A DNA stretch of 64,000 nt from NCBI GenBank assembly GCA_902594705.1, contig CACJNI010000004.1, positions 1 to 64,000 on the forward strand, given 5' to 3'. The notes beneath the pieces were generated by a model. The model had not been told where the DNA came from, made no database searches, and was given only the letters and a program-made list of their open reading frames with translations. Below, one piece after another: positions 1 to 64,000 of the stretch. Origin of the DNA: an uncultured Pelagibacteraceae bacterium (GTDB taxonomy: Bacteria > Pseudomonadota > Alphaproteobacteria > Pelagibacterales > Pelagibacteraceae). Position 1 is the stretch's first letter; each line of letters begins with the position of its first letter. A program made the position numbers and the translations under genes.

Positions 1-639
1 TGGGATACCTTGCAAACCAAGTTTTGTCGAAATTATTCCATCATTTATCATGCCATTTTCAGCTAATTCTTGATCTTCCGCATGTTGCATTATTAAAGAT
101 CCCAAATCTTTTGCTGAATTCATTATTCTGGACATAACTCTTGTATTCTGAATTGTTCTAATTCCATCTGTAAATGCTATTATCCCTTTACTTTGTAGAA
201 GACCAAACTCTGTCATATTTGTACCTTCAGCACACTTTGTTAGAGATGCTGTGGGAAATATATTTATTTTTGATTTATCTCTACCTCTTCTTTTTAAGAA
301 ATCTACTATTGAAACGTTGTCTATTATTGGATCTGTATTAGGCATTGTTACAACTGAGGTTACTCCCCCAGACAATGCAGCATTGCTCAAAGTTCTAAAA
401 TTTTCTTTATATTCGTAACCTGGCTCACCGACAAATACTCTCATATCAACTATACCTGGGAAAATATAATTCTCTTTTAAATCAACAACTTTTTCTCTAC
501 TAGGTATGTTGTTTTTATTCACCTTTTTGCCAACACCTTCAATTTTTCCATCTTCACCTATTATTAATCCTCCTATTTCACTTATGTGGTTGTGAGGATC
601 AATTATATTTGCGTTAATAAAGTATTTTTTTTTCATCAT
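1..639 (-). CDS. pyrC: Dihydroorotase-like protein (PyrC'/PyrX type), C-terminus cut by window edge
   Basis: About 212 N-terminal residues of an amidohydrolase-superfamily protein run off the left edge of the window. It starts at an ATG (639, or 636) overlapping the pyrB stop. After a beta-rich start with [11 protein letters not shown] comes the strand that normally carries the metal-binding HxH; here it reads [10 protein letters not shown], so both histidines are replaced (R and F). From family knowledge this [10 protein letters not shown] form is the alphaproteobacterial dihydroorotase-like protein encoded next to aspartate carbamoyltransferase. It resembles the inactive PyrC' subunit that scaffolds PyrB in Pseudomonas. 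Catalytic activity is therefore doubtful, and a structural role with PyrB is the likely job. A second, active dihydroorotase would be expected elsewhere in the genome. Confidence 0.85.
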
Positions 640-1574
640 TCACAAAAAATTTTTAAACATGCCATTCTTATTGCAACACCTAATTCAACTTGTTCTTTTA
701 CAACACTCATATTTGTGTCATCAGCTAGTTTTGTGTCAATTTCTATACCGCGGTTCATTGGTCCAGGATGCATAATTATTGAATCTGATTTTGCATATTC
801 TAATTTATCCTGTGTTAGTCCATAGTATTCATAATACTCTCTATTAGAAGATAAGAATGAACTACTCATTCTTTCATTTTGAAGTCTAAGCATCATTACT
901 ATGTCGCAATCTTTTACACCTTTCTTCATATTTGAAAAAATACTAACTCCAAATTTTTCTATATCTTTTGGTAAAAGGTTTGAAGGAGCTACAATATTAA
1001 CTTCGGCACCCAACATGTTTAGCAAGTAAATATTAGATCTTGCTACTCTTGAATGTAGAATATCTCCACAAATTGCAACTTTTAATCCTTGAATTTTTTT
1101 TTTCCTATTCAATATAGTTAATGCATCAAGTAATGCTTGGGTAGGGTGCTCTCTTCTTCCATCACCAGCATTTAAAACAGCACAATTAACTTTTTGAGAT
1201 AAAAGATTACAAGCTCCTGAATCTTGATGTCTAATAACTATTATATCAGGATGCATTGCATTTAATGTCATCGCAGTGTCTATTAGCGTTTCACCTTTTT
1301 TAATTGCTGAGTTTGTTATATTCATTGACATAACATCTGCACCTAATCTTTTTCCTGCTAGTTCAAATGAACTTTGTGTTCTTGTTGATGGTTCAAAAAA
1401 AAGGTTAATTTGTGTTTTTCCCTTAAGTAAATCTAATTTTTTATTTTTACTTTTGTTTAATTCAATAAATTTTTCAGCTTCTTTTAAAATTAAATTAACA
1501 TCATTTATTGATAAATCTTGAATACCTAGTAGATGTTTTTGAGAAATTTTAATAGCTTTGGTTTTAGTTGCCAT
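636..1574 (-). CDS. pyrB: Aspartate carbamoyltransferase catalytic subunit
   Basis: Condenses carbamoyl phosphate with aspartate, the committed step of pyrimidine synthesis, in the cytoplasm. The carbamoyl-phosphate loop [13 protein letters not shown], the [11 protein letters not shown] motif and the C-terminal MHPGPMNRG are all present. At 312 residues from the ATG at 1574 it matches the usual 305-315. An upstream in-frame GTG at 1595 would add seven residues with no family support. It overlaps the dihydroorotase-like gene by 4 bp (ATGA), so the two proteins are probably made together and may form a complex. No regulatory PyrI subunit is encoded nearby. Confidence 0.95.
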
Positions 1575-1616
1575 TAAAACCAACTCTATAGCCACAAAGG
1601 TTGATTAATGCAAGTA

Positions 1617-2072
1617 TTAATTATTAATAAAATCTATGGCACCCTGTAAGATAAATGCAGCAGCATTTTTATCTATATTTTTTTCTCTTTTAGTTACGTT
1701 AATACCTAAATTTTTAGTTAATTTAAACGCCCCAACTGTTGATAATCTTTCATCCCAAAGACTTATTGGAAGATCAATTTCTTTTGATATTGCTTTTGAC
1801 ACATCATTGACTGATTGAGAAGATTTACCAAAGGTTCCATCCATATTTATTGGATTACCAATGATTATTCCCTTAATATTATTTTCTTTAATAATATCCT
1901 CTAATTCATTGATAAGATCCTCAAATTTGGATTTGTTTAATGTTTTAAGCGGTGTGGCAATTTTTTGATTTTCATCACATATAGCTACACCAATTCTTTT
2001 TGAACCTAAATCAAGACCAATTAATCTAGATGTATTTAGCTGTTTCTTTTTAAATTCCTCAATTGTGATCAT
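1617..2072 (-). CDS. yqgF: Holliday junction resolvase-like / pre-16S rRNA nuclease
   Basis: An RNase H-fold protein of 151 residues, the usual size for YqgF/RuvX. The first strand reads GLDLGSKRIGVAICDE with the expected acidic residue, and DERLSTVGA carries the second conserved acidic/arginine motif. Family members trim the 5' end of 16S rRNA precursors; an older view made them RuvC alternates. It lies 42 bp upstream of pyrB on the same strand and is divergent from gatC, with 49 bp between the two start codons, so both promoters must share that gap. Confidence 0.9.
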   Translation of the reverse strand: MITIEEFKKKQLNTSRLIGLDLGSKRIGVAICDENQKIATPLKTLNKSKFEDLINELEDIIKENNIKGIIIGNPINMDGTFGKSSQSVNDVSKAISKEIDLPISLWDERLSTVGAFKLTKNLGINVTKREKNIDKNAAAFILQGAIDFINN

Positions 2073-2121
2073 ATTGTATATTATTTACTTAAGTGATAGT
2101 TTGCGGCAATATTTTTACCAT

Positions 2122-2409
2122 ATGAGTATAGATCTTAAAACAGTAAAGCATATTTCGAAATTAGCAAGAATCTCTATTGATGATGAAAAAGCTAACAAAT
2201 TAAAGGGCGACTTAAATAATATATTTGAATTTATAGAAAAATTAAATGAATTAAATACTGATAATGTTCAAGCTTTAACATCAATTGCTGAGACCACTCT
2301 AAGATTTAGAAAAGATGAAATTAAATCAGAAAATATCAGAGAAAAAATTTTAAAAAATTCACCTGAAGAAAATAAAGATTTTTTTGTTGTACCAAAGGTT
2401 GTTGAATAA
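2122..2409 (+). CDS. gatC: Asp/Glu-tRNA amidotransferase subunit C
   Basis: Small subunit that holds GatA and GatB together in the amidotransferase converting misacylated Glu-tRNA(Gln) and/or Asp-tRNA(Asn) to the cognate form. The ATG at 2122 gives [19 protein letters not shown], the normal GatC start, and 95 residues, the usual size. A reading frame open from 2065 would add 19 unrelated residues. The stop overlaps the gatA start by one base. First gene of gatCAB. Confidence 0.95.
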
Positions 2410-3869
2410 TGTCAGATATTACAAGTCAGAGTTTATTCGAATTAACATCGAATATAAAAGAAAAAAAACTATCTTCAGAGGAAATTACAAAAGCTTTTAT
2501 AAACCGCGCTGAAAAATCAAAAAAATTAAATGTTTATGTTACAGATAATTTTGAAAAAGCAATAGATCAATCAAAGAAATTTGATTCTAATCCTAATTTA
2601 GATTTTAAACTACCAGGTATTCCTATTGCTGTTAAAGATTTATTTTGTACAAATGGAGTTAGAACAACAGCAGGCAGCAAAATATTAAATAACTTTGTTC
2701 CCACATATGAGTCTACAGTTACTCAAAATTTGTGGAGTCAAGGAGCAATACTTCTTGGTAAACTTAATTGTGATGAATTTGCTATGGGCTCTTCAAATGA
2801 AACTAGTTTTTTTGGAAATGTTCAAAATCCAGTAGGAGAAAATTTAGTCCCTGGTGGATCTTCAGGAGGTTCTTCTGCAGCTGTTGCTGCTAATTTAACT
2901 CCAGTTACCATTGGAACGGATACAGGTGGATCTATTCGTCAACCAGCATCATTTACAGGGACTGTTGGACTTAAACCTACATATGGAAGTTGTTCTCGTT
3001 ATGGAATTGTAGCATTTGCCTCATCTTTAGACCAAGCAGGACCTATGACTAAAAATGTAAGAGACTGTTCTATTCTTTTAGAGGTGATCTCTTCATTTGA
3101 TCAAAAAGATTCAACTTCAATTGATTATAAAAGAAATTCTTATTCAAAAGAATTATCAAAAGATATTAAAGGAAAGAAAATTGGTATTCCTAAAGAATAT
3201 AGAGTTGACAATATGCCTGACGAAATCGAACAGCTATGGAAAAATGGTATCTCATATGCAAAAGATTGCGGAGCAGAAATTATCGATATTTCGCTTCCAC
3301 ATACTAATTACGCATTACCAACTTATTATATTGTTGCACCAGCTGAAGCATCTTCAAATCTAGCTAGATATGATGGAGTTAAATATGGATTTAGATCTCC
3401 TGGTCAAAATTTAATAGAAATGTACGAAAAAACTAGATCTGAAGGTTTTGGTGATGAAGTTAAAAGAAGAATTATGATTGGAACTTATGTTTTATCTTCT
3501 GGTTACTATGATGCCTATTATCTAAAAGCGCAGAAAGTAAGACAATTAATAAAAAAAGATTTTGATGATGCCTTTTCTAAAGTTGATGCAATTTTAACTC
3601 CATCTACTCCAAGCTCAGCATTTAAAATTGGTGAAAAAACAAATGATCCAGTATCAATGTATTTAAATGATATATTTACAGTTCCAATAAATCTAGCAGG
3701 CTTACCAGGTATTTCTATACCAGCTGGTAAAGATAAAAATAATTATCCTTTAGGCCTTCAAGTAATTGGAAAACCTTTTGATGAGCAAAATATACTTAAT
3801 ATTTCTTATGCATTAGAAGATAAGATTAATTTTAAAAATGATATTTCAGACTGGTGGTTAAGTGAGTAA
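2409..3869 (+). CDS. gatA: Asp/Glu-tRNA amidotransferase subunit A
   Basis: Amidase-signature subunit that releases ammonia from glutamine. The Ser-cisSer-Lys triad is visible: the lysine in [12 protein letters not shown], then the glycine/serine-rich stretch [15 protein letters not shown] and [11 protein letters not shown]. The length of 486 residues is typical. It is coupled to gatC by a 1-base overlap and to gatB by 8 bases. Presence of GatCAB is expected where glutaminyl- or asparaginyl-tRNA is made indirectly. Confidence 0.97.
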
Positions 3870-5328
3870 AAATAGTGAATATCTTGTTGAAAGAGAAAAT
3901 AAACAATATGAAGTGATAATTGGTTTAGAAGTGCACGCTCAAGTTACTTCAGAGTCAAAACTTTTCTCTCAATCATCAACAAAATTTGGTGCAGAACCAA
4001 ACACACAAGTTAGTCTCGTAGATGCAGCATTTCCTGGAATGTTACCAGTTATAAATGAATTTTGTATTGAACAAGCAATAAAAACTGGAATAGGACTTAA
4101 AGCCAAAATAAATAAAAAATCTGTCTTTGATAGAAAAAATTATTTTTATGCAGATTTACCTCAAGGATATCAAATTTCTCAATACAAATATCCAATTGTC
4201 GGTGAAGGAAAAGTAATTTTGGATATGCCGAATGGTCAAAAAGAAATTGGAATTGAAAGATTACACTTAGAGCAAGATGCAGGTAAAAGTATTCATGATA
4301 TTGATCCAAATAATACATTAGTCGATTTAAATAGATCTGGAGTTGCTTTAATGGAAATAGTAAGTAAGCCTGATTTGAGATCCCCAGATGAAGTCAACGT
4401 TTATATAAAAAAATTAAGATCAATAATGAGATATTTAGGAACATGTGATGGCAATATGCAAGAAGGTTCTTTGAGAGCAGATGTTAATGTATCAGTAAGA
4501 TTAAAAGGGGAGACCGAGCTCGGCACCAGGTGTGAAATTAAAAATGTTAATTCAATAAAATTTATGCAAATGGCAATAATATCCGAAGCAAATAGACAAA
4601 TAGATTTGTTAGAGGAGGGGAAAGAAATAGATCAAGAGACAAGACTTTTTGACACTAAAAGAAATGAGACAAGATCTATGAGATCAAAAGAAGACGCGCA
4701 TGATTACAGATATTTTCCTGACCCAGATCTATTACCGCTTGAAATAAGCCAAGAGTTAATTGAAAAAATAAAATCAGATATACCTGAATTACCAGATGAA
4801 AAGAAAAAAAGATTTATAGATAAATTTAATCTTTCGCCGTATGAAGCAACAATTTTAGTATCTGACATTGAAACATCAAATTTCTTTGAAGAAGTTATAA
4901 AAAATTCTGATGTTAAATTAGCAACAAACTGGATTACAGGTGAATTATTTGCAGTTTTAAATGAAAAAAATTTAGAAATATCTCAAAGCCCAGTTAGTGC
5001 TAAAAATCTATCAAAACTTATTAACCTTATAAAAGATGGAACCATATCGGGAAAAATAGCTAAAACGGTTTTTGAGCAAATGATAGATGGAGATCAAGAT
5101 CCATTAATAATAGTAAAAGAAAAAGGTTTAAAACAAGAAAGCGATCCAAAAGCGATAGAGGAATTGATAAATAAAGTTATTGAAAATAATTCAGATAAGG
5201 TCGCTGAATATAAATCTGGTAAAGATAAATTATTTGGCTTTTTTGTTGGTCAAGCCATGAAAGAAAGTAAAGGAAAAGGCAATCCTCAATTAATAAACAA
5301 AATATTAAAAGAAAAGTTGAATGGATAA
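3862..5328 (+). CDS. gatB: Asp/Glu-tRNA amidotransferase subunit B
   Basis: tRNA-binding and kinase/transamidase subunit of GatCAB. It opens with [21 protein letters not shown], the conserved GatB N-terminus. It contains [17 protein letters not shown] and [14 protein letters not shown]-like core motifs and ends in the YqeY-like tail domain (about residues 340-485). Length 488, as expected. The start is GTG at 3862 inside the end of gatA; no ATG lies closer to the conserved N-terminus. It overlaps the next methyltransferase gene by 8 bp. Confidence 0.96.
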
Positions 5329-5968
5329 AAATTTCATAATTGATCAAAATATGATCAATTATATTTTTTCACATACAAATAATCTTCACAAAGTACAAAA
5401 AAAATTATTAAAATATAACGAAAAACTTGGTCATATTAAAAAATTACAAATTTCAATTCTACAAGCTAACTTCATACAATTTATCATAAAAATTAATAAC
5501 TATAAATCATATTTAGAAATTGGGACTTTTACAGGTTACAGCATTTTATCTGCTGCACTTGTTTTACCTAAGAATTGCAAATTAATTGGCATAGATAAAA
5601 ATTTAAAAACAAACAATGACGCAATTAAGTTTTTTAAAGAAGCAAAGCAAGATAAAAAAATTAATCTTATTTGTAACAATGGAAAAATTGCTCTTGAAAA
5701 TTTGATTAAGAAAAAGGAAAAATATGATGTGATATTAATTGATGCAGATAAAGAAAATTATATAAATTATTTTAAACAGTCTCTTAAGTTAAAAAGCAAA
5801 AAGGGAATAATTTTAATTGATAATACACTTTGGAAAGGAGATGTTGCAAACCCAAAGATAAAAGACAAATTAACTTTAAAATTAAGAGAATTTAATAAAT
5901 ACATAAAAAAATCATCTATTAATAAGTATATTTTACCAATTGGTGATGGTTTTACAGTTTGTTGGTAA
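5321..5968 (+). CDS. Class I SAM-dependent O-methyltransferase
   Basis: A 215-residue caffeoyl-CoA-type O-methyltransferase (Methyltransf_3 family). The SAM-binding motif I is [11 protein letters not shown] (about residue 65), followed by KLIGIDKN and [25 protein letters not shown] near residue 165 is the family's metal/substrate loop. The natural substrate cannot be read from sequence. The gene is translationally coupled to gatB by 8 bp, but this probably reflects packing rather than shared function. Confidence 0.85.
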
Positions 5969-5970
5969 TT

Positions 5971-6843
5971 ATGTTTGAAATCGTATCTTTTTATAAAATA
6001 TCAAAACTTAATAAATTAAAAATTATTAAAAAAAATATTTTAAAAGAAACTAATAAACTTGATATTAAAGGTCTTATAATATTATCTCCTGAAGGAATTA
6101 ATGGCACAATATCAGGTAGTCAAAAAAAAATTAAACTTATAATTACAAAAATAAAAAATATCTTGTCAATTGATAAGTTTGATATTCAAAATAAAATTAA
6201 TTCAAAAGTATTACCATACTCAAAAAATAAAGTTAAAATAAAAAATGAAGTGGTTCCAATTAATGAAAAAATTAATTTTAAAAATTTTTTTAATAAAAAG
6301 TATTTATCACCTAAAAAATGGGACGAATTTATATCTAAAAAAAATATTAAACTGATTGATGCCAGAAAACCTTTTGAATATAAGATTGGTACATTTAAAA
6401 ATGCGCTTAATCCAGAAACTAAAAATTTTAGAGACTTTAAAAATTATTTATCAAAATTTAATAAAGATCAATCAATAGGGATGTTTTGCACTGGTGGTAT
6501 AAGGTGTGAAAAAGCGTCTAATTATCTTAATAATAAAGGTTTTAAAAATGTTTATATGCTTAAGGGTGGTATCTTAAATTATTTTAAAAAAACTAATCCA
6601 AAAAAAAATAAATGGAATGGTGAATGTTTTGTTTTTGATAAAAGAGTTACAATTAAAAAAAACCTAGAAATTGGAAATTATACTGTTTGTGGTGGTTGTA
6701 GAATGCCATTGCATAAAAAACTAACTAAATCAAAAAAGTATAAAATAGGCCTATCATGTCCAAATTGCTTTGATAAATTGACAAATGATCAAATAAAACG
6801 TTTCACAATGAGGCATAATCAAATGATAAATTCAAAAAAATAA
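5971..6843 (+). CDS. trhO: tRNA uridine(34) hydroxylase, rhodanese family (TrhO/YceA)
   Basis: Family members make 5-hydroxyuridine at tRNA wobble position 34. An N-terminal acylphosphatase-like domain contains SPEGINGTISGS. A rhodanese domain (about residues 110-205) has LIDARKPFEYKIGTF and the active-site loop GMFCTGGIRCEKA with the catalytic cysteine. The C-terminus has CGGCRMP and CPNC pairs that could bind a metal. The ATG at 5971 gives MFEIVSFYK and 290 residues; a TTG at 5959 is less likely. It overlaps nothing and sits 2 bp after the methyltransferase stop. Confidence 0.9.
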   Translation: MFEIVSFYKISKLNKLKIIKKNILKETNKLDIKGLIILSPEGINGTISGSQKKIKLIITKIKNILSIDKFDIQNKINSKVLPYSKNKVKIKNEVVPINEKINFKNFFNKKYLSPKKWDEFISKKNIKLIDARKPFEYKIGTFKNALNPETKNFRDFKNYLSKFNKDQSIGMFCTGGIRCEKASNYLNNKGFKNVYMLKGGILNYFKKTNPKKNKWNGECFVFDKRVTIKKNLEIGNYTVCGGCRMPLHKKLTKSKKYKIGLSCPNCFDKLTNDQIKRFTMRHNQMINSKK

Positions 6844-6847
6844 TATC

Positions 6848-8197
6848 ATGAATATATTAAGTGATGACATCAAAGAATTAATTAAAAAATTAGCAATACC
6901 TGCATCGGTAGGTACACTCTTTCAAACGTTATATAATATTGCTGATACATATTTTGCAGGAAAAATATCACCTGAAGCTTTGTCAGCTTTAACAAAATCT
7001 TTTCCAATTTATTTTATTATTATTGCATCATCTATTGGTATCACAGTAGCAGGTACATCACTGATAGGTAATAGTATTGGAGAAAAAAATAATAAAAATG
7101 CTTCAATTTATTTCTGCCAATTAATTTTCTTTTCTTTTTTGATAATTCTGTTGATTACTTTTATTGGTTTAAATTATGCATCAGACCTTTTTTCAATTAT
7201 GGGTTCAACTAACGAGGTAATAAATCTTGGCTTACAATATACAGATATCATTTTCCTTGGATCGTTTATTTTTATTTTAGTTGTTGCATTAAATTCATTA
7301 CTTCATGCAGAAGGCGATACGAAAACTTATAGAAATGCTTTAATATTATCTTTTTTTTTAAACATATTATTAAATCCAATTTTAATATTTGGATTTTATT
7401 TCATACCAGCTTTGGGTATGAAGGGTATTGCAATAGCAACTCTAATTGCTCAAACTGTCGCTTTTTTAATAATATTTAAAAAAATTTTAAAAAGTAATTT
7501 ATTTAAAAACATACTTATTTCTTATTTTACTCCTAAATTTTTTTTTTTAAAAAATATTTTTTTTCAATCTATGCCAATAATAATTTCAATTTGTGGTTAT
7601 TCTATTGCTTCTGCTATTGTATTCAAATATGCAGGTTTATCAGGAGAATATGCAGCAGCTGGTTATGGGGCTGGTACCAAAATAGAACAAGTGGTTTTAT
7701 TACCAATCTTGGGAATAAATACAGCAATTATAACAATTATTGCTCAAAATTTTGGTGCACAAAATATTTTAAGAATTAAAGAAACGTACTTCCAAGCTAT
7801 AAAATATGCTTTCATTATAATGATTATTTCTTCTTTTATTATTTATTTTGGTGCTGAAATGATAACAAAATTATTTTCAAAAGATTTAGAGGTCGTTGAA
7901 TTTGGAAAATTATATTTAGAGATTTCAGCCTTTGTGCTGCCAGCTTATCCAATATTTTTTTTATCAAATGGTTTTTTTATGGCTTTAAAAAAAGCTGAAA
8001 ACGCATTAATTGCTAATATTTGCCGAAATGGAATTTTTCCATTTGTCGTATTTTATACTGCAATTTATTTTAATTCTGACTTTTCTGAATTTTTTTGGTT
8101 ATGGGTAATATTCAATTGGATTTTCTCTCTGATGTATCTTGGTTATACTTATTTTTATTTGAATTATAAATTAGACAAAATTAGAGCTATCAACTAA
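6848..8197 (+). CDS. MATE family multidrug/sodium antiporter
   Basis: An inner-membrane protein of 449 residues with about 12 hydrophobic segments and the MATE/NorM opening LAIPASVGTLFQTLYNIADTY. The two halves repeat the fold; the second starts near SMPIIISICGYSIASA. Such proteins export cationic compounds using Na+ or H+. It ends 27 bp inside soxG on the opposite strand, so the two coding regions overlap tail to tail. The substrate is unknown. Confidence 0.9.
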   Translation: MNILSDDIKELIKKLAIPASVGTLFQTLYNIADTYFAGKISPEALSALTKSFPIYFIIIASSIGITVAGTSLIGNSIGEKNNKNASIYFCQLIFFSFLIILLITFIGLNYASDLFSIMGSTNEVINLGLQYTDIIFLGSFIFILVVALNSLLHAEGDTKTYRNALILSFFLNILLNPILIFGFYFIPALGMKGIAIATLIAQTVAFLIIFKKILKSNLFKNILISYFTPKFFFLKNIFFQSMPIIISICGYSIASAIVFKYAGLSGEYAAAGYGAGTKIEQVVLLPILGINTAIITIIAQNFGAQNILRIKETYFQAIKYAFIIMIISSFIIYFGAEMITKLFSKDLEVVEFGKLYLEISAFVLPAYPIFFLSNGFFMALKKAENALIANICRNGIFPFVVFYTAIYFNSDFSEFFWLWVIFNWIFSLMYLGYTYFYLNYKLDKIRAIN

Positions 8198-8719
8198 CCA
8201 TTCATAAAGGTGTTCTGAAAACGATCTTCTTACAAATAAATTAACATTATTCTTTGACTTGTGGTGAAGAATTACATCAATATGATTTACTATTGTTTGT
8301 GTTGATGAACCAACATTATTTTTAAATTTTTCAAAATTAAAAGGTGATCCAGATGATAATAATTCAAATATATTTTCTCCTTTTATATTTATGCAAATTA
8401 ATTGTGAAGAGATATCAGTAATTGATCCAAAATTTAAAGACGAAATATCTTTATAAAGTTGATCAAAAATATTTATATTTTTATTTTCATCAAAATATAT
8501 CATCCATTCATCTGGACTTAGCCACAAAACATCATAGTTTTCATTTGATGAACTGGTATTTGACTCAGAAGGTAAAATAATAGATAGAATTTTACCCACT
8601 TTGGTAAAAAATTCTTTATTTTTTCCCCTGATATTAATTTTAATTTTTTCCTCAGATAAATTAATATTGATGTTGTTTTTATTATTATTTGAAATATTTG
8701 GATGTAAGATGTTAAGCAT
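8171..8719 (-). CDS. soxG: Sarcosine oxidase gamma subunit
   Basis: A 182-residue protein, last gene of the soxBDAG cluster, overlapping soxA by 8 bp. It has the gamma-subunit pattern: VLWLSPDEWMIYFDE in the middle, then TDISSQLICINIKGENI and a C-terminus with NHIDVILHHKS and FVRRSFSEHLYEWLVD. Gamma is related to the GcvT-like part of alpha and contacts alpha/beta in the tetramer. The stop lies inside the 3' end of the convergent MATE gene. Identity rests on order and these motifs. Confidence 0.92.
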   Translation of the reverse strand: MLNILHPNISNNNKNNININLSEEKIKINIRGKNKEFFTKVGKILSIILPSESNTSSSNENYDVLWLSPDEWMIYFDENKNINIFDQLYKDISSLNFGSITDISSQLICINIKGENIFELLSSGSPFNFEKFKNNVGSSTQTIVNHIDVILHHKSKNNVNLFVRRSFSEHLYEWLVDSSNFV

Positions 8720-11714
8720 TTAGTCTTTTATTCTCCTTATCTAAAAAAATTGTGTCAGAAACGGTCACATTAATATTTTTGTTTTCCATTGGAATAATTA
8801 ACTTTTGACCTTTCATTGTTTTACCACTTCTAACTACAGCCAAGGCAATTGATTTATTTAGGTTTGGACTAAAATAGCTGGAAGTTACATGTCCTAGCAT
8901 ATCTATAGGCTTTGATTTAACGTTTGAAACAATTTGAGCACCTTCTTCCAAAATTTCTTTTGGATCATCTGTTAGTAGTCCTACCAATTGCTTTCTATCT
9001 TCTCTAACAGTATCACTTCTATATAATGATCTTTTACCAATAAAATCAAATTTCTTTTTACTTACAATCCAATCCATCTGTAGGTCAGAGGGAGTCATTG
9101 TGCCATCTGTATCTTGTCCAACAATAATGAAACCTTTTTCAGCTCTAAGTAAGTGCATTGTTTCGGTACCATAAGGTGTCAAATTAAACTCTTTCCCAGC
9201 TTCTATACACATTTTCCATAATGAATGTCCATATTTTGACTCTATGTTAATTTCATAGCTCTGTTCACCCGTAAAACTTATTCTCATTATTCTACAATTT
9301 ATATTTTCAAGTTTATCTTCTTTAAATGACATATGAGGAAAGTTTTCATCACTTAAATCCAAATTTGGAAAAAGTTTGTTAAGAATTTTTTTTGAATTTG
9401 GACCACAAATACTTGCTGTAGAATAATGATCTGTCACTGATGTTAAATAAACATCTAACTCTGGCCACTCCGTTTGTAAATAATCCTCAAGTTTGCTTAA
9501 TACATTTGCAGCTCCCCCAGTGGTGGTTGTCATTAGGTAATGATTTTCAGATATTCTTGTAGTAACACCGTCGTCATAAACCATACCATCCTCGTTTAGC
9601 ATAAGCCCGTATCTACATTTTCCGATTGCAAGTTTTGACCAAGCATTTGTGTAAACTCGATTTAAAAATTCTGATGCATCTGATCCTTGGATATCAATTT
9701 TTCCGAGAGTTGATGCATCTAAGATACCCGCACTATCACGTGCGGCTTTACTTTCTCTTTGAACAGCATCATGCATATTTTCTCCATTTTTTGGATAGTA
9801 CCAAGGTCTTTTCCACTGACCAACATTTTCAAATTCTGCATTATTTTTTACATGCCATTCATGCATAGATGTTTTTCTTACTACTTCAAAAAATTTTCCA
9901 ACATTTCTCCCAACTAGTGTTCCGAAGGTTAAAGGTGTGAATGGTGGTCTAAATGTAGTTGTTCCTAATGTACCCATTTTTACACCAGCTGTATCAGCTA
10001 TAATCCCAAGTGCGTGCATATTAGATAATTTTCCCTGATCTGTTGCCATACCAGTCGTTGTATATCTTTTTACATGTTCAATTGATCTAAAGCCTTCTTT
10101 TAAGGCTAATTTAATATCTTTTGCAGTTGAGTCATTTTGAAAATCTATAAAGCATTTTGTTTTACCTAAAGGTATTTTATTTGGTAAAAGCCATATATTT
10201 CTTTTATCATTTTCTTTAGAGCAAATAATATTTGTATCCTGGTAATCTTGATTATCTATATCTAAGAATTTATTAATTTTATTGACTGTTTTATCTATAA
10301 TATTTTCTAAATCAAAATCTCCATTGCATGAACCAACGGAAATTTGATCTTCACTATTTTCTTTTGGTAAAAATACTTGGTCTTCATCTCTAAAATCTAA
10401 TTTACCTCCAGATTGAGTATGCATATGCACCATAGGTGTCCATCCACCACTCATTCCTAAACAGTCACAACTTAATTTAATTTTATTACCTACAGTTGTA
10501 TTTCCATCTTCCGATAGTTTCATGATTTCTAATGAATTTATTTTTCTGTATCCAAAAGTATTTGTTACAACATGATTGAAGTAGATTTTTATTCCTAGAC
10601 TTTCAGCTTGTTTGATTAATTCAGAACTAGCAGATTTTCTTAGATCAACAATTATATTCTTTATACCTTTTTTATGAAGTGAAATTGAAGTTTCGTATGC
10701 ACTATCATTATTTGTAAATAATATTATATTTTCTCCACAGGTAACGCCGTAATAATCCAAATATTTGTTTATAGAATTAGATAATAATATTCCTGGTCTA
10801 TCATTATTATTGAATACAAGTGGTCTTTCAATTGATCCAGTTGCAATTACAACTTTTTTTGCTCTTATTTTCCATAATCGTTGTCTAATCTTATTTTCCT
10901 TTTTTTCCTCTGGTAAATGATCTGTTAAATTTTCTTTAGCTAAAAGAAAATTGTATCCATGATAAGCTGCAATACTTGTTCTTGTCTTAATTGATAAATT
11001 ACTTAATTTTTTAATTTCTTGAATTTCATTTTTTAACCATTCGCTTGATAATTTATCATCAATCTTAATAGACTCATTATTTTGATAAATTGTAGAACCA
11101 CCTAGTATTTTTTTGTCATCTACTAATAAAGTTTTAAAATTATTTTTTGCAGCCATTTTTGCAGCAATAATACCTGAAACTCCACCACCAATAACCAATA
11201 CATCGTAGTGAACATATTTGTGATCATAGATATCAGGATCTGGTTCTGTAGGAGATTTTCCCAAACCTGCAGATAATCGTATTAATGGTTCATATACTTT
11301 TTTCCAAAAACTCTTTGGCCACATAAATGTTTTATAATAAAAGCCTGCAGGAATTAACGGTGATATAAAATTATTAATACCCCCAATGTCAAATTTTACG
11401 TTAGGCCAGCAATTTTGAGAACTTGCTTCTAATCCTTCATACAATTCTAACTCAGTTGCTCTTACATTTGGTTCTGTTAGGTCTTTTTTACTACCAATTT
11501 GACAAATTGCATTAGGCTCTTCTGCTCCACAAGAAACTATACCCCTTGGTCTGTGATATTTAAAACTTCTACCGACTAAATGAATACCATTTGCCAAAAG
11601 TGCAGATGCCAAGGTATCACCCTCATATCCAAAGTAAGTCTTGCCATCATATTTAAATGAAACTCTCTTAGTTTCATCAATATATTCGGTTTTATGAATT
11701 CTATAATTGGGCAT
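8712..11714 (-). CDS. soxA: Sarcosine oxidase alpha subunit
   Basis: A 1000-residue alpha subunit, normal length. The N-terminal ferredoxin-like domain contains RPRGIVSCGAEEPNAICQIG. A Rossmann NAD-binding domain carries VIGGGVSGIIAA (about residue 173) and VIATGSIERP. The C-terminal 400 residues are a GcvT-like tetrahydrofolate-binding domain (RESKAARDSAGILDAS, RAEKGFIIVGQDTDG). The enzyme oxidises sarcosine to glycine, passing the methyl carbon to tetrahydrofolate as 5,10-methylene-THF and making H2O2. Translationally coupled to soxD (1-base overlap) and soxG. Confidence 0.97.
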   Translation of the reverse strand: MPNYRIHKTEYIDETKRVSFKYDGKTYFGYEGDTLASALLANGIHLVGRSFKYHRPRGIVSCGAEEPNAICQIGSKKDLTEPNVRATELELYEGLEASSQNCWPNVKFDIGGINNFISPLIPAGFYYKTFMWPKSFWKKVYEPLIRLSAGLGKSPTEPDPDIYDHKYVHYDVLVIGGGVSGIIAAKMAAKNNFKTLLVDDKKILGGSTIYQNNESIKIDDKLSSEWLKNEIQEIKKLSNLSIKTRTSIAAYHGYNFLLAKENLTDHLPEEKKENKIRQRLWKIRAKKVVIATGSIERPLVFNNNDRPGILLSNSINKYLDYYGVTCGENIILFTNNDSAYETSISLHKKGIKNIIVDLRKSASSELIKQAESLGIKIYFNHVVTNTFGYRKINSLEIMKLSEDGNTTVGNKIKLSCDCLGMSGGWTPMVHMHTQSGGKLDFRDEDQVFLPKENSEDQISVGSCNGDFDLENIIDKTVNKINKFLDIDNQDYQDTNIICSKENDKRNIWLLPNKIPLGKTKCFIDFQNDSTAKDIKLALKEGFRSIEHVKRYTTTGMATDQGKLSNMHALGIIADTAGVKMGTLGTTTFRPPFTPLTFGTLVGRNVGKFFEVVRKTSMHEWHVKNNAEFENVGQWKRPWYYPKNGENMHDAVQRESKAARDSAGILDASTLGKIDIQGSDASEFLNRVYTNAWSKLAIGKCRYGLMLNEDGMVYDDGVTTRISENHYLMTTTTGGAANVLSKLEDYLQTEWPELDVYLTSVTDHYSTASICGPNSKKILNKLFPNLDLSDENFPHMSFKEDKLENINCRIMRISFTGEQSYEINIESKYGHSLWKMCIEAGKEFNLTPYGTETMHLLRAEKGFIIVGQDTDGTMTPSDLQMDWIVSKKKFDFIGKRSLYRSDTVREDRKQLVGLLTDDPKEILEEGAQIVSNVKSKPIDMLGHVTSSYFSPNLNKSIALAVVRSGKTMKGQKLIIPMENKNINVTVSDTIFLDKENKRLNA

Positions 11715-11995
11715 TACTTATAATTAACAGGAGGTTTTTCACCCATTTTATAAACAGATAATATTTTATCATTCGATGTGTCTCTAACGACGTTGAACCA
11801 TTTTCTGCATCCGTGAACATGATTCCATCTTTCAAATTGAATACCTTTAATATTTTTTCTCATAAATAGATATTCCGCCCATTCATCATCGCTAAGTTCA
11901 GTTGGTTGTTTTGGTCTAACTATATGAGCTTCGCCACCTGAGGAAAATTCACTTTGATCTCTCTCTCCACAAAATGGACAATTAATTAAAAACAT
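11714..11995 (-). CDS. soxD: Sarcosine oxidase delta subunit
   Basis: The small zinc-binding delta subunit, 93 residues. CPFCGERDQSEFSSGGEAH near the N-terminus and HVHGCRKWFNVVRDT near residue 70 supply the Cys/Cys/His/Cys metal ligands known in the family. YKMGEKPP closes the protein as usual. It sits 2 bp after soxB and overlaps the soxA start by one base. It has no catalytic role; it stabilises the tetramer. Confidence 0.96.
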   Translation of the reverse strand: MFLINCPFCGERDQSEFSSGGEAHIVRPKQPTELSDDEWAEYLFMRKNIKGIQFERWNHVHGCRKWFNVVRDTSNDKILSVYKMGEKPPVNYK

Positions 11996-11997
11996 TA

Positions 11998-13251
11998 CTA
12001 ATGTGCAACTGCTGCAGCACCATGTTCATCAACAAGATCACCGCTTACAAATCTATTTAAATTAAATGCTGCATTTAATTTATGTGGCTCATCATTTGCG
12101 ATTGTATGCGCAAATAAATCTCCCGATCCAGGAGTAGCTTTAAAACCACCGGTACCCCAACCACAATTAAAATATAAACCTTTTATATTAGTTTTACTTA
12201 TAATAGGACTTGCATCTGGACATATATCAACAATTCCTCCCCATTGTCTTAACATTTTCATTCTACTAAAAATAGGGTAGAGCTCTAAAATAGCTTTTAA
12301 AGTTTCCTCTACAATATTATGACTACCTCTTTGTGTATATGAAACATATGAATCTGTTCCTGCACCTATAACTAATTCGCCTTTATCCGATTGACTTACA
12401 TAAGCATGAACCGCATTTGACATTACAACGGTATCAATAATTGGTTTTACTGGCTCTGAAACTAACGCTTGTAATGGTTTACTCTCAAGAGGAAGTTTTA
12501 ATCCAGCCATATTTGCAATTACACTTGAGTGGCCTGCTGCAACAACTCCAATTTTATTAGTTTTTATAAATCCTTTAGTGGTTTCTAATCCTTCTACTCT
12601 ATCTCCATTTCTCTTTATTCCTTTAACTTCACAGTTTTGAATTATATCAACACCCATTTCGCTTGCGCCTCTTGCATAACCCCAGGCAACAGCATCATGC
12701 CTTGCAGTTCCTGCTCTTCTTTGTAACGTTCCACCTAAAACAGGGTATCTGATATCAGGTGATGTATTTATAATTGGGCAAAATTTTTTAACTTCCTCAG
12801 TATTTAACCAAACAGCATCAATTCCGTTTAGTCTATTGGCATGTGTTCTTCTTTTTAAATCTCTTACATCTTGAAGATTGTGAGCTAAATTCATTACACC
12901 TCTTTGACTGAACATCACATTGTAGTTTAGCTCTTGAGATAAATTTTCCCATAGTTTAAGCGCATGATCATATAAACCAGCACTAGCATCCCATAAATAA
13001 TTTGATCTAATGATTGTAGTGTTACGCCCTGTATTTCCACCACCAATCCAACCTTTTTCTAAGACAGCAATATTTTTTAAATTATGTTTCTTTGCTAAAT
13101 AATAAGCAGTAGCTAAACCGTGTCCGCCACCACCCACAATAATAGCATCGTATTCTTTTTTTGGCTCTGGATTTCCCCAAGCTTGTTGCCAATTCTCATG
13201 CTGTGATAAAGCATTTTTTATTAGAGAGAATACTGAATATTTGTTTTTCAT
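11998..13251 (-). CDS. soxB: Sarcosine oxidase beta subunit
   Basis: FAD-dependent subunit (417 residues) that performs sarcosine oxidation. The dinucleotide-binding motif [20 protein letters not shown] is at about residues 36-55, followed by [29 protein letters not shown] carries the histidine that in the corynebacterial homologue is the covalent FMN attachment site. [14 protein letters not shown] is the C-terminal FAD loop. First gene of the operon. Upstream, 63 bp separate it from tRNA-Ser on the other strand and hold a strong palindrome. No Shine-Dalgarno sequence is evident. Confidence 0.97.
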
Positions 13252-13266
13252 ATTTTGGAGAAATTA

Positions 13267-13299
13267 CTTGAATATGATTGAATATTCAATGATTTCAAG
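13267..13299. promoter_or_regulatory. Nested palindrome upstream of soxB, candidate operator and promoter
   Basis: The centre is a perfect 14-bp palindrome, ATTGAATATTCAAT (13277-13290). It is flanked by the outer inverted pair CTTGAA and TTCAAG, giving a 33-bp dyad. On the minus strand TTGAAA at the upstream edge, a spacer of 16-17 bp and CATATT/ATATTC read as a sigma70-like promoter for soxB, with the palindrome between the two boxes. That geometry suits a repressor or activator site; the regulator is unknown. A hairpin in the transcript is the other reading. Confidence 0.5.
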
Positions 13300-13315
13300 T
13301 TACACATATTATTGT

Positions 13316-13410
13316 GGAAGGATGGGTGAGCTGGTTTAAACCAGCGGTTTGCTAAACCGCCGTACGCTTGAAAAGGTGTACCGAGGGTTCGAATCCCTCT
13401 CCTTCCGCCA
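13316..13410 (+). tRNA. tRNA-Ser (anticodon GCT)
   Basis: Acceptor stem GGAAGGA pairs with TCCTTCC, the T-arm reads GAGGGTTCGAATCCCTC, and there is a long variable arm typical of serine tRNA. The anticodon loop in CGGTTTGCTAAACCG gives GCT, reading AGC/AGU. The discriminator G and the 3' CCA are genome-encoded. The CCA ends one base before the stop codon of the convergent slt gene. Confidence 0.97.
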
Positions 13411-15612
13411 CTAATAAAGCGGATTATTTCTAAAAAAATCCTTTAATAATATTGGTTTTTGAGACAAAATGTATCTATATACATTGTAATTCTCCATAAC
13501 TCTCTGAACATAGTTTCTGGTCTCTTTAAACTTAATAAGTTCTACCCAATCAACATAATCGATTTGTTTCTTTTGAGGATCTTTATTTATTTTTTTCCAA
13601 TACTTCACTCTTTTTGGTCCTGCATTATATGCTGCTACAGCAAAAGGGTAGGATCCATCATAATCAAGAATTAAACCTGCAATATAAAAAGATCCTAAAT
13701 TTATATTATATTCAGGACTTGTTGTTAAACGTGATTTTGAATAAGAAACTTTTGCCTGCTTAGCAACTGTCTTCGCAGTATAAGGCATCAACTGCATTAA
13801 GCCTTGTGCTCCAACTCTACTTCTTGCAGATATATCAAACTCACTTTCTTGTCTTATAATAGATAATATCAAAGCTTGTTCTGGTATTTTTCTTGATCCA
13901 ACTTTATTCGGTGTACTTATTACTGGATAATTATATTTGTTATGAAACCTTTTTTGATAAGATGCTATTTTAGAAACCTGAATAGCAAAATCAAATCTAG
14001 AGATGTCAGTTGCTAGTTTTGCTGCCAATATTTCACTCCCTGCTGAAACATTGTCATTTGCTAGAAATCTTAAAATATGTTTTGTATATTTATCTTTTTT
14101 TACTTCATCTAATAAATGTACTATTGCGACTAATTTATTTTTGTAAAAACTTTCAGCATAATTTTTATCAACTTGAGTACTTTCTGTAAGTTCAAAAGTT
14201 TTATTTGGATATATTTTCATATGAGATAATTGACCATAATACGTTGTTAGATATTTTGAACCTTCTTTAAACCATTTATCTGCTTCTTCCTTATTATTAA
14301 GTGCTAAATTCGCTCTTCCAAGCCAATAAGCACCTCTTGATAAACTAATTGGATATCCAACATTATTATAAAATTTAGTAAAATGACTTTTTGCTAAAAT
14401 TGGGTCTTTTAAGAAACTTAAAGCAATCCATCCACTCATCCATTCAGCCTCAGCTAATTCGGCACCCTCTGATAGTCCATGTTTACTTGTAATTTTATAG
14501 GCTTGCTCATATCTTTTCTTATAAATAAGTGATCTCGCAATTATTGATCTTTCAACCCACCATTTATCTGGGCGAACCATATAGTCTTTATTATTTTTGA
14601 TACTTAGTAAAATTTCTAAAGAACTATCAACTCTTCCTCTTTTCCTTCTCCATTTGAGTCTATCATAATTTAAACCTGCATCTTTTTTTAAACTTGCAGG
14701 GACATTCGAAATAGCGCTATCAACACCATAAGATCTGCTCATTAATAATTGTCTTGCTGTATATAAAAGTTGATAATCTTTAGGTAGATATCTTAACATT
14801 CTTTTAAGGTCCCAATATTTATTCTCCCAAGCTAAATAATCGGCTCTTTTAATATAATCACTACTGTTCAAATATTTTTTAAATTTCTTTCTAAAAAAAA
14901 TAAGATCATTTTTACTTAAATCTGCTGTTATAAATCCTTCTTTTATTAAATTTATGGCTGTCTCTTTATTTTCTGATAACAAAGCATCACCTAACATCAT
15001 TTTTCCAAATCCACTTAAAGGAGGGTGTTTATCGAACCACTTTATAATTTCATTTTTAGTATGATTTTTAGAATTTATTTTATGCTCTCCTAAGTAACGA
15101 ACTCTATCTATTCTTGGATAATCTTTTACTCTTTCGATAAACTGTTTATATTCTGTAAAAGTAGCCCTGTTACCGGTTGTAAGTAGATGTCTCCATTGAA
15201 TAAAATCATAAATTGATTTTGCTCTTGCTTTACTTGCGGCTTTTTTTGCATCCTTCCAATTACTTTTCTCCATAAATGAAATAGCTTGTTTTGCATATTT
15301 CAAATCTCTATCGCTATAAAATTTTTGTTTTTTAATCTTTCTTAATTTTTCTTTAACTATAAGAGGCTTATTTTTTGGAATTATTACACCATCAATTTTT
15401 TTAAATATCTCCGTTGTAGTAATTTTAATTTCATTTTGAATTTCATCTTCTTTTTCAGATGGTTTTGGTAGAGGAATGATTTCAGCTATTTTTTTTGTTG
15501 TATTTTTTTCATTTAAATCTGGTTTTTTAATAGGAAGTATAGTTTCATTTGAAAAAGCAGATTGAAACGATAAGAAATAAAGGATAATTGTTGTTAATAA
15601 TTTTAAATACAT
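13411..15612 (-). CDS. slt: Soluble lytic murein transglycosylase
   Basis: A 733-residue periplasmic muramidase-like enzyme that cleaves peptidoglycan with 1,6-anhydro product formation. It begins with a signal peptide (MYLKLLTTIILYFLSFQSAFS), then a lysine/proline-rich linker, a long alpha-helical superhelix (about residues 100-550) and a C-terminal SLT domain. The catalytic glutamate is in ILSIIRQESEFDISARS, followed by GAQGLMQLMPYTA and VAAYNAGP. Length is in the normal range. It is convergent with tRNA-Ser with no spacer. Its start is only 35 bp from the divergent dapA. Confidence 0.93.
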   Translation of the reverse strand: MYLKLLTTIILYFLSFQSAFSNETILPIKKPDLNEKNTTKKIAEIIPLPKPSEKEDEIQNEIKITTTEIFKKIDGVIIPKNKPLIVKEKLRKIKKQKFYSDRDLKYAKQAISFMEKSNWKDAKKAASKARAKSIYDFIQWRHLLTTGNRATFTEYKQFIERVKDYPRIDRVRYLGEHKINSKNHTKNEIIKWFDKHPPLSGFGKMMLGDALLSENKETAINLIKEGFITADLSKNDLIFFRKKFKKYLNSSDYIKRADYLAWENKYWDLKRMLRYLPKDYQLLYTARQLLMSRSYGVDSAISNVPASLKKDAGLNYDRLKWRRKRGRVDSSLEILLSIKNNKDYMVRPDKWWVERSIIARSLIYKKRYEQAYKITSKHGLSEGAELAEAEWMSGWIALSFLKDPILAKSHFTKFYNNVGYPISLSRGAYWLGRANLALNNKEEADKWFKEGSKYLTTYYGQLSHMKIYPNKTFELTESTQVDKNYAESFYKNKLVAIVHLLDEVKKDKYTKHILRFLANDNVSAGSEILAAKLATDISRFDFAIQVSKIASYQKRFHNKYNYPVISTPNKVGSRKIPEQALILSIIRQESEFDISARSRVGAQGLMQLMPYTAKTVAKQAKVSYSKSRLTTSPEYNINLGSFYIAGLILDYDGSYPFAVAAYNAGPKRVKYWKKINKDPQKKQIDYVDWVELIKFKETRNYVQRVMENYNVYRYILSQKPILLKDFFRNNPLY

Positions 15613-15647
15613 TTTATTAAATCAAACAACTTATGTTATAAATAATT

Positions 15648-16535
15648 ATGTTTAAAGGATCAAATGTAGCATTAATTACACCGTTTAAAGACAACAAGCT
15701 TGACGAAGAAAGTTATTTAAAAATAATAAATCATCATCTGGAAAATGGAACAAATGGGTTAGTTCCAGTTGGAACAACTGGTGAGTCACCAACATTATCA
15801 CATGATGAACATGAGAGAACAATTGAATTATGCATAAAAGAAGCTACCGGTAAACTTCCCATTATAGCTGGCACTGGATCTAATTCTACAGAAGAAGCCG
15901 TATCATTAACTAAACACGCTGAAAAAGCTGGAGCGGATGGTGCTTTAGTTGTTACACCATATTATAATAAACCTACTCAAGAGGGATTATATCAACACTA
16001 TAAATCAATAAACGATAACTGTGGAATTCCAATTATAATTTATAATATTCCAAGTCGTTCAGTAATCGATATGAGCGTTGAAACAATGGCAAGATTATAT
16101 GAACTAAAAAATATAGTTGGAGTTAAAGATGCAACTGGTGATCTAAATCGTGTTGATCAACAAAAAGAAAAAATGGGTAATGATTTCATTCAACTTACTG
16201 GAAACGATGATAATGCTTTTGAATTTAATAAACGAGGAGGAGTTGGAACAATTAGTGTTACAGCAAACGTAGCTCCTAAATTATGTTCTGAATTTCAAAA
16301 ATTATCAAAATCGTCAAATGAGGATGATTTAAAAAAAGCTCAACAACTTGATGATATGTTGCAACCATTGCATAAAAATTTATTTATAGAAAGCAATCCT
16401 TCACCAGTTAAGTATGCTGCTAAATTACTTGGTCTATGCGATGATGCTGTGAGATTACCTTTGGTAAAAATAACTGAAAATACAAAAAAGGAAGTCGAGA
16501 AAGCATTGAAAGTAGCAAAACTTATTGATGAGTGA
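15648..16535 (+). CDS. dapA: 4-hydroxy-tetrahydrodipicolinate synthase
   Basis: Condenses pyruvate with aspartate semialdehyde, the first committed step to diaminopimelate and lysine. A TIM-barrel lyase of 295 residues. The Schiff-base lysine is K160 in [10 protein letters not shown], the catalytic tyrosine is Y132 in [10 protein letters not shown], and GTTGESPTL and TPYYNKPTQ are in place. It heads the long plus-strand run. The 35-bp gap to slt contains TATAAA-like sequence that could be its -10 box. It overlaps smpB by 8 bp. Confidence 0.97.
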
Positions 16536-16998
16536 TAAATCTACATCTGGCATCAAGATCATTACAATAAATCGAAAAGCGTCTTTTAATTTTTTCTTTA
16601 AAGAAATCTTAGAAGCAGGAATTGTACTAAAAGGTTCTGAAATAAAATCTGTAAGAGACGGAAAAGTAAATATTGCAGAGTCATACGCAGTAGAAAAAGA
16701 AGGAGAAATTTATTTAATTAATTCACATATACCCATATATAAACAAGCAAGTTATTCAAATCACAATCCTTACTCAGAAAGAAAATTATTATTTAACAAA
16801 AAGGAAATTAACAAACTAATTGGTAAAATGAATGAGGAAGGTCTGACTTTAGTTCCAACTAAAATGTATTTCAAAAAAGGTAAAGCTAAAGTTGAAATAG
16901 CAGTTGCAAAGGGCAAAAAACAATACGATAAGCGACAAACCAAAAAAACTAAAGATTGGAACCGTGAAAAAGCGAGATATTTCAGACGCTCAAGTTAA
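16528..16998 (+). CDS. smpB: SsrA-binding protein
   Basis: Partner of tmRNA in ribosome rescue. The core reads [29 protein letters not shown], shown here as NRKASFNF and [16 protein letters not shown], with [16 protein letters not shown] and the basic C-terminal tail [15 protein letters not shown]. The ATG at 16528 gives 156 residues; a TTG one codon upstream is the alternative. It overlaps dapA and folK. The tmRNA gene itself was not seen in this window. Confidence 0.96.
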
Positions 16999-17491
16999 TC
17001 ATGTATATCTATCAATAGGTTCTAATTTAGGAAATAGAATACATTTTTTAGAAAAATCTAAATATTTATTGGAAACTCATGATATTAAAATTTTAAAAAA
17101 ATCTAGTTATTATGAGACTGAGTCATGGCCAGATCCTAGTTTTCCAAAATTTATTAATGCTGTATTACTGATAAAAACAAAATTAAATCAATTTGAGCTG
17201 TTTAAAATAATTAAGTCTATAGAAAAAAAATTAGGCAGAAAAATATCTCCTCAAAATCATCCAAGAAATTGTGATATTGATATATTAGACTTTAATGGAA
17301 AGATAACTAAATCAAATAAAAAATTGATCAATTTAAAGATACCGCATCCAAGAATGCATAATAGAAACTTTGTACTTTTGCCACTGTTTGAAATATGTAA
17401 GAATTGGTCTCACCCAAAATCAAAAAAAAATATAGTAAAACTCTTATCTTCTTTAAAAAAAAATAATTTAAGTAGTATTAAAGTTATCTAA
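16964..17491 (+). CDS. folK: 2-amino-4-hydroxy-6-hydroxymethyldihydropteridine pyrophosphokinase
   Basis: Transfers pyrophosphate from ATP to hydroxymethyldihydropterin in folate synthesis. [15 protein letters not shown], the ATP/pterin motif [12 protein letters not shown] and [16 protein letters not shown] identify HPPK. The frame is open from 16904, but the conserved part begins near residue 14 after a GTG at 16964 (about 175 residues). I choose that start; it overlaps smpB by 35 bp. In other alphaproteobacteria rpoZ often follows folK; here spoT follows after 20 bp. Confidence 0.88.
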
Positions 17492-17511
17492 ATAAGTGAT
17501 ATAATAAATTA

Positions 17512-19254
17512 ATGCTAAATTCTGACGAATTAATAAATAAAGTTAAATCATATAATAAGTTTCTTAACCCGGAAACTTTAAGTAAAGCATATGATTTTGC
17601 AGTAAAAGTTCATAAAGATCAAAAACGACAATCAGGAGATCCCTACGTCATTCATCCTGTTGCTGTTGCAAATATTTTAACCGAACTTAAGTTGGATAGT
17701 GCAACGATAGCAACTGGTTTACTTCACGATACTATAGAAGATACTTATGCAACTTACAAAACTATAGAAGAACAATTTGGAAAAGAAGTTGCTGATTTGG
17801 TTGATGGAGTTACAAAAATTTCAGTTTTTGAAAATCAAGCTATTTCTAATTCAAAAGCTGAAAATTTTAGAAAACTTATCCTGGCAACCTCTAAAGATAT
17901 CAGAGTCCTTCTTGTGAAACTTGCAGACCGTTTGCACAATATGCGAACTTTGAAGGCTATTGATAAAGAGGAAAAAAGAAAAAGAATTGCTAAAGAAACT
18001 ATGGAAATTTATGCTCCTTTAGCTGATAGAATGGGAATGAATAGAATAAGAGATGAACTTGAAGATCTTTCATTCGATATTTTAAATCCTGAAGCAAGAA
18101 AAATGATCAAAGATAGATTAGACACAATAAAAGATAATAATTTGATTAATTACAATTCAGTTCTCAGTGAATTTGAAAATCTATTAAATGAAAATAATAT
18201 TGATTTTAAAATTTTTTCTAGAGAAAAAACACCTTTTTCTATTTGGAGAAAAATACAAAAAAAAAGAACCTCACTAGAGCAAATTACAGATATTATTGGT
18301 TTTAGAATAATTTTAGACAAAGTTCAAAATTGTTACAAAACTTTAGGCGTAATTCATAATAAATGGAATTGCATACCTGGTAGATTTAAAGATTACATTT
18401 CATCTCCGAAAATAAATAATTATAAATCTCTTCATACAGCAGTGATCGGTCCAAATAAAAGACCTATTGAAATACAACTAAGAACACAACAAATGCATGA
18501 ATTTGCTCAAAGAGGTATAGCCTCTCATTGGAAATATAAATCTTCAGAAAAGTTTAACTCTTTAACTTGGAAGGAATATGATTGGCTAGCAGATCTAGTC
18601 GAAATTATAGATAAAAATGAAAATCCCGAACATTATTTTGAGTATACAAAACTCCAAATGTTTCAAGAAAATGTTTTTTGTTTTACACCAAAAGGGTCAG
18701 TCATAAAATTACCCAAAGAAGCAAGTCCAATTGATTTTGCTTATGCTGTACACACTAAAGTAGGTGATACTGCGATTGGATGTGAAATAAATGGAAAGGA
18801 GAGTCCTTTACAATCAATATTGCGAAATGGAGATGTAGTTAAAATATTAACATCAAAAAAAGATTCACCATCTTTGCATTGGATAACAAGTGCTAAAACT
18901 GGCAAAGCTAGAGCTGCTATAAGAAGATACTGGCAATATAAAGAGGACAGCAAGCCTACAGAAAAAAAATACAACACTACCCTTTGGATGTCTTTACCTG
19001 ACAGACCTGGAATATTAGGTGACGTTACAACAATGATTGGAACAAATAATGTAAACATTTCAAGTGTTGAAATGGTAGAAAAGACTAAAAGAACTATAAA
19101 TTTTAGGTTCAACCTAATTATTCAAGATTTGAAAAACTTTACAAAACTTATTAGTGAGCTAAAACAGAAAGAATATAACTTCAAAATAATTAGACATAAA
19201 AACAAAAAATATGCTTTCTTTAAAAGATTCTTTAGCGGTTTTAAGAAAAACTAA
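17512..19254 (+). CDS. spoT: Bifunctional (p)ppGpp synthetase/hydrolase, compact form
   Basis: The single Rsh enzyme expected to make and degrade (p)ppGpp. The HD hydrolase domain has HPVAVANIL, GLLHDTIEDT (H72, D73) and LADRLHNMRTL. The synthetase domain (about 235-345) has TPFSIWRKIQKKR, GRFKDYISSPK and IEIQLRTQQMHEFA. The TGS domain follows with FCFTPKGSVIKLP and HTKVGD. Then ARAAIRRYWQYK leads almost straight to the ACT domain (SLPDRPGILGDVTT). The usual helical and zinc-finger/conserved-cysteine part is missing, which explains 580 rather than 700-740 residues. It overlaps pyrE by 44 bp. Confidence 0.95.
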   Translation: MLNSDELINKVKSYNKFLNPETLSKAYDFAVKVHKDQKRQSGDPYVIHPVAVANILTELKLDSATIATGLLHDTIEDTYATYKTIEEQFGKEVADLVDGVTKISVFENQAISNSKAENFRKLILATSKDIRVLLVKLADRLHNMRTLKAIDKEEKRKRIAKETMEIYAPLADRMGMNRIRDELEDLSFDILNPEARKMIKDRLDTIKDNNLINYNSVLSEFENLLNENNIDFKIFSREKTPFSIWRKIQKKRTSLEQITDIIGFRIILDKVQNCYKTLGVIHNKWNCIPGRFKDYISSPKINNYKSLHTAVIGPNKRPIEIQLRTQQMHEFAQRGIASHWKYKSSEKFNSLTWKEYDWLADLVEIIDKNENPEHYFEYTKLQMFQENVFCFTPKGSVIKLPKEASPIDFAYAVHTKVGDTAIGCEINGKESPLQSILRNGDVVKILTSKKDSPSLHWITSAKTGKARAAIRRYWQYKEDSKPTEKKYNTTLWMSLPDRPGILGDVTTMIGTNNVNISSVEMVEKTKRTINFRFNLIIQDLKNFTKLISELKQKEYNFKIIRHKNKKYAFFKRFFSGFKKN

Positions 19255-19801
19255 GGCACTTTTAGAGGGACATTTTGTTTTATCTTCAGGATTACATTCT
19301 CCTCAATATGTACAGTGTGCTAAATTATTAAGTTATCCAAAAAAATCAGAAAAATTTTGTAAATCCCTAAGCTCCAAAATAAATAAAAAATTCAAAAAAA
19401 TTGATTTAATTTTATCACCAGCTATGGGTGGTATTGTAATAGGTTATATCGTTGGAAATTTATTGAACAAGGAGACAATTTTTTGTGAAAGAGTAAATGG
19501 TAAATTTACTTTAAGAAGAGGTTTTTCAATAAAAAAAAATTCTAAAGTTTTGATTGTAGAAGATGTAATTACTACAGGAAAGTCAAGTTTAGAATGTGCC
19601 AGACTTGTAAAAAAATTTAAATCAAAAGTAGTTGGATATGCGTGTTTGATTAATAGATCTAGTAAACTAAGTTTAAAAATTAAAGATAAAAATATTGTGT
19701 CCCAAATAAAATTAGAAATACCAACTTATAAAAAAAATGATTTACCAATTGGGTTGAAAAAAATTCCAATAACAAAACCTGGAAGTAGATACTTAAAATG
19801 A
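19211..19801 (+). CDS. pyrE: Orotate phosphoribosyltransferase
   Basis: Joins orotate to PRPP to form OMP. SGLHSPQYVQCAKLL near the N-terminus, SPAMGGIVIGYIVG, and the PRPP-binding motif VLIVEDVITTGKSSLE (about residues 114-129) are all present. The 196 residues match the longer alphaproteobacterial form. The start lies 44 bp inside spoT, in another frame. It overlaps pdxJ by 4 bp (ATGA). Confidence 0.93.
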   Translation: MLSLKDSLAVLRKTKALLEGHFVLSSGLHSPQYVQCAKLLSYPKKSEKFCKSLSSKINKKFKKIDLILSPAMGGIVIGYIVGNLLNKETIFCERVNGKFTLRRGFSIKKNSKVLIVEDVITTGKSSLECARLVKKFKSKVVGYACLINRSSKLSLKIKDKNIVSQIKLEIPTYKKNDLPIGLKKIPITKPGSRYLK

Positions 19802-20517
19802 AGTTTAGACTAGGAGTTAACGTGGATCATATTGCAACATTAAGAAACGCCAGAGGCGAGGGACATCCTGATCCTATTTCATATGCAAGACAAGTTATGA
19901 ATTTTGGTGCAAATTCTATTACTATTCATTTAAGAGAGGATCGTAGACATATTCGAGACGAAGACTTAGCCATGTTTTCAAAAATTAAAAGAGTTCCAAT
20001 AAATTTAGAAATGGCTGCTAACAATGAAATGCTTTTAATTGCATTAAAATATAAACCTAATTTTGTTTGTATAGTTCCTGAAAAAAGGAATGAAATAACC
20101 ACAGAGGGAGGTTTAAATATCACAAAAAACAAAAAAATTATTAAAAGAGTAATTAGTAAATTAAATTCAAAAAAAATTAGAACAAGTCTTTTCATCAATC
20201 CAAATATTAAAGATGTTTTTGCATCAAAAGAATTAAATGCGAAATGTGTTGAACTTCATACAGGAAAATTTGCTTTAAAAGTTAAAAATAACAAAAATTA
20301 TTTAGTAGAGTTCAAAAAAATAAAAAATTGTGCCACTTTAGCAAAAAAACTAGGAATGGAAGTTCATGCAGGTCATGGTCTAGATTATAAATCAACTAAA
20401 ATTTTAAGAAAAATTAAATCTATAGAGGAATTTAATATTGGACATTTTATAATTGGAGAGGCCATCATGTTTGGTATGAAAAAAGTAATTACTAATTTTA
20501 GAAAAATATTAAACTAA
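19798..20517 (+). CDS. pdxJ: Pyridoxine 5'-phosphate synthase
   Basis: TIM-barrel enzyme that closes the pyridoxine ring from 1-deoxyxylulose 5-phosphate and an aminoacetone phosphate. RLGVNVDHIATLRNARG opens the protein. ITIHLREDRRHIRDEDL, CIVPEKRNEITTEGG and HAGHGLDYKST are the family's conserved blocks. 239 residues, normal size. It overlaps pyrE by 4 bp and acpS by 1 bp. PLP made this way serves GlyA and MetY elsewhere in the window. Confidence 0.97.
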   Translation: MKFRLGVNVDHIATLRNARGEGHPDPISYARQVMNFGANSITIHLREDRRHIRDEDLAMFSKIKRVPINLEMAANNEMLLIALKYKPNFVCIVPEKRNEITTEGGLNITKNKKIIKRVISKLNSKKIRTSLFINPNIKDVFASKELNAKCVELHTGKFALKVKNNKNYLVEFKKIKNCATLAKKLGMEVHAGHGLDYKSTKILRKIKSIEEFNIGHFIIGEAIMFGMKKVITNFRKILN

Positions 20518-20903
20518 TGATAATTGGTAACGGTGTTGATATTATTGATAATAAAAGAATAGAAAAATCCCTAAAAATTAAAGGTTTTAAAAAAAGACTC
20601 TTTACATTGAATGAAATTAACCATTCAAAAAAATACAGAAACAAAACGAATTACTTTGCAAAAAGGTTTGCTGCCAAAGAAGCTTTCGTTAAATCAATAG
20701 GCACCGGCTTTAGAGATAATATTAATTTTAATGATATTGAAATATACAATAATAAGAAAGGATCTCCTAAAATTAAAATTTCACAGAAAATAAAAAATAT
20801 ATTAAAAAAAAAATTTAAATTAGAGAATTACGATATACATCTTTCACTTTCTGATGAAAAAAATCACTCAATTGCATTTGTTATTTTAAATAGAAAAAAA
20901 TGA
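20517..20903 (+). CDS. acpS: Holo-[acyl-carrier-protein] synthase
   Basis: Transfers 4'-phosphopantetheine from CoA to acyl carrier protein. The two metal/CoA motifs are GNGVDIIDNKRIEK at the N-terminus and FAAKEAFVKSIGTGFR (about residues 50-65). HLSLSDEKNHSIAFV is the C-terminal strand pair. 128 residues, usual size. It overlaps pdxJ by one base and lepB by four. Confidence 0.95.
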   Translation: MIIGNGVDIIDNKRIEKSLKIKGFKKRLFTLNEINHSKKYRNKTNYFAKRFAAKEAFVKSIGTGFRDNINFNDIEIYNNKKGSPKIKISQKIKNILKKKFKLENYDIHLSLSDEKNHSIAFVILNRKK

Positions 20904-21628
20904 AAAATTTCATAATTGATAATACTAAAACATTATTTTATGCATTAATAATTGCAGTATTTATAAGATCAATATTAATCCAGCCATTTTATATACCATC
21001 ATCATCAATGGAAACTAACTTGCTTGTGGGTGACAGATTATTTGTTACAAAATTTTCTTATGGATATAGTAAACATTCATTTCCTTTTAGTCCTCCTATT
21101 TTTAAAGGACGTATATTAAATAAAAACCCTAAAAGAGGAGATGTTATAGTTTTTAAAACACCTGCCGATAATCGTACAGATTATATTAAAAGATTGATTG
21201 GTTTACCAGGTGATACAATACAATTTATTGATGGTGATTTATATATAAATTCTAATCAAGTATTAAAAACAATTAAAAGCAAAAATGATAAGTTATATTG
21301 TGGATCATCCCAAATTGATGTCAATATATTTGAGGAAAAACTTCCAAATGGAAAAAGTTATTTAGCTGCATATAGAACCGATATAACTTTTTCTAATTCA
21401 GATAAATACATTGTTCCTGAAAATCACTTTTTTTTCTTAGGTGACAATAGGGATTGCTCTAAAGACAGCAGATTTCTATCTGAAGTTGGTTATGTTAATC
21501 AAAATAATTTAGTTGGAAAAGCACAAATTTTATTTTTTTCATCTAATCCAAGGAAAGGAAGCATCTTTAACATTTTCAAATGGAATGAAATAGTTCGATT
21601 TGAAAGATTTTTTAATAAAATAATTTAA
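20900..21628 (+). CDS. lepB: Signal peptidase I
   Basis: Membrane protease that removes signal peptides on the periplasmic side. One N-terminal transmembrane segment (FYALIIAVFIRSILI) precedes the catalytic serine S36 in YIPSSSMETNLLVGD. The general-base lysine K97 is in DYIKRLIGLPGD, and FLGDNRDCSKDSR is box E. 242 residues, typical for alphaproteobacteria. It overlaps acpS by 4 bp and precedes rnc by 4 bp, the conserved lepB-rnc pairing. Confidence 0.96.
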   Translation: MKNFIIDNTKTLFYALIIAVFIRSILIQPFYIPSSSMETNLLVGDRLFVTKFSYGYSKHSFPFSPPIFKGRILNKNPKRGDVIVFKTPADNRTDYIKRLIGLPGDTIQFIDGDLYINSNQVLKTIKSKNDKLYCGSSQIDVNIFEEKLPNGKSYLAAYRTDITFSNSDKYIVPENHFFFLGDNRDCSKDSRFLSEVGYVNQNNLVGKAQILFFSSNPRKGSIFNIFKWNEIVRFERFFNKII

Positions 21629-21632
21629 ATAA

Positions 21633-22295
21633 ATGAAATTAAACAAACTACAAAAGAAAATAGGTATTAGTTTTAAAGATTATAAACTATTAATACAAGC
21701 TCTAACACACAAAAGTTTCGATACAAAAAATAATTATGAAAAACTGGAATTTTTAGGTGATAGAGTTTTAGGGTTTGTTATATCAAAGAAACTTTTAGAG
21801 TTATATCCAAATGAAAAAGTAGGTATGATTGACAAAAAACTTGCAAACTTAGTTAATAAAAATAAGTGTTTTGAAATTGGCAAGGAATTAGAATTAGATA
21901 ATTATATTTTAACAGGAAACACAGAAAAGAAAAAAAAAGTCAATATTGAAAAAAAAATTATATCTGATTGTTGTGAGTCTTTGATAGGAGCAATTTATAT
22001 AGATAAAGGTTTTGAGGTTTCGTCAAAATTTATATTAAAATATTGGAAAAATTACTTAAATTTATCAGATATTACTGTAATCGACTCCAAAACAAGATTA
22101 CAAGAATATTCATTAAAGAAATTTAAATCATTGCCAATATATAAACTTATTTCTAATACAGGACCAAGACATAAACCAAATTTTAAAATTAGTGTAAAAA
22201 TTAAGGATAGCAAAACAGTTATCGCTGATGGTAGCTCAAAAAAAAATGCAGAACAAGCCGCAGCTATGCAACTCTTAGAGACAATTAAAATATAA
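21633..22295 (+). CDS. rnc: Ribonuclease III
   Basis: Double-strand-specific endonuclease for rRNA and mRNA processing. The nuclease signature NYEKLEFLGDRVLGFV lies near residue 33, and the second acidic cluster is in CCESLIGAIYIDKG. The C-terminal double-stranded RNA-binding domain ends with DGSSKKNAEQAAAMQLL. 220 residues, usual size. The stop overlaps the recO start by one base. The era gene that normally sits between rnc and recO is not present here. Confidence 0.97.
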   Translation: MKLNKLQKKIGISFKDYKLLIQALTHKSFDTKNNYEKLEFLGDRVLGFVISKKLLELYPNEKVGMIDKKLANLVNKNKCFEIGKELELDNYILTGNTEKKKKVNIEKKIISDCCESLIGAIYIDKGFEVSSKFILKYWKNYLNLSDITVIDSKTRLQEYSLKKFKSLPIYKLISNTGPRHKPNFKISVKIKDSKTVIADGSSKKNAEQAAAMQLLETIKI

Positions 22296-22975
22296 TGAAT
22301 TGGCAAGATAAAGGTTACTTACTTTCAAAAAATAAATATAATGAAAATTCTGTAATATCTGAATTTTATACTGAAAATCATGGAAAAATTTCAGGAATTA
22401 TTTTTGGAGGAACCTCAAAAAAAATAAAAAACTACCTATTTGAGGGTAATAAATTGCATATAAATTATAATTCAAAATCTCAATCAAAAATTGGTTCTTT
22501 AAAAGTTGAAATTGATGAATTTAAGACTCCTTACTTTTTAGAAGATAAGCAAAAACTCCTTTGTATAATTTATACAATGAATTTGATTAAAATTTTAACA
22601 GTAGAGAACGAAAAAAATAGAGAGATTTATTACTTAATTGATAATTATTTTGAGATATTAAAAGATGAAGAGTGGCTTCCAAAATTTGTAAATTGGGAGT
22701 TAAACTTTTATAAATTAATTGGATATGACATAGACTTTAATGATTATGTAGAAAAAGTTTCTGAAGGTAATAAAATTAATTTTAAATTAAAAAATTCTGG
22801 CAAAATCATTCCAAATTTTTTAGTTAATAAAGATGAAGAAGATATAAGCTTTGAAGATACTTTTGATGCTTTAAAAATTGTAGGAGATTTTTTAGATAAA
22901 ACAATAGTTAAACCGAACAATCTTAATTTTCCCAAAACAAGATTTAATTTTCAAAACTCTTTAAAATTAATCTAG
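22295..22975 (+). CDS. recO: DNA repair protein RecO
   Basis: Recombination mediator of the RecFOR path, helping load RecA. The N-terminal OB-fold is recognisable from WQDKGYLLSKNKYNENS and ISEFYTENHGKISGIIFGG. The remaining part is helical, without the CxxC zinc pair found in many RecO proteins. 226 residues is normal for alphaproteobacteria. It ends the plus-strand run and overlaps the end of hemB by 9 bp tail to tail. Confidence 0.9.
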   Translation: MNWQDKGYLLSKNKYNENSVISEFYTENHGKISGIIFGGTSKKIKNYLFEGNKLHINYNSKSQSKIGSLKVEIDEFKTPYFLEDKQKLLCIIYTMNLIKILTVENEKNREIYYLIDNYFEILKDEEWLPKFVNWELNFYKLIGYDIDFNDYVEKVSEGNKINFKLKNSGKIIPNFLVNKDEEDISFEDTFDALKIVGDFLDKTIVKPNNLNFPKTRFNFQNSLKLI

Positions 22976-23953
22976 TTTTATTTGATCAGCAAAATAGGTT
23001 ATAATTGCACTTGCTCCAGCTCTTTTAAAGGAAACTAGACTTTCATATATCGATTTTTTATCTAATATATTCTTTGAAATTGCATTTTGTATGAGACTAT
23101 ATTCTCCTGATACTTGGTATGCAATAACTGGAATTTTAAAATTATTCTTAACTTCCCTAATTATATCAAGATAAGGCATCCCTGGTTTTACTATAATCAT
23201 GTCTGCTCCTTCTTTTATATCTAATGCAACTTCTCTTAATGATTCATAATTGTTTTTAAAATCCATTTGATAAGTTTTTTTGTCTCCTTTTAAGAGACTT
23301 CTTGATCCAACAGCATTTCTGAATGGACCATAAAAACTTGATGCATACTTAACAGCATATGATAAAATTTGAACATCTTTAAGATGATTTTTATCTAAAG
23401 CTTTACGAATTTTTAAAACTCTACCATCCATCATATCCGATGGGGCAATCACATCACAACCCATTTTTGCCTGCAATATTGATTGTTTAATCAATATTTC
23501 TAATGTTTCATCATTTAAAATTTCATTTTTTTTAATTATTCCATCATGACCATGTGATGTATATGGATCTAATGCAACATCACACATTATTCCAATTTCG
23601 TTCTTATAATTTTTTTTGATGAATTTTATTGCTTGGCAAACTAAATTATTTTCATTTAATGCTTCATTTCCATATTCATCTCTTTTTCTTGGATTTGTGT
23701 AAGGGAATAAAGCTACCATTGGTATTCCCAGTTTTAGTGCTTTATCAACTACACTTTTTAATTTATCAATAGAGTACCTAAAAACATTTGGCATTGAATT
23801 AATTGGAACTTTTTTTGCTTTTCCTTCAGTAAGAAAGATAGGTAAAATAAAATCATTGTAAGATAGATCATTATCTTGAACTAATCTTCTAGACCAACTG
23901 AATTTTCTTGATCTTCTCAATCTTAAATTAGGATAGCTACCTGTGATAATCAT
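22967..23953 (-). CDS. hemB: Delta-aminolevulinic acid dehydratase (porphobilinogen synthase)
   Basis: Condenses two 5-aminolevulinate molecules to porphobilinogen for heme. The Schiff-base lysine is in DMIIVKPGMPYLD, and the preceding catalytic block is VIAPSDMMDGRV. The metal loop reads DVALDPYTSHGHDG, with alanine and aspartates where zinc enzymes have three cysteines. This matches the magnesium-type enzymes such as that of Pseudomonas aeruginosa. The ATG at 23953 gives 328 residues; a TTG two codons upstream is possible. Confidence 0.96.
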   Translation of the reverse strand: MIITGSYPNLRLRRSRKFSWSRRLVQDNDLSYNDFILPIFLTEGKAKKVPINSMPNVFRYSIDKLKSVVDKALKLGIPMVALFPYTNPRKRDEYGNEALNENNLVCQAIKFIKKNYKNEIGIMCDVALDPYTSHGHDGIIKKNEILNDETLEILIKQSILQAKMGCDVIAPSDMMDGRVLKIRKALDKNHLKDVQILSYAVKYASSFYGPFRNAVGSRSLLKGDKKTYQMDFKNNYESLREVALDIKEGADMIIVKPGMPYLDIIREVKNNFKIPVIAYQVSGEYSLIQNAISKNILDKKSIYESLVSFKRAGASAIITYFADQIKLD

Positions 23954-23993
23954 TATCAATTAATTTTTTTGATGCGACAATAGTAATATTTAA

Positions 23994-23999
23994 TATAAT
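23994..23999 (+). promoter_or_regulatory. Candidate -10 box upstream of the 2OG-oxygenase-like gene
   Basis: A perfect TATAAT lies 24 bp upstream of the ATG at 24024, inside the 70-bp gap between hemB and this divergent gene. A TTGATG at 23969-23974 could be the -35 box, although the 19-bp spacing is long. This would start the run from the oxygenase gene through rpiB and glyA. Confidence 0.45.
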
Positions 24000-24023
24000 A
24001 GTCTATAAGATAGTAGAGCACCG

Positions 24024-24614
24024 ATGTCACAATTATTCAATGATTTCCAAAAACAAGATGTAAAATTTGATATCATAAAATTAAAACATGCTTGTGACGA
24101 AGTATTAAAAATAAAAGGTTTTGATACAAGTCTTGGAATACCTCACTTCGCCGGTATACCTTTAAATCAAATTCCAGGTGATCCAGATTCTGTTAAAGGA
24201 AATAATGTAAGAGGCATTTATTGGACTAAACCAGATAGTACAGGTGTTGAGGTACAAAGGGAAAGTAAAATTGATGAACATAAATATACAGAATTTGTTG
24301 ACGACTTTAAAAATACTTATTTCAAAGAAGTTTATGACCAATTAACAAAAAAGTATAAATTAGGTAGGATGAGACTTCTTCTTAAAGAGCCAAGATCAAC
24401 ATTGAGTTGGCATAGAGATCCTGAGCCAAGGCTTCATATACCTATATACACAAATCCTGGAGCAATAATGGTCGTTGATAACGTTGCAAAACATATGCCA
24501 GCAGATGGCTCTGTTTGGATTACTAATAATACTAAATATCACAATGCATTTAATGGGGGTGAAGAAAATAGAGTTCACCTTGTTGCTTGTGTTTTAAATT
24601 ATAAATTTAATTAA
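24024..24614 (+). CDS. Aspartyl/asparaginyl beta-hydroxylase-like 2OG-Fe(II) oxygenase
   Basis: A 196-residue protein with a double-stranded beta-helix pattern. WHRDPEPRLHIPIYTNPGA supplies the HxD iron pair and a following histidine/arginine. YHNAFNGGEENRVHLVACVL supplies the distal iron histidine and the 2-oxoglutarate-binding arginine. This layout fits the aspartyl/asparaginyl hydroxylase branch of cupin oxygenases. The substrate is unknown; a protein side chain or a small molecule is possible. It lies 1 bp before rpiB. Confidence 0.7.
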   Translation: MSQLFNDFQKQDVKFDIIKLKHACDEVLKIKGFDTSLGIPHFAGIPLNQIPGDPDSVKGNNVRGIYWTKPDSTGVEVQRESKIDEHKYTEFVDDFKNTYFKEVYDQLTKKYKLGRMRLLLKEPRSTLSWHRDPEPRLHIPIYTNPGAIMVVDNVAKHMPADGSVWITNNTKYHNAFNGGEENRVHLVACVLNYKFN

Positions 24615-24615
24615 A

Positions 24616-25041
24616 TTGAAAAAAATTTTTATTGCCTCAGATCATGGTGGTTTCAATTTAAAAAAGAATATTTTAAAATACTTAAATAAATATTATCCAA
24701 TAAAAGATCTGGGACCAAAACAAAATAGGAAGTCTGTAGATTACCCCGATTTTGCTCATAAACTTTGTAAACAAGTTGCGAAAAATAAGAATCATGTAGG
24801 AATACTTGTTTGTGGTTCAGGAGTAGGAATGTCTATTGCTGCAAACAAAAATAAGGGAATACGCGCAGCTTTATGCTATTCAGTGAAAAATGCCAAATTA
24901 TCGCGATTGCATAATGATGCAAATGTTATAACATTAGGTGAAAGGCTTATTAAAAAAACAGTTGCCTTAAAATGTGTTGAGAGCTTTCTAAAAACTGAGT
25001 TTGAAGGCGGTAGACATATAAAAAGAATTAAAAAAATATAG
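24616..25041 (+). CDS. rpiB: Ribose 5-phosphate isomerase B
   Basis: Interconverts ribose 5-phosphate and ribulose 5-phosphate. FIASDHGGFNLKKN at the N-terminus, DYPDFAHKLCKQVA, GILVCGSGVGMSIAANK and RLHNDANVITLGERL are the RpiB/LacAB core. 141 residues. The only fitting start is a TTG at 24616, directly after the stop of the upstream gene. This is an unusual but well-supported start because the fold begins at residue 3. It lies 8 bp before glyA. Confidence 0.95.
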   Translation: MKKIFIASDHGGFNLKKNILKYLNKYYPIKDLGPKQNRKSVDYPDFAHKLCKQVAKNKNHVGILVCGSGVGMSIAANKNKGIRAALCYSVKNAKLSRLHNDANVITLGERLIKKTVALKCVESFLKTEFEGGRHIKRIKKI

Positions 25042-25049
25042 GTAAATAA

Positions 25050-26360
25050 ATGTCTAGTGAAAAAAAATATTTAAATACTCAATATGAAAACTTCTTTGAA
25101 AAAAAATTGTCTGAAGCTGATCCAGAAATATTTGATGCAGTAAATAAAGAATTAATCAGACAACAAAATCATATCGAATTAATCGCATCAGAAAACATCG
25201 TTTCACAAGCTGTTTTAGAAGCACAAGGTTCTGTACTAACAAATAAGTATGCTGAAGGTTACCCAGGTAAAAGATATTATAACGGTTGTGAACATGTTGA
25301 TGTTGCCGAGTCGCTTGCTAACGATAGGTTAAAAAAACTCTTTAATTGTAAATTTGCGAATTCTCAACCTCATTCCGGTGCTCAGGCTAATGGAGCGGTT
25401 TTTTTAGCTTTATTAAAGCCAGGTGACACATTTATGGGAATGAGTTTAAATTCTGGAGGCCACATTACTCATGGTCTTAAAATTGCAATGTCAGGCAAAT
25501 GGTTTAATGCAATAAGTTACGATGTGGACAAAACATCTGAATTAATCGATTATGACGAAGTTGAAAGATTAGCAATTGAAAATAATCCTAAACTTATAAT
25601 TGCTGGAGGTAGTGCATATTCTAGGGTGATTGATTTTAAAAGATTTAGAGAAATTGCTGATAAGGTTGGAGCATTCTTTATGGTAGATATGGCTCACTTT
25701 TCAGGTCTTGTTGCTGGTAAAGGTTATCCAAATCCTGTTGATCATGCTCATGTCGTTACATCAACAACTCATAAAGTTTTTAGAAGCGCCAGAGGTGGAA
25801 TTATTTTAACAAATCACGAAGATATTTATAAAAAAATTAATACAGCTGTATTTCCTGGTTATCAGGGTGGCCCTCTGATGCATATAATAGCAGCAAAAGC
25901 AGTTGGATTTAAAGAGGCATTAGAACCTTCTTTCAAAGAATATATATCTAATGTTTTAGCTAATGCAAAAATACTTGCAGAAACATTAAAAACAAATGGA
26001 TTTAAGATTTATTCTGGAGGAACTGATACTCATTTAATGTTGGTAGATTTAAGACCTTTTGGTGTTAAAGGTAATGCTGCAGCTGAAAGTTTATCACGTG
26101 CTAATATAACGTGTAATAAAAATGGAATTCCATTTGATACAGAAAGTCCAATGGTAACGTCAGGTATAAGACTAGGTTCTCAGGCAGCAACTACTCGAGG
26201 ATTTGGTTTAAATGAATTTAAAATAGTTGGTGAGTTAATTACTAAAGTAATTAAAGGTTTGTCATCCAACCCTGATGATAATACTAAAATAGAAGACGAA
26301 GTAAGAAAAGAAGTTGTTGATTTATGTTCAAATTTCCCAATTTATAAAAATTTGGGATAA
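25050..26360 (+). CDS. glyA: Serine hydroxymethyltransferase
   Basis: Interconverts serine and glycine with tetrahydrofolate and [38 protein letters not shown], the SGGHITHG loop and the PLP lysine in [15 protein letters not shown] are all conserved. 436 residues, usual for the family. It has only 8 bp upstream, so there is no room for a leader riboswitch. It links the glycine and methylene-THF produced by SoxBDAG to serine. The order glyA-nrdR-ribD is conserved in alphaproteobacteria. Confidence 0.98.
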
Positions 26361-26366
26361 TGAATT

Positions 26367-26825
26367 ATGATTTGTCCCTGTGATAAAAAAGGTGAAACTT
26401 CAGTTGTAGATTCTAGACCTACTGAAGATGGAACAGCTATAAGAAGAAGGAGGCTTTGTAGCTGTGGTCAAAGATTTACTACATTTGAAAGAGTTCAATT
26501 TCGTGAGCTAACAATTGTAAAAAAAAATGGAAGAAAATCTCCATTTGATAGAGATAAATTGTCTAAATCCATTTATGTAGCTCTAAAAAAAAGACCTCTT
26601 GATACTGAAACAGTAGAAAAATTTATTTCTAAAATTTCTCGATCATTAGAAGAATTTGGTCAAAGTGAAATTTCTTCGAACACAATAGGCACAATGGTAA
26701 TGGACGGATTAAAAGAATTGGACCCAGTTGCTTATGTAAGATTTGCATCAGTATATAGAAATTTTAGAGAAGAAAAAGACTTCGTTCAATTTGTTGATAA
26801 AATCGATGTCTTTAAGAAAAGATAA
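26367..26825 (+). CDS. nrdR: Transcriptional repressor NrdR
   Basis: Zinc-ribbon and ATP-cone repressor of ribonucleotide reductase genes. The N-terminal zinc ribbon has [18 protein letters not shown] and [15 protein letters not shown]. The ATP-cone follows with [18 protein letters not shown]. 152 residues, normal. One point of variation is ICPCDKK where many homologues have CPxC with different spacing; the four zinc cysteines still appear to be present. It overlaps ribD by 20 bp. Confidence 0.95.
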
Positions 26826-27900
26826 ATCATCAGAAAAAAATAAAGCATTCATGAGATTGGCACTAGAACTTGCCAATCAAAATAAAGGGTTAACAGGACT
26901 AAATCCATCGGTTGGATGTGTAGTAACCCATAAAGACGAAATCATTTCTTACGGAAAGACAGATATTAATGGCAGACCTCATGCTGAAGTAGCTGCCTTA
27001 AAAAATAATAAAATAAATTTCAAAAATTCAAATATGTATGTAACATTAGAACCCTGTATTCATTATGGAAAAACACCACCTTGTACAAACATTATTATAA
27101 AAAAAAAAATTAAATTAGTTAATTATTCCATTGAAGATTTTGATAAACGAACAGCAAAAAAAACAAAAGGTGTTTTAAAAAAAAATAATATTATGGCTAA
27201 AATTGGTTTAATTAAAAATGAGGCAAATCAATTTTATAAAGATTATAAATTTTCAAAATTTAATGATATTCCATACGTTACTGGAAAATTAGCTGTTTCT
27301 AAGAATAATAAAATTTATTTATTTAAAAAAAAAATTACAAATGAACATTCTCATAAAGTGTCTCATTTATTAAGATATAGAAATCAAGCAATTTTAACAT
27401 CTTATAAAACTATTAACTCTGACAATCCTAATTTAAATTGTAGAATTCAAGGTTTAGAAAAGTTTTCACCAGTAAAATTTATCATCGATAAAGATTTAAA
27501 GACTAAAATAAATTCTAAAGTATTAAAACCTAGCTCAAATAAAACTTATATTTTTCATAATAAAAAAGATAAAAATATTATTAATAAATTTAAGAATAAA
27601 AATGCAAAACTTATTTTTATGAAAATAGAAAATAATAGTTTTGATTTAAATACAATTTTAAAAAAAATATACTCATTAGGTTATGCAAATTTATTACTTG
27701 AGTCGGGTCCAAATCTTTTAAAATCTTTTTTAAGCAACAATTTAATAAATGATTTTTATTTATTCAAAGCTGATTGTAAAATTAATTTAAAAAATTCAGT
27801 TGCTTTGAATTCTTTTATTGATTTATTGTCTAAAAAATTTAAAAAAAGATCGCAAATTAATACTTTTTTAGATAAAGAAAAACTTTTTAGGTATCATTAA
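26806..27900 (+). CDS. ribD: Bifunctional diaminohydroxyphosphoribosylaminopyrimidine deaminase/reductase
   Basis: Carries out the second and third steps of riboflavin synthesis. The deaminase domain has [10 protein letters not shown] and the zinc motif [15 protein letters not shown]. The reductase domain follows, with [14 protein letters not shown] and [16 protein letters not shown] choose the ATG at 26806 (364 residues); the frame is open from 26743 but the extra residues lie in nrdR. The reductase half is lysine- and asparagine-rich, in line with local base composition. Confidence 0.94.
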
Positions 27901-28494
27901 ATGTTTAATGGAATCATTTTTAATAAAGGTAAAATTACAAATATTACCAAAAGAGCCAAAGGAATAAACGTCTTTATCAAGTCAAAATTAAAATTATCTA
28001 ATAAGCAATTAGGAATATCTATTTCTTGTGATGGTGTCTGCTTAACATTAATATCATATAAAAAAGGTATATCTGAATTTTATTTATCAAATGAAACTAT
28101 TAGAAAATCGAAATTTAAGAAATCTAATGTTGGTGATTATGTTAATTTAGAACTACCTTTAAAGTATGGACAAAATATTTCAGGTCATATTTGTCAAGGT
28201 CATGTTGATACAGTAAGCAAAGTTACAAATTTAACAAATGTAGATAAATCTACAATTTACGAATTTAGTATTGATAAAAAATTTTATAAATTTTTAGTTG
28301 AGAAAGCATCAATTCTGATAAATGGTGTATCTTTAACCATAGCCAAGATAAAGAGGAATAAATTTGAAATTTGGGTTATTCCACATACACTAAAACTTAC
28401 AAATTTAGCAAACATTAAAAAAAATGATTTAGTTAATATTGAAATTGATATTTTGTCTAAATATGTAAAAAAATTTATTAATGATAAAAAATAA
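27901..28494 (+). CDS. ribE: Riboflavin synthase alpha chain
   Basis: Dismutates two lumazine molecules to riboflavin. It shows the two-barrel repeat: MFNGIIFNKGKIT and SCDGVCLTLIS in the first half, then SGHICQGHVDTVSKV and ILINGVSLTIAKI in the second. 197 residues, usual size. It begins directly after the ribD stop and overlaps the next gene by 14 bp. Confidence 0.95.
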   Translation: MFNGIIFNKGKITNITKRAKGINVFIKSKLKLSNKQLGISISCDGVCLTLISYKKGISEFYLSNETIRKSKFKKSNVGDYVNLELPLKYGQNISGHICQGHVDTVSKVTNLTNVDKSTIYEFSIDKKFYKFLVEKASILINGVSLTIAKIKRNKFEIWVIPHTLKLTNLANIKKNDLVNIEIDILSKYVKKFINDKK

Positions 28495-29584
28495 ATTTAG
28501 CCCAATAGAAAAGATTATTTCTATCTCAAAAAAAGGTGGAATGTATATTCTTGTTGACGATGAAAATCGAGAAAATGAGGGGGATTTAGTATTTAATGCC
28601 AGTGATGTTAATTCTAAAAAAATTAACTTTATGGCAAAAAACGGCAGAGGTCTAATTTGTCTAACACTAAATAAAAATCAAGCAAATAAACTTGGGCTAA
28701 CATTTATGGCTCCTGTTAATCAATCGAGAAATCAAACAGCCTTTACCATTTCAATAGAGGCCAAGAAGGGTATAACTACTGGTATTTCAGCTAAAGACCG
28801 ATCACGAACAATAAAAGTTGCTACAAAAAAAAATGTATTAAAAAATGAAATAGTTTCTCCTGGTCACGTATTTCCAATTATTTCTCGAGAAGGAGGAGTT
28901 CTTGTTAGAGCCGGTCATACAGAAGCATCTGTGGACATAGCTAGACTTGGTAACAAAATTCCAGCTGCCGTAATATGTGAGATTATGAATGAAGACGGTT
29001 CGATGGCAAAAGGTGATGACTTATTAAAATTTGCAAGTAAACATAAACTTCATATTGCTAAAATTGAAGATTTAATTTCATACAGACTAAGAAAAGAAAA
29101 TCTTATTAAATTAAAAAAAACATCTACAATTAATTTAAATAATCAAAAATTTAAAATTTATGTTTTTGAAAACTCAATTGATGGTTCTGAGCATTTTGCA
29201 TTAGTTAAGGGTAAAGTTAACAAAAGTAAGTCACCAAGAGTAAGAGTCATTTCATCTAATGTAGTTCAAAATTATCTAGTTAATCAAAAACTTCCTAACT
29301 CATTTGAAAAAACTTTAAAATATTTTAAAAAATATAGCAATTGCGTTATGATTTTTATAAGAGATCCAAATTTAAAATCTGTTACTCAAACACTTAAAGA
29401 ATTTAAAGATAAAAAGACTAAAACTAAGGAAAAGGATCAATTAATAAAAAGTTATGGTATTGGAGCTCAAATAATTAAATCTTTAAAAATAAAGAAAATG
29501 ATATTAGTTACTAGAACTCTAAAAAAGGTTGTTGGGTTGGATGGTTATGGTATCAAGATTATTAAACAAGAAATTATAAAATGA
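28481..29584 (+). CDS. ribB: 3,4-dihydroxy-2-butanone 4-phosphate synthase with degenerate GTP cyclohydrolase II domain (RibBX type)
   Basis: The N-terminal domain (about residues 1-200) makes dihydroxybutanone phosphate for lumazine. DDENRENEGDLVFNA, TGISAKDRSRTI, PGHVFPIISREGGVL and RAGHTEASVD are all intact. The C-terminal domain has the RibA fold trace (YGIGAQIIKSLKIKKMILVT). It lacks the zinc cysteines and the RVHSECLTGD-type block, reading RVRVISSNVVQNYL instead. It therefore should not hydrolyse GTP, and a separate RibA is needed. This RibBX arrangement is known in other proteobacteria. Confidence 0.9.
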   Translation: MIKNKFSPIEKIISISKKGGMYILVDDENRENEGDLVFNASDVNSKKINFMAKNGRGLICLTLNKNQANKLGLTFMAPVNQSRNQTAFTISIEAKKGITTGISAKDRSRTIKVATKKNVLKNEIVSPGHVFPIISREGGVLVRAGHTEASVDIARLGNKIPAAVICEIMNEDGSMAKGDDLLKFASKHKLHIAKIEDLISYRLRKENLIKLKKTSTINLNNQKFKIYVFENSIDGSEHFALVKGKVNKSKSPRVRVISSNVVQNYLVNQKLPNSFEKTLKYFKKYSNCVMIFIRDPNLKSVTQTLKEFKDKKTKTKEKDQLIKSYGIGAQIIKSLKIKKMILVTRTLKKVVGLDGYGIKIIKQEIIK

Positions 29585-29967
29585 AAAATAAAGTATTAAT
29601 TATACAAGCAAACTATTATAAAGATATTTCAACAGCTCTTCTTAAAAGTGCCAAGAATGAACTAAAAAATTTTGCAAAGATTAATGTAATCTCTGTTCCA
29701 GGTGTATTTGAGATACCAGTAGTTATTTCTAAAAATTTAAAAAAATATGATGGTTTTGTAGCACTTGGATGTGTAATTAAAGGTCAAACGCCTCATTTTG
29801 ATTTTATATCTAAATCAACGACTGATGCAATTATGAATATATCTGTAGAGTCAAAAAAACCTGTTGGTAATGGAATAATTACTTGTTTAAATAAAAATCA
29901 AGCTATAGCACGAGGCAAAAAGGGTAGAGAGGCAGCCAACGCAGTAAAAACAATATTATTGTTATAA
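29581..29967 (+). CDS. ribH: 6,7-dimethyl-8-ribityllumazine synthase
   Basis: Forms lumazine from the RibD product and the dihydroxybutanone phosphate. VISVPGVFEIPVVIS, VALGCVIKGQTPHFDFI and GNGIITCLNKNQAIAR are the conserved blocks, with the active-site histidine in TPHFD. At 128 residues it is slightly shorter than the usual 140-155, mostly at the N-terminus. It overlaps ribB by 4 bp and precedes nusB by 1 bp. Confidence 0.95.
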   Translation: MKNKVLIIQANYYKDISTALLKSAKNELKNFAKINVISVPGVFEIPVVISKNLKKYDGFVALGCVIKGQTPHFDFISKSTTDAIMNISVESKKPVGNGIITCLNKNQAIARGKKGREAANAVKTILLL

Positions 29968-29968
29968 A

Positions 29969-30364
29969 ATGACGCTTCATTTTAGCAAAAAAAATAACCC
30001 AAGAGTTATTATAATTCAGAAGCTTTACAGCAAATATTATAATAATGAAGTAGAATTAAATTTTCCAAAACATCGTTTTAAAAAATTCATAAAAGATGTA
30101 GTCAATGGCACAATTGAAAGAGAAGATGTAATTCACGAAGAAATTACAAATCATTTAAATGAAGATTTAAAAATGTCAAACTTAGATAAAGTTTTTCAAG
30201 TAATAATTAAAAGTGCAATTTTTGAATTAATGTATAAACCAAAAATATCTTCAAAAATAATTATTAAAGAATACCTAAATGCCTCTAATTTCTTTATTGA
30301 TTTATCACAAACAAAATATTTGAATGCTTTGCTTGATAAAATTTCAAAGAAATTAAGAAACTAA
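29969..30364 (+). CDS. nusB: Transcription antitermination factor NusB
   Basis: All-helical RNA-binding protein that with NusE binds boxA in rRNA antitermination. 131 residues. IIQKLYSKYYNNEVE near the N-terminus, then FELMYKPKISSKIIIKEYLNASNFF in pieces (KISSKIIIKEYLNAS is the clearest) and LDKISKKLRN at the end. Identity is supported as much by its place between ribH and thiL, where nusB sits in most alphaproteobacteria. Confidence 0.85.
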   Translation: MTLHFSKKNNPRVIIIQKLYSKYYNNEVELNFPKHRFKKFIKDVVNGTIEREDVIHEEITNHLNEDLKMSNLDKVFQVIIKSAIFELMYKPKISSKIIIKEYLNASNFFIDLSQTKYLNALLDKISKKLRN

Positions 30365-31323
30365 TGAATGAAGAATTCTTAATAAATAGTTATTTAAAAA
30401 AATTATCTAAAAATAATCCATCTTCACTTAATTTAAATGATGATGTTTTTTTTGACAAACACAAAAAACTAGTTATTTCTATTGATACTTATAATGAGGG
30501 TGTACACTTTTTAAATTTTAATAAACCTGATCTTGTTATAAGAAAAATAATAAGATCGTCTATATCAGACATTTATTCTAAAGGGGTAAAGCCAAATTAT
30601 TTCTTTTTAGCTGGCTCAGGTAACAAAAAACATTTTACAAAAAAAAATATGTCATTAATTAACAAATCTTTATCAAATGAACAAAATAGATTTAATATAA
30701 AATTATCAGGTGGTGATACTACATACTCAAAAAATCTAAGTTTTACAATTATGTCTTTAGGATATTCAAATAAAATTGTTTATAGAAACAAAGCTAAAAA
30801 TGGAGATGATATTTATGTAACAGGCAATATAGGTGATAGTTATATTGGATTAAAAGCTTTACAGAACAAAATCAAATTAAATTCAAATCAAAAAAAATAT
30901 TTTATTGATAAATATTATTCACCTAATCTACCTATAAAGTTTAGTTTACATCTTTTTAAAATTGCAAACTGCTCTATGGATGTATCTGATGGATTGGTAA
31001 TTGATCTGAATAAATTAATAAATAAACAAAAACTTGGCTATTTAATCGATATAGATAAAATCCCAATATCAAATCATTTAAAACGATTAATTAAACATAA
31101 AAAATTGAAGACATTAGACTGTTTATTCAATGGTGATGATTATCAAATTTTATTTACAGCTTCCAAGTCAAAGAGAAAATATATAAAAACTTTATCCTCT
31201 AAAATGAATCAAAAAATTTCTATTATTGGGCAAATTAATACTAAATCAAAAAGTTACCTATTAGATAATAGGAGAATTCCAATAAAATACCTCAAATACC
31301 AAGGTTATTCTCACATATTCTAA
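30364..31323 (+). CDS. thiL: Thiamine-monophosphate kinase
   Basis: Phosphorylates thiamine monophosphate to the active diphosphate. An AIR-synthase-fold enzyme of 319 residues. NLNDDVFFDKHKKLVIS is the ATP/metal motif, and SISDIYSKGVKPNYF, KLSGGDTTYSKNL and CSMDVSDGLVIDLNKL are the other conserved blocks. FNGDDYQILFTA lies near the end. SAR11 cells are known to need an imported pyrimidine precursor of thiamine, and this late step stays necessary. It overlaps nusB by one base. Confidence 0.93.
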   Translation: MNEEFLINSYLKKLSKNNPSSLNLNDDVFFDKHKKLVISIDTYNEGVHFLNFNKPDLVIRKIIRSSISDIYSKGVKPNYFFLAGSGNKKHFTKKNMSLINKSLSNEQNRFNIKLSGGDTTYSKNLSFTIMSLGYSNKIVYRNKAKNGDDIYVTGNIGDSYIGLKALQNKIKLNSNQKKYFIDKYYSPNLPIKFSLHLFKIANCSMDVSDGLVIDLNKLINKQKLGYLIDIDKIPISNHLKRLIKHKKLKTLDCLFNGDDYQILFTASKSKRKYIKTLSSKMNQKISIIGQINTKSKSYLLDNRRIPIKYLKYQGYSHIF

Positions 31324-31342
31324 GAAGTTAAATATTGCCTTT

Positions 31343-31400
31343 TATAATCTTTTTTGTAATGTCCGCATTTTAAAAAATAACTAAAACACTTATTTAAGGA
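31343..31400 (+). promoter_or_regulatory. Candidate hppA -10 box and ribosome binding site
   Basis: The 82-bp gap before hppA has a perfect TATAAT at 31343-31348 with no convincing -35 box, then an AAGGA Shine-Dalgarno at 31396-31400, five bases from the ATG at 31406. hppA therefore probably has its own promoter apart from the rib/nusB/thiL run, with a leader of about 50 nt. Confidence 0.45.
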
Positions 31401-31405
31401 ATTAT

Positions 31406-33505
31406 ATGTCTGTTGATACAATTTTATTATACACAATTTTTGCTGGGATCTTATCCATTGTTTATGGATTTGTAACAGGATCTTCAATTTTGAATGCTAG
31501 TGCAGGAAATGCAAGGATGCAGGAAATTGCTTCTGCTATTCAAATAGGTGCAAAAGCCTATTTGAACAGACAGTACAAAACAATAGCTATAGTTGGCGTT
31601 GTTGTTTTAGTTATTATTAGTTTTGCATTTTCATTATTAGTTGGAATTGGATATTTAATTGGTGCAGCTTTATCGGGTATAGCTGGTTACGTTGGAATGT
31701 TGGTGTCTGTCCAAGCAAATGTACGTACAGCAGAAGCTTCAAGAAAAGGTTTATCTCAAGGTCTTTCAATAGCATTTAAATCTGGAGCAATTACAGGAAT
31801 GCTTGTTGCCGGTTTAGCTTTATTAGCTATAGCAGTTTATTATTACATTTTATTATCAGCTGGTGTTGATGAAAGGGAAATTGTAAATGCATTAGTGGCT
31901 TTAGGTTTTGGTGCTTCTTTAATATCTATTTTTGCAAGATTAGGTGGTGGAATTTTTACAAAAGGTGCTGACGTAGGTGCAGATTTAGTAGGAAAAGTAG
32001 AAGCAGGTATTCCAGAGGATGATCCTAGAAATCCAGCTGTTATTGCAGATAATGTTGGTGATAATGTTGGTGATTGCGCAGGTATGGCGGCAGATTTGTT
32101 TGAAACTTATGCTGTGACTATAGTTGCAACTATGGTTCTTTCATCAATATTCTTTGTTTCTGATTTAAATATGATGGTATACCCATTAAGTATTGGGGCA
32201 GCTTGTATTTTAACATCAATTGTAGGAACTTTTTTTGTCAAACTCGGACAATCAAAAAATATTATGAATGCATTGTACAAAGGCTTTGTTGCTACAGCTA
32301 TTTTATCTTTAATAATCTTGTATCCTATAACAGATTACGTAATTGGATTAGAAACTAATTATTCTGTAAATGGAGTTTCTTTCAATGGTATGAGCTTATA
32401 TTATTGTGGTGTTATTGGCTTACTTATTACAGGGTTATTAATATGGATTACAGAATATTATACTGGTACAGATTACAGGCCTGTTAAAAGTGTTGCAGAG
32501 TCTTCTACTACAGGTCACGGTACGAATGTAATTCAAGGTTTAGCTATATCAATGGAAGCAACAGCTATTCCTGCAATAATAATTGTAGCAGGAATTTTAT
32601 TAACTAATTCTATTGCTGGATTATTTGGTATTGCTATTGCGGTGACTACAATGCTTGCATTGGCTGGTATGGTTGTGGCGCTTGATGCATATGGTCCTGT
32701 AACAGATAATGCTGGTGGAATTGCAGAAATGTCAAATCTACCAAAAAATGTTAGAAAAACCACAGATGCATTAGATGCTGTTGGGAATACAACAAAAGCA
32801 GTAACAAAAGGCTATGCAATTGGATCAGCTGGATTAGGAGCACTAGTTCTATTTGCTGCATATACAGAGGACATTAAACATTTTTCAAAAGAAGCTGGAT
32901 CAAAATTGGAAGGAATAGTTGTAACATTTGATTTATCAGATCCTTTTGTTGTAGTTGGTTTATTAATTGGAGGAATGTTGCCATACCTTTTTGGTTCTAT
33001 GGGAATGCAAGCCGTTGGTAGAGCTGGAGGCGCTGTTGTAATAGAAGTTAGAAGACAGTTTAAGAAGATTCCTGGTATTATGAAAAGAAAAGCCAAGCCA
33101 GATTATGGAAAACTTGTGGATCTATTAACAAAAGCTGCCATTAAGGAAATGGTTATCCCATCATTATTACCTGTATTATCACCAATAGTTTTATATTTAA
33201 TTATTCTTCCAATAGGTGGTCAGGTTGCAGCATTATCATCAGTTGGTGCCATGTTATTGGGTGTTATAATTACAGGATTATTTGTTGCTGTTTCAATGAC
33301 AGCTGGAGGCGGAGCTTGGGATAACGCAAAAAAATATATCGAGGATGGTAAATTTGGTGGAAAAGGTTCTGAAGCTCATAAAGCAGCCGTAACTGGTGAT
33401 ACAGTTGGTGACCCTTATAAAGATACAGCTGGACCAGCAGTTAATCCAATGATTAAAATCACAAATATAGTTGCATTATTGTTATTAGCTGTAATAGCTG
33501 GATAA
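31406..33505 (+). CDS. hppA: Membrane-bound proton-translocating pyrophosphatase
   Basis: Integral membrane enzyme with about 16 hydrophobic helices that couples PPi hydrolysis to proton pumping. Catalytic loops include [53 protein letters not shown] and [18 protein letters not shown]. The K+-dependence position reads [10 protein letters not shown], with lysine and threonine at the diagnostic sites, which is the signature of the K+-independent H+-pumping class. 699 residues, usual. It gives the cell a way to recover energy from biosynthetic PPi. Confidence 0.97.
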
Positions 33506-33506
33506 A

Positions 33507-33962
33507 CTATTTGCTTCTGTTTTTTGATGGTGCATTAATTTTTTCTCTTAAGCTGCTAAATATATTGTAAAGTATACTTTCATTTTTAAAGTCTTTTTCT
33601 GTCGTAGTATTTAGGTATTTAATATCTTTCATATTTTCTAAATCTAATAATTTTTTTTCCCTTACAATTCCAGAGTTATCCAGCTGTACAATAAGAACAT
33701 TATTTTTCTCTATTTTTTGGTTTCCAAGTTTTATAAGTGATTGATTTGTTTTTAATCTTTCAATATAAAACCACTTATTATTATCAAAGTCACTTACACT
33801 AGATGGTGGACCTATTAATTTAACTAAATCATTTTTATTAGTTTTATTTACTTTTATTATGTTAAATTTTGTTTCTAATTGTTTTGATCCGTGAAAATTT
33901 GATACTTTATTTCCTGAACAGTTAACTATAAAAAGAAATATAATAATTAATATAAACTTCAT
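33507..33962 (-). CDS. bamE: BamE/SmpA-family outer membrane lipoprotein
   Basis: A 151-residue secreted protein with a signal peptide ending in a lipobox-like FIVNCSG; the cysteine at about residue 15 would be lipidated. The core NKNDLVKLIGPPSSVSDFDN, then KWFYIERLK and VLIVQLDNSGIV, match the small beta-barrel-assembly subunit BamE. It faces away from the bc1-chaperone gene, an order common in alphaproteobacteria. Its start codon overlaps the divergent gene's start codon by two bases. It is convergent with hppA with one base between them. Confidence 0.78.
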   Translation of the reverse strand: MKFILIIIFLFIVNCSGNKVSNFHGSKQLETKFNIIKVNKTNKNDLVKLIGPPSSVSDFDNNKWFYIERLKTNQSLIKLGNQKIEKNNVLIVQLDNSGIVREKKLLDLENMKDIKYLNTTTEKDFKNESILYNIFSSLREKINAPSKNRSK

Positions 33963-34425
33963 GAATGATTTATATCTTAATATTTACAATAATTTGATAA
34001 AACTAACCAGAAATAAAAATTTATATAATACAAATAAACAAGACATTTTTTATGATAGAATGATTATTTTTTTCTTTCATTTAGCATTTCTCTTAAAGAC
34101 ATACAAAAATATTGAACCAAAAAATAAATTACAAAGTTTTTTTGATTATTGTATTAGACAAATAGAATTATCTATAAGGGAAATTGGTTATGGAGATGCA
34201 ACTATTAATAAAAAAATGAAAGAATATGTAAATCTTTTATTCTCTATTATTGATAAAATTGATAATTGGGAGTTTAAAAATAATGAACAAAAAATAGAAA
34301 TTATAAAAAATTATACCGATCAAATGGTAAATCTTGAATATTTCTTAGATTATTATGAAAAATATAGGAAATTTTTACTAAAAAATACTTTCAATAATCT
34401 TACAAAAGATATAATAAACATCTAA
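33961..34425 (+). CDS. Ubiquinol-cytochrome c chaperone (CBP3-like)
   Basis: A 154-residue helical protein. IFYDRMIIFFFHLAFLLK, the block FFDYCIRQIELSIREIG followed by YGDATINKKMKEYV, and LEYFLDYYEKYRKFLL fit the ubiquinol-cytochrome c chaperone family, which helps cytochrome b assembly in mitochondria. The context agrees: alphaproteobacteria commonly keep it beside bamE and upstream of rpmF-plsX. The ATG at 33961 overlaps the opposite bamE ATG, so any upstream promoter must lie inside bamE, or translation starts at a later TTG. Confidence 0.78.
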   Translation: MNDLYLNIYNNLIKLTRNKNLYNTNKQDIFYDRMIIFFFHLAFLLKTYKNIEPKNKLQSFFDYCIRQIELSIREIGYGDATINKKMKEYVNLLFSIIDKIDNWEFKNNEQKIEIIKNYTDQMVNLEYFLDYYEKYRKFLLKNTFNNLTKDIINI

Positions 34426-34431
34426 TTTATT

Positions 34432-34611
34432 ATGGCTGTACCTAAAAGAAAAACTACTAAATCCAGAGCTGGTAAAAGAAGATCACACATCAAGATTACT
34501 GCAAAAAATATTATTGAAGATAAAAAATCTGGTGAGTACAGATTATCTCATCATATGGATCTAAAAACTGGATTTTATAAAGGTAGACAAGTATTAGACC
34601 CAAAAGAATAA
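34432..34611 (+). CDS. rpmF: 50S ribosomal protein L32
   Basis: A 59-residue gene. The translation starts [19 protein letters not shown], continues with the conserved helix/loop blocks [15 protein letters not shown] and [13 protein letters not shown], and ends DPKE. That is the normal alphaproteobacterial L32 without zinc cysteines. It lies 6 bp after the chaperone gene and 6 bp before plsX. The rpmF-plsX pairing is conserved across bacteria. Confidence 0.96.
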
Positions 34612-34617
34612 ATCTAT

Positions 34618-35625
34618 ATGGACAACCCAATTAAAATTGCAATTGATGCAATGGGTGGTGAGAATTCTCCCGAAAAAGTCATAAAAGGTATTGAAATCCA
34701 CAGTTTAGTTTCAAAAAATATTTTTTACAATATTTTTGGTAACCAACAACTCATCTCGCCTTTAATTAAAAAAACAAAATTAAGTAACATTAATTACAAA
34801 ATTATACACACTGATAATCTAATTAAAGATACTGACAGCCCATTATCAGCTGCAAAAAAAGGTAAAAATACAAGTATGTGGCTATCAATTGAAAGTTTAA
34901 AAAATATGGAGTCTGATGCAACTGTTTCAGCTGGCAATACCGGTGCATTATTTGTTATTGCTAAATTAAATTTAAAAATGATAGAGAAAATAGATAAACC
35001 CGCTCTCTCTGCCTTGTGGCCAAATAAAAACGGCATGAATATTGTTTTAGATTTAGGAGCTAATATTGAATGTAATGAAAAAAATTTAATTGATTTCAGT
35101 TTCATGGGTTCCGCACTACATAAATCTTTATTCGAAAATGAGGAACCCAAAGTGGCATTATTAAATATTGGATCTGAAGAATTGAAAGGTAATAATATAA
35201 TTAAAAATACTTATCAAATTCTGAATGAAAAAAAAAACTCATTGTTTGAATTTAAAGGCTATATTGAGGGTAATCAAATTATGAATGGTGAGGTTAATGT
35301 AATCGTTACAGATGGTTTTACTGGCAATATTGCTCTTAAAACTGCAGAAGGAACTGCTAATTTTATAACTTCTGAATTAAAGAATGCATTGAGTTCATCA
35401 TTGATCGGAAAAATTTCAGGTTTATTAAATATAAAAAATCTAAAAAAATTTAAAAAAAAATTAGATCCTCGTCTTTATAATGGTGCAATATTATTAGGTT
35501 TAGATAAACCAGTAATAAAAAGCCATGGATCCACAGATGAGGTAGGTTTTGCAAACTCCCTTAAAGTATGTGAAAAAATTATCAGAAGTAAATTAATAGA
35601 TAAAATAAAGAAAAATATAAACTAA
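34618..35625 (+). CDS. plsX: Phosphate acyltransferase
   Basis: Converts acyl-ACP to acyl phosphate at the start of phospholipid synthesis. IAIDAMGGENSPEKVIKG at the N-terminus, DATVSAGNTGALFVIAK, VLDLGANIECN, and VNVIVTDGFTGNIALKTAEG with KSHGSTDEVGFANSL are all intact. 335 residues, usual. The next gene is ihfA, directly abutting. In many alphaproteobacteria fabH stands between plsX and ihfA; it is not here. Confidence 0.96.
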   Translation: MDNPIKIAIDAMGGENSPEKVIKGIEIHSLVSKNIFYNIFGNQQLISPLIKKTKLSNINYKIIHTDNLIKDTDSPLSAAKKGKNTSMWLSIESLKNMESDATVSAGNTGALFVIAKLNLKMIEKIDKPALSALWPNKNGMNIVLDLGANIECNEKNLIDFSFMGSALHKSLFENEEPKVALLNIGSEELKGNNIIKNTYQILNEKKNSLFEFKGYIEGNQIMNGEVNVIVTDGFTGNIALKTAEGTANFITSELKNALSSSLIGKISGLLNIKNLKKFKKKLDPRLYNGAILLGLDKPVIKSHGSTDEVGFANSLKVCEKIIRSKLIDKIKKNIN

Positions 35626-35919
35626 ATGAGAATTAATTTAACAAAAAAAGAAATAATTAATTCTATTTATATGCAACTAGGATTTTCAAAAAAAGTATCA
35701 GAAAATATACTTGAAGACTTTTTGTCAATAATACTAGATGAACTTATTCAAAATAAAAAAGTAAAAATACCAAAATTTGGGTCTTTCATATTAAGAAATA
35801 AAAAAAGCAGAGTTGGAAGAAATCCAAAAACACTTGAAAAAAAAATAATAACTGAGAGAAATGTTGTGTTATTTAGACCATCTAAAGAATTAAAAAAAAA
35901 ATTAAATAATAATGGGTGA
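35626..35919 (+). CDS. ihfA: Integration host factor alpha subunit
   Basis: DNA-bending protein of the HU/IHF family, 97 residues. LTKKEIINSIYMQLGFSKK is the N-terminal helix pair. KVKIPKFGSFILRNKKSR and GRNPKTLEKKIITERNVVLF form the beta-arm with the proline-containing tip. The place after plsX and before a MerR-like gene is the standard ihfA location in alphaproteobacteria. It overlaps the next gene by 8 bp. Confidence 0.92.
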   Translation: MRINLTKKEIINSIYMQLGFSKKVSENILEDFLSIILDELIQNKKVKIPKFGSFILRNKKSRVGRNPKTLEKKIITERNVVLFRPSKELKKKLNNNG

Positions 35920-36280
35920 GGATAACAAATTATATAAATCAATAGGTGACGTTGCAAAAATTCTAAATTTAGTAGATAAAAAATCTGGTAAATTATCAAC
36001 TCACACTATAAGATTTTGGGAAAAAGAGTTTAAACAAATTAAACCAAAAATTTTTTCTGGAAGAAGACGATATTACGATGATAAAACAATTAAAATTATA
36101 AAAGATATTCACTTTTTCTTGAAAAATAAGGGAATGACCATAAAAGGTGTGAAAAAATTGTTACAAAATGAATATTCTGATCTTGACGATATAAATAATA
36201 AAATTATAAAGACGAATAATGTTAAATCTAGATTAAATAAAATATCTAATCTAATTAAGGAAATAAAAAATAATGGCTAA
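35912..36280 (+). CDS. MerR family transcriptional regulator
   Basis: A 122-residue protein with a MerR-type winged helix: KSIGDVAKILNLVD, then THTIRFWEKEFKQIKPK and GRRRYYDDKTIKIIKDIHFF. A short helix with KGMTIKGVKKLLQNE follows, and a lysine/asparagine-rich tail. There is no visible effector-binding domain or metal-binding cysteines. This gene always follows ihfA in related bacteria but its targets are not established to my knowledge. It overlaps rpmG by 8 bp. Confidence 0.85.
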   Translation: MGEDNKLYKSIGDVAKILNLVDKKSGKLSTHTIRFWEKEFKQIKPKIFSGRRRYYDDKTIKIIKDIHFFLKNKGMTIKGVKKLLQNEYSDLDDINNKIIKTNNVKSRLNKISNLIKEIKNNG

Positions 36281-36464
36281 AAAAACACACATAAAAGTAA
36301 GATTAGTTCCAGAAGAAAAACCTGATAGCCCTTTTTTTTATTATGTGAAAAAACCAGCTGGCGGTGAAAAAGCAAAAGTTAAATTAAAAGCTAAAAAGTA
36401 TAATCCTGCTACAAGAAAACATGAAATTTTTGTGGAAAAAAAGCTTCCTCCACACAGTAAGTAA
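36273..36464 (+). CDS. rpmG: 50S ribosomal protein L33
   Basis: A 63-residue basic protein. MAKKTHIKVRLVPEE, FFYYVKKPAGGEKAKVKLK and KKYNPATRKHEIFVEKKL match the cysteine-free L33 of alphaproteobacteria, although an insertion around residues 14-20 (PEEKPDSP) makes it a little longer than the usual 55. It is convergent with the chorismate mutase gene with no base between the two stops. Confidence 0.85.
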   Translation: MAKKTHIKVRLVPEEKPDSPFFYYVKKPAGGEKAKVKLKAKKYNPATRKHEIFVEKKLPPHSK

Positions 36465-36755
36465 CTATTTTTTTTTAAAATTTCTTCTTTCAAAATCAAT
36501 ATAAGACATAATCATATTTTTCCAAATTCGATTAGTAATCTTTGGATCAATTTTATTTTTAATTGATTTTTTTTTTATATTTTTAAGGATTAACGATATT
36601 CTTTTTTTGTCTACGATTTCGTTTTTGTATGTTTTAAGTTTAAGAACTTCTTTAACAATATTAGTTCTTATTTTTATCAATTTAATCAGTTTATTATCAA
36701 GAAGATCTAATTTTTTTCTTAATATGTTTAATTTTTTTTTCTTATCAGGCGACAT
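36465..36755 (-). CDS. Chorismate mutase (AroQ class)
   Basis: A 96-residue all-helical protein. NILRKKLDLLDNKLIKLIKI contains the first active-site arginine, IRTNIVKEVLKLKTYKN the second arginine and the lysine, and IVDKKRISLIL the aspartate/arginine region. KITNRIWKNMIMSYIDFERR is the third helix. It should convert chorismate to prephenate. The third helix carries glutamate where the E. coli enzyme has an active-site glutamine, by my alignment. It is read as a free-standing mutase; no dehydratase domain follows. Confidence 0.68.
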   Translation of the reverse strand: MSPDKKKKLNILRKKLDLLDNKLIKLIKIRTNIVKEVLKLKTYKNEIVDKKRISLILKNIKKKSIKNKIDPKITNRIWKNMIMSYIDFERRNFKKK

Positions 36756-36798
36756 TTGATCAATTGGAATTATAAATAAATATTATATTTAAACAATT

Positions 36799-37815
36799 AT
36801 GTACACCGAAATTAATACAAAAATGAAAATTTACATATCAAATTGGTTGTTATTTATGTTTTTTTTGGTTGCAGCAATGATCGTTATAGGTGGTTTAACA
36901 AGGCTTACTGACTCTGGTTTATCAATTACTGAATGGGAATTTTTTAAAGGTTTTTTTCCTCCAATGAATAAAGATTCATGGTTATCGTACTTTGAATTAT
37001 ATAAACAAATTCCAGAATTTAAACTTCAGAATTATTCAATGACCTTGAGTGAATTCAAAGTGATTTTTTGGTGGGAGTGGGCACATAGATTTTTTGGACG
37101 TGTTATTGGCTTAGTCTTTCTTGTACCTTTAATTTTTTTTACTATTAAAATAGGTCTGAAAAAACTTTATAATTTTTACTTAATATTTTTTTTAATTTGT
37201 TTTCAAGGCTTTATTGGTTGGTACATGGTACAGAGCGGTCTTGTGAATAATGTAGATGTAAGTCACTTTAGGTTATCTATACATTTACTTTTTGCATTTA
37301 TAATTTTATCTCTAATTTTTTGGAATTATTTAAATTTGGTAAATTTGAATAAAAAAGATAAAAAAATTAGTAATTATATACCTGAATTATTTTTATTATT
37401 AATTTTCTTACAAATTATTATTGGTGCATTTGTCTCAGGTATGGATGCAGGAAAAATATATAACACTTGGCCATTAATGGGTGATTCTTATTTTCCAGAT
37501 GATAATAAATTTATAAGTTTATTTAAATTATCTGCTTTTAGTGATCCATCATTAGTTCAATATTTACATCGAAATTTAGCTTATTTGATATTTATTGTAT
37601 ACATAGTAATTTTATACATAACTTTTAAAAATAAAATTTTTCATTTGTTTAAATCTGTAATTATTTTAGGTTTAATTATTTTATTACAAATTATATTGGG
37701 GATTCTTACTGTTTTGTCTGGTGCAAGTATTTTAACTGCTTCGTTACATCAATTTAGTTCAATATTATTAATTACTTCAGCGCTTTATTTTTTATATAAG
37801 AATAAGTTTAGTTGA
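36799..37815 (+). CDS. ctaA: Heme A synthase (COX15/CtaA)
   Basis: Oxidises heme O to heme A for aa3-type cytochrome oxidase. An eight-helix membrane protein of 338 residues with the duplicated four-helix bundle. IGGLTRLTDSGLSITEW is the family signature near residue 30. Heme-ligand histidines lie in WWEWAHRFFGRVIG, HFRLSIHLLFAF, YLHRNLAYL and ASLHQFSSIL. It is divergent from the chorismate mutase with a 43-bp gap and convergent with the next gene with no gap. Confidence 0.95.
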   Translation: MYTEINTKMKIYISNWLLFMFFLVAAMIVIGGLTRLTDSGLSITEWEFFKGFFPPMNKDSWLSYFELYKQIPEFKLQNYSMTLSEFKVIFWWEWAHRFFGRVIGLVFLVPLIFFTIKIGLKKLYNFYLIFFLICFQGFIGWYMVQSGLVNNVDVSHFRLSIHLLFAFIILSLIFWNYLNLVNLNKKDKKISNYIPELFLLLIFLQIIIGAFVSGMDAGKIYNTWPLMGDSYFPDDNKFISLFKLSAFSDPSLVQYLHRNLAYLIFIVYIVILYITFKNKIFHLFKSVIILGLIILLQIILGILTVLSGASILTASLHQFSSILLITSALYFLYKNKFS

Positions 37816-38925
37816 TTATTTTTTTTCAATTACAAATAATTCATTGTTAAAATATAATCCTTTGTTTTGATTTACTATATCTTTTACAACTTTTTGGTAA
37901 TAATTTTTTCTTTCGGCATTCATTATTTGTTCATCTGATATTTGATTAACATATACCGCAGCATTCCATGCTGAAAATATCAATGATGTAGCAATTCCTC
38001 CGCTAATTTCATTCGGTAATGCTCTTAAAACATATTTAATATTTTGTTTTTTATTAAATTTTAATTTTTTCAAAATTTCAGTATCAGTATTGTTTTTTAT
38101 ATATTTAATTATTGACTTGTATAGTGAGGGAAACGGTTTTTCTTTTGGCCAGATTTTCTTTATAATTTTGTTTCCAGGATCTTTTCCACATGCATGAACT
38201 ACTACTAATTTACCTTTCTTATCTAATGATTTTATCATCGGATCAATAACATATTTTACTTTTTTTTCAGCGGATATTCGCGATCTATATGGTTGTGATG
38301 CAATGATTAAGTCATAATAATTCTTTCCATTATTTTTTTTGGGAATAACGTTTTTTAATGAAAATTCTTGATCTTTTCTATAAATTACGATTACAGATGG
38401 CTCCTTATACGTCGGATTTCCGTTTTTAGGATTTCTTTCAATTTGCCATTTTTTATTTAAAAATTCTTGATTTAGTCTCCTTAATTGATTTGAAAAATCG
38501 AGTGAGGAATTTCCTTTAAGTTTAACTATTTTCCAATTCATTTTTTTTTGTTTATTTTTGTCATTCGATTTAAGTGTAGTTGACTCTACGTAATTTAAAT
38601 TAGAAATAACAAATACTGTGTTTTTATGTTCGACAAACCGATCTGGAAGTTTTTCAAGTCCTAATCTAACATCTTCCATACTTATTTCTTTTGTGCTTAC
38701 CAAGAGAGGAATATGGGGCATTTTTTGATGACATTGTCTCATTACACTCATTAATAATGATCCGTCACCCATACCTGCATCAAATATTTTTAGTGCTGGA
38801 AATTTTGGTTTTAATTTTTGAACAATAGGTTTTAATGCATCAGCAATTTTGTTCTTTTCGTTAGTTGTTGTAACGAAAAGTAAATATTTTTGTCTATTAT
38901 CAAAAAATCTAAAATTTTTTTTCAT
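37816..38925 (-). CDS. Putative SAM-dependent methyltransferase, function unknown
   Basis: A 369-residue protein I cannot name. Near residue 45 LKIFDAGMGDGSLLMSVM looks like motif I of class I methyltransferases. LPDRFVEHKNTVFVISNLNYV and YYDLIIASQPYRSRIS would be the later strands, and GKLVVVHACGKDPGNK a beta-strand with a glycine-rich turn. EISGGIATSLIFSAWNAAVYV near residue 310 is an odd hydrophobic run. No signal peptide or membrane anchor. It stands alone between ctaA and the alpha/beta hydrolase, 19 bp from the latter on the same strand. Confidence 0.6.
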   Translation of the reverse strand: MKKNFRFFDNRQKYLLFVTTTNEKNKIADALKPIVQKLKPKFPALKIFDAGMGDGSLLMSVMRQCHQKMPHIPLLVSTKEISMEDVRLGLEKLPDRFVEHKNTVFVISNLNYVESTTLKSNDKNKQKKMNWKIVKLKGNSSLDFSNQLRRLNQEFLNKKWQIERNPKNGNPTYKEPSVIVIYRKDQEFSLKNVIPKKNNGKNYYDLIIASQPYRSRISAEKKVKYVIDPMIKSLDKKGKLVVVHACGKDPGNKIIKKIWPKEKPFPSLYKSIIKYIKNNTDTEILKKLKFNKKQNIKYVLRALPNEISGGIATSLIFSAWNAAVYVNQISDEQIMNAERKNYYQKVVKDIVNQNKGLYFNNELFVIEKK

Positions 38926-38944
38926 AAATGCAAATTTGCAATTA

Positions 38945-39757
38945 CTAGTTTGCTGGATAATTTGTTGTTATGAATTTTTTCAAAACATTTAATACTCGAT
39001 CTGCTTCCTCTAATAACATCATATGTCCACAATTATCTATTATATCTATTTGACTTCCTTCAATTAAATTAGCTAGTTTTTTACCTTCTTTTACTGGACA
39101 CATTTTATCGTCTGTGGCAAGTATAGAAAGGGTAGGTATCTTAATTTGTTTTGCAGCCTCAAAACCATTTTTATAATTATCACATGCTCTAAAATCTACA
39201 CCGAGGGTATTTTTTATTGTTCTAGTTTTAGCTAACATTGAACCAGTATTAATATGATATAATCCCGGTACAGGATGACCACCAAAATGGCCAGCTGGCC
39301 CATGTGCCCAGTCCATCATTAGTTCAACGGCCTTAGGATCATTATTTTCCGCTAAAGATAATAATTCAGGATTCATCGGTATTGCACCAGCTCCACCCAT
39401 TAAACTTAAAGTTTTTATTTTATCAGGATTTCTTGCTGTACATTCCACAGTAACTAAACAACCTTGAGAATGACCAACTAAAGAAGCTTCCTTGTATCCA
39501 ACTGCATCAATAACATCACTAACCCAATCGGCCATATCCTCAATTGATTTTAAACTTTCACCTCCAGATAAACCATGACCTGGCATATCTAAAGCTAAAA
39601 CGCTATATCCATGGAATGCAAAATATCTTGTTTGCAAAACCCACGTCATATGAGTTAGTCCACTACCATGCACAAATATTATTAATGGCTTATTCTTATC
39701 GAAAGGTCTACCTCCCGTAGAAGCATAAACCTCGTTATTATTTACCTGAAACTTCAT
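38945..39757 (-). CDS. Alpha/beta hydrolase
   Basis: A 270-residue alpha/beta-hydrolase-fold protein. The oxyanion region is FVHGSGLTHMTW. The nucleophile serine is in LVGHSQGCLVTVE (about residue 98), the acid in ILATDDKMCPV and the base in IDNCGHMMLLEE. It overlaps metY by 4 bp, so the two are co-translated. A link to methionine or sulfur metabolism is possible, but the protein is too short and lacks the features of homoserine acetyltransferase. The substrate is unknown. Confidence 0.82.
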   Translation of the reverse strand: MKFQVNNNEVYASTGGRPFDKNKPLIIFVHGSGLTHMTWVLQTRYFAFHGYSVLALDMPGHGLSGGESLKSIEDMADWVSDVIDAVGYKEASLVGHSQGCLVTVECTARNPDKIKTLSLMGGAGAIPMNPELLSLAENNDPKAVELMMDWAHGPAGHFGGHPVPGLYHINTGSMLAKTRTIKNTLGVDFRACDNYKNGFEAAKQIKIPTLSILATDDKMCPVKEGKKLANLIEGSQIDIIDNCGHMMLLEEADRVLNVLKKFITTNYPAN

Positions 39758-41082
39758 TGATTGGATACGAGTCTAGGTTTCCTAGCAGCTCTAAATCCAT
39801 TTTCAAAGTCATTTTTGATATCATCTATATCCTCAATACCGACTGATAGTCTGATCATATCATGAGATAAACCCGCAAATTTTAATGTAGCTTCATCCAT
39901 TTGAGAATGAGTTGCTGATGCTGGATGAATTACCAATGTTCGTGTATCTCCAACATTTGCTAAATGAGAAGCAAGTTTAACGTTATTAATAAATGCTTCA
40001 CCTGCAGCTTTTCCTCCTTTAATACCAAACGCAATCATTGATCCTTTGCCATTCGGTAACAATTTGCTTGCTAAATCATGATCGGGATGATCTGGTACAC
40101 TCGGATGTGAAACCCAAGCAACACTTTCATGACCCAATAAATACTCGACCATTTTTTCAGCATTCTCACAATGTTTTTTCATTCTGACAGAAAGTGTCTC
40201 TATACCTTGTAACACATTCCATGCATTTTGAGGGCTTAGACAAGGACCAAAATCTCTCATACCTTCTGCCCTTGCTTTCATCGTAAATGCTGTTGGTCCA
40301 AATTCTTCAGCAAAAGATAATCCATGATAACCTTCATAAGGTTGAGTCATTGTTGGAAATTTATCATTTTGCATCCAGTCAAACTTACCACCTTCAACAA
40401 TTATACCAGCCATTGAAGATCCATGTCCTGCCATCCATTTAGTAAGTGAATGAACTACGATATCAGCACCGTGTTCTATAGGTTTGCATAAATAAGGTGT
40501 TTGATAAGTTGCATCTACCATTAAAGGAATACCTGCGTCATGAGCTATTTTAGCAATCTCAGGCATATTCATTATTTCATTTCCTGGATTACCTACAAGC
40601 TCTCCAAAAATACCTTTTGTATTTTTTTGAATTGCTTTTTTAAATCCTTCTGTGTCTCTTGGTTTTACAAAAGTTGTTTTAATTCCAAATTTTGGAAGTG
40701 TTAACCTAAATAAATTTACAGTTCCTCCATAAAGCTGGGATGATACAACTAAATGGTCACCTGCCTCACAAAGAGTCATAACTGCAAGAAATATTGCACT
40801 CATACCAGACGATGTAGCAAGTGCAGCTGTTCCACCCTCTAATGAAGCAACTCTCTCTTCTAAAACGGCAACTGTTGGATTTGATATCCTGCTATAAATA
40901 TGTCCACCTCTTTCTAAATTAAATAATGCTGCCGCATGATCTACATCATCAAATAGATATGAAGTTGTTTGGTATATTGGTACCTGTCTTGATCCAGCAT
41001 TTTTGTGAGGTTGATAACCTGCATGTAAACTAAGGGTATCGAATTTATATGTTTTAGGATCCATTCCTTTTTTGTCTGACAT
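39754..41082 (-). CDS. metY: O-acetylhomoserine sulfhydrylase / Cys-Met metabolism PLP enzyme
   Basis: A PLP enzyme of 442 residues, the long form typical of O-acetylhomoserine aminocarboxypropyltransferase. LHAGYQPHKNAGSRQVPIYQ opens the fold, ATSSGMSAIFLAVMTL binds the cofactor phosphate, and the PLP lysine is in VVHSLTKWMAGHGSSMAG. The C-terminus has SHLANVGDTRTLVIHPASAT and IRLSVGIEDIDDI. It makes homocysteine (or methionine from methanethiol), which fits SAR11 dependence on reduced organic sulfur. A clean AGGAG site precedes the ATG. Confidence 0.93.
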   Translation of the reverse strand: MSDKKGMDPKTYKFDTLSLHAGYQPHKNAGSRQVPIYQTTSYLFDDVDHAAALFNLERGGHIYSRISNPTVAVLEERVASLEGGTAALATSSGMSAIFLAVMTLCEAGDHLVVSSQLYGGTVNLFRLTLPKFGIKTTFVKPRDTEGFKKAIQKNTKGIFGELVGNPGNEIMNMPEIAKIAHDAGIPLMVDATYQTPYLCKPIEHGADIVVHSLTKWMAGHGSSMAGIIVEGGKFDWMQNDKFPTMTQPYEGYHGLSFAEEFGPTAFTMKARAEGMRDFGPCLSPQNAWNVLQGIETLSVRMKKHCENAEKMVEYLLGHESVAWVSHPSVPDHPDHDLASKLLPNGKGSMIAFGIKGGKAAGEAFINNVKLASHLANVGDTRTLVIHPASATHSQMDEATLKFAGLSHDMIRLSVGIEDIDDIKNDFENGFRAARKPRLVSNQ

Positions 41083-41089
41083 TTAGTTG

Positions 41090-41119
41090 CTCCTATTTTA
41101 AATTTAAGAATTTATTATA
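41090..41119 (-). promoter_or_regulatory. metY -10 box and Shine-Dalgarno
   Basis: On the minus strand a perfect TATAAT (41119-41114) is followed about 20 nt later by AGGAG (41094-41090), seven bases before the metY ATG. The -35 region (ATTAAT) is weak. If this is the promoter, the leader is only about 25 nt, too short to hold a SAM riboswitch. Confidence 0.5.
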
Positions 41120-41198
41120 AACTAATATTATCGCTTATTAATAGCTTATTTATTACTTAAAACTATCAAAAATGACTATTGTTCTAACCGTATATCGT

Positions 41199-41227
41199 TT
41201 GACAATATATCGATTTATAAGTATTAA
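41199..41227 (+). promoter_or_regulatory. rplM promoter
   Basis: A perfect -35 box TTGACA (41199-41204), a 17-bp spacer and TATTAA (41222-41227) form a good sigma70-type promoter. The predicted transcript start near 41234 is only a few bases before the chosen rplM ATG at 41238, which has no Shine-Dalgarno sequence, so the message may be nearly leaderless. Confidence 0.5.
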
Positions 41228-41237
41228 TCCCGCAATT

Positions 41238-41696
41238 ATGACTAAATTTCTTAAAAAAGACGACCTAAATAGCAAATGGTTTGAAATTGACGCAACTGGA
41301 GCTGTGGTAGGAAGACTAGCAACTGTTGTATCAAAAATCCTTAGAGGAAAAAATAAAGCAACATTTACTCCTCATATGGATAGTGGAGATTTTGTTGTTG
41401 TTAAAAACGTAGATCGATTAAAATTTACAGGAAATAAATTTTCAAATAAAAAATATTATAGACATACAGGTCATCCAGGTGGAATAAAAGAAACAACACC
41501 TGAAATATTACAATCTTCAAAACCAGGTGAGGTTTTAAAAATGGCTGTAAAAAGAATGTTACCAGGTGGTCCTTTAGCAAAAAAACAATTAACTAAGCTT
41601 AAGGTTTATCCGGGATCAGATCATCCTCATTCTGCCCAAAACCCTGAAATAATAGAGATTGGAAAACTAAATTCGAAAAATATAGTTAGAAATTAA
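41238..41696 (+). CDS. rplM: 50S ribosomal protein L13
   Basis: A 152-residue L13. The ATG at 41238 gives MTKFLKKDDLNSKWFEIDA, the family's usual N-terminus. VGRLATVVSKILRGKNKATF, GDFVVVKNVDRLKFTGNK, and YYRHTGHPGG with VKRMLPGGPLAKKQL are conserved. A frame open from 41172 would add 22 residues not found in L13 and would run over the promoter. rpsI follows after 1 bp, the universal L13-S9 pair. Confidence 0.97.
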   Translation: MTKFLKKDDLNSKWFEIDATGAVVGRLATVVSKILRGKNKATFTPHMDSGDFVVVKNVDRLKFTGNKFSNKKYYRHTGHPGGIKETTPEILQSSKPGEVLKMAVKRMLPGGPLAKKQLTKLKVYPGSDHPHSAQNPEIIEIGKLNSKNIVRN

Positions 41697-41697
41697 A

Positions 41698-42129
41698 ATG
41701 GAAACAAATCAATCTACATCTTCAAAACTAAAGTTAGATTTTAAAGATGCTAAATATGCAACAGGAAGAAGAAAAACTTCAGTTGCAAAAGTTTGGTTAA
41801 AAAAAGGAACTGGTAAATTTTACGTTAATGGTAAAAATCTAGATGATTATTTCACAAGAGCTACTCACAAAATGCAAATACTAAGACCTTTTGAAATTAT
41901 CAATCAATCTACAGAATACGATGTTAGATCCCAAGTTGTTGGTGGTGGACACACAGGTCAAGCAGGAGCATTAGTACATGGTATATCAAGAGCACTATTA
42001 CAATTTGATGAAAATCTAAAACCAACACTTAGAAAAGAAAAACTTACCACGAGAGATTCTAGATCAGTTGAGAGAAAAAAACCTGGTCGTGCAAAAGCTA
42101 GAAGAAGTTATCAATTCTCTAAAAGATAA
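41698..42129 (+). CDS. rpsI: 30S ribosomal protein S9
   Basis: A 143-residue S9. YATGRRKTSVAKVWLKKGTG, FYVNGKNLDDYF, VVGGGHTGQAGALVHGISRA and the C-terminal tail RKKPGRAKARRSYQFSKR, which reaches the ribosomal P site, are all standard. It is paired with rplM. argC follows after 33 bp, an arrangement also seen in other alphaproteobacteria. Confidence 0.98.
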   Translation: METNQSTSSKLKLDFKDAKYATGRRKTSVAKVWLKKGTGKFYVNGKNLDDYFTRATHKMQILRPFEIINQSTEYDVRSQVVGGGHTGQAGALVHGISRALLQFDENLKPTLRKEKLTTRDSRSVERKKPGRAKARRSYQFSKR

Positions 42130-42162
42130 TATCATTTTATTAAACAACTGTTATATTACAAT

Positions 42163-43185
42163 ATGTCTAAGATTAATGCATTAGTTGCTGGAGCTACTGG
42201 ATACATAGGTATTCAATTGGTCAAATTATTAACTAAACATAAAAGAGTTAAAATTAAATATCTTTGTGGTGATACCTCTGTAGGTAAGAAAATTAGCTCT
42301 TATGATAAATACTTCAATAAATATAAACTACCAAATATTGTTAAATTTAATAAAGAGTTATTAAAAAATGTTGATGTTATATTTACTGCATTACCTAATG
42401 GAGAGGCTCAAAAAATTTCAAAAAATTTAAATAATAAAAATATTTTAATCGATTTAGCGGCAGATTTTAGACTTAAATCAGCCAATGATTATTTGAAATG
42501 GTATAAAATAAAACACAATGCTCCTAAATTAATCAAAAAAAGTATTTATTCTTTACCTGAGTTAAATAATCAGAACATTAAAAAATACAAAATAATTTCT
42601 TGTCCAGGCTGTTATCCAACATCAATTTTATTACCATTAGTACCGTTAATTAATAAAAATATTGTTAAATCAAACAATATAATAATTGATTCTAAATCTG
42701 GTTATTCAGGTGCAGGCAGAAATATTCACAAAAAATATAACAACAAATTTTTAAATGAGACATTGAGCGCTTATGGTTTAGCGTTTCACAGACACAATTC
42801 AGAAATTGATCAGGAACTAAAAATAAAAACTGGCAAAAAGGTAAAATTTCAATTTACACCTCATCTTTCACCAATGTTTAGAGGAATATTAACTACCATG
42901 TATTTAGATCTTAAAAGAGATGATTCTCTTGAAAAAATTTACTCTTTTCTAAAAAAATATTACAAAAATAATAAATTTATTAAAATTTTGAAACCAAATA
43001 CATTTTTAGGAACTAATGAAGTAATAAACACAAATAACTGTCATATTTCTGTGTGTGAGAGCAAATATAAGAATAAAATTATTATATTGTCAGCAATAGA
43101 TAATTTGATTAAGGGTGGTAGTGGACAAGCTGTTCAAAATATGAATATTTTATTTGGATATAAGTCTGACGAAGGATTAAATTGA
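42163..43185 (+). CDS. argC: N-acetyl-gamma-glutamyl-phosphate reductase
   Basis: NADPH-dependent step of arginine synthesis. The dinucleotide motif AGATGYIGIQLVKLL opens the protein. The catalytic cysteine is in ISCPGCYPTSILLPL (about residue 148), and the histidine region is FRGILTTMYLDL with LSAYGLAFHRHNSEIDQ. 340 residues, normal. The stop overlaps the start of a small lipoprotein gene by one base. Confidence 0.95.
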   Translation: MSKINALVAGATGYIGIQLVKLLTKHKRVKIKYLCGDTSVGKKISSYDKYFNKYKLPNIVKFNKELLKNVDVIFTALPNGEAQKISKNLNNKNILIDLAADFRLKSANDYLKWYKIKHNAPKLIKKSIYSLPELNNQNIKKYKIISCPGCYPTSILLPLVPLINKNIVKSNNIIIDSKSGYSGAGRNIHKKYNNKFLNETLSAYGLAFHRHNSEIDQELKIKTGKKVKFQFTPHLSPMFRGILTTMYLDLKRDDSLEKIYSFLKKYYKNNKFIKILKPNTFLGTNEVINTNNCHISVCESKYKNKIIILSAIDNLIKGGSGQAVQNMNILFGYKSDEGLN

Positions 43186-43388
43186 TGAGAATACTGATAA
43201 TTTTATTAATTTTTCTATTTTTAAATAATTGTTCTAATCAAAATTTTGGTTCTTTTTTAAAGAAAAAAAATGATGATATAGTTCAAAAGCCAAATTTAGG
43301 CAATGATAAAAATATTTCTTTTAAAGATTTTAAAAATAAAATTATTAATTATGGAAAAAATAGTAGTTTTCCAAGTTTAGATGATTGA
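43185..43388 (+). CDS. Small predicted lipoprotein, function unknown
   Basis: A 67-residue protein starting MRILIILLIFLFLNNCSNQ, which is a short signal peptide with a lipobox-like LNNC; the cysteine at about residue 16 would be lipidated. The rest is polar, with FGSFLKKKNDDIVQKP and SFKDFKNKIINYGKNSSF. It overlaps argC by one base and hom by 8 bp, so it is almost certainly translated with them. I do not recognise a family. Similar short lipoproteins are often found near hom in alphaproteobacteria, but I cannot confirm homology. Confidence 0.7.
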   Translation: MRILIILLIFLFLNNCSNQNFGSFLKKKNDDIVQKPNLGNDKNISFKDFKNKIINYGKNSSFPSLDD

Positions 43389-44679
43389 TATGATAAAAAA
43401 ACTTAATATAGCAATTGTTGGATTAGGGCAGATTGGAAATTATCTTTATAATGAATTAAATACAAAAAAAAAAGATATTCTAAAAAAAACTGGAAAAATT
43501 ATTTCCGTTTCAGCAATTTCAGCTAAAAATATTAATAAAAAAAGAAAATTCAGAATTAATAAGAAAATATTTTATAAAGATCCCTTTAAAATTTTTAAAA
43601 ATAATAAAATTGATATTTTAATTGAAGCCATTGGTCAATCTGATGGTATATCAAAAAAAATTGTTGAATTTGCACTTAAGAATAAAATTCATGTTGTAAC
43701 TCCTAATAAGGCATTAATTTCTAAACACGGTAATAATCTTTCTAAACTCGCAGAAAAAAATAAAGTTAATTTAGAATTTGAAGCGTCAGTAGGAGGTGGA
43801 ATCCCTGTATTAAGGACCATTAAAGAAGGGCTAGCAACTAATAAGATAAGTAAAGTATATGGAATATTAAATGGTACTTGTAATTATATATTATCTGAAA
43901 TGGAAGAAACTAAGTCTGGCTTTTCAACTGTATTAAAAAAAGCTCAACAATTAGGTTATGCTGAACCAGGTAATCCAAAATTAGATTTAAATGGTTACGA
44001 TGCTTTAGCTAAAGTTAAAATTCTTTCAGCTTTAGCATTTAATAATAAAGTATCAAATTCAAAATGTTTAATGGAGGGTATTGAAAATATAGAATACAAG
44101 GATTTAGAAATTGCAAATCAATTAAATTATAAAATTAAATTATTGGGAATAACAGAAATTGTTAATAATAAATTATTTGAAAGAGTTCATCCGTGTTTAA
44201 TTAAAAAAAATACTTACATCGCAAATGTTAATGGTGTTATGAATGCTGTTATAATTGAAGGTAATCCAGTAGGGGAGAGTGTTTTGCAAGGAGAAGGTGC
44301 TGGACCTGGTCCAACATCATCTGCTTTAATGTCTGATCTATTGTCAATTTTGCGTGGAAATATCAAATATCCTTTTGGGATTTCTGATAATAAAAGAAAA
44401 TCACCTTCACTATATAATTTAGATAATTATTCTAATGCATTATATATTAGACTTGAAGTTAAAGACAAATCTGGTGTTCTATCTGAAATCACTAATAAAT
44501 TTGCTAAACATAAAATATCCGTTCAAAGATTAATACAAATACCAAATAATAAAAACAAAACAGCTTCTATTGTAATTATAACTCACAAATCTTTGGAAAG
44601 GGATTACCAGAAATGTATTAAATCTTTTAAATTAAATTCAAATATTATTAAAAACCCTGTATTATTAAGACTTTTTTAA
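43381..44679 (+). CDS. hom: Homoserine dehydrogenase
   Basis: Reduces aspartate semialdehyde to homoserine, feeding threonine and (through MetY) methionine. NAD-binding IAIVGLGQIGNYLYNE is at the N-terminus, VVTPNKALISKHG and the catalytic region GILNGTCNYILSEM follow, then GYAEPGNPKLDLNGYDALAK. The C-terminal ACT domain (LRLEVKDKSGVLSEIT-like, here RLEVKDKSGVLSEITNKFA) suggests feedback control. 432 residues, usual for the ACT-bearing form. The ATG at 43381 or 43390 may start it. Confidence 0.95.
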   Translation: MIDMIKKLNIAIVGLGQIGNYLYNELNTKKKDILKKTGKIISVSAISAKNINKKRKFRINKKIFYKDPFKIFKNNKIDILIEAIGQSDGISKKIVEFALKNKIHVVTPNKALISKHGNNLSKLAEKNKVNLEFEASVGGGIPVLRTIKEGLATNKISKVYGILNGTCNYILSEMEETKSGFSTVLKKAQQLGYAEPGNPKLDLNGYDALAKVKILSALAFNNKVSNSKCLMEGIENIEYKDLEIANQLNYKIKLLGITEIVNNKLFERVHPCLIKKNTYIANVNGVMNAVIIEGNPVGESVLQGEGAGPGPTSSALMSDLLSILRGNIKYPFGISDNKRKSPSLYNLDNYSNALYIRLEVKDKSGVLSEITNKFAKHKISVQRLIQIPNNKNKTASIVIITHKSLERDYQKCIKSFKLNSNIIKNPVLLRLF

Positions 44680-45578
44680 TGGAACTTTATTTAAAGCTCT
44701 TTGAGGTTCTATTCCCTGTATTTTTTATTGTTGGAATTGGTTTTTTATTAGGGAAAAAAAATCCAAATTTCGATACTTCGTTTATAACATCTTACGCTGG
44801 AAATTTTGGAACTCCAGCTTTAGTAATTTTTTCTCTTACATCTACAGGTGTCACATTTGATATATTTGCAGAATATTTTATTTATGCATTAATATTACTC
44901 TCATCATTTGCTTTAATCGGTCTTGTTTTTTTAATTCTTATGAAAAAAGATTATATCAGAGAATTACCTACTTTTTTTTTACCTAATACAGGCAATATGG
45001 GTATACCAATATGTCTTTTTGCATATGGTAAATTAGGAATGGGTGTAGCTGCAGCTATATCATCTTTGGTAATTCTCTTACATTTTACTGCTAATATTTT
45101 TCTCGCAAAGCGAAAATTTGATTTTTCAATAATCGCAAAAAGTCCCTCCTTCTATACAATTATTTTGACCGTTATCTTTTTATACTACGGCAAAGAAATG
45201 CCAGTTTTTGTGATTAATACAACAATGCTTTTATCTTATGCTATGATTGTTATGATTTTAATGTCTTTAGGTATTGCCTTAACTCAAATGAAAGTATTTT
45301 CTTTGAGAGACTCAATTATAACATCAATTGGTAGAGTAATTCTTGGACCAATTGTAGGTTTTTTTATTATAAAATTTTTTAATTTATCTGGTTTTGCAGC
45401 TGGAGTTTTACTAATTCAATCCTCTATGCCTAGTGCAATACTTTGTTATTTGGTTGCTTCAATGTATTCACCAAAAAAAAATGTAGATAATATTTCCAGT
45501 ACTATTGTTGTTTCTACTTTAATGTCATTGGTTACAGTGCCAATTACAGTATTTATCGCCCTTAAATATTTTGCTTAA
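44679..45578 (+). CDS. AEC (auxin efflux carrier) family transporter
   Basis: An integral membrane protein of 299 residues with about ten hydrophobic helices. FEVLFPVFFIVGIGFLLGKK at the start, FLPNTGNMGIPICLFAYGK in the middle and AAGVLLIQSSMPSAILCYLVA in the second half are the AEC/MleP pattern, including the NTGN-type loop. Family members export organic acids. It overlaps hom by one base and abuts the next transporter. Confidence 0.87.
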   Translation: MELYLKLFEVLFPVFFIVGIGFLLGKKNPNFDTSFITSYAGNFGTPALVIFSLTSTGVTFDIFAEYFIYALILLSSFALIGLVFLILMKKDYIRELPTFFLPNTGNMGIPICLFAYGKLGMGVAAAISSLVILLHFTANIFLAKRKFDFSIIAKSPSFYTIILTVIFLYYGKEMPVFVINTTMLLSYAMIVMILMSLGIALTQMKVFSLRDSIITSIGRVILGPIVGFFIIKFFNLSGFAAGVLLIQSSMPSAILCYLVASMYSPKKNVDNISSTIVVSTLMSLVTVPITVFIALKYFA

Positions 45579-46427
45579 ATGAAAGCAATATTTTTAAATT
45601 TATCCGCATGGATGGTTTTGCCCTTTATGGATGCAATTGCAAAATACTTATCTTCAGATTTGTCTTTTTTTCAAATAACTTGGGCTAGATATTTTTTTAC
45701 AGTTGTATTCACAACTTTTTTTATGTTTTTATTTTATAGGGAACAATTGAAGTTTTCTCAAAATATCAAATTACAAATAATTAGAGGTTTGTCTTTATTT
45801 TTTGCAAATATATGTTTTTTTTACTCCATTTCTGTGATCTCTATGGCTAAAGCATTAACATTGGCGTTCGTTGCTCCATTGGTCACAACTGCTCTTTCTC
45901 CATTTTTACTTAACGAAAAAGTCGGATATAGACGGTGGACTGCTGTATTAGTCGGTTTTTTTGGTATTTTAGTTGTCATAAGACCTGGAATTATAGAGAT
46001 TAATCTTGCTAGTATAGCAGCTGTTGGAACAGGCTGTTTTTACGGCTTTTATCTAATAATAACTCGAAAATTACACTCAACAGATAGTCCTTTACTCACA
46101 TTGCTGATTACAGGCGTAGTAGGGGTCATTATCGCATCTTTTTTTGTTCCTATTGTTTGGATTAATCCTACTCCAATACAATGGTCTTGGATGGCTCAAA
46201 TGGGTATATTTGCCTGTTTAGGCCATATATTAATCATTTTGTCTCTTCGTCACGCTGATGCTTCAAAATTAGCACCATTTGGTTATTTTGAGATAGTTAC
46301 TAACCTTATTTTAGGATACTATGTGTTTTCGGATTTTCCAGATAAATATACTTTTATTGGTCTTTTCATAATTGTTTCATCTGGATTATATGTTTTTAAA
46401 AGAGAATATTATCATAAATATAAGTAA
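45579..46427 (+). CDS. EamA/DMT family transporter
   Basis: A ten-helix inner-membrane protein of 282 residues with two EamA repeats. The first contains ITWARYFFTVVFTTFFMF and FYSISVISMAKALTLAFVAP; the second PIQWSWMAQMGIFACLGHIL and LAPFGYFEIVTNLILGYYVF. The WARY and AP-loop features fit the DMT superfamily. The substrate cannot be told. It is the last gene before the low-density island that starts at 46428. Confidence 0.88.
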   Translation: MKAIFLNLSAWMVLPFMDAIAKYLSSDLSFFQITWARYFFTVVFTTFFMFLFYREQLKFSQNIKLQIIRGLSLFFANICFFYSISVISMAKALTLAFVAPLVTTALSPFLLNEKVGYRRWTAVLVGFFGILVVIRPGIIEINLASIAAVGTGCFYGFYLIITRKLHSTDSPLLTLLITGVVGVIIASFFVPIVWINPTPIQWSWMAQMGIFACLGHILIILSLRHADASKLAPFGYFEIVTNLILGYYVFSDFPDKYTFIGLFIIVSSGLYVFKREYYHKYK

Positions 46428-46958
46428 ATTAATATGTACTATATATTAATATAATACTTTAATTAATGTATGTAAACTATTGTATTTATTATATTTTATA
46501 TAATATCTAAACTTAAGCTAAACTAGTATAAAATACAAAATAATGAAAAAAAATTATAAAATTTGTCAATTAGACATGTCCTGGTAATTAAAAATAATCA
46601 ATAAATATGGGGTTATTTGAATTATAAAAATATATATTGAAATTGGATTATGAGATAGGGGACAATATTCAATAAAATCAACAATTATAATGAAATTTTA
46701 GAAAAAATCTATTGCTAATAAAAACCTAGTTTTATTTTGATATGGGAATTTCTTAATATTAATCGATATAAATATACTAAAAAATAATAATTTTCTAAAT
46801 AATTACCAAAGTAATGCAATTTATGAATATAGCGTTTAATGCCCCAAATATAGGCCTAATTTAAAGATTTCATTTTATAAGCTGCAACCAATAGGGGAAT
46901 TTAAAATTGTAATACTAAATGTTGTTAAATTTTAAAAAAACGTTGGTATTGCTAACTT
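46428..46958. other. Gene-free AT-rich stretch
   Basis: About 530 bp with no credible coding region on either strand, in a window where most gaps are under 50 bp. Stops are frequent in all frames. The longest item starting with ATG is a 14-codon frame at 46543 that ends after CQLDMSW. No clear repeat, terminator or tRNA remnant was seen. It may be decayed sequence left by insertion or loss events, or untranslated DNA at the island's left edge. Confidence 0.6.
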
Positions 46959-47234
46959 TTAGAGCAAAATTCCCTCAGATTTGAGCAGTTTTTTCTTGGT
47001 TTTTATACCACCTTTTCCAGAATATCCTCCAAGGGATCCATCAGACCTGATTACTCTATGGCATGGTATTTTAGGAGCATATGGATTTTTTCCAATAGCA
47101 TTCGCTACAGCTCTAACAGCTTTAGGCTTATTAATACCTTTTGCGACGTCAGAATAGGTTAAAACACTACCTTTTTTGATAGTTTTTAAATATTTCCAAA
47201 CTTTAATTTGAAATTTAGTACCTTTTAGGATCAT
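46959..47234 (-). CDS. Single-domain methylated-DNA-[protein]-cysteine S-methyltransferase
   Basis: A 91-residue protein consisting of only the DNA-binding/active-site domain of the Ogt/MGMT family. GTKFQIKVWKYLKTIKKGSV and TYSDVAKGINKPKAVRAVAN form the helix-turn-helix and arginine finger. KIPCHRVIRSDGSLGGYSG holds the acceptor cysteine. Full-length homologues carry an extra N-terminal domain of 70-90 residues, not found here. The cysteine is kept, unlike ATL proteins. The ATG at 47234 lies 18 bases after a strong RNA hairpin, so it may have a structured leader. Confidence 0.82.
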   Translation of the reverse strand: MILKGTKFQIKVWKYLKTIKKGSVLTYSDVAKGINKPKAVRAVANAIGKNPYAPKIPCHRVIRSDGSLGGYSGKGGIKTKKKLLKSEGILL

Positions 47235-47432
47235 ATAAAGAAAAACCCTGTATCTCTGCACCTTTTCAGGTACAAAGATCAGTAGTTTTTTGGCACGTCG
47301 TTGTATGCGCTACCGCCATGCCTTCCACCCCGCAATTTTAGCGCTACTCTGCGTGGTTTTCTGCCCTCTGGGCTTGAATCTCTCGATTTTTCCCCAGATG
47401 GTCAGTTAAGAGTTGCCTCTTAATTCATTAAA
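47235..47432 (-). ncRNA. Candidate structured RNA or leader upstream of the MGMT gene
   Basis: This stretch is about 52% GC by hand count (47281-47400) against a very AT-rich surround, and codes for nothing evident. Read on the minus strand it begins just after a TATGAT box (47444-47439). It forms TTAAGAG-GCAA-CTCTTAA (47423-47406), then possible stems CTGGG/CCCAG, CCAC/GTGG and GGCAT/GTGCC. It ends in a 12-bp stem capped by GAAA (47279-47252) that includes two G-T pairs valid only on this strand. The class is not recognised; it does not read as tmRNA, RNase P, SRP or 5S RNA. Confidence 0.5.
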
Positions 47433-47518
47433 GAGATTATCATAGTGCAAATATGATTAGTATCACTTTATAGTTGATTATTAAGGGTTTTTTAACAGCT
47501 GTGAATAGCGTTAACAAA

Positions 47519-47698
47519 CTATCTAGGTCCAACGAAAATTAGAATAAAATAAGATAAATAGAAAATTATTGTTAAAACAGACAAGAAATATACTTCTAAT
47601 GATTTTCCATTCTTTTTGTAAACTAAATAACTCAATATAGTTAAACCTAAAGATATAATTAAAAAATAGCTTGTAGGAATTTCACCATCTATAGTCAT
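47519..47698 (-). CDS. Small membrane protein, 59 residues, function unknown
   Basis: An open frame from ATG (47698) to TAG (47519) encodes MTIDGEIPTSYFLIISLGLT, a first hydrophobic helix, then a basic turn VYKKNGKS, and a second hydrophobic helix ending ILIFVGPR. Two transmembrane segments with a positive loop are a sensible small-membrane-protein layout and unlikely by chance in this composition. No Shine-Dalgarno sequence is seen. It lies between the candidate RNA and the recombinase gene. No family recognised. Confidence 0.5.
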   Translation of the reverse strand: MTIDGEIPTSYFLIISLGLTILSYLVYKKNGKSLEVYFLSVLTIIFYLSYFILIFVGPR

Positions 47699-47719
47699 GA
47701 AATTTTTGTTTTAATTCAT

Positions 47720-47748
47720 TTGACATTTAAAATCACTTAATATATTAC
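47720..47748 (+). promoter_or_regulatory. Promoter of the tyrosine recombinase gene
   Basis: TTGACA (47720-47725) is a perfect -35 box. A 17-bp spacer leads to TATTAC (47743-47748); a 15-bp spacer would give TATATT. The -10 region runs into the left arm of the dyad at 47744-47778, so a bound protein would block initiation. Confidence 0.5.
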
Positions 47749-47778
47749 TAATGATAATTAATTGTTATCAATAGTAAT
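47744..47778. repeat. 35-bp near-perfect dyad before the recombinase start codon
   Basis: Two 14-nt arms, ATTACTAATGATAA and TTATCAATAGTAAT, are inverted copies with one mismatch, separated by the 7-nt centre TTAATTG. The right arm ends three bases before the ATG at 47782. Inverted arms around a 6-8 bp centre is the layout of core crossover sites for tyrosine recombinases. It also overlaps the gene's own -10 box, so an autoregulatory operator is equally possible. Confidence 0.55.
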
Positions 47779-47781
47779 AAT

Positions 47782-48735
47782 ATGAATGAATTGACAACAG
47801 ATCTAAAATCGCTTCATGAGGCAACTTTAAATAACCTGAAAAGCTCAAAAGCAAATAATACTCTAAGAGCTTATAAATCTGACTTTAAAGACTTTGGAGC
47901 TTTTTGCGCAAAGCATGGATTAAATCCATTACCAACAGAGCCAAAAATAGTTTCCTTATACCTTACGCATATTTCAAAAAACTCAAAGATAAGCACTCTA
48001 AGACGAAGATTAGTATCAATAGGTATGGTTCATAGGCTTAAAGGGCATTATCTAGACACAAAACACCCAATCATTGTTGAAAATTTAATGGGTATAAGAA
48101 GGGTGAAAGGAAGTTTTCAGAAAGGTAAAAAACCATTATTAATCAATCATTTAAAATTAATTATTAATGTAATAAATGAACAAAAAACTGAGGAAATAAA
48201 AAAACTTAGAGACAAATCAATAATCTTAATTGGCTTTGGAGGAGGCTTTAGAAGAACCGAGCTCATTTCAATTGACCATGAGGATTTAGAATTTGTTACT
48301 GAGGGCCTAAAAATTACTATTAAAAGATCAAAAACTGACCAATTCGGAGAAGGAATGATTAAAGGACTACCCTACTTCGATAATGAAATTTACTGTCCTG
48401 TTGCAAATCTAAAAAAATGGTTAGAAATTTCTAAAATTAAGTCAGGACCTATTTTTAGAAGATTTTCTAAAGGTTTATCATTAACAGACAAAAGATTAAC
48501 CGACCAATCTGTGGTTTTATTGATGAAAGAATATTTAAAGTTAGCAGGTATTGAAAACAAAAATTTTGCAGGTCATAGTTTAAGGTCGGGTTTTGCAACA
48601 GTCGCTGCTGGTTCAGGTGCTGATGAGCGAAGCATAATGGCAATGACTGGTCACAAAACAACACAAATGGTTAGAAGATATATTAGAGAGGCAAACGTAT
48701 TTAAAAATAATGCTTTAAATAAAATTAAAATATAA
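47782..48735 (+). CDS. Tyrosine recombinase / site-specific integrase
   Basis: A 317-residue recombinase. The N-terminal SAM-like core-binding domain (about 1-105) has NTLRAYKSDFKDFGAFCAKH. The catalytic domain has R157 in GFRRTELIS, a lysine near 184 in KRSKTDQFGEG, H265 and R268 in GHSLRSGFATVAAG, H291 in MTGHKTTQ and the nucleophile Y300 in RRYIREA. All catalytic residues are present, so it should be active. It stands alone, with no excisionase, phage or transposon genes. A 35-bp dyad and a TTGACA promoter lie directly upstream. Confidence 0.92.
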   Translation: MNELTTDLKSLHEATLNNLKSSKANNTLRAYKSDFKDFGAFCAKHGLNPLPTEPKIVSLYLTHISKNSKISTLRRRLVSIGMVHRLKGHYLDTKHPIIVENLMGIRRVKGSFQKGKKPLLINHLKLIINVINEQKTEEIKKLRDKSIILIGFGGGFRRTELISIDHEDLEFVTEGLKITIKRSKTDQFGEGMIKGLPYFDNEIYCPVANLKKWLEISKIKSGPIFRRFSKGLSLTDKRLTDQSVVLLMKEYLKLAGIENKNFAGHSLRSGFATVAAGSGADERSIMAMTGHKTTQMVRRYIREANVFKNNALNKIKI

Positions 48736-48740
48736 AAGTC

Positions 48741-49778
48741 TTAAATTAGCTTATCTCTATATCTATCAATTTTTTTTGAAATATAATTATTTGTTAAGTA
48801 AAAATGTTTATAAATCCTTTTTTGTAACGACTTTTTGAAAGACACATTTTTAATTAGTATTTTGATAGATTTTTCAATATTTTTAACTGTTAATGTCTTT
48901 ATCTTCATAGCTTTTGGAGATGCCTCCCTGAGGCCGCCTTTGTCAATAATAATTAAAGCACATCCTGCACTTGATGCTTCAAGAGCCGTTCTACCAAAAG
49001 GTTCGCTCTTTCTAGGACAAACAACAGAAATATCTGATTTTATAAACCATTTTGTAACTGTATTGTTTTTTTGAAAACCTAAATTTTTCAAATTTTTATG
49101 TTTAAAAATATGTTTTTCTCTAGGCTCATCACCTATAACTACAGCCTTCCAATCTGGATAATTATTTAAAACTCTAATAATGGCTTCTCCAAATAAATCG
49201 TAACCTTTGGAAATATTTAATCTACCAACAAATAAAATTATTTTTTTCTTATTTTTAAAATTAATTATTTTTTTACTAGTTGATTGATTAATAACCTCGA
49301 GTTTGTTTGTGTTATACTTTTTATTCATACCTTTCATAAATTGATTAAGAGTCCAATTACTATTAAAAATTATTTTTTTTGTTTTTTTGTATATGTTAAT
49401 CCTTTCACTGACAGTTTTAGTTAGTCTCATCTCAAGAGGGTTATTATGAAAATATAAAACAATATTTTTATTTTTCTTGTAAATATAATTTATATATTCA
49501 GGTCTATTATGAATTTCTATTAAATTTGATTTTTTTATCTTTTCTTCATCAAGAAATTTTTTTACATAAGTTTTACTGCTACTTCTAAAAAAAAATTTTG
49601 TAAAATTTAGATTAGTATAATTAGATAATAATTTTTTTTTAAATGATGTATTTCCATATACCTTTATATTTTTTTTATATTTACTTAGTTTTATTGTATC
49701 ACTTAAAAAAAGTGAAACTGCACCTGCATAATCTGGAGTAAAATTTTCTTTATATGGAAGTAGAATTGAAATTTTCAT
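48741..49778 (-). CDS. Glycosyltransferase family 4 (GT-B fold)
   Basis: A 345-residue glycosyltransferase. LPYKENFTPDYAGAVSLFL at the start is the acceptor-side loop. ILFVGRLNISKGYDLFGEAI and AVVIGDEPREKHIFK form the start of the donor domain. VVCPRKSEPFGRTALEASSAG contains the EPFG-x7-E nucleotide-sugar motif. It probably adds a sugar in surface polysaccharide or LPS synthesis. The sequence is very rich in lysine and asparagine. It overlaps the GIY-YIG gene by 4 bp and converges on the recombinase gene. Confidence 0.88.
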   Translation of the reverse strand: MKISILLPYKENFTPDYAGAVSLFLSDTIKLSKYKKNIKVYGNTSFKKKLLSNYTNLNFTKFFFRSSSKTYVKKFLDEEKIKKSNLIEIHNRPEYINYIYKKNKNIVLYFHNNPLEMRLTKTVSERINIYKKTKKIIFNSNWTLNQFMKGMNKKYNTNKLEVINQSTSKKIINFKNKKKIILFVGRLNISKGYDLFGEAIIRVLNNYPDWKAVVIGDEPREKHIFKHKNLKNLGFQKNNTVTKWFIKSDISVVCPRKSEPFGRTALEASSAGCALIIIDKGGLREASPKAMKIKTLTVKNIEKSIKILIKNVSFKKSLQKRIYKHFYLTNNYISKKIDRYRDKLI

Positions 49779-50029
49779 TTATAAAAATTAGATTTTATTT
49801 TATTTCTAAGCTTAAAGTTTTTTTTAAGTTTATATTCTTCACTCATAGCTTTAGATTTTGAATTATAACCTGCACTATAGACCAATATCCATTTTCTTCC
49901 TCTGGTAAATTTTGCTCCTCTTGAAGTATTATGTTTGTTCAATCTTTTCTTTAAATTATTAGTATATCCAACGTAGCTAAAACATTTTTGTTTATATTTA
50001 GATATGATTAAATAAACGAAATATTTCAT
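49775..50029 (-). CDS. GIY-YIG nuclease family protein
   Basis: An 84-residue single-domain protein: FVYLIISKYKQKCFSYVGYT carries the GIY-YIG equivalents (VYL and YVG), NNLKKRLNKHN follows with the conserved arginine, then AKFTRGRKWILVYSAGY and the glutamate in KAMSEEYKLKK. This is the small UPF0213/YhbQ-like group; its biological role is not settled. Its ATG lies only 2 nt after the CCA end of tRNA-Glu on the same strand. Confidence 0.88.
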   Translation of the reverse strand: MKYFVYLIISKYKQKCFSYVGYTNNLKKRLNKHNTSRGAKFTRGRKWILVYSAGYNSKSKAMSEEYKLKKNFKLRNKIKSNFYK

Positions 50030-50031
50030 TA

Positions 50032-50106
50032 TGGCGGTCCCTAGGGGAATCGAACCCCTCTTTCATGGATGAAAACCATGTGTCCTAACCGATAGACGAA
50101 GGGACC
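50032..50106 (-). tRNA. tRNA-Glu (anticodon TTC)
   Basis: Read on the minus strand: acceptor GGTCCCT pairs with AGGGACC, the anticodon loop in CATGGTTTTCATCCATG gives TTC, and the T-arm is GGGGTTCGATTCCCC. The 3' CCA is encoded. Length 75. Two bases separate it from the ATG of the GIY-YIG gene, so 3'-end processing would leave a message with almost no leader. Confidence 0.97.
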
Positions 50107-50141
50107 AGAGATGGAGTTTCTATTGCAATTATTAAAAATAA

Positions 50142-51086
50142 TCAAGCTATAGGTTCCTCGCTTTTTATAATTTCTATTGATGATTCTTTATGTGTGACAA
50201 GAGTTTCTGTAATAAATTTTGTATTTTCTTTTTTCACGGCTGCAACCATTTCGGTAGTAGTAATACCTGTCGCACAAAAAATACTATCTCCTTTTACTAT
50301 TTCATTTAATTCATATTTTTTATTTAGGTCAGATATACCCATTTTTTTTGCTCTACCTTTATCTTGATCAGTTTCAAACAAAAATCTTCCCTGAAATTTA
50401 CATCCGTAAGCATCTAAAGCTGCTGCAGATATAACTCCTTCAGGGCCACCACCAATTCCTAAAAATAAGTCTATATTATACTTTTTATCAGTAACTAAAA
50501 GAGCTCCACAAATATCACCATCTGAAATTAATTTTAAATTTACTTTTAAAGATTTTAATTCTTCAATAATCTTTTTATGTCTTGGTCTATCGAGAATACA
50601 TACTGTAAGTTCATTAATATTTTTATTTTTTGATTCTGCAATATTGGAAATATTTTTTTTTATAGAATAATCTAAATCTGTAGCATCGTATGGTACATCT
50701 TTACCCACTGCAATTTTATTCATATAAGTTTCTGGAGCATTAAATAGATTACCTTTTTCAGAAATTGCTAAAACTGATATTGCTCCAGGAATATTTTTTG
50801 CAGCAAAATTTGTTCCTTCAAGAGGATCAACTGCTATATCTATATCTGGACCCTTACCTTTTCCGAGTTTTTCCCCTATATATAACATTGGTGCTTCATC
50901 AAGTTCACCCTCACCTATCACTACTTCTCCGTTTATTTCTAGATTATTTAAATCATTTCTCATCGAGTCTGTTGCCGCCTTATCGGCTATTTTTTTATTT
51001 CCTTTACCAAGAAATTGATAACAATTAATTGCAGCTCTGGAGGTAACTTTTACAAGTTTGTTAATCAGATCTTTATCTAAAGACAT
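50142..51086 (-). CDS. glpX: Class II fructose-1,6-bisphosphatase
   Basis: Hydrolyses fructose 1,6-bisphosphate in gluconeogenesis. A 314-residue GlpX protein: RAAINCYQFLGKGNKKIADK, the metal site DIAVDPLEGTNFAAKN, CILDRPRHKKIIEELK, and GIGGGPEGVISAAAL with ATGITTTEMVAAV near the end. 314 residues, near the usual 320-335. It overlaps the sbmA-like gene by one base and lies 35 bp before the tRNA-Glu gene on the same strand. Confidence 0.95.
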   Translation of the reverse strand: MSLDKDLINKLVKVTSRAAINCYQFLGKGNKKIADKAATDSMRNDLNNLEINGEVVIGEGELDEAPMLYIGEKLGKGKGPDIDIAVDPLEGTNFAAKNIPGAISVLAISEKGNLFNAPETYMNKIAVGKDVPYDATDLDYSIKKNISNIAESKNKNINELTVCILDRPRHKKIIEELKSLKVNLKLISDGDICGALLVTDKKYNIDLFLGIGGGPEGVISAAALDAYGCKFQGRFLFETDQDKGRAKKMGISDLNKKYELNEIVKGDSIFCATGITTTEMVAAVKKENTKFITETLVTHKESSIEIIKSEEPIA

Positions 51087-52084
51087 TAAATATTTTCAAC
51101 AGTGGATTCTTCTGAATTATATTTCAATCTTGCTTCGAATTCACTTAATCTTTTCCACACTGAAATCAATTCTACTATTGTAGACCAGCTTCTAACTAAA
51201 TATTGTAATGAATTTTCAACTCTTCCAAATGCTCTAGTTATTTGCTGAACGAAACCTAGTGTAATCGCACCTGATACTATAGTTGGTGCTAATGCCAAAT
51301 ATGGAACTATCACCATACCTTGGAAATAACTCCATTTGACAGCATTAAAATATAAGTAGTGAAAATACGATTTATAGTGAATACCTCTTACTCTATCATA
51401 TAATTGACCTATAGTTGGCGGAGCTGCCCTTATAGGATCATCTTCTCCATGAACTAATTCTTTTCTATAACCAGCCTCTTCTTTCTGAATATCATATTCA
51501 ATACCAGGTAATTTTATTCCTACAGCTGCTAATAAAACTGTTCCACCAAGTGCAGATATTATTGCAACCCAAACTAAAGCATGATCAACCTCTCCAATCC
51601 ATGGAAGTACATCGACTTGTTTAGATAATCCCCATAAAATTGGTAGGAAGGCTACTAGTGTCATTATACTATCTAAAAGTCCAACACCTAGACCTTCCAT
51701 TATTCTTGCAAATTTTAAAGTGTCTTCTTGAACTCTCTGTGAAGCTCCTTCCGTTAAACGAGCTTTTAGCCATTGAGAGTGATAATATTCAGCCATTGAA
51801 GTTCTCCACCTAAAAACCCAATGAGATACAAAAAATCCTGTTATAATTGCAATTATAATCCAAAGTCCCGCAACTTTTGCAAATGTAAACAAATATCCAA
51901 TAAATTCAGTTTCTGTGACTGAACCAGGTTCTGTTAAAGCTTTTTGAAGAGTATCGTAAAATTCACCAAACCATTCATTAATTTTTACATCTAATTGTAC
52001 TTGATACCAAGTTGATACTAATATGAAGATTGATCCAAATATACTCCAACCGTACCATCTTCTTTCTGTAAAAAATTTAAACAT
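51086..52084 (-). CDS. SbmA/BacA-family peptide transporter, N-terminally short
   Basis: A 332-residue membrane protein matching the SbmA/BacA core: VSHWVFRWRTSMAEYYHSQW, EGASQRVQEDTLKFARIME, LLAAVGIKLPGIEYDIQ, YRKELVHGEDDPIRA, and YLVRSWSTIVELISVWKRL. Family members (about 400-420 residues) carry peptides and peptide antibiotics into the cytoplasm using the proton gradient. The first 70 or so residues, including the first membrane helix of E. coli SbmA, are absent; the gene begins at RRWYGWSIFGSIF. It follows the NDUFS4-like gene with a 1-base overlap. Confidence 0.85.
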   Translation of the reverse strand: MFKFFTERRWYGWSIFGSIFILVSTWYQVQLDVKINEWFGEFYDTLQKALTEPGSVTETEFIGYLFTFAKVAGLWIIIAIITGFFVSHWVFRWRTSMAEYYHSQWLKARLTEGASQRVQEDTLKFARIMEGLGVGLLDSIMTLVAFLPILWGLSKQVDVLPWIGEVDHALVWVAIISALGGTVLLAAVGIKLPGIEYDIQKEEAGYRKELVHGEDDPIRAAPPTIGQLYDRVRGIHYKSYFHYLYFNAVKWSYFQGMVIVPYLALAPTIVSGAITLGFVQQITRAFGRVENSLQYLVRSWSTIVELISVWKRLSEFEARLKYNSEESTVENI

Positions 52085-52365
52085 TATTTTGTAAAATTAT
52101 CAGCGTAAGATTTTAAAGTAACTTTTCTTTTATTTGGTTCTATTAATTCAAAATCAATATTATTTTTTTTTGCATACTCAATTGCTAATTCTTTAGTAGA
52201 AAACTCTAACTTTAATTCACCATAAGTATCAGTAGAACTCTCCCACCCCATCAAAGGATTGGTACCAGGATCATCAGTAATGTATTCAATAATCCATTTA
52301 TCAAATTTCTTTAATCCTGACTGCATGGCAGTTTTAGATGGCTTATAAATTTTTGCTTTTTTCAT
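52084..52365 (-). CDS. NDUFS4-like accessory subunit of NADH dehydrogenase (complex I)
   Basis: A 93-residue protein: AKIYKPSKTAMQSGLKKFDK, then PLMGWESSTDTYGELKLEF and YAKKNNIDFELIEPNKRK match the ETC complex I subunit conserved region. This subunit is shared by mitochondria and alphaproteobacteria and is a good lineage marker. The main nuo operon is not in this window. The ATG at 52365 is 4 nt after the CCA end of tRNA-Pro; a longer frame upstream only reads through the tRNA. Confidence 0.9.
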   Translation of the reverse strand: MKKAKIYKPSKTAMQSGLKKFDKWIIEYITDDPGTNPLMGWESSTDTYGELKLEFSTKELAIEYAKKNNIDFELIEPNKRKVTLKSYADNFTK

Positions 52366-52369
52366 ATAA

Positions 52370-52446
52370 TGGTCGGGGTGGTAGGATTCGAACCTACGGC
52401 CCCTTGGTCCCAAACCAAGTGCGCTACCAGGCTGCGCTACACCCCG
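52370..52446 (-). tRNA. tRNA-Pro (anticodon TGG)
   Basis: On the minus strand the acceptor CGGGGTG pairs with CACCCCG, the anticodon arm CTTGGTTTGGGACCAAG gives TGG, and the T-arm is GTAGGTTCGAATCCTAC. Encoded CCA, 77 nt. TGG can read all four proline codons if modified. It directly precedes the NDUFS4-like gene (4 nt). Confidence 0.97.
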
Positions 52447-52541
52447 AATGCAGTACTAATACAGTAGATAAAAAAAATATCAAAGTATATTAATCACTAT
52501 TTAAAAGGAAATTTTATAAAATTTGCTATATATAAGTATCT

Positions 52542-53036
52542 ATGATCATTGTATGTCCAGCTTGTTCAAAGAAGTTCAATATTGATGAAAAGTTAATTCC
52601 TGATGAAGGTAGACTTTTAAAGTGCGGCAATTGCGAACATACATGGTTTTTTAAAAAGGAAGAAAATATAAAAAAAGAGGCTAAAACTACAAAAATAAGT
52701 GAAACTGAAGAAAATAAATCCGAGACTAATATAGAGCCTGTTAAAGAACCTATAAAACAAACAATAAAAATAAAAAAAAAAGTTTCAAAAAAATCCTCAA
52801 AAAGTGTGAGTACATCGAAAGAATTAATATCTATTGATAAAAGTTCAGTTCCAGGAGAAAACAATATTATAAAAAAAATATTTCTAATAATAATTTCAAT
52901 AATTGCATTTATCTTGCTTATAGACACTTTTAAAAATCAGATATCTATTATATTTCCTGGAATATTAAAAATGTCAGATAGTTTGTATCTAGTAATAAAT
53001 GACTTGAAATTATTTATTAAAGATTTAGTCAGGTAA
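52542..53036 (+). CDS. Zinc-ribbon (MJ0042-type) membrane-anchored protein
   Basis: A 164-residue protein. The N-terminal zinc ribbon reads IVCPACSKKFNIDEKLIP and LLKCGNCEHTWFF, two CxxC pairs about 25 residues apart. A charged lysine/glutamate-rich linker (about 45-100) follows, then one transmembrane helix (IFLIIISIIAFILLIDTF) and a short tail. Alphaproteobacteria carry such proteins with a ribbon at one end and a membrane anchor at the other; the function is not known. It ends 2 bp before nhaA. Confidence 0.82.
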   Translation: MIIVCPACSKKFNIDEKLIPDEGRLLKCGNCEHTWFFKKEENIKKEAKTTKISETEENKSETNIEPVKEPIKQTIKIKKKVSKKSSKSVSTSKELISIDKSSVPGENNIIKKIFLIIISIIAFILLIDTFKNQISIIFPGILKMSDSLYLVINDLKLFIKDLVR

Positions 53037-53038
53037 AA

Positions 53039-54211
53039 ATGATTCAGATAATTACAAAACCATTTAGATGGTTTTTCAAACTTGAAGCTGCTAGCGGCCT
53101 AGTACTTCTATTTGCTGCTATTATAGCATTGATAGTAAGTAATTCTAATTTATCTGAATTATATTTTTCTACATTAAATAAATATTTATTTTTAGGAATA
53201 AATAATTTTGGTTTAAAATTATCAGTTTTACACTGGATAAATGATGCCTTGATGGCAATTTTCTTTTTCTTTGTTACTTTAGAAATAAAAAGAGAATTCT
53301 TGCAAGGTGAACTTTCAAATATAAAACAAGCTCTTCTTCCAATTATAGCTGCAGTTGGAGGAATGTTGGTACCTGCTTTATTTTACGTTTTTATTAATTT
53401 TGGAGACAGTGAAACAATGAATGGTTGGGCTATCCCGTCGGCAACTGATATTGCATTTTCTTTGGGGGTGCTTTCATTATTAGGCAAAAGAGTTCCATTA
53501 TCTTTAAAAGTTTTTTTAACTGCTTTAGCTATTATAGATGATCTTGGTGCGATAGTGATTATTGCGTTATTCTACTCTGGAGACCTTAGCATAAAATATT
53601 TAAGTTTAATGCTTTTTGCTTTTATTGTTCTCCTAGTAATCAATAAGTTTAATGTAAAGAAATTTTTACCTTATTTAATTGTAGGAATATTTCTTTGGGA
53701 TTTTACACATAACTCAGGTATTCACGCTACCATAGCAGGTGTTTTATTGGCTATGACTATACCTCATAGAAAAAAAGATAAAGACTTCTCACTGCTAATA
53801 AAAATTGAACATGCAATAAGTCCTTATGTTGCATTTGGTATTATGCCATTATTTGCTTTTGCAAATGCAGGTGTTTCATTAGAGGGTTTATCTTTCGCAT
53901 CTTTACTCAATAAAGTTCCTTTAGGAATATTATTAGGACTTTTTGTTGGTAAACAATTAGGTGTTTTTGTATTCTCATATGTTTCAATAAAAATGAAAAT
54001 AGCCCAGATGCCCAACAACTCTAACTGGTTTAATTTTTATGGTGTTGGTGTTTTAACAGGTATTGGCTTTACAATGAGCTTATTTGTTGGAAATTTAGCT
54101 TTTGTTGAAAATATGCAATACATGGATGGAGTTAAAATTGGAGTTTTAACTGGGTCATTATTATCCACTTTATTCGGGTATTTCCTAATACTACTTACAC
54201 CAAATAAGTAA
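53039..54211 (+). CDS. nhaA: Na+/H+ antiporter NhaA
   Basis: Twelve-helix inner-membrane antiporter that exports Na+ in exchange for H+. FFFFVTLEIKREFLQGELSN, SATDIAFSLGVLSLLGKRVP and the ion-binding aspartate pair in TALAIIDDLGAIVIIALFY are present. GVLTGIGFTMSLFVGNLAF is the C-terminal repeat motif. 390 residues, usual. It suits a marine lifestyle. It is probably co-transcribed with the zinc-ribbon gene and glutathione peroxidase. Confidence 0.97.
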   Translation: MIQIITKPFRWFFKLEAASGLVLLFAAIIALIVSNSNLSELYFSTLNKYLFLGINNFGLKLSVLHWINDALMAIFFFFVTLEIKREFLQGELSNIKQALLPIIAAVGGMLVPALFYVFINFGDSETMNGWAIPSATDIAFSLGVLSLLGKRVPLSLKVFLTALAIIDDLGAIVIIALFYSGDLSIKYLSLMLFAFIVLLVINKFNVKKFLPYLIVGIFLWDFTHNSGIHATIAGVLLAMTIPHRKKDKDFSLLIKIEHAISPYVAFGIMPLFAFANAGVSLEGLSFASLLNKVPLGILLGLFVGKQLGVFVFSYVSIKMKIAQMPNNSNWFNFYGVGVLTGIGFTMSLFVGNLAFVENMQYMDGVKIGVLTGSLLSTLFGYFLILLTPNK

Positions 54212-54218
54212 GTAGTTT

Positions 54219-54764
54219 ATGAAAAGATTAATAATAATAAGTTTTACTATAATTATGTTTTTTTTTAAAAATTCAGCTATGAGCAATAATCAGAAAAGTT
54301 TTTATGATCTAGAAATAGAGAGTATTAATGGAGAAATCATTAAATTAAAAGATTATCGAGATAAAGTTATACTTATAGTAAATACTGCTAGTTATTGTGG
54401 GTTCACAAAACAATATGAGGATCTCCAAGATTTATGGGATAAATATAAATCTAAGGGTCTAATTGTTCTTGGAGTGCCTTCAGACTCTTTTAATCAAGAA
54501 AAAAAAACTAATAGTGAAGTAAAAGAATTTTGTGAAGTAAATTTTGAAATAAACTTTCCATTAACAGCCATTACAGAGGTAAAAGGAAGCGATGCTCATG
54601 AAATATTTAAGTGGGCAGAAAATAATTTTGGCAAATCTGCGGTACCTAAGTGGAATTTTCATAAAATATTAATCAATAAACAGGGAAATGTAGAAGACAC
54701 ATATGCCTCTTTTACAAAACCTACATCGAATAAAATTATAAATAAAATTGAAGAAATACTATAG
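54219..54764 (+). CDS. Glutathione peroxidase family, secreted
   Basis: Thiol peroxidase of 181 residues with an N-terminal signal peptide (MKRLIIISFTIIMFFFKNSA). The peroxidatic cysteine is in VNTASYCGFTKQYEDLQDL, with LGVPSDSFNQ and the tryptophan motif VPKWNFHKILIN. The Gln is present in the FNQEK region. It probably reduces lipid or hydrogen peroxides in the periplasm, using thioredoxin or glutathione as donor. Sequence cannot say which. It ends 6 bp inside the convergent MBL gene. Confidence 0.9.
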   Translation: MKRLIIISFTIIMFFFKNSAMSNNQKSFYDLEIESINGEIIKLKDYRDKVILIVNTASYCGFTKQYEDLQDLWDKYKSKGLIVLGVPSDSFNQEKKTNSEVKEFCEVNFEINFPLTAITEVKGSDAHEIFKWAENNFGKSAVPKWNFHKILINKQGNVEDTYASFTKPTSNKIINKIEEIL

Positions 54765-55535
54765 TTTTATAGTTAAACCATCATGTGCTGGTATTACATT
54801 TTTAGGTATAACTTTCTTTAACTGATTATAATCTAACACTGGTGATAAATTTGAAAGAATAGCCTTTTTTGGTTTAAATTTCTTAATAAAAAATAAAGAT
54901 TTTTCCAAATTAAAGTGTGATGGATGAAAATTGTACCATAGACAATCAATTATTAAATACTTTAGATTTTTAAAATAAGAATAATCTTTTTTATAAATAT
55001 TACTTACATCAGTAATGTATGCAAGTTTTTTATCAATAATAAAACAATTAGATTTAACCGCACCATGCTCAACTACAATAGATTTAAATCTAATATTTTT
55101 ATTTTTATGTTTAATAAAAGAATTTTTTTTTAATTTATTTAATTTTAGAGTAGCTGGATATTCCTTTGAGTAACTTTTAAAACAATAAGAAAAGCTTTCT
55201 TTCAAATGTTTAGATGTAGGGTTATCTGCAAAAACGTTTACTTGTTTTCTGCTATTGATAAAGAAAGATCTTAAATCATTGATACCATGCGTTTGGTCGG
55301 CATGCATATGTGAGTAATATACTTTATCGATTTTTTGAATTTTATGACGTAGCAATTGCTGTCTTAAGTCAGGCGATGTGTCAACTAAAACGTTTTCATT
55401 AGATGTTTTAATAAGTGCAGAACATCTTGTTCTGTAGTTTTTCTTATTTCTGGGATCACAATTGCCAAAAAATCCATCGGGTCTTGGTACACCCATTGAA
55501 CTTCCGCAACCTAATATTATAAATTTAATACTCAT
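54759..55535 (-). CDS. MBL-fold metal-dependent hydrolase (PhnP/lactamase-like)
   Basis: A 258-residue metallo-hydrolase. The metal motif is YYSHMHADQTHGINDLR (HxHxDH), preceded by NVLVDTSPDLRQQLL. It ends with NVIPAHDGLTIKL. The N-terminus FIILGCGSSMGVPRPDG matches the PhnP/YycJ-like group conserved next to tatD in alphaproteobacteria. Family members cleave phosphodiesters; the substrate here is not known. It overlaps tatD by 4 bp. Confidence 0.88.
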   Translation of the reverse strand: MSIKFIILGCGSSMGVPRPDGFFGNCDPRNKKNYRTRCSALIKTSNENVLVDTSPDLRQQLLRHKIQKIDKVYYSHMHADQTHGINDLRSFFINSRKQVNVFADNPTSKHLKESFSYCFKSYSKEYPATLKLNKLKKNSFIKHKNKNIRFKSIVVEHGAVKSNCFIIDKKLAYITDVSNIYKKDYSYFKNLKYLIIDCLWYNFHPSHFNLEKSLFFIKKFKPKKAILSNLSPVLDYNQLKKVIPKNVIPAHDGLTIKL

Positions 55536-56296
55536 TTTTGAAAAAATAATCTTTCAAAATTATCATTTGTAATGGTTTCTAATTCATCAAAGGTTTTTGA
55601 TTTTAATTGTGAGAGTTTTTCCAATGTATATTTAATAAAAGAAGGTTCGTTTTTTTTACCTCTCATTGGTATAGGTGCTAAAAAAGGACTATCTGTTTCA
55701 ATTAAAATTTTATCATTTTCAATCATTTTAAATGTTTCTTGAAGATCATTACTATTTTTAAAAGTTATTATTCCACTAGCAGAAAAATATGCATTTAATG
55801 ACATCATTTTTTTAGCAAACTCTTTTGAACCTGTAAAACAGTGCATAAGTATTTTAATATCACTATTTTTATATCTATTTAAAATATCAAAAGTTTCTGT
55901 TTCGGCACTTCTAGAATGAACTATTAAAGGATAATTTAGTTCAATAGAGGCTTCTATATGTGTCTCAAAACTTTCAATTTGATCAACTTTATGACTATTT
56001 TCATAATAGAAATCTAATCCTGTCTCTCCTACTCCAATTATTTTTTTGAGTTTATTAGCATTTTCAACAATGAACCTTTTATCCATCTTATCACTGCTAG
56101 ACTCATGAGGGTGAATACCTATACTTCCATAAATTATTTCATCAAAATTTATAATCTTTTTAATATTTTCAAAACTTTTCGAATTTGTTGAAATAGTTAA
56201 AATTTTCTTTAATCCATTTTCTTTAGAACGTTTAATAACATCATCGATATTCGAATAAAGAGGTTCGTGATCAAGATGACAATGTGAGTCTATCAT
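55532..56296 (-). CDS. tatD: TatD family DNase
   Basis: TIM-barrel metal-dependent nuclease of 254 residues. MIDSHCHLDHE provides the first metal histidines, GIHPHESS and GVGETGLDFYYE follow, then VHSRSAETETF and ILMHCFTGSKEFA, and the final ILIETDSPFLAPIPMRG. It has 3'-5' exonuclease activity in known members and helps repair oxidised DNA. The order MBL-tatD-metG-holB-tmk is conserved in alphaproteobacteria. It overlaps metG by 4 bp. Confidence 0.95.
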   Translation of the reverse strand: MIDSHCHLDHEPLYSNIDDVIKRSKENGLKKILTISTNSKSFENIKKIINFDEIIYGSIGIHPHESSSDKMDKRFIVENANKLKKIIGVGETGLDFYYENSHKVDQIESFETHIEASIELNYPLIVHSRSAETETFDILNRYKNSDIKILMHCFTGSKEFAKKMMSLNAYFSASGIITFKNSNDLQETFKMIENDKILIETDSPFLAPIPMRGKKNEPSFIKYTLEKLSQLKSKTFDELETITNDNFERLFFQK

Positions 56297-57819
56297 TTTT
56301 CAATTTTTTTAAATAAAATATCTAATTTATTTATTTTTAAATCTTTTTTTAAAATTTCATTATTATCAATTGATGTAAAATCAATAGATTTTTCAGTTTC
56401 ATTAAACACATTTATCACTTTTACTGATGTTTCTGGCATTACTGGATAAAGCAATATAGTTATTTTTCTAATTAATTCTAATGCAGTATAAACAATTGTA
56501 TTTAATCTTATCCTATCATCTTTCTTCTTCCAAGGTTCCTGATCGTTAAAATATTTATTTGCTGCAAACAATCTATCAACAATAAAACTCATATATTGGT
56601 TTATGTCTTGATTATCTATAAATGATCTTATTTTATCTAGGTTATTTAATGGTTTTAAAATTTCTAAATCTTCATCATTGTATTTGTGATCAGGTATCAA
56701 AGAAGAACAATTTTTTTCTGCAAAAGAAAGTACTCTTTGACAAAGATTTCCAAAATTATTTGCCAAATCACTATTAATACAATTTTCTAGTTTTTCCTCT
56801 GAAATATTGCCATCATTACCAAAAGAAACTTCTTTAAGTAAATAATATCTTAATGGATCTAAACCATAAACATTAATTATTTCTAATGGATCTAAAATAT
56901 TTCCTTTTGATTTTGACATTTTTTCGTCACCAGAGAGTATCCATCCATGTCCGTATACCCTTTTTGGCGGTTCTATTTTTGCAGCTAACAAGAATGCTGG
57001 CCAATAAATAGCATGAAATCTTAATATGTCTTTACCAATAATATGTAAATCTGCTGGCCAAAAATTTTTATATAATTCATTATTTTCATCTGGATATTTT
57101 AAAGAACTTAAATAATTTGTTAATGCATCCAACCATACATAAACCACATGATTTTCATCACTCGGTACTTTTACACCCCATGAAAATGTTTTTCTACTGA
57201 CAGATAAATCTTTTAAGCCACTTTTGACAAAGCTGATTACCTCATTTCTTCTACTTTCAGGTAAAATAAAATTTTTATTTTTCTCATAAAATTCTAATAA
57301 AGGTTTTTCCCATTCTGAAAGTTTAAAAAAAAAAGATTCCTCTTCAACCCATTCAACAGTAGAACCAGATGATTTAGCAACTTTTAAACCTTCTTTTTCT
57401 TCGACCTCATCTTCATTATAGAAAGCCTCATCTGATACAGAATACCAACCAGAATATTTAGACAAAAAAATTTGGTTATTTTTTTCAAGTATTTTCCATA
57501 AATTTTGCACAGATACTTTATGTCTTTCCTCTGTAGTTCTTATAAAATCAGTATTTGATAAGTTTAATGTTTTAGTTAAATCCTCGAATGTTTTACTTAT
57601 TTCATTACAAAAAGATTTTGGATCCTTATTTAATTTTTCAGCAGATCTTTGTATTTTTAAACCATGCTCATCTGTGCCTGTTAAAAAATAGACATTAAAA
57701 CCATCAATTTTTTTGAAACGTGCAAAAAAATCAGCAATTATACTTGAATATGCATGTCCCATATGAGGCTTAGCAGAAGGATAGTAAATTGGTGTTGTTA
57801 TATAATAATTTTTATTCAC
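56293..57819 (-). CDS. metG: Methionyl-tRNA synthetase
   Basis: Class I synthetase of 508 residues. The HIGH-type motif is PSAKPHMGHAYSSI, and KMSKS is present in DEKMSKSKGNILDPL. The connective domain has YSGWYSVSDEAFYNEDEV, without zinc-binding cysteine knuckles, so this is the zinc-free form. No C-terminal dimerisation domain is attached. It overlaps tatD and holB by a few bases. Confidence 0.97.
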   Translation of the reverse strand: MNKNYYITTPIYYPSAKPHMGHAYSSIIADFFARFKKIDGFNVYFLTGTDEHGLKIQRSAEKLNKDPKSFCNEISKTFEDLTKTLNLSNTDFIRTTEERHKVSVQNLWKILEKNNQIFLSKYSGWYSVSDEAFYNEDEVEEKEGLKVAKSSGSTVEWVEEESFFFKLSEWEKPLLEFYEKNKNFILPESRRNEVISFVKSGLKDLSVSRKTFSWGVKVPSDENHVVYVWLDALTNYLSSLKYPDENNELYKNFWPADLHIIGKDILRFHAIYWPAFLLAAKIEPPKRVYGHGWILSGDEKMSKSKGNILDPLEIINVYGLDPLRYYLLKEVSFGNDGNISEEKLENCINSDLANNFGNLCQRVLSFAEKNCSSLIPDHKYNDEDLEILKPLNNLDKIRSFIDNQDINQYMSFIVDRLFAANKYFNDQEPWKKKDDRIRLNTIVYTALELIRKITILLYPVMPETSVKVINVFNETEKSIDFTSIDNNEILKKDLKINKLDILFKKIEK

Positions 57820-58681
57820 TTAATAATTTATCCTTAAATTCTAAAAAAAAAGTTTCATAATCAAGATTAAATTTTTTTACATTAGATAATTTTGAATAAT
57901 AATATTCTTTAACTTGATATGAAAATTTTTTTGTTGTGTTTATATGTTTATAAAAAAATAATTCAATAATCATATTTAAATTATCTCTTATAAACTCTTG
58001 TTTAATATAGTGCTTATTATTAATTAAATTAACTAATAAATCATCAACTGTGGTTTCAGATAGTGATAATTCAAATTCATTCATATAGTTTATTAAGGAA
58101 ATTAAAAAAAAAGGTGTTGAGTAATAATTTATCAAATTTGAATTTATTTGTTCATAAATATTTTTATTAAAGTAATCATTGACAATCAATCTGGTATTCT
58201 CATTAGATAGACTTAATTTAAATTCTATACATCGGGATTTTATTGTATCTATTAAAAACTTCTCTGAATTAAAAATTAAAATAAAAAAAACATTTTCATT
58301 TGGTTCTTCTAAATTTTTTAATAAAGCATTTGATGAATTAATATTTAAAAATTCAACGTCGTCGAGGATTATAAATCTTGATTTATTATTAAAGGAGGAT
58401 TGATTTGTAAACTTTATGATTTCTCTAATTTGATCAATTTCTATATTTTTTTTATCATTATATTTTTTTATATTTAAAACATTAGGATGGGATTTGTTTT
58501 TTATTAGTTCATTATCGTTATTAGAATTAAATATTTTATATAAAAATTTTTCTGTAAGTAATGATTTTCCAATACCTTTTTTACCAGATAATAAAATTTT
58601 ATTTGGAAGTTCATTATTTTCGTAAAGTGTTACAAATTTTTCTAAATATGTTTCATGTCCTATTAATTTATATTCAGACAT
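57812..58681 (-). CDS. holB: DNA polymerase III delta' subunit
   Basis: AAA+ clamp-loader subunit, 289 residues. The P-loop is LLSGKKGIGKSLLTEKFLYK and the later motif is RFIILDDVEFLNINSSNALL, with a sensor-like LEEPNENVFFILIFNS. The zinc-finger cysteines of some homologues are missing. SRCIEFKL (about residue 155) is the conserved SRC sensor region. Identity is also supported by its place between tmk and metG. It is very AT-rich, like its neighbours. Confidence 0.88.
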   Translation of the reverse strand: MSEYKLIGHETYLEKFVTLYENNELPNKILLSGKKGIGKSLLTEKFLYKIFNSNNDNELIKNKSHPNVLNIKKYNDKKNIEIDQIREIIKFTNQSSFNNKSRFIILDDVEFLNINSSNALLKNLEEPNENVFFILIFNSEKFLIDTIKSRCIEFKLSLSNENTRLIVNDYFNKNIYEQINSNLINYYSTPFFLISLINYMNEFELSLSETTVDDLLVNLINNKHYIKQEFIRDNLNMIIELFFYKHINTTKKFSYQVKEYYYSKLSNVKKFNLDYETFFLEFKDKLLSE

Positions 58682-59296
58682 TTATATTAATTTCTCAAGT
58701 TTATTTATTATGATTTTTTTTACTTCGTTAATTGTATTAGTGTTTGAATTAATTTTAATATATTTGCTTTTATTGCTCGATATTTTTTCATACCCACTTT
58801 GAACTTTGTTATAAAATTTAAGTTTAAATTTATCATATCTATTTAAGTTAGATCTATTTTTAAGCCTTTTTTGTAAATTTTTTGAATTTACAGTACTTAA
58901 AAAAACTATATCAGGATTGAAATTTCCAATTATAAACTTATTGAGCATTTTGATCATCTTTAAATCAATTTTCATTCCATAATGTTGATACGCAATAGTA
59001 GAATCTGTAAAACGATCAATTAATATTATTTTTTTTTTATAATTTTTTTTTATAATTTTCTCAAAATTTTCTGATCTTCCAGCATAAAATAGTAATAGAT
59101 CGGTTTTATTATTTAAATTTAGTTTCTTGTTTAAAATCAATTTTCTTATTTTTTCTGAAAAAATTGAACCACCAGGCTCTCTTAATTTTATAAAACTTTT
59201 TCTCCGTTTTTTTAAATAATTTGCAGCAATTTTAAAATTTGTAGTTTTTCCCGAGGCTTCAATGCCTTCAAATATAATAATTGGATATTTAGACAT
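58682..59296 (-). CDS. tmk: Thymidylate kinase
   Basis: Phosphorylates dTMP to dTDP. 204 residues: the P-loop FEGIEASGKTTNFKIAANYL, the DRX motif in ILIDRFTDSTIAYQHYG, and FIKLREPGGSIFSEKIRKLI. Normal size. It abuts holB and overlaps the D,D-carboxypeptidase gene by 8 bp. Confidence 0.95.
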   Translation of the reverse strand: MSKYPIIIFEGIEASGKTTNFKIAANYLKKRRKSFIKLREPGGSIFSEKIRKLILNKKLNLNNKTDLLLFYAGRSENFEKIIKKNYKKKIILIDRFTDSTIAYQHYGMKIDLKMIKMLNKFIIGNFNPDIVFLSTVNSKNLQKRLKNRSNLNRYDKFKLKFYNKVQSGYEKISSNKSKYIKINSNTNTINEVKKIIINKLEKLI

Positions 59297-60443
59297 CGCC
59301 CCATATCAAAAAATTGATAGAAGTTATCAACCTTGATATTGCATTTTGTTGTTTGATATTTTCTGTAGAAAATAAGTCATGATTAGATATAACTTCATCT
59401 TTATATAATACTTTTATTTCTGCTAATTTTTCTCCCTTTTTAATAGGTGCTTGTATAGGACCGTCATAAACAATCTTAACTTTCATATATTTTTTTTTAG
59501 CTTTTGGAATGGTCTTATAAATTATGTCTTTAGTATTAACTTTTACTTTTTTCTTATTTCCCTGCCAAACATCTAGTTCATAAAGATATTCGTTATCATT
59601 ACTTATTTTTATTGTATCAAAATTTGTAATTCCCCATGTTAACAATTTTTGTGATTGCTTTGATCTAGAATTTTTAGTTTCAAAACCACTTGCAACAGCA
59701 ATTAATCTTCTTTCTTTTCTTAATATAGAAGATGCAAGTGAATATTTTTCTGAACCAAGGTAGCCAGTTTTAATTCCATCTACACCCATATTTTTATATA
59801 ATAATGGATTTCTATTTCCTTGTGTAATTGGATCCCCGCCCGTCCTACTCCAAGTAAATTCTTTAATTTTAAAATACTCATAATATTTAGGATGTTCTTT
59901 GATTAAATAATTAGACATAATTAAAATATCTCTAACGGTTGAATAATTATTATCATCATTAATCCCTGACGAATTTGAAAAATTAGTATTTTCCATTCCG
60001 ATTTCTTGAGCTTTCTCAGTCATTAGTAAGGCAAACTCGTCCTCAGTTCCTGCAATACCTTCAGCCAAAGCTACACAAGCATCATTACCTGAAGCAACAA
60101 TTATACCTAATAATAAATCTTCTACCGAAACTTCATCTCCAACCATTATAAACATTGATGAATAACCAGATGAAGATAATCTCCAGGCATTTTCAGAAAC
60201 GATAAATTTTTCATCTAAAGTAATTTCTCCACTTTTCAATAAATCAAAAGCAATGATTGAGGTCATTATTTTTGTCATAGATGCAGGAAAAATTCTCTCA
60301 TCAGAATTTTTTTCATATAAAATTTCACCAGATAAATAGTCTTGTAAAATTGCAGTTCGTGCATTTATGTTAAATTTTGCATAAGAAATATTAGTTATAA
60401 CTAAAATCGATAGTACAAAACCTAATAGAGCTTTTATTTTCAT
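59289..60443 (-). CDS. D-alanyl-D-alanine carboxypeptidase (DacA/DacC family)
   Basis: Periplasmic penicillin-binding protein that trims pentapeptides. 384 residues with a signal peptide (MKIKALLGFVLSILVITNIS). The catalytic serine is S55 in FPASMTKIMT (SxxK), the SxN motif is VASGNDACVALAEG, and the KTG box is GVDGIKTGYLG. The C-terminal part after residue 270 is the beta-rich PBP5_C domain. It overlaps tmk by 8 bp and the SPOR gene by 4. Confidence 0.93.
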   Translation of the reverse strand: MKIKALLGFVLSILVITNISYAKFNINARTAILQDYLSGEILYEKNSDERIFPASMTKIMTSIIAFDLLKSGEITLDEKFIVSENAWRLSSSGYSSMFIMVGDEVSVEDLLLGIIVASGNDACVALAEGIAGTEDEFALLMTEKAQEIGMENTNFSNSSGINDDNNYSTVRDILIMSNYLIKEHPKYYEYFKIKEFTWSRTGGDPITQGNRNPLLYKNMGVDGIKTGYLGSEKYSLASSILRKERRLIAVASGFETKNSRSKQSQKLLTWGITNFDTIKISNDNEYLYELDVWQGNKKKVKVNTKDIIYKTIPKAKKKYMKVKIVYDGPIQAPIKKGEKLAEIKVLYKDEVISNHDLFSTENIKQQNAISRLITSINFLIWGDV

Positions 60444-61198
60444 AGTTTTATTAATTCAATATTTTCAAAATTTATATCAGCAATCTCATTATATACATTT
60501 TTAATTGATCCCAAATTATAAAAAGGACCCTTGTAAACCCTATATAAATTTTTAGACATTTTTTTGATATTTATGTCTTTTAAATTATATTCATCCTCAA
60601 GTCTTTTTTTCAATGTAATTGCAGATTCTTCAAAAAATAAATCAGCAAATTTAATTATAAATTCAAATTTTGTATTTTTCACCTTTTCAACTTTTAAATT
60701 ATTATCTTTTTCAATTGATATGTTTTGGATTGAAATGCTGTCTACTGGAGCTTTATTAGCTACTTTTTTTTCCTCATCAAATGTTTTAGCTTTATTTGCA
60801 ACAAAAGTATTACTAGAATTTATTGTTTCTACACGTACATAGGGTTGATCAGGATCAATATCAAGTTCAGTCGCAATCCTTTCAGAAATTACTGAATTAT
60901 AAAAAATTGGATATTTCGAATTTTTTCCTACTTTAGCAATCAAATACTTTTCATTTAGCAAATTTGTTATTTTTATATCTGTATCTTTTTTAAGTTTATT
61001 ATTGAAAATAATTAATGATCTTTGATCTATTTTTTTTGAAACTATTCGTTTTTTGAAAATATCATTATTATATATAAGAGCAAATCCATCATTTGAATAA
61101 TTTTTGAAATCTTTATTCGTGATTACTTTTTTATTAGTAGTTTCACATGATGTTAAAATTATTGTTAAAAAAATTATTATCTTAAGTTTCATTTTCAA
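60440..61198 (-). CDS. RlpA-like lipoprotein with SPOR domain, catalytic residues lost
   Basis: A 252-residue lipoprotein: signal peptide with lipobox LTSCETT (cysteine near 18), an RlpA-like barrel region (GFALIYNNDIF, TDIKITNLLNEKYLIAKVG, PYVRVETI), a charged linker, and a SPOR peptidoglycan-binding domain at about 175-252 (YRVYKGPFYNLGSIKN). The histidine-containing AHKTLP-type loop and the NDRGP loop of active RlpA are not there, so glycan cleavage is unlikely. Binding to denuded septal peptidoglycan remains likely. It lies between the carboxypeptidase and mltB. Confidence 0.72.
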   Translation of the reverse strand: MKMKLKIIIFLTIILTSCETTNKKVITNKDFKNYSNDGFALIYNNDIFKKRIVSKKIDQRSLIIFNNKLKKDTDIKITNLLNEKYLIAKVGKNSKYPIFYNSVISERIATELDIDPDQPYVRVETINSSNTFVANKAKTFDEEKKVANKAPVDSISIQNISIEKDNNLKVEKVKNTKFEFIIKFADLFFEESAITLKKRLEDEYNLKDINIKKMSKNLYRVYKGPFYNLGSIKNVYNEIADINFENIELIKL

Positions 61199-62177
61199 AA
61201 CTATTTTTTAATGTGCATACAGCCAAACTAAATCTTAATGACCTGTTCCACTTTAAGATTAACTTATAATTGTTAAAAATAATATATGCTGGTTTAAGTT
61301 TATTTGCATTTTCAACTATTTCAGCATCAGGAGTAACTATTGCTGCTGTCAAATTGTCATATTTGTCCAAAAAAGTCGAATTTTTTATATAATTTTTTAA
61401 ATATTTTACTTTTTTCTCATGTTTAATTTTTTTTGCTGATGTATTTAAATATTTATCAGGAATATTTTCATTTAGATTAATTCTATAAAAACACGGAGTA
61501 TTATCATTCCATCCAAGATTACTTAAATAGTTAGCTGCAGATGCAAAAGAATCCTCAATATTTTTTAGATCAATTGATCCATCTTTATTATAGTCAATTG
61601 CATGATTTTTAATCGTGGATGGCATAAATTGAAAATTACCAAATGCACCTGCCCAAGATCCAAATAATGTATTCGGATCTATAATTTTTGCATCTACTAA
61701 TTTTAAAAGGGTGATTAATTCTTTAGTAAAAAATTCACTTCTTCTTTGATCGTAGCTTAATGTTGCAAGTGAAGAAACGATATCCATTTTACCTAAATAG
61801 TTTCCAAAGTTAGTTTCAATACCCATTAGTGCTAATAGTAAATTTTTATCTACATTGTATTCGGAAGATACTTTATTAATAATATTGTTTTCTTTATTTA
61901 ATATGATTTTTCCTAATTTTACTTTTTTTGATGAAGTTCTTTTAGAAATATATGTCTTTGTGTCTTCATAAAATTCTGGTTGATATCTATCATATTTAAT
62001 TACATCAGATAAAAATTTTGATCTGTCTATTAATTTATCGACTGTGGCCTTACTAACACCTTCTTTTATTGCTCTTTTTTTAAATTTAACTTTCCAATCA
62101 TTGAAATCATCAGCAATTAGTGTTGCAGAATTTAATATAATTAATATTGATACGATAAATAATTTAATTTTTTTCAT
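61182..62177 (-). CDS. mltB: Membrane-bound lytic murein transglycosylase B
   Basis: Peptidoglycan lytic transglycosylase with 1,6-anhydro products. 331 residues with a signal peptide (MKKIKLFIVSILIILNSATL). The catalytic glutamate is in LMGIETNFGNYLGKMD. GSWAGAFGNFQFMPSTIKNH and DYNKDGSIDLKNIEDSFAS are the other signatures. There is no lipobox cysteine at the end of the signal, so it may be soluble in the periplasm. It overlaps the SPOR gene by 17 bp and rarD by 14. Confidence 0.95.
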   Translation of the reverse strand: MKKIKLFIVSILIILNSATLIADDFNDWKVKFKKRAIKEGVSKATVDKLIDRSKFLSDVIKYDRYQPEFYEDTKTYISKRTSSKKVKLGKIILNKENNIINKVSSEYNVDKNLLLALMGIETNFGNYLGKMDIVSSLATLSYDQRRSEFFTKELITLLKLVDAKIIDPNTLFGSWAGAFGNFQFMPSTIKNHAIDYNKDGSIDLKNIEDSFASAANYLSNLGWNDNTPCFYRINLNENIPDKYLNTSAKKIKHEKKVKYLKNYIKNSTFLDKYDNLTAAIVTPDAEIVENANKLKPAYIIFNNYKLILKWNRSLRFSLAVCTLKNSFENET

Positions 62178-63048
62178 ACAAATCTTTTAGGTATATCGAT
62201 ACAGCAATCCATATCAAAATAAAGCTGATTAATTTATGTATATCTAATTCCTCATTATATAAGTAATAACCCAACAAAAATTGTAAAGTTGGAGTTATAT
62301 AAAAAACCATGCCTGTTGGACCTAAACCACATAATTCTACACCCCTAACATATAAATATAAAGGAATCACGGTCATAGGACCTGCCAGCATAAATATTAA
62401 CATTAATTTGACATTCGATATGTCAAAATCATTTAAATCATTTTGCACAATTAAATAAAATGCAAATATTACCGCTGGAAAAATAAATAAACTTTCAACT
62501 AATAAACCAATATCTGTGTCTACATCAATTTTTTTTCTTACTAAATTATAAAAACTCCAACTTAAAGCTACAATTAATCCAACCCATGGTATTGATTGGA
62601 AACTGGATATAACTAAATACAAAATTGATATAGTTACGATTAAAAGTGAAATTTTAGTTTTGAAACTTAATTCCTCTTTTAAAAAAAAATAACCTAAAAA
62701 AACACTTATTATAGGCATTATAAAATATCCAAAACTAGCATCTATAACTTGATCATTCCCTATTGCATAAATCCAAACAGCCCAATTCGTAAAAATTAAT
62801 AATCCAGACAAAAACAGCATCATAATTTTTTTTGTATCTTTAAAAACCGAGCTAAATTTTTTCCACTTTGATAAAATGATTGATGTTAAAATTAACATAA
62901 CAGTTGTCCATGCACTTCGATGTAGGACAACTTCAATGTGGCCAGCAAAAGCAATATATTTAAAATATATAACTCCAATAAAACCCCACCAGAAAGAACC
63001 AAATGCCGTTAAAATTATACCTTTATTAAATTGATTTTTGTTTAACAT
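62164..63048 (-). CDS. rarD: RarD-type EamA transporter
   Basis: A ten-helix membrane protein of about 294 residues. ILTAFGSFWWGFIGVIYFK at the start, HIEVVLHRSAWTTVMLIL and FTNWAVWIYAIGNDQVIDAS in the first half, GMVFYITPTLQFLLGYYLYN near the end: these are RarD features within the DMT superfamily. The ATG at 63048 (MLNKNQFNKG) is preferred over an upstream frame opening. The substrate is unknown. Confidence 0.88.
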   Translation of the reverse strand: MLNKNQFNKGIILTAFGSFWWGFIGVIYFKYIAFAGHIEVVLHRSAWTTVMLILTSIILSKWKKFSSVFKDTKKIMMLFLSGLLIFTNWAVWIYAIGNDQVIDASFGYFIMPIISVFLGYFFLKEELSFKTKISLLIVTISILYLVISSFQSIPWVGLIVALSWSFYNLVRKKIDVDTDIGLLVESLFIFPAVIFAFYLIVQNDLNDFDISNVKLMLIFMLAGPMTVIPLYLYVRGVELCGLGPTGMVFYITPTLQFLLGYYLYNEELDIHKLISFILIWIAVSIYLKDLYEKN

Positions 63049-63108
63049 TATATTGATCAATTAAACTATTTTGTTTATGAAATATAGAATTTTAATTATT
63101 ACAAATTA

Positions 63109-63198
63109 GGAGAGATGGCTGAGCGGTTGAAAGCACCGGTCTTGAAAACCGGCAAAGGGGCAACTCTTTCCTGGGTTCGAATCCCAGTCTCTCCGCCA
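63109..63198 (+). tRNA. tRNA-Ser (anticodon TGA)
   Basis: Acceptor GGAGAGA pairs with TCTCTCC, the anticodon arm CCGGTCTTGAAAACCGG gives TGA, and there is a long variable arm and the T-arm CTGGGTTCGAATCCCAG. CCA is encoded. Length 90. Its last base is adjacent to the stop codon of the convergent sdhE gene, the same arrangement as the tRNA-Ser at 13316. Confidence 0.97.
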
Positions 63199-63459
63199 CT
63201 AATATTTATTTTTAAATTCTATAAGTTTTTTTAAGATGATTTTATCTTCAAAATCTTTTGAATTTTTACCTAAACTTAACTTGACTAAAGTTTCGTCATC
63301 AAAATTAATTAACTTATCTAAAGAAACTAATTCTTTATGGTCGAGATTGTCAATAATTGAATTAACAAACTTAGAAACAAAGATATCCATTTCTTTAGTT
63401 CCACGATATTGAGCTCTGTATAAAATTTTATTAATTAAATTTTGTTTATTTGAATCCAT
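63199..63459 (-). CDS. sdhE: Succinate dehydrogenase assembly factor 2 (SdhE family)
   Basis: A small helical protein of 86 residues with the RGxxE motif in RAQYRGTKEMDIFVSKFVNS. The family attaches FAD to succinate dehydrogenase flavoprotein subunits. LDHKELVSLDKLINFDDETL completes the fold. In alphaproteobacteria sdhE commonly sits head-to-head with recG, as here, with 26 bp between the start codons. Confidence 0.9.
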   Translation of the reverse strand: MDSNKQNLINKILYRAQYRGTKEMDIFVSKFVNSIIDNLDHKELVSLDKLINFDDETLVKLSLGKNSKDFEDKIILKKLIEFKNKY

Positions 63460-63485
63460 TAATTAAATCTTTATATATATAAATC

Positions 63486-64000
63486 ATGAATAATCACGAA
63501 TATTTATTGTCAAATATTCAGAATATTAAAGGTATAGGGAAAAAAACAAGCCAATTATTTAAAAGAAAAAATATAAATACAATTTTTGATTTATTGTGGC
63601 ATTTACCCATAAGTAAAATTGAAAATTCAAAAGTAACAAATGTTGGTGATATACAAATAGGTAAGCTACAAACGATTAAATTAACACCCCTAAAATATTA
63701 TTTTCCTAGAATAAGAAAACTGCCCAATAGAGTTGTGTGTCAAAGTAAAGATATAAAAATAGATTGCGTTTTTTTTAATTCATATGAAGGATATATAAAA
63801 AAAATCTTACCATTAAATACTGAAATAATAATAAGTGGTAAAATTAATTTTTTTAGAAATAAATATCAAATCACTAATCCGACTCAGATTAAAGAAAGTA
63901 ATGAAAATATCTTGGAGACTCAAAATAAATATAGTCTTACAGATGGACTTACCATAAATAAATACAATATTATAATTAATGAAGTTTTAAAGGAGTTACC
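63486..64000 (+). CDS. recG: ATP-dependent DNA helicase RecG, N-terminal part (cut by window edge)
   Basis: The first 171 residues of the branch-migration helicase. IQNIKGIGKKTSQLFKRKN and TIFDLLWHLPISKIEN are the wedge-domain opening with the helix-hairpin-helix-like GIGKK element. A beta-rich OB-fold part follows (CVFFNSYEGYIKKIL, EIIISGKINFFRNKYQITNP). The helicase motifs lie beyond the window. Position opposite sdhE supports the call. Confidence 0.9.
   Translation, partial: MNNHEYLLSNIQNIKGIGKKTSQLFKRKNINTIFDLLWHLPISKIENSKVTNVGDIQIGKLQTIKLTPLKYYFPRIRKLPNRVVCQSKDIKIDCVFFNSYEGYIKKILPLNTEIIISGKINFFRNKYQITNPTQIKESNENILETQNKYSLTDGLTINKYNIIINEVLKEL

Follow-up and report, generated by a model that had tools for sequence, protein, structure and literature searches.

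Bacteria of the SAR11 group are among the most abundant marine heterotrophs. IMES-2 RNA, which forms one naming group of marine orphan RNAs together with IMES-1, is reportedly expressed at a high level in the ocean, papers of 2009 being reported to describe it as highly abundant in ocean RNA. To our knowledge, it is an orphan RNA whose function is still unknown. Other stand-alone structured RNAs whose functions are unknown or linked to proteins are represented by raiA/ModT, OLE and GOLLD. IMES-2 is likewise stand-alone and structured, the likeness being one of description only. It is much smaller than OLE (about 600 nt), and within the genomes searched its carriers are all Pelagibacteraceae. 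Hfq and 6S RNA are usual in Alphaproteobacteria; 6S RNA has the shape of a single extended hairpin that opens into a bubble at its centre.

The locus described here lies in a window of 64,000 nucleotides (positions 1 to 64,000 of contig CACJNI010000004.1) from an uncultured Pelagibacteraceae bacterium, the source genome. It matches the Rfam IMES-2 model (RF02035) in sequence and structure over all 141 positions. Added to the model here are a terminator-like hairpin on the 3' side, a promoter block further upstream and a predicted P3–P4 loop-loop helix. The best explanation would be that the locus is a stand-alone gene for the IMES-2 RNA of Pelagibacteraceae, a small RNA about 195 nt long with kissing loops that acts through its folded shape; as a whole, this is probable, with considerable room for doubt. 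Sequence comparison supports membership in IMES-2, the predicted fold, the putative loop-loop helix and a portable unit of promoter and hairpin. IMES-2 is thus placed in SAR11, where its transcription unit can be defined, its loop contact covaries and genomes of one genus clearly differ in having it or not, all of which makes its function testable. Since Hfq and 6S RNA were undetected in IMES-2 hosts, a structured RNA there becomes more interesting.

Family membership and fold

The elements of the locus are the following.

47290–47430, minus strand: IMES-2 core, RF02035 positions 1–141 (cmscan, 162 bits, E 1.1e-42)
47406–47423, minus strand: P1, 7-bp stem with a GCAA loop (Rfam structure line; covariation, 77 sequences)
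47361–47405, minus strand: P2, long hairpin with an internal loop and a GAGA tetraloop (Rfam structure line; covariation)
47327–47357, minus strand: P3, hairpin with a 15-nt loop, of which bases 47340–47344 are predicted to pair with the P4 loop (Rfam structure line)
47292–47322, minus strand: P4, hairpin with a 13-nt loop, of which bases 47307–47311 are predicted to pair with the P3 loop (Rfam structure line)
47235–47290, minus strand: P5, GAAA-capped terminator-like hairpin with a U tract, outside the Rfam model (-24.6 kcal/mol, z -7.2)
47439–47444, minus strand: -10-like box TATGAT (promoter scan)
47460–47469, minus strand: AAAGTGATAC in the -35 position, conserved among relatives
47500–47517, minus strand: conserved upstream element of two adjacent DnaA-box-like 9-mers, the first degenerate in the source genome
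46962–47234, minus strand: MGMT DNA-binding-domain protein of 91 aa (PF01035, E 1.7e-32), a neighbour and not part of the RNA

The first-pass annotation proposed a candidate new structured RNA, possibly from a known marine orphan family such as the IMES group, and suggested cmscan against Rfam, a homology search in SAR11 genomes and inspection of pairing covariation. The cmscan search names the feature IMES-2: the score passes the curated threshold (gathering score 54.7), and all stems of the model are present in the window copy, one P3 pair being marked as non-standard. The feature is a member of an already catalogued family, so the family is not new. The guess at the IMES group was correct, and the reading as a structured RNA is supported; its novelty is lost, RF02035 already covering the sequence. 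A 6S identity, also considered, found no support, with no 6S match in the window or the source genome. Cmscan gave no IMES-1 match in the window, and a search for IMES-1 (RF02034), considered as a replacement where IMES-2 is lacking, gave none in 24 genomes; the controls were equally without a match, so this negative carries no weight. Only one IMES-2 copy was found in the source genome.

The minus strand of 47225–47432 folds at -71.8 kcal/mol (z -6.1), which was equalled by 0 of 200 shuffles. A plus-strand reading was rejected, because the fold of the same interval is weaker (z -3.7, 2 of 200 shuffles as good) and no Rfam match occurs on that strand. GC content is 44.9% in 47235–47432 and 49.6% in the 141-nt core versus 27.6% in the window, and the value for 47235–47432 is reached by only 0.06% of 198-nt window stretches taken in steps of 20. 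The GC-rich island in AT-rich DNA that had been noticed is thus real, the figure of about 52% given for it being a little high. The 7-bp stem with a GCAA loop, the three further stems and the GAAA hairpin at the 3' end that had been read from the letters all exist on the minus strand and correspond to P1, to P2, P3 and P4 of the family model, and to P5, respectively.

For covariation analysis, 199 usable loci were dereplicated to 77; a broken copy (L052) was dropped and a partial locus (L198) added, which again gave 77 rows. These rows are related, so the counts below are not independent. P1 is paired in 100% of cells, and four of its seven pairs have changed on both sides. The two helices of P2 are paired in 95.0% and 94.2% of cells, those of P3 in 97.6% and 84.4%, and P4 in 87.4%; one of the nine model pairs of P4 (columns 130/149) forms in none of the 77 rows. 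When the Rfam stems and the kissing pairs are taken together, 94.4% of cells are paired (77 rows); shuffles give 79.7%, and slid controls do not exceed 43.1%. Covariation in the 77 relatives thus supports the stems of the model and the predicted formation of P1–P4 in IMES-2 RNA.

The dropped copy (L052, 258–462), from a single-cell genome, is broken in the P3 loop and runs into a recombinase ORF. Its break could reflect a genuine rearrangement or a chimera formed during amplification.

Pairing between the P3 and P4 loops

The cores of the P3 and P4 loops are reverse complements of each other. Both loops are open in the structure line printed by cmscan, a line that cannot show pseudoknots. In the 77 rows, the five kissing pairs are paired in 97.7% of cells, versus 89.6% in shuffles and at most 64.2% in slid controls. 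Thirty-three cells are changed on both sides, versus 5.8 in shuffles, and none of 500 shuffles is as high; the covariation score is 0.284, a value that 0 of 500 shuffles reach (0.119 in shuffles), and slid controls stay at or below 0.121. Of the five measures, two do not exceed shuffles: the number of pairs with changes on both sides (reached by 220 of 500) and the number of further pair types (236 of 500). Among the five pairs, two are invariant and thus uninformative, and the outermost one is broken in 9 of 77 rows.

At the two varying pairs, six P3/P4 combinations were observed: CG/CG (56), UA/UA (7), CA/UG (6), UG/CA (5), UU/AA (2) and AA/UU (1). All are complementary, in 77 of 77 dereplicated sequences. 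On a tree built without these columns, a minimum of 10 changes is required for P3, for P4 and for the joint type alike. A stricter test on independent branches could use only four pairs, all four of which agree (p 0.125).

These data support pairing of the large P3 and P4 loops with each other, predicted to involve 4–5 base pairs. A compact fold and a link between molecules are both possible, because covariation cannot separate them: P3 could pair with P4 of the same molecule or with that of a neighbour. Self-pairing of P3 with P3 is excluded as a general rule by UU/AA and other non-palindromic types. Among the papers listed by a literature search, none discusses IMES-2 or its loop-loop pairing; the P3–P4 pairing may already be annotated in the Rfam seed or in the 2009 description.

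The loop motif GUAGCGC (47307–47311 and 47340–47344) also occurs in the D arm of tRNA-Pro (52373–52446). This is probably a coincidence, since the P3 and P4 loops change in step.

Occurrence in SAR11 and possible role

Scanning named genome contigs for an exact 24-base pattern taken from the 5' hairpin gave at least 119 matching stretches; among the matches listed (80), all are SAR11 by title (Pelagibacteraceae, Pelagibacter or Pelagibacterales). The source genome falls into the genus and family groups of the carriers, as expected for the marine origin of IMES-2. The homology search found the RNA across Pelagibacteraceae: in a draw from the family, 134 of 197 genomes, in 12 of 14 genera, are over the IMES-2 cut-off. 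A weak hit in a further genus (g230), which would make 13 of 14, was judged false, and weak hits in three genomes (G434, G405 and G267; L209–L211) were dropped, since by eye they are without IMES-2 hallmarks. A class-wide draw gave IMES-2 in 2 of 289 genomes, namely the source genome and one relative of its family.

When 60 relatives and the source genome were searched with strict filters, IMES-2 was found in 21 of 61 genomes, all in the source genus; for another family of the same order, the count was 0 of 24. In a repeated search (default filters, E up to 10), two positives passed and none of 31 negative or doubtful genomes did; all 31 stay at or below 15.5 bits, and IMES-2 was found in 0 of 23 re-searched genomes of the source genus. 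Many near-complete genomes of this genus thus have no IMES-2, which argues against a core housekeeping role. Carriage by viruses was searched with one exact 5'-hairpin pattern, which gave 0 hits in viral contigs.

Hfq (PF17209) was found in 0 of 18 SAR11 genomes, some of them incomplete and 10 of them IMES-2 carriers; the controls matched in 5 of 14, E. coli and Caulobacter among them. A very divergent Hfq could escape this search. 6S RNA (RF00013) was found in 0 of 61 SAR11 genomes and, when E values up to 10 were admitted, in 0 of 18, with a match in the Caulobacter control, while alpha tmRNA, searched to confirm that structured RNAs can be picked up in SAR11, was present in 18 of 18. Non-detection of Hfq and 6S RNA is not proof of their absence.

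IMES-2 could be a trans-acting small RNA of the antisense type that recognizes mRNAs by base pairing through its open loops (GUAGCGC). Its size, the U-tract terminator in most members and the long conserved loops would suit such a role. However, the letters of the P3 and P4 loops change in step, as would follow from pairing between them, and Hfq, which an Hfq-dependent small RNA requires in its host, was detected in 0 of 18 SAR11 genomes, while the E. coli and Caulobacter controls match. We therefore regard antisense action as unlikely.

The non-detection of 6S RNA, set against tmRNA in all 18 genomes searched for it and the matched Caulobacter control, together with the high abundance of IMES-2 reported in the 2009 literature, could suggest a functional substitute for 6S RNA, i.e., an abundant RNA that binds RNA polymerase. 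The two RNAs are of similar length (187 model positions in 6S RNA), but IMES-2 folds into several separate hairpins, one after another and with loops that pair, rather than into one long bubbled hairpin. In addition, many genomes, and a sister family among the genomes searched, are without both RNAs. Substitution for 6S RNA is therefore very unlikely.

Action of IMES-2 through shape is tentatively favoured, because the loops keep pairing while their letters change and Hfq was not detected in the hosts. The P3–P4 kissing helix would produce a compact fold, or possibly link molecules, and the RNA may bind a protein or a large complex. Its regulatory role could depend on growth or on conditions and would not be that of an Hfq-assisted antisense RNA. 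Our best guess for the candidate role is a compact protein-binding regulator. In a far-reaching version, to which we give little credence, IMES-2 would stand at the centre of global RNA-based regulation in much of SAR11, replacing both Hfq–sRNA networks and 6S RNA; it would be made compact by the P3–P4 kissing helix (possibly also linking molecules) and served by a dedicated upstream activator site, and the lineages losing it would have rewired that control.

Transcription unit and chromosomal neighbourhood

The TATGAT box reported just upstream of the RNA is present. Taken alone, it is weak evidence, because a promoter scan of the window gives 8 promoter-like sites versus 4.2 in shuffles. GTGATA is located at 47461–47466, 16 nt upstream of TATGAT on the minus strand. 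Of 77 relatives, 72 have a AAAGTGATA-like block (at most two mismatches) at about -38, compared with a mean of 3.2 and a maximum of 7 in shuffles, and 74 have TTWTNCACA (at most one mismatch) in the upstream zone, compared with a mean of 5.5 and a maximum of 11. The latter element is mostly found about 74–77 or 83–88 nt upstream of the RNA, positions roughly one helical turn apart, as would be the case for a predicted protein-binding site. The upstream 9-mers were compared with the DnaA box consensus. DnaA control of the promoter was rejected and the likeness stays a resemblance, TTWTCCACA not being enriched genome-wide: three genomes contain 38, 45 and 25 hits, versus 59, 46 and 46 for the backward control. 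No cluster of TTWTCCACA marking an origin was found in these genomes, the closest pair among the hits seen being about 550 bases apart.

In 76 of 76 relatives, the 76 nt that follow the core give a fold of -15 kcal/mol or below, versus 6.8% of 380 shuffles; a criterion of -10 kcal/mol is weak, since 47% of shuffles pass it. The shuffles for promoter elements and the 3' fold ignore the relatedness of rows. The hairpin is closed by a T run in 63 of 76 relatives and is without a clear one in 13. A strict terminator scan flagged none, P5 of the window included. Transcription would start near 47432 and end near 47237, and its product would be a discrete small RNA of about 195 nt.

Genomic setting was analysed in 204 loci, of which 153 have at least 300 bases on both flanks; removal of seven duplicates left 146 distinct loci. 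Flanking genes (MGMT, mnmA, nuclease, recombinase) were named by short sequence motifs. IMES-2 is located before MGMT in 104 of these loci, after mnmA in 41 and with a nuclease gene upstream in one. The promoter-like block and the 3' hairpin travel with the RNA across these sites. Of the two settings initially offered, a stand-alone RNA and a leader controlling MGMT, the former is supported by these three chromosomal settings and the conserved flanking elements.

According to the leader explanation, the transcript would begin ahead of the RNA, and at the hairpin polymerase would either terminate or continue into MGMT. It agrees with the window, where the MGMT start codon lies within a few bases after P5, and with the 104 loci having MGMT downstream. 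In the 41 mnmA-site loci, however, no MGMT follows, and in those examined the next ORF is mostly on the opposite strand (L103 is an exception). In G158 (genus g5), the RNA is located between genes which we take to be nuclease-like and SRAP-like, with MGMT elsewhere. Conversely, 14 of 19 genomes with a located MGMT have no IMES-2 over the cut-off. A position upstream of, and co-oriented with, MGMT is thus not constant, as 42 of 146 distinct loci have another site. Because the promoter-like block and the 3' hairpin accompany the RNA at non-MGMT sites too, a cis-acting MGMT leader is highly improbable as the function of the family. Read-through may feed MGMT in the source genome, where the gene directly follows the hairpin, but it cannot be the general purpose of the family. 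The stand-alone gene remains the preferred explanation.

The region upstream of MGMT was inspected by eye in 19 genomes. In five without IMES-2, a small ORF runs up to MGMT, while the order at the same place in the window is small ORF, IMES-2, MGMT; in six others, a presumably acetyltransferase-like gene lies upstream of MGMT. In the window, the small ORF is a hydrophobic one of 59 aa (47522–47698, minus strand) with no Pfam match, and the small protein at this position differs between genomes.

A divergent tyrosine recombinase gene (PF00589; 47782–48735, plus strand) adjoins the block of small ORF, IMES-2 and MGMT. A recombinase-like ORF, identified by short motifs, is located upstream in 81 of 104 distinct MGMT-site loci, so the site is recurrent and possibly recombination-prone. 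Between the recombinase and the small ORF, at about 47743–47778, lies an AT-rich palindrome, ATTACTAATGATAATTAATTGTTATCAATAGTAAT, which is perhaps the recombinase's own site; some genomes that have no IMES-2 contain a similar palindrome ahead of MGMT.
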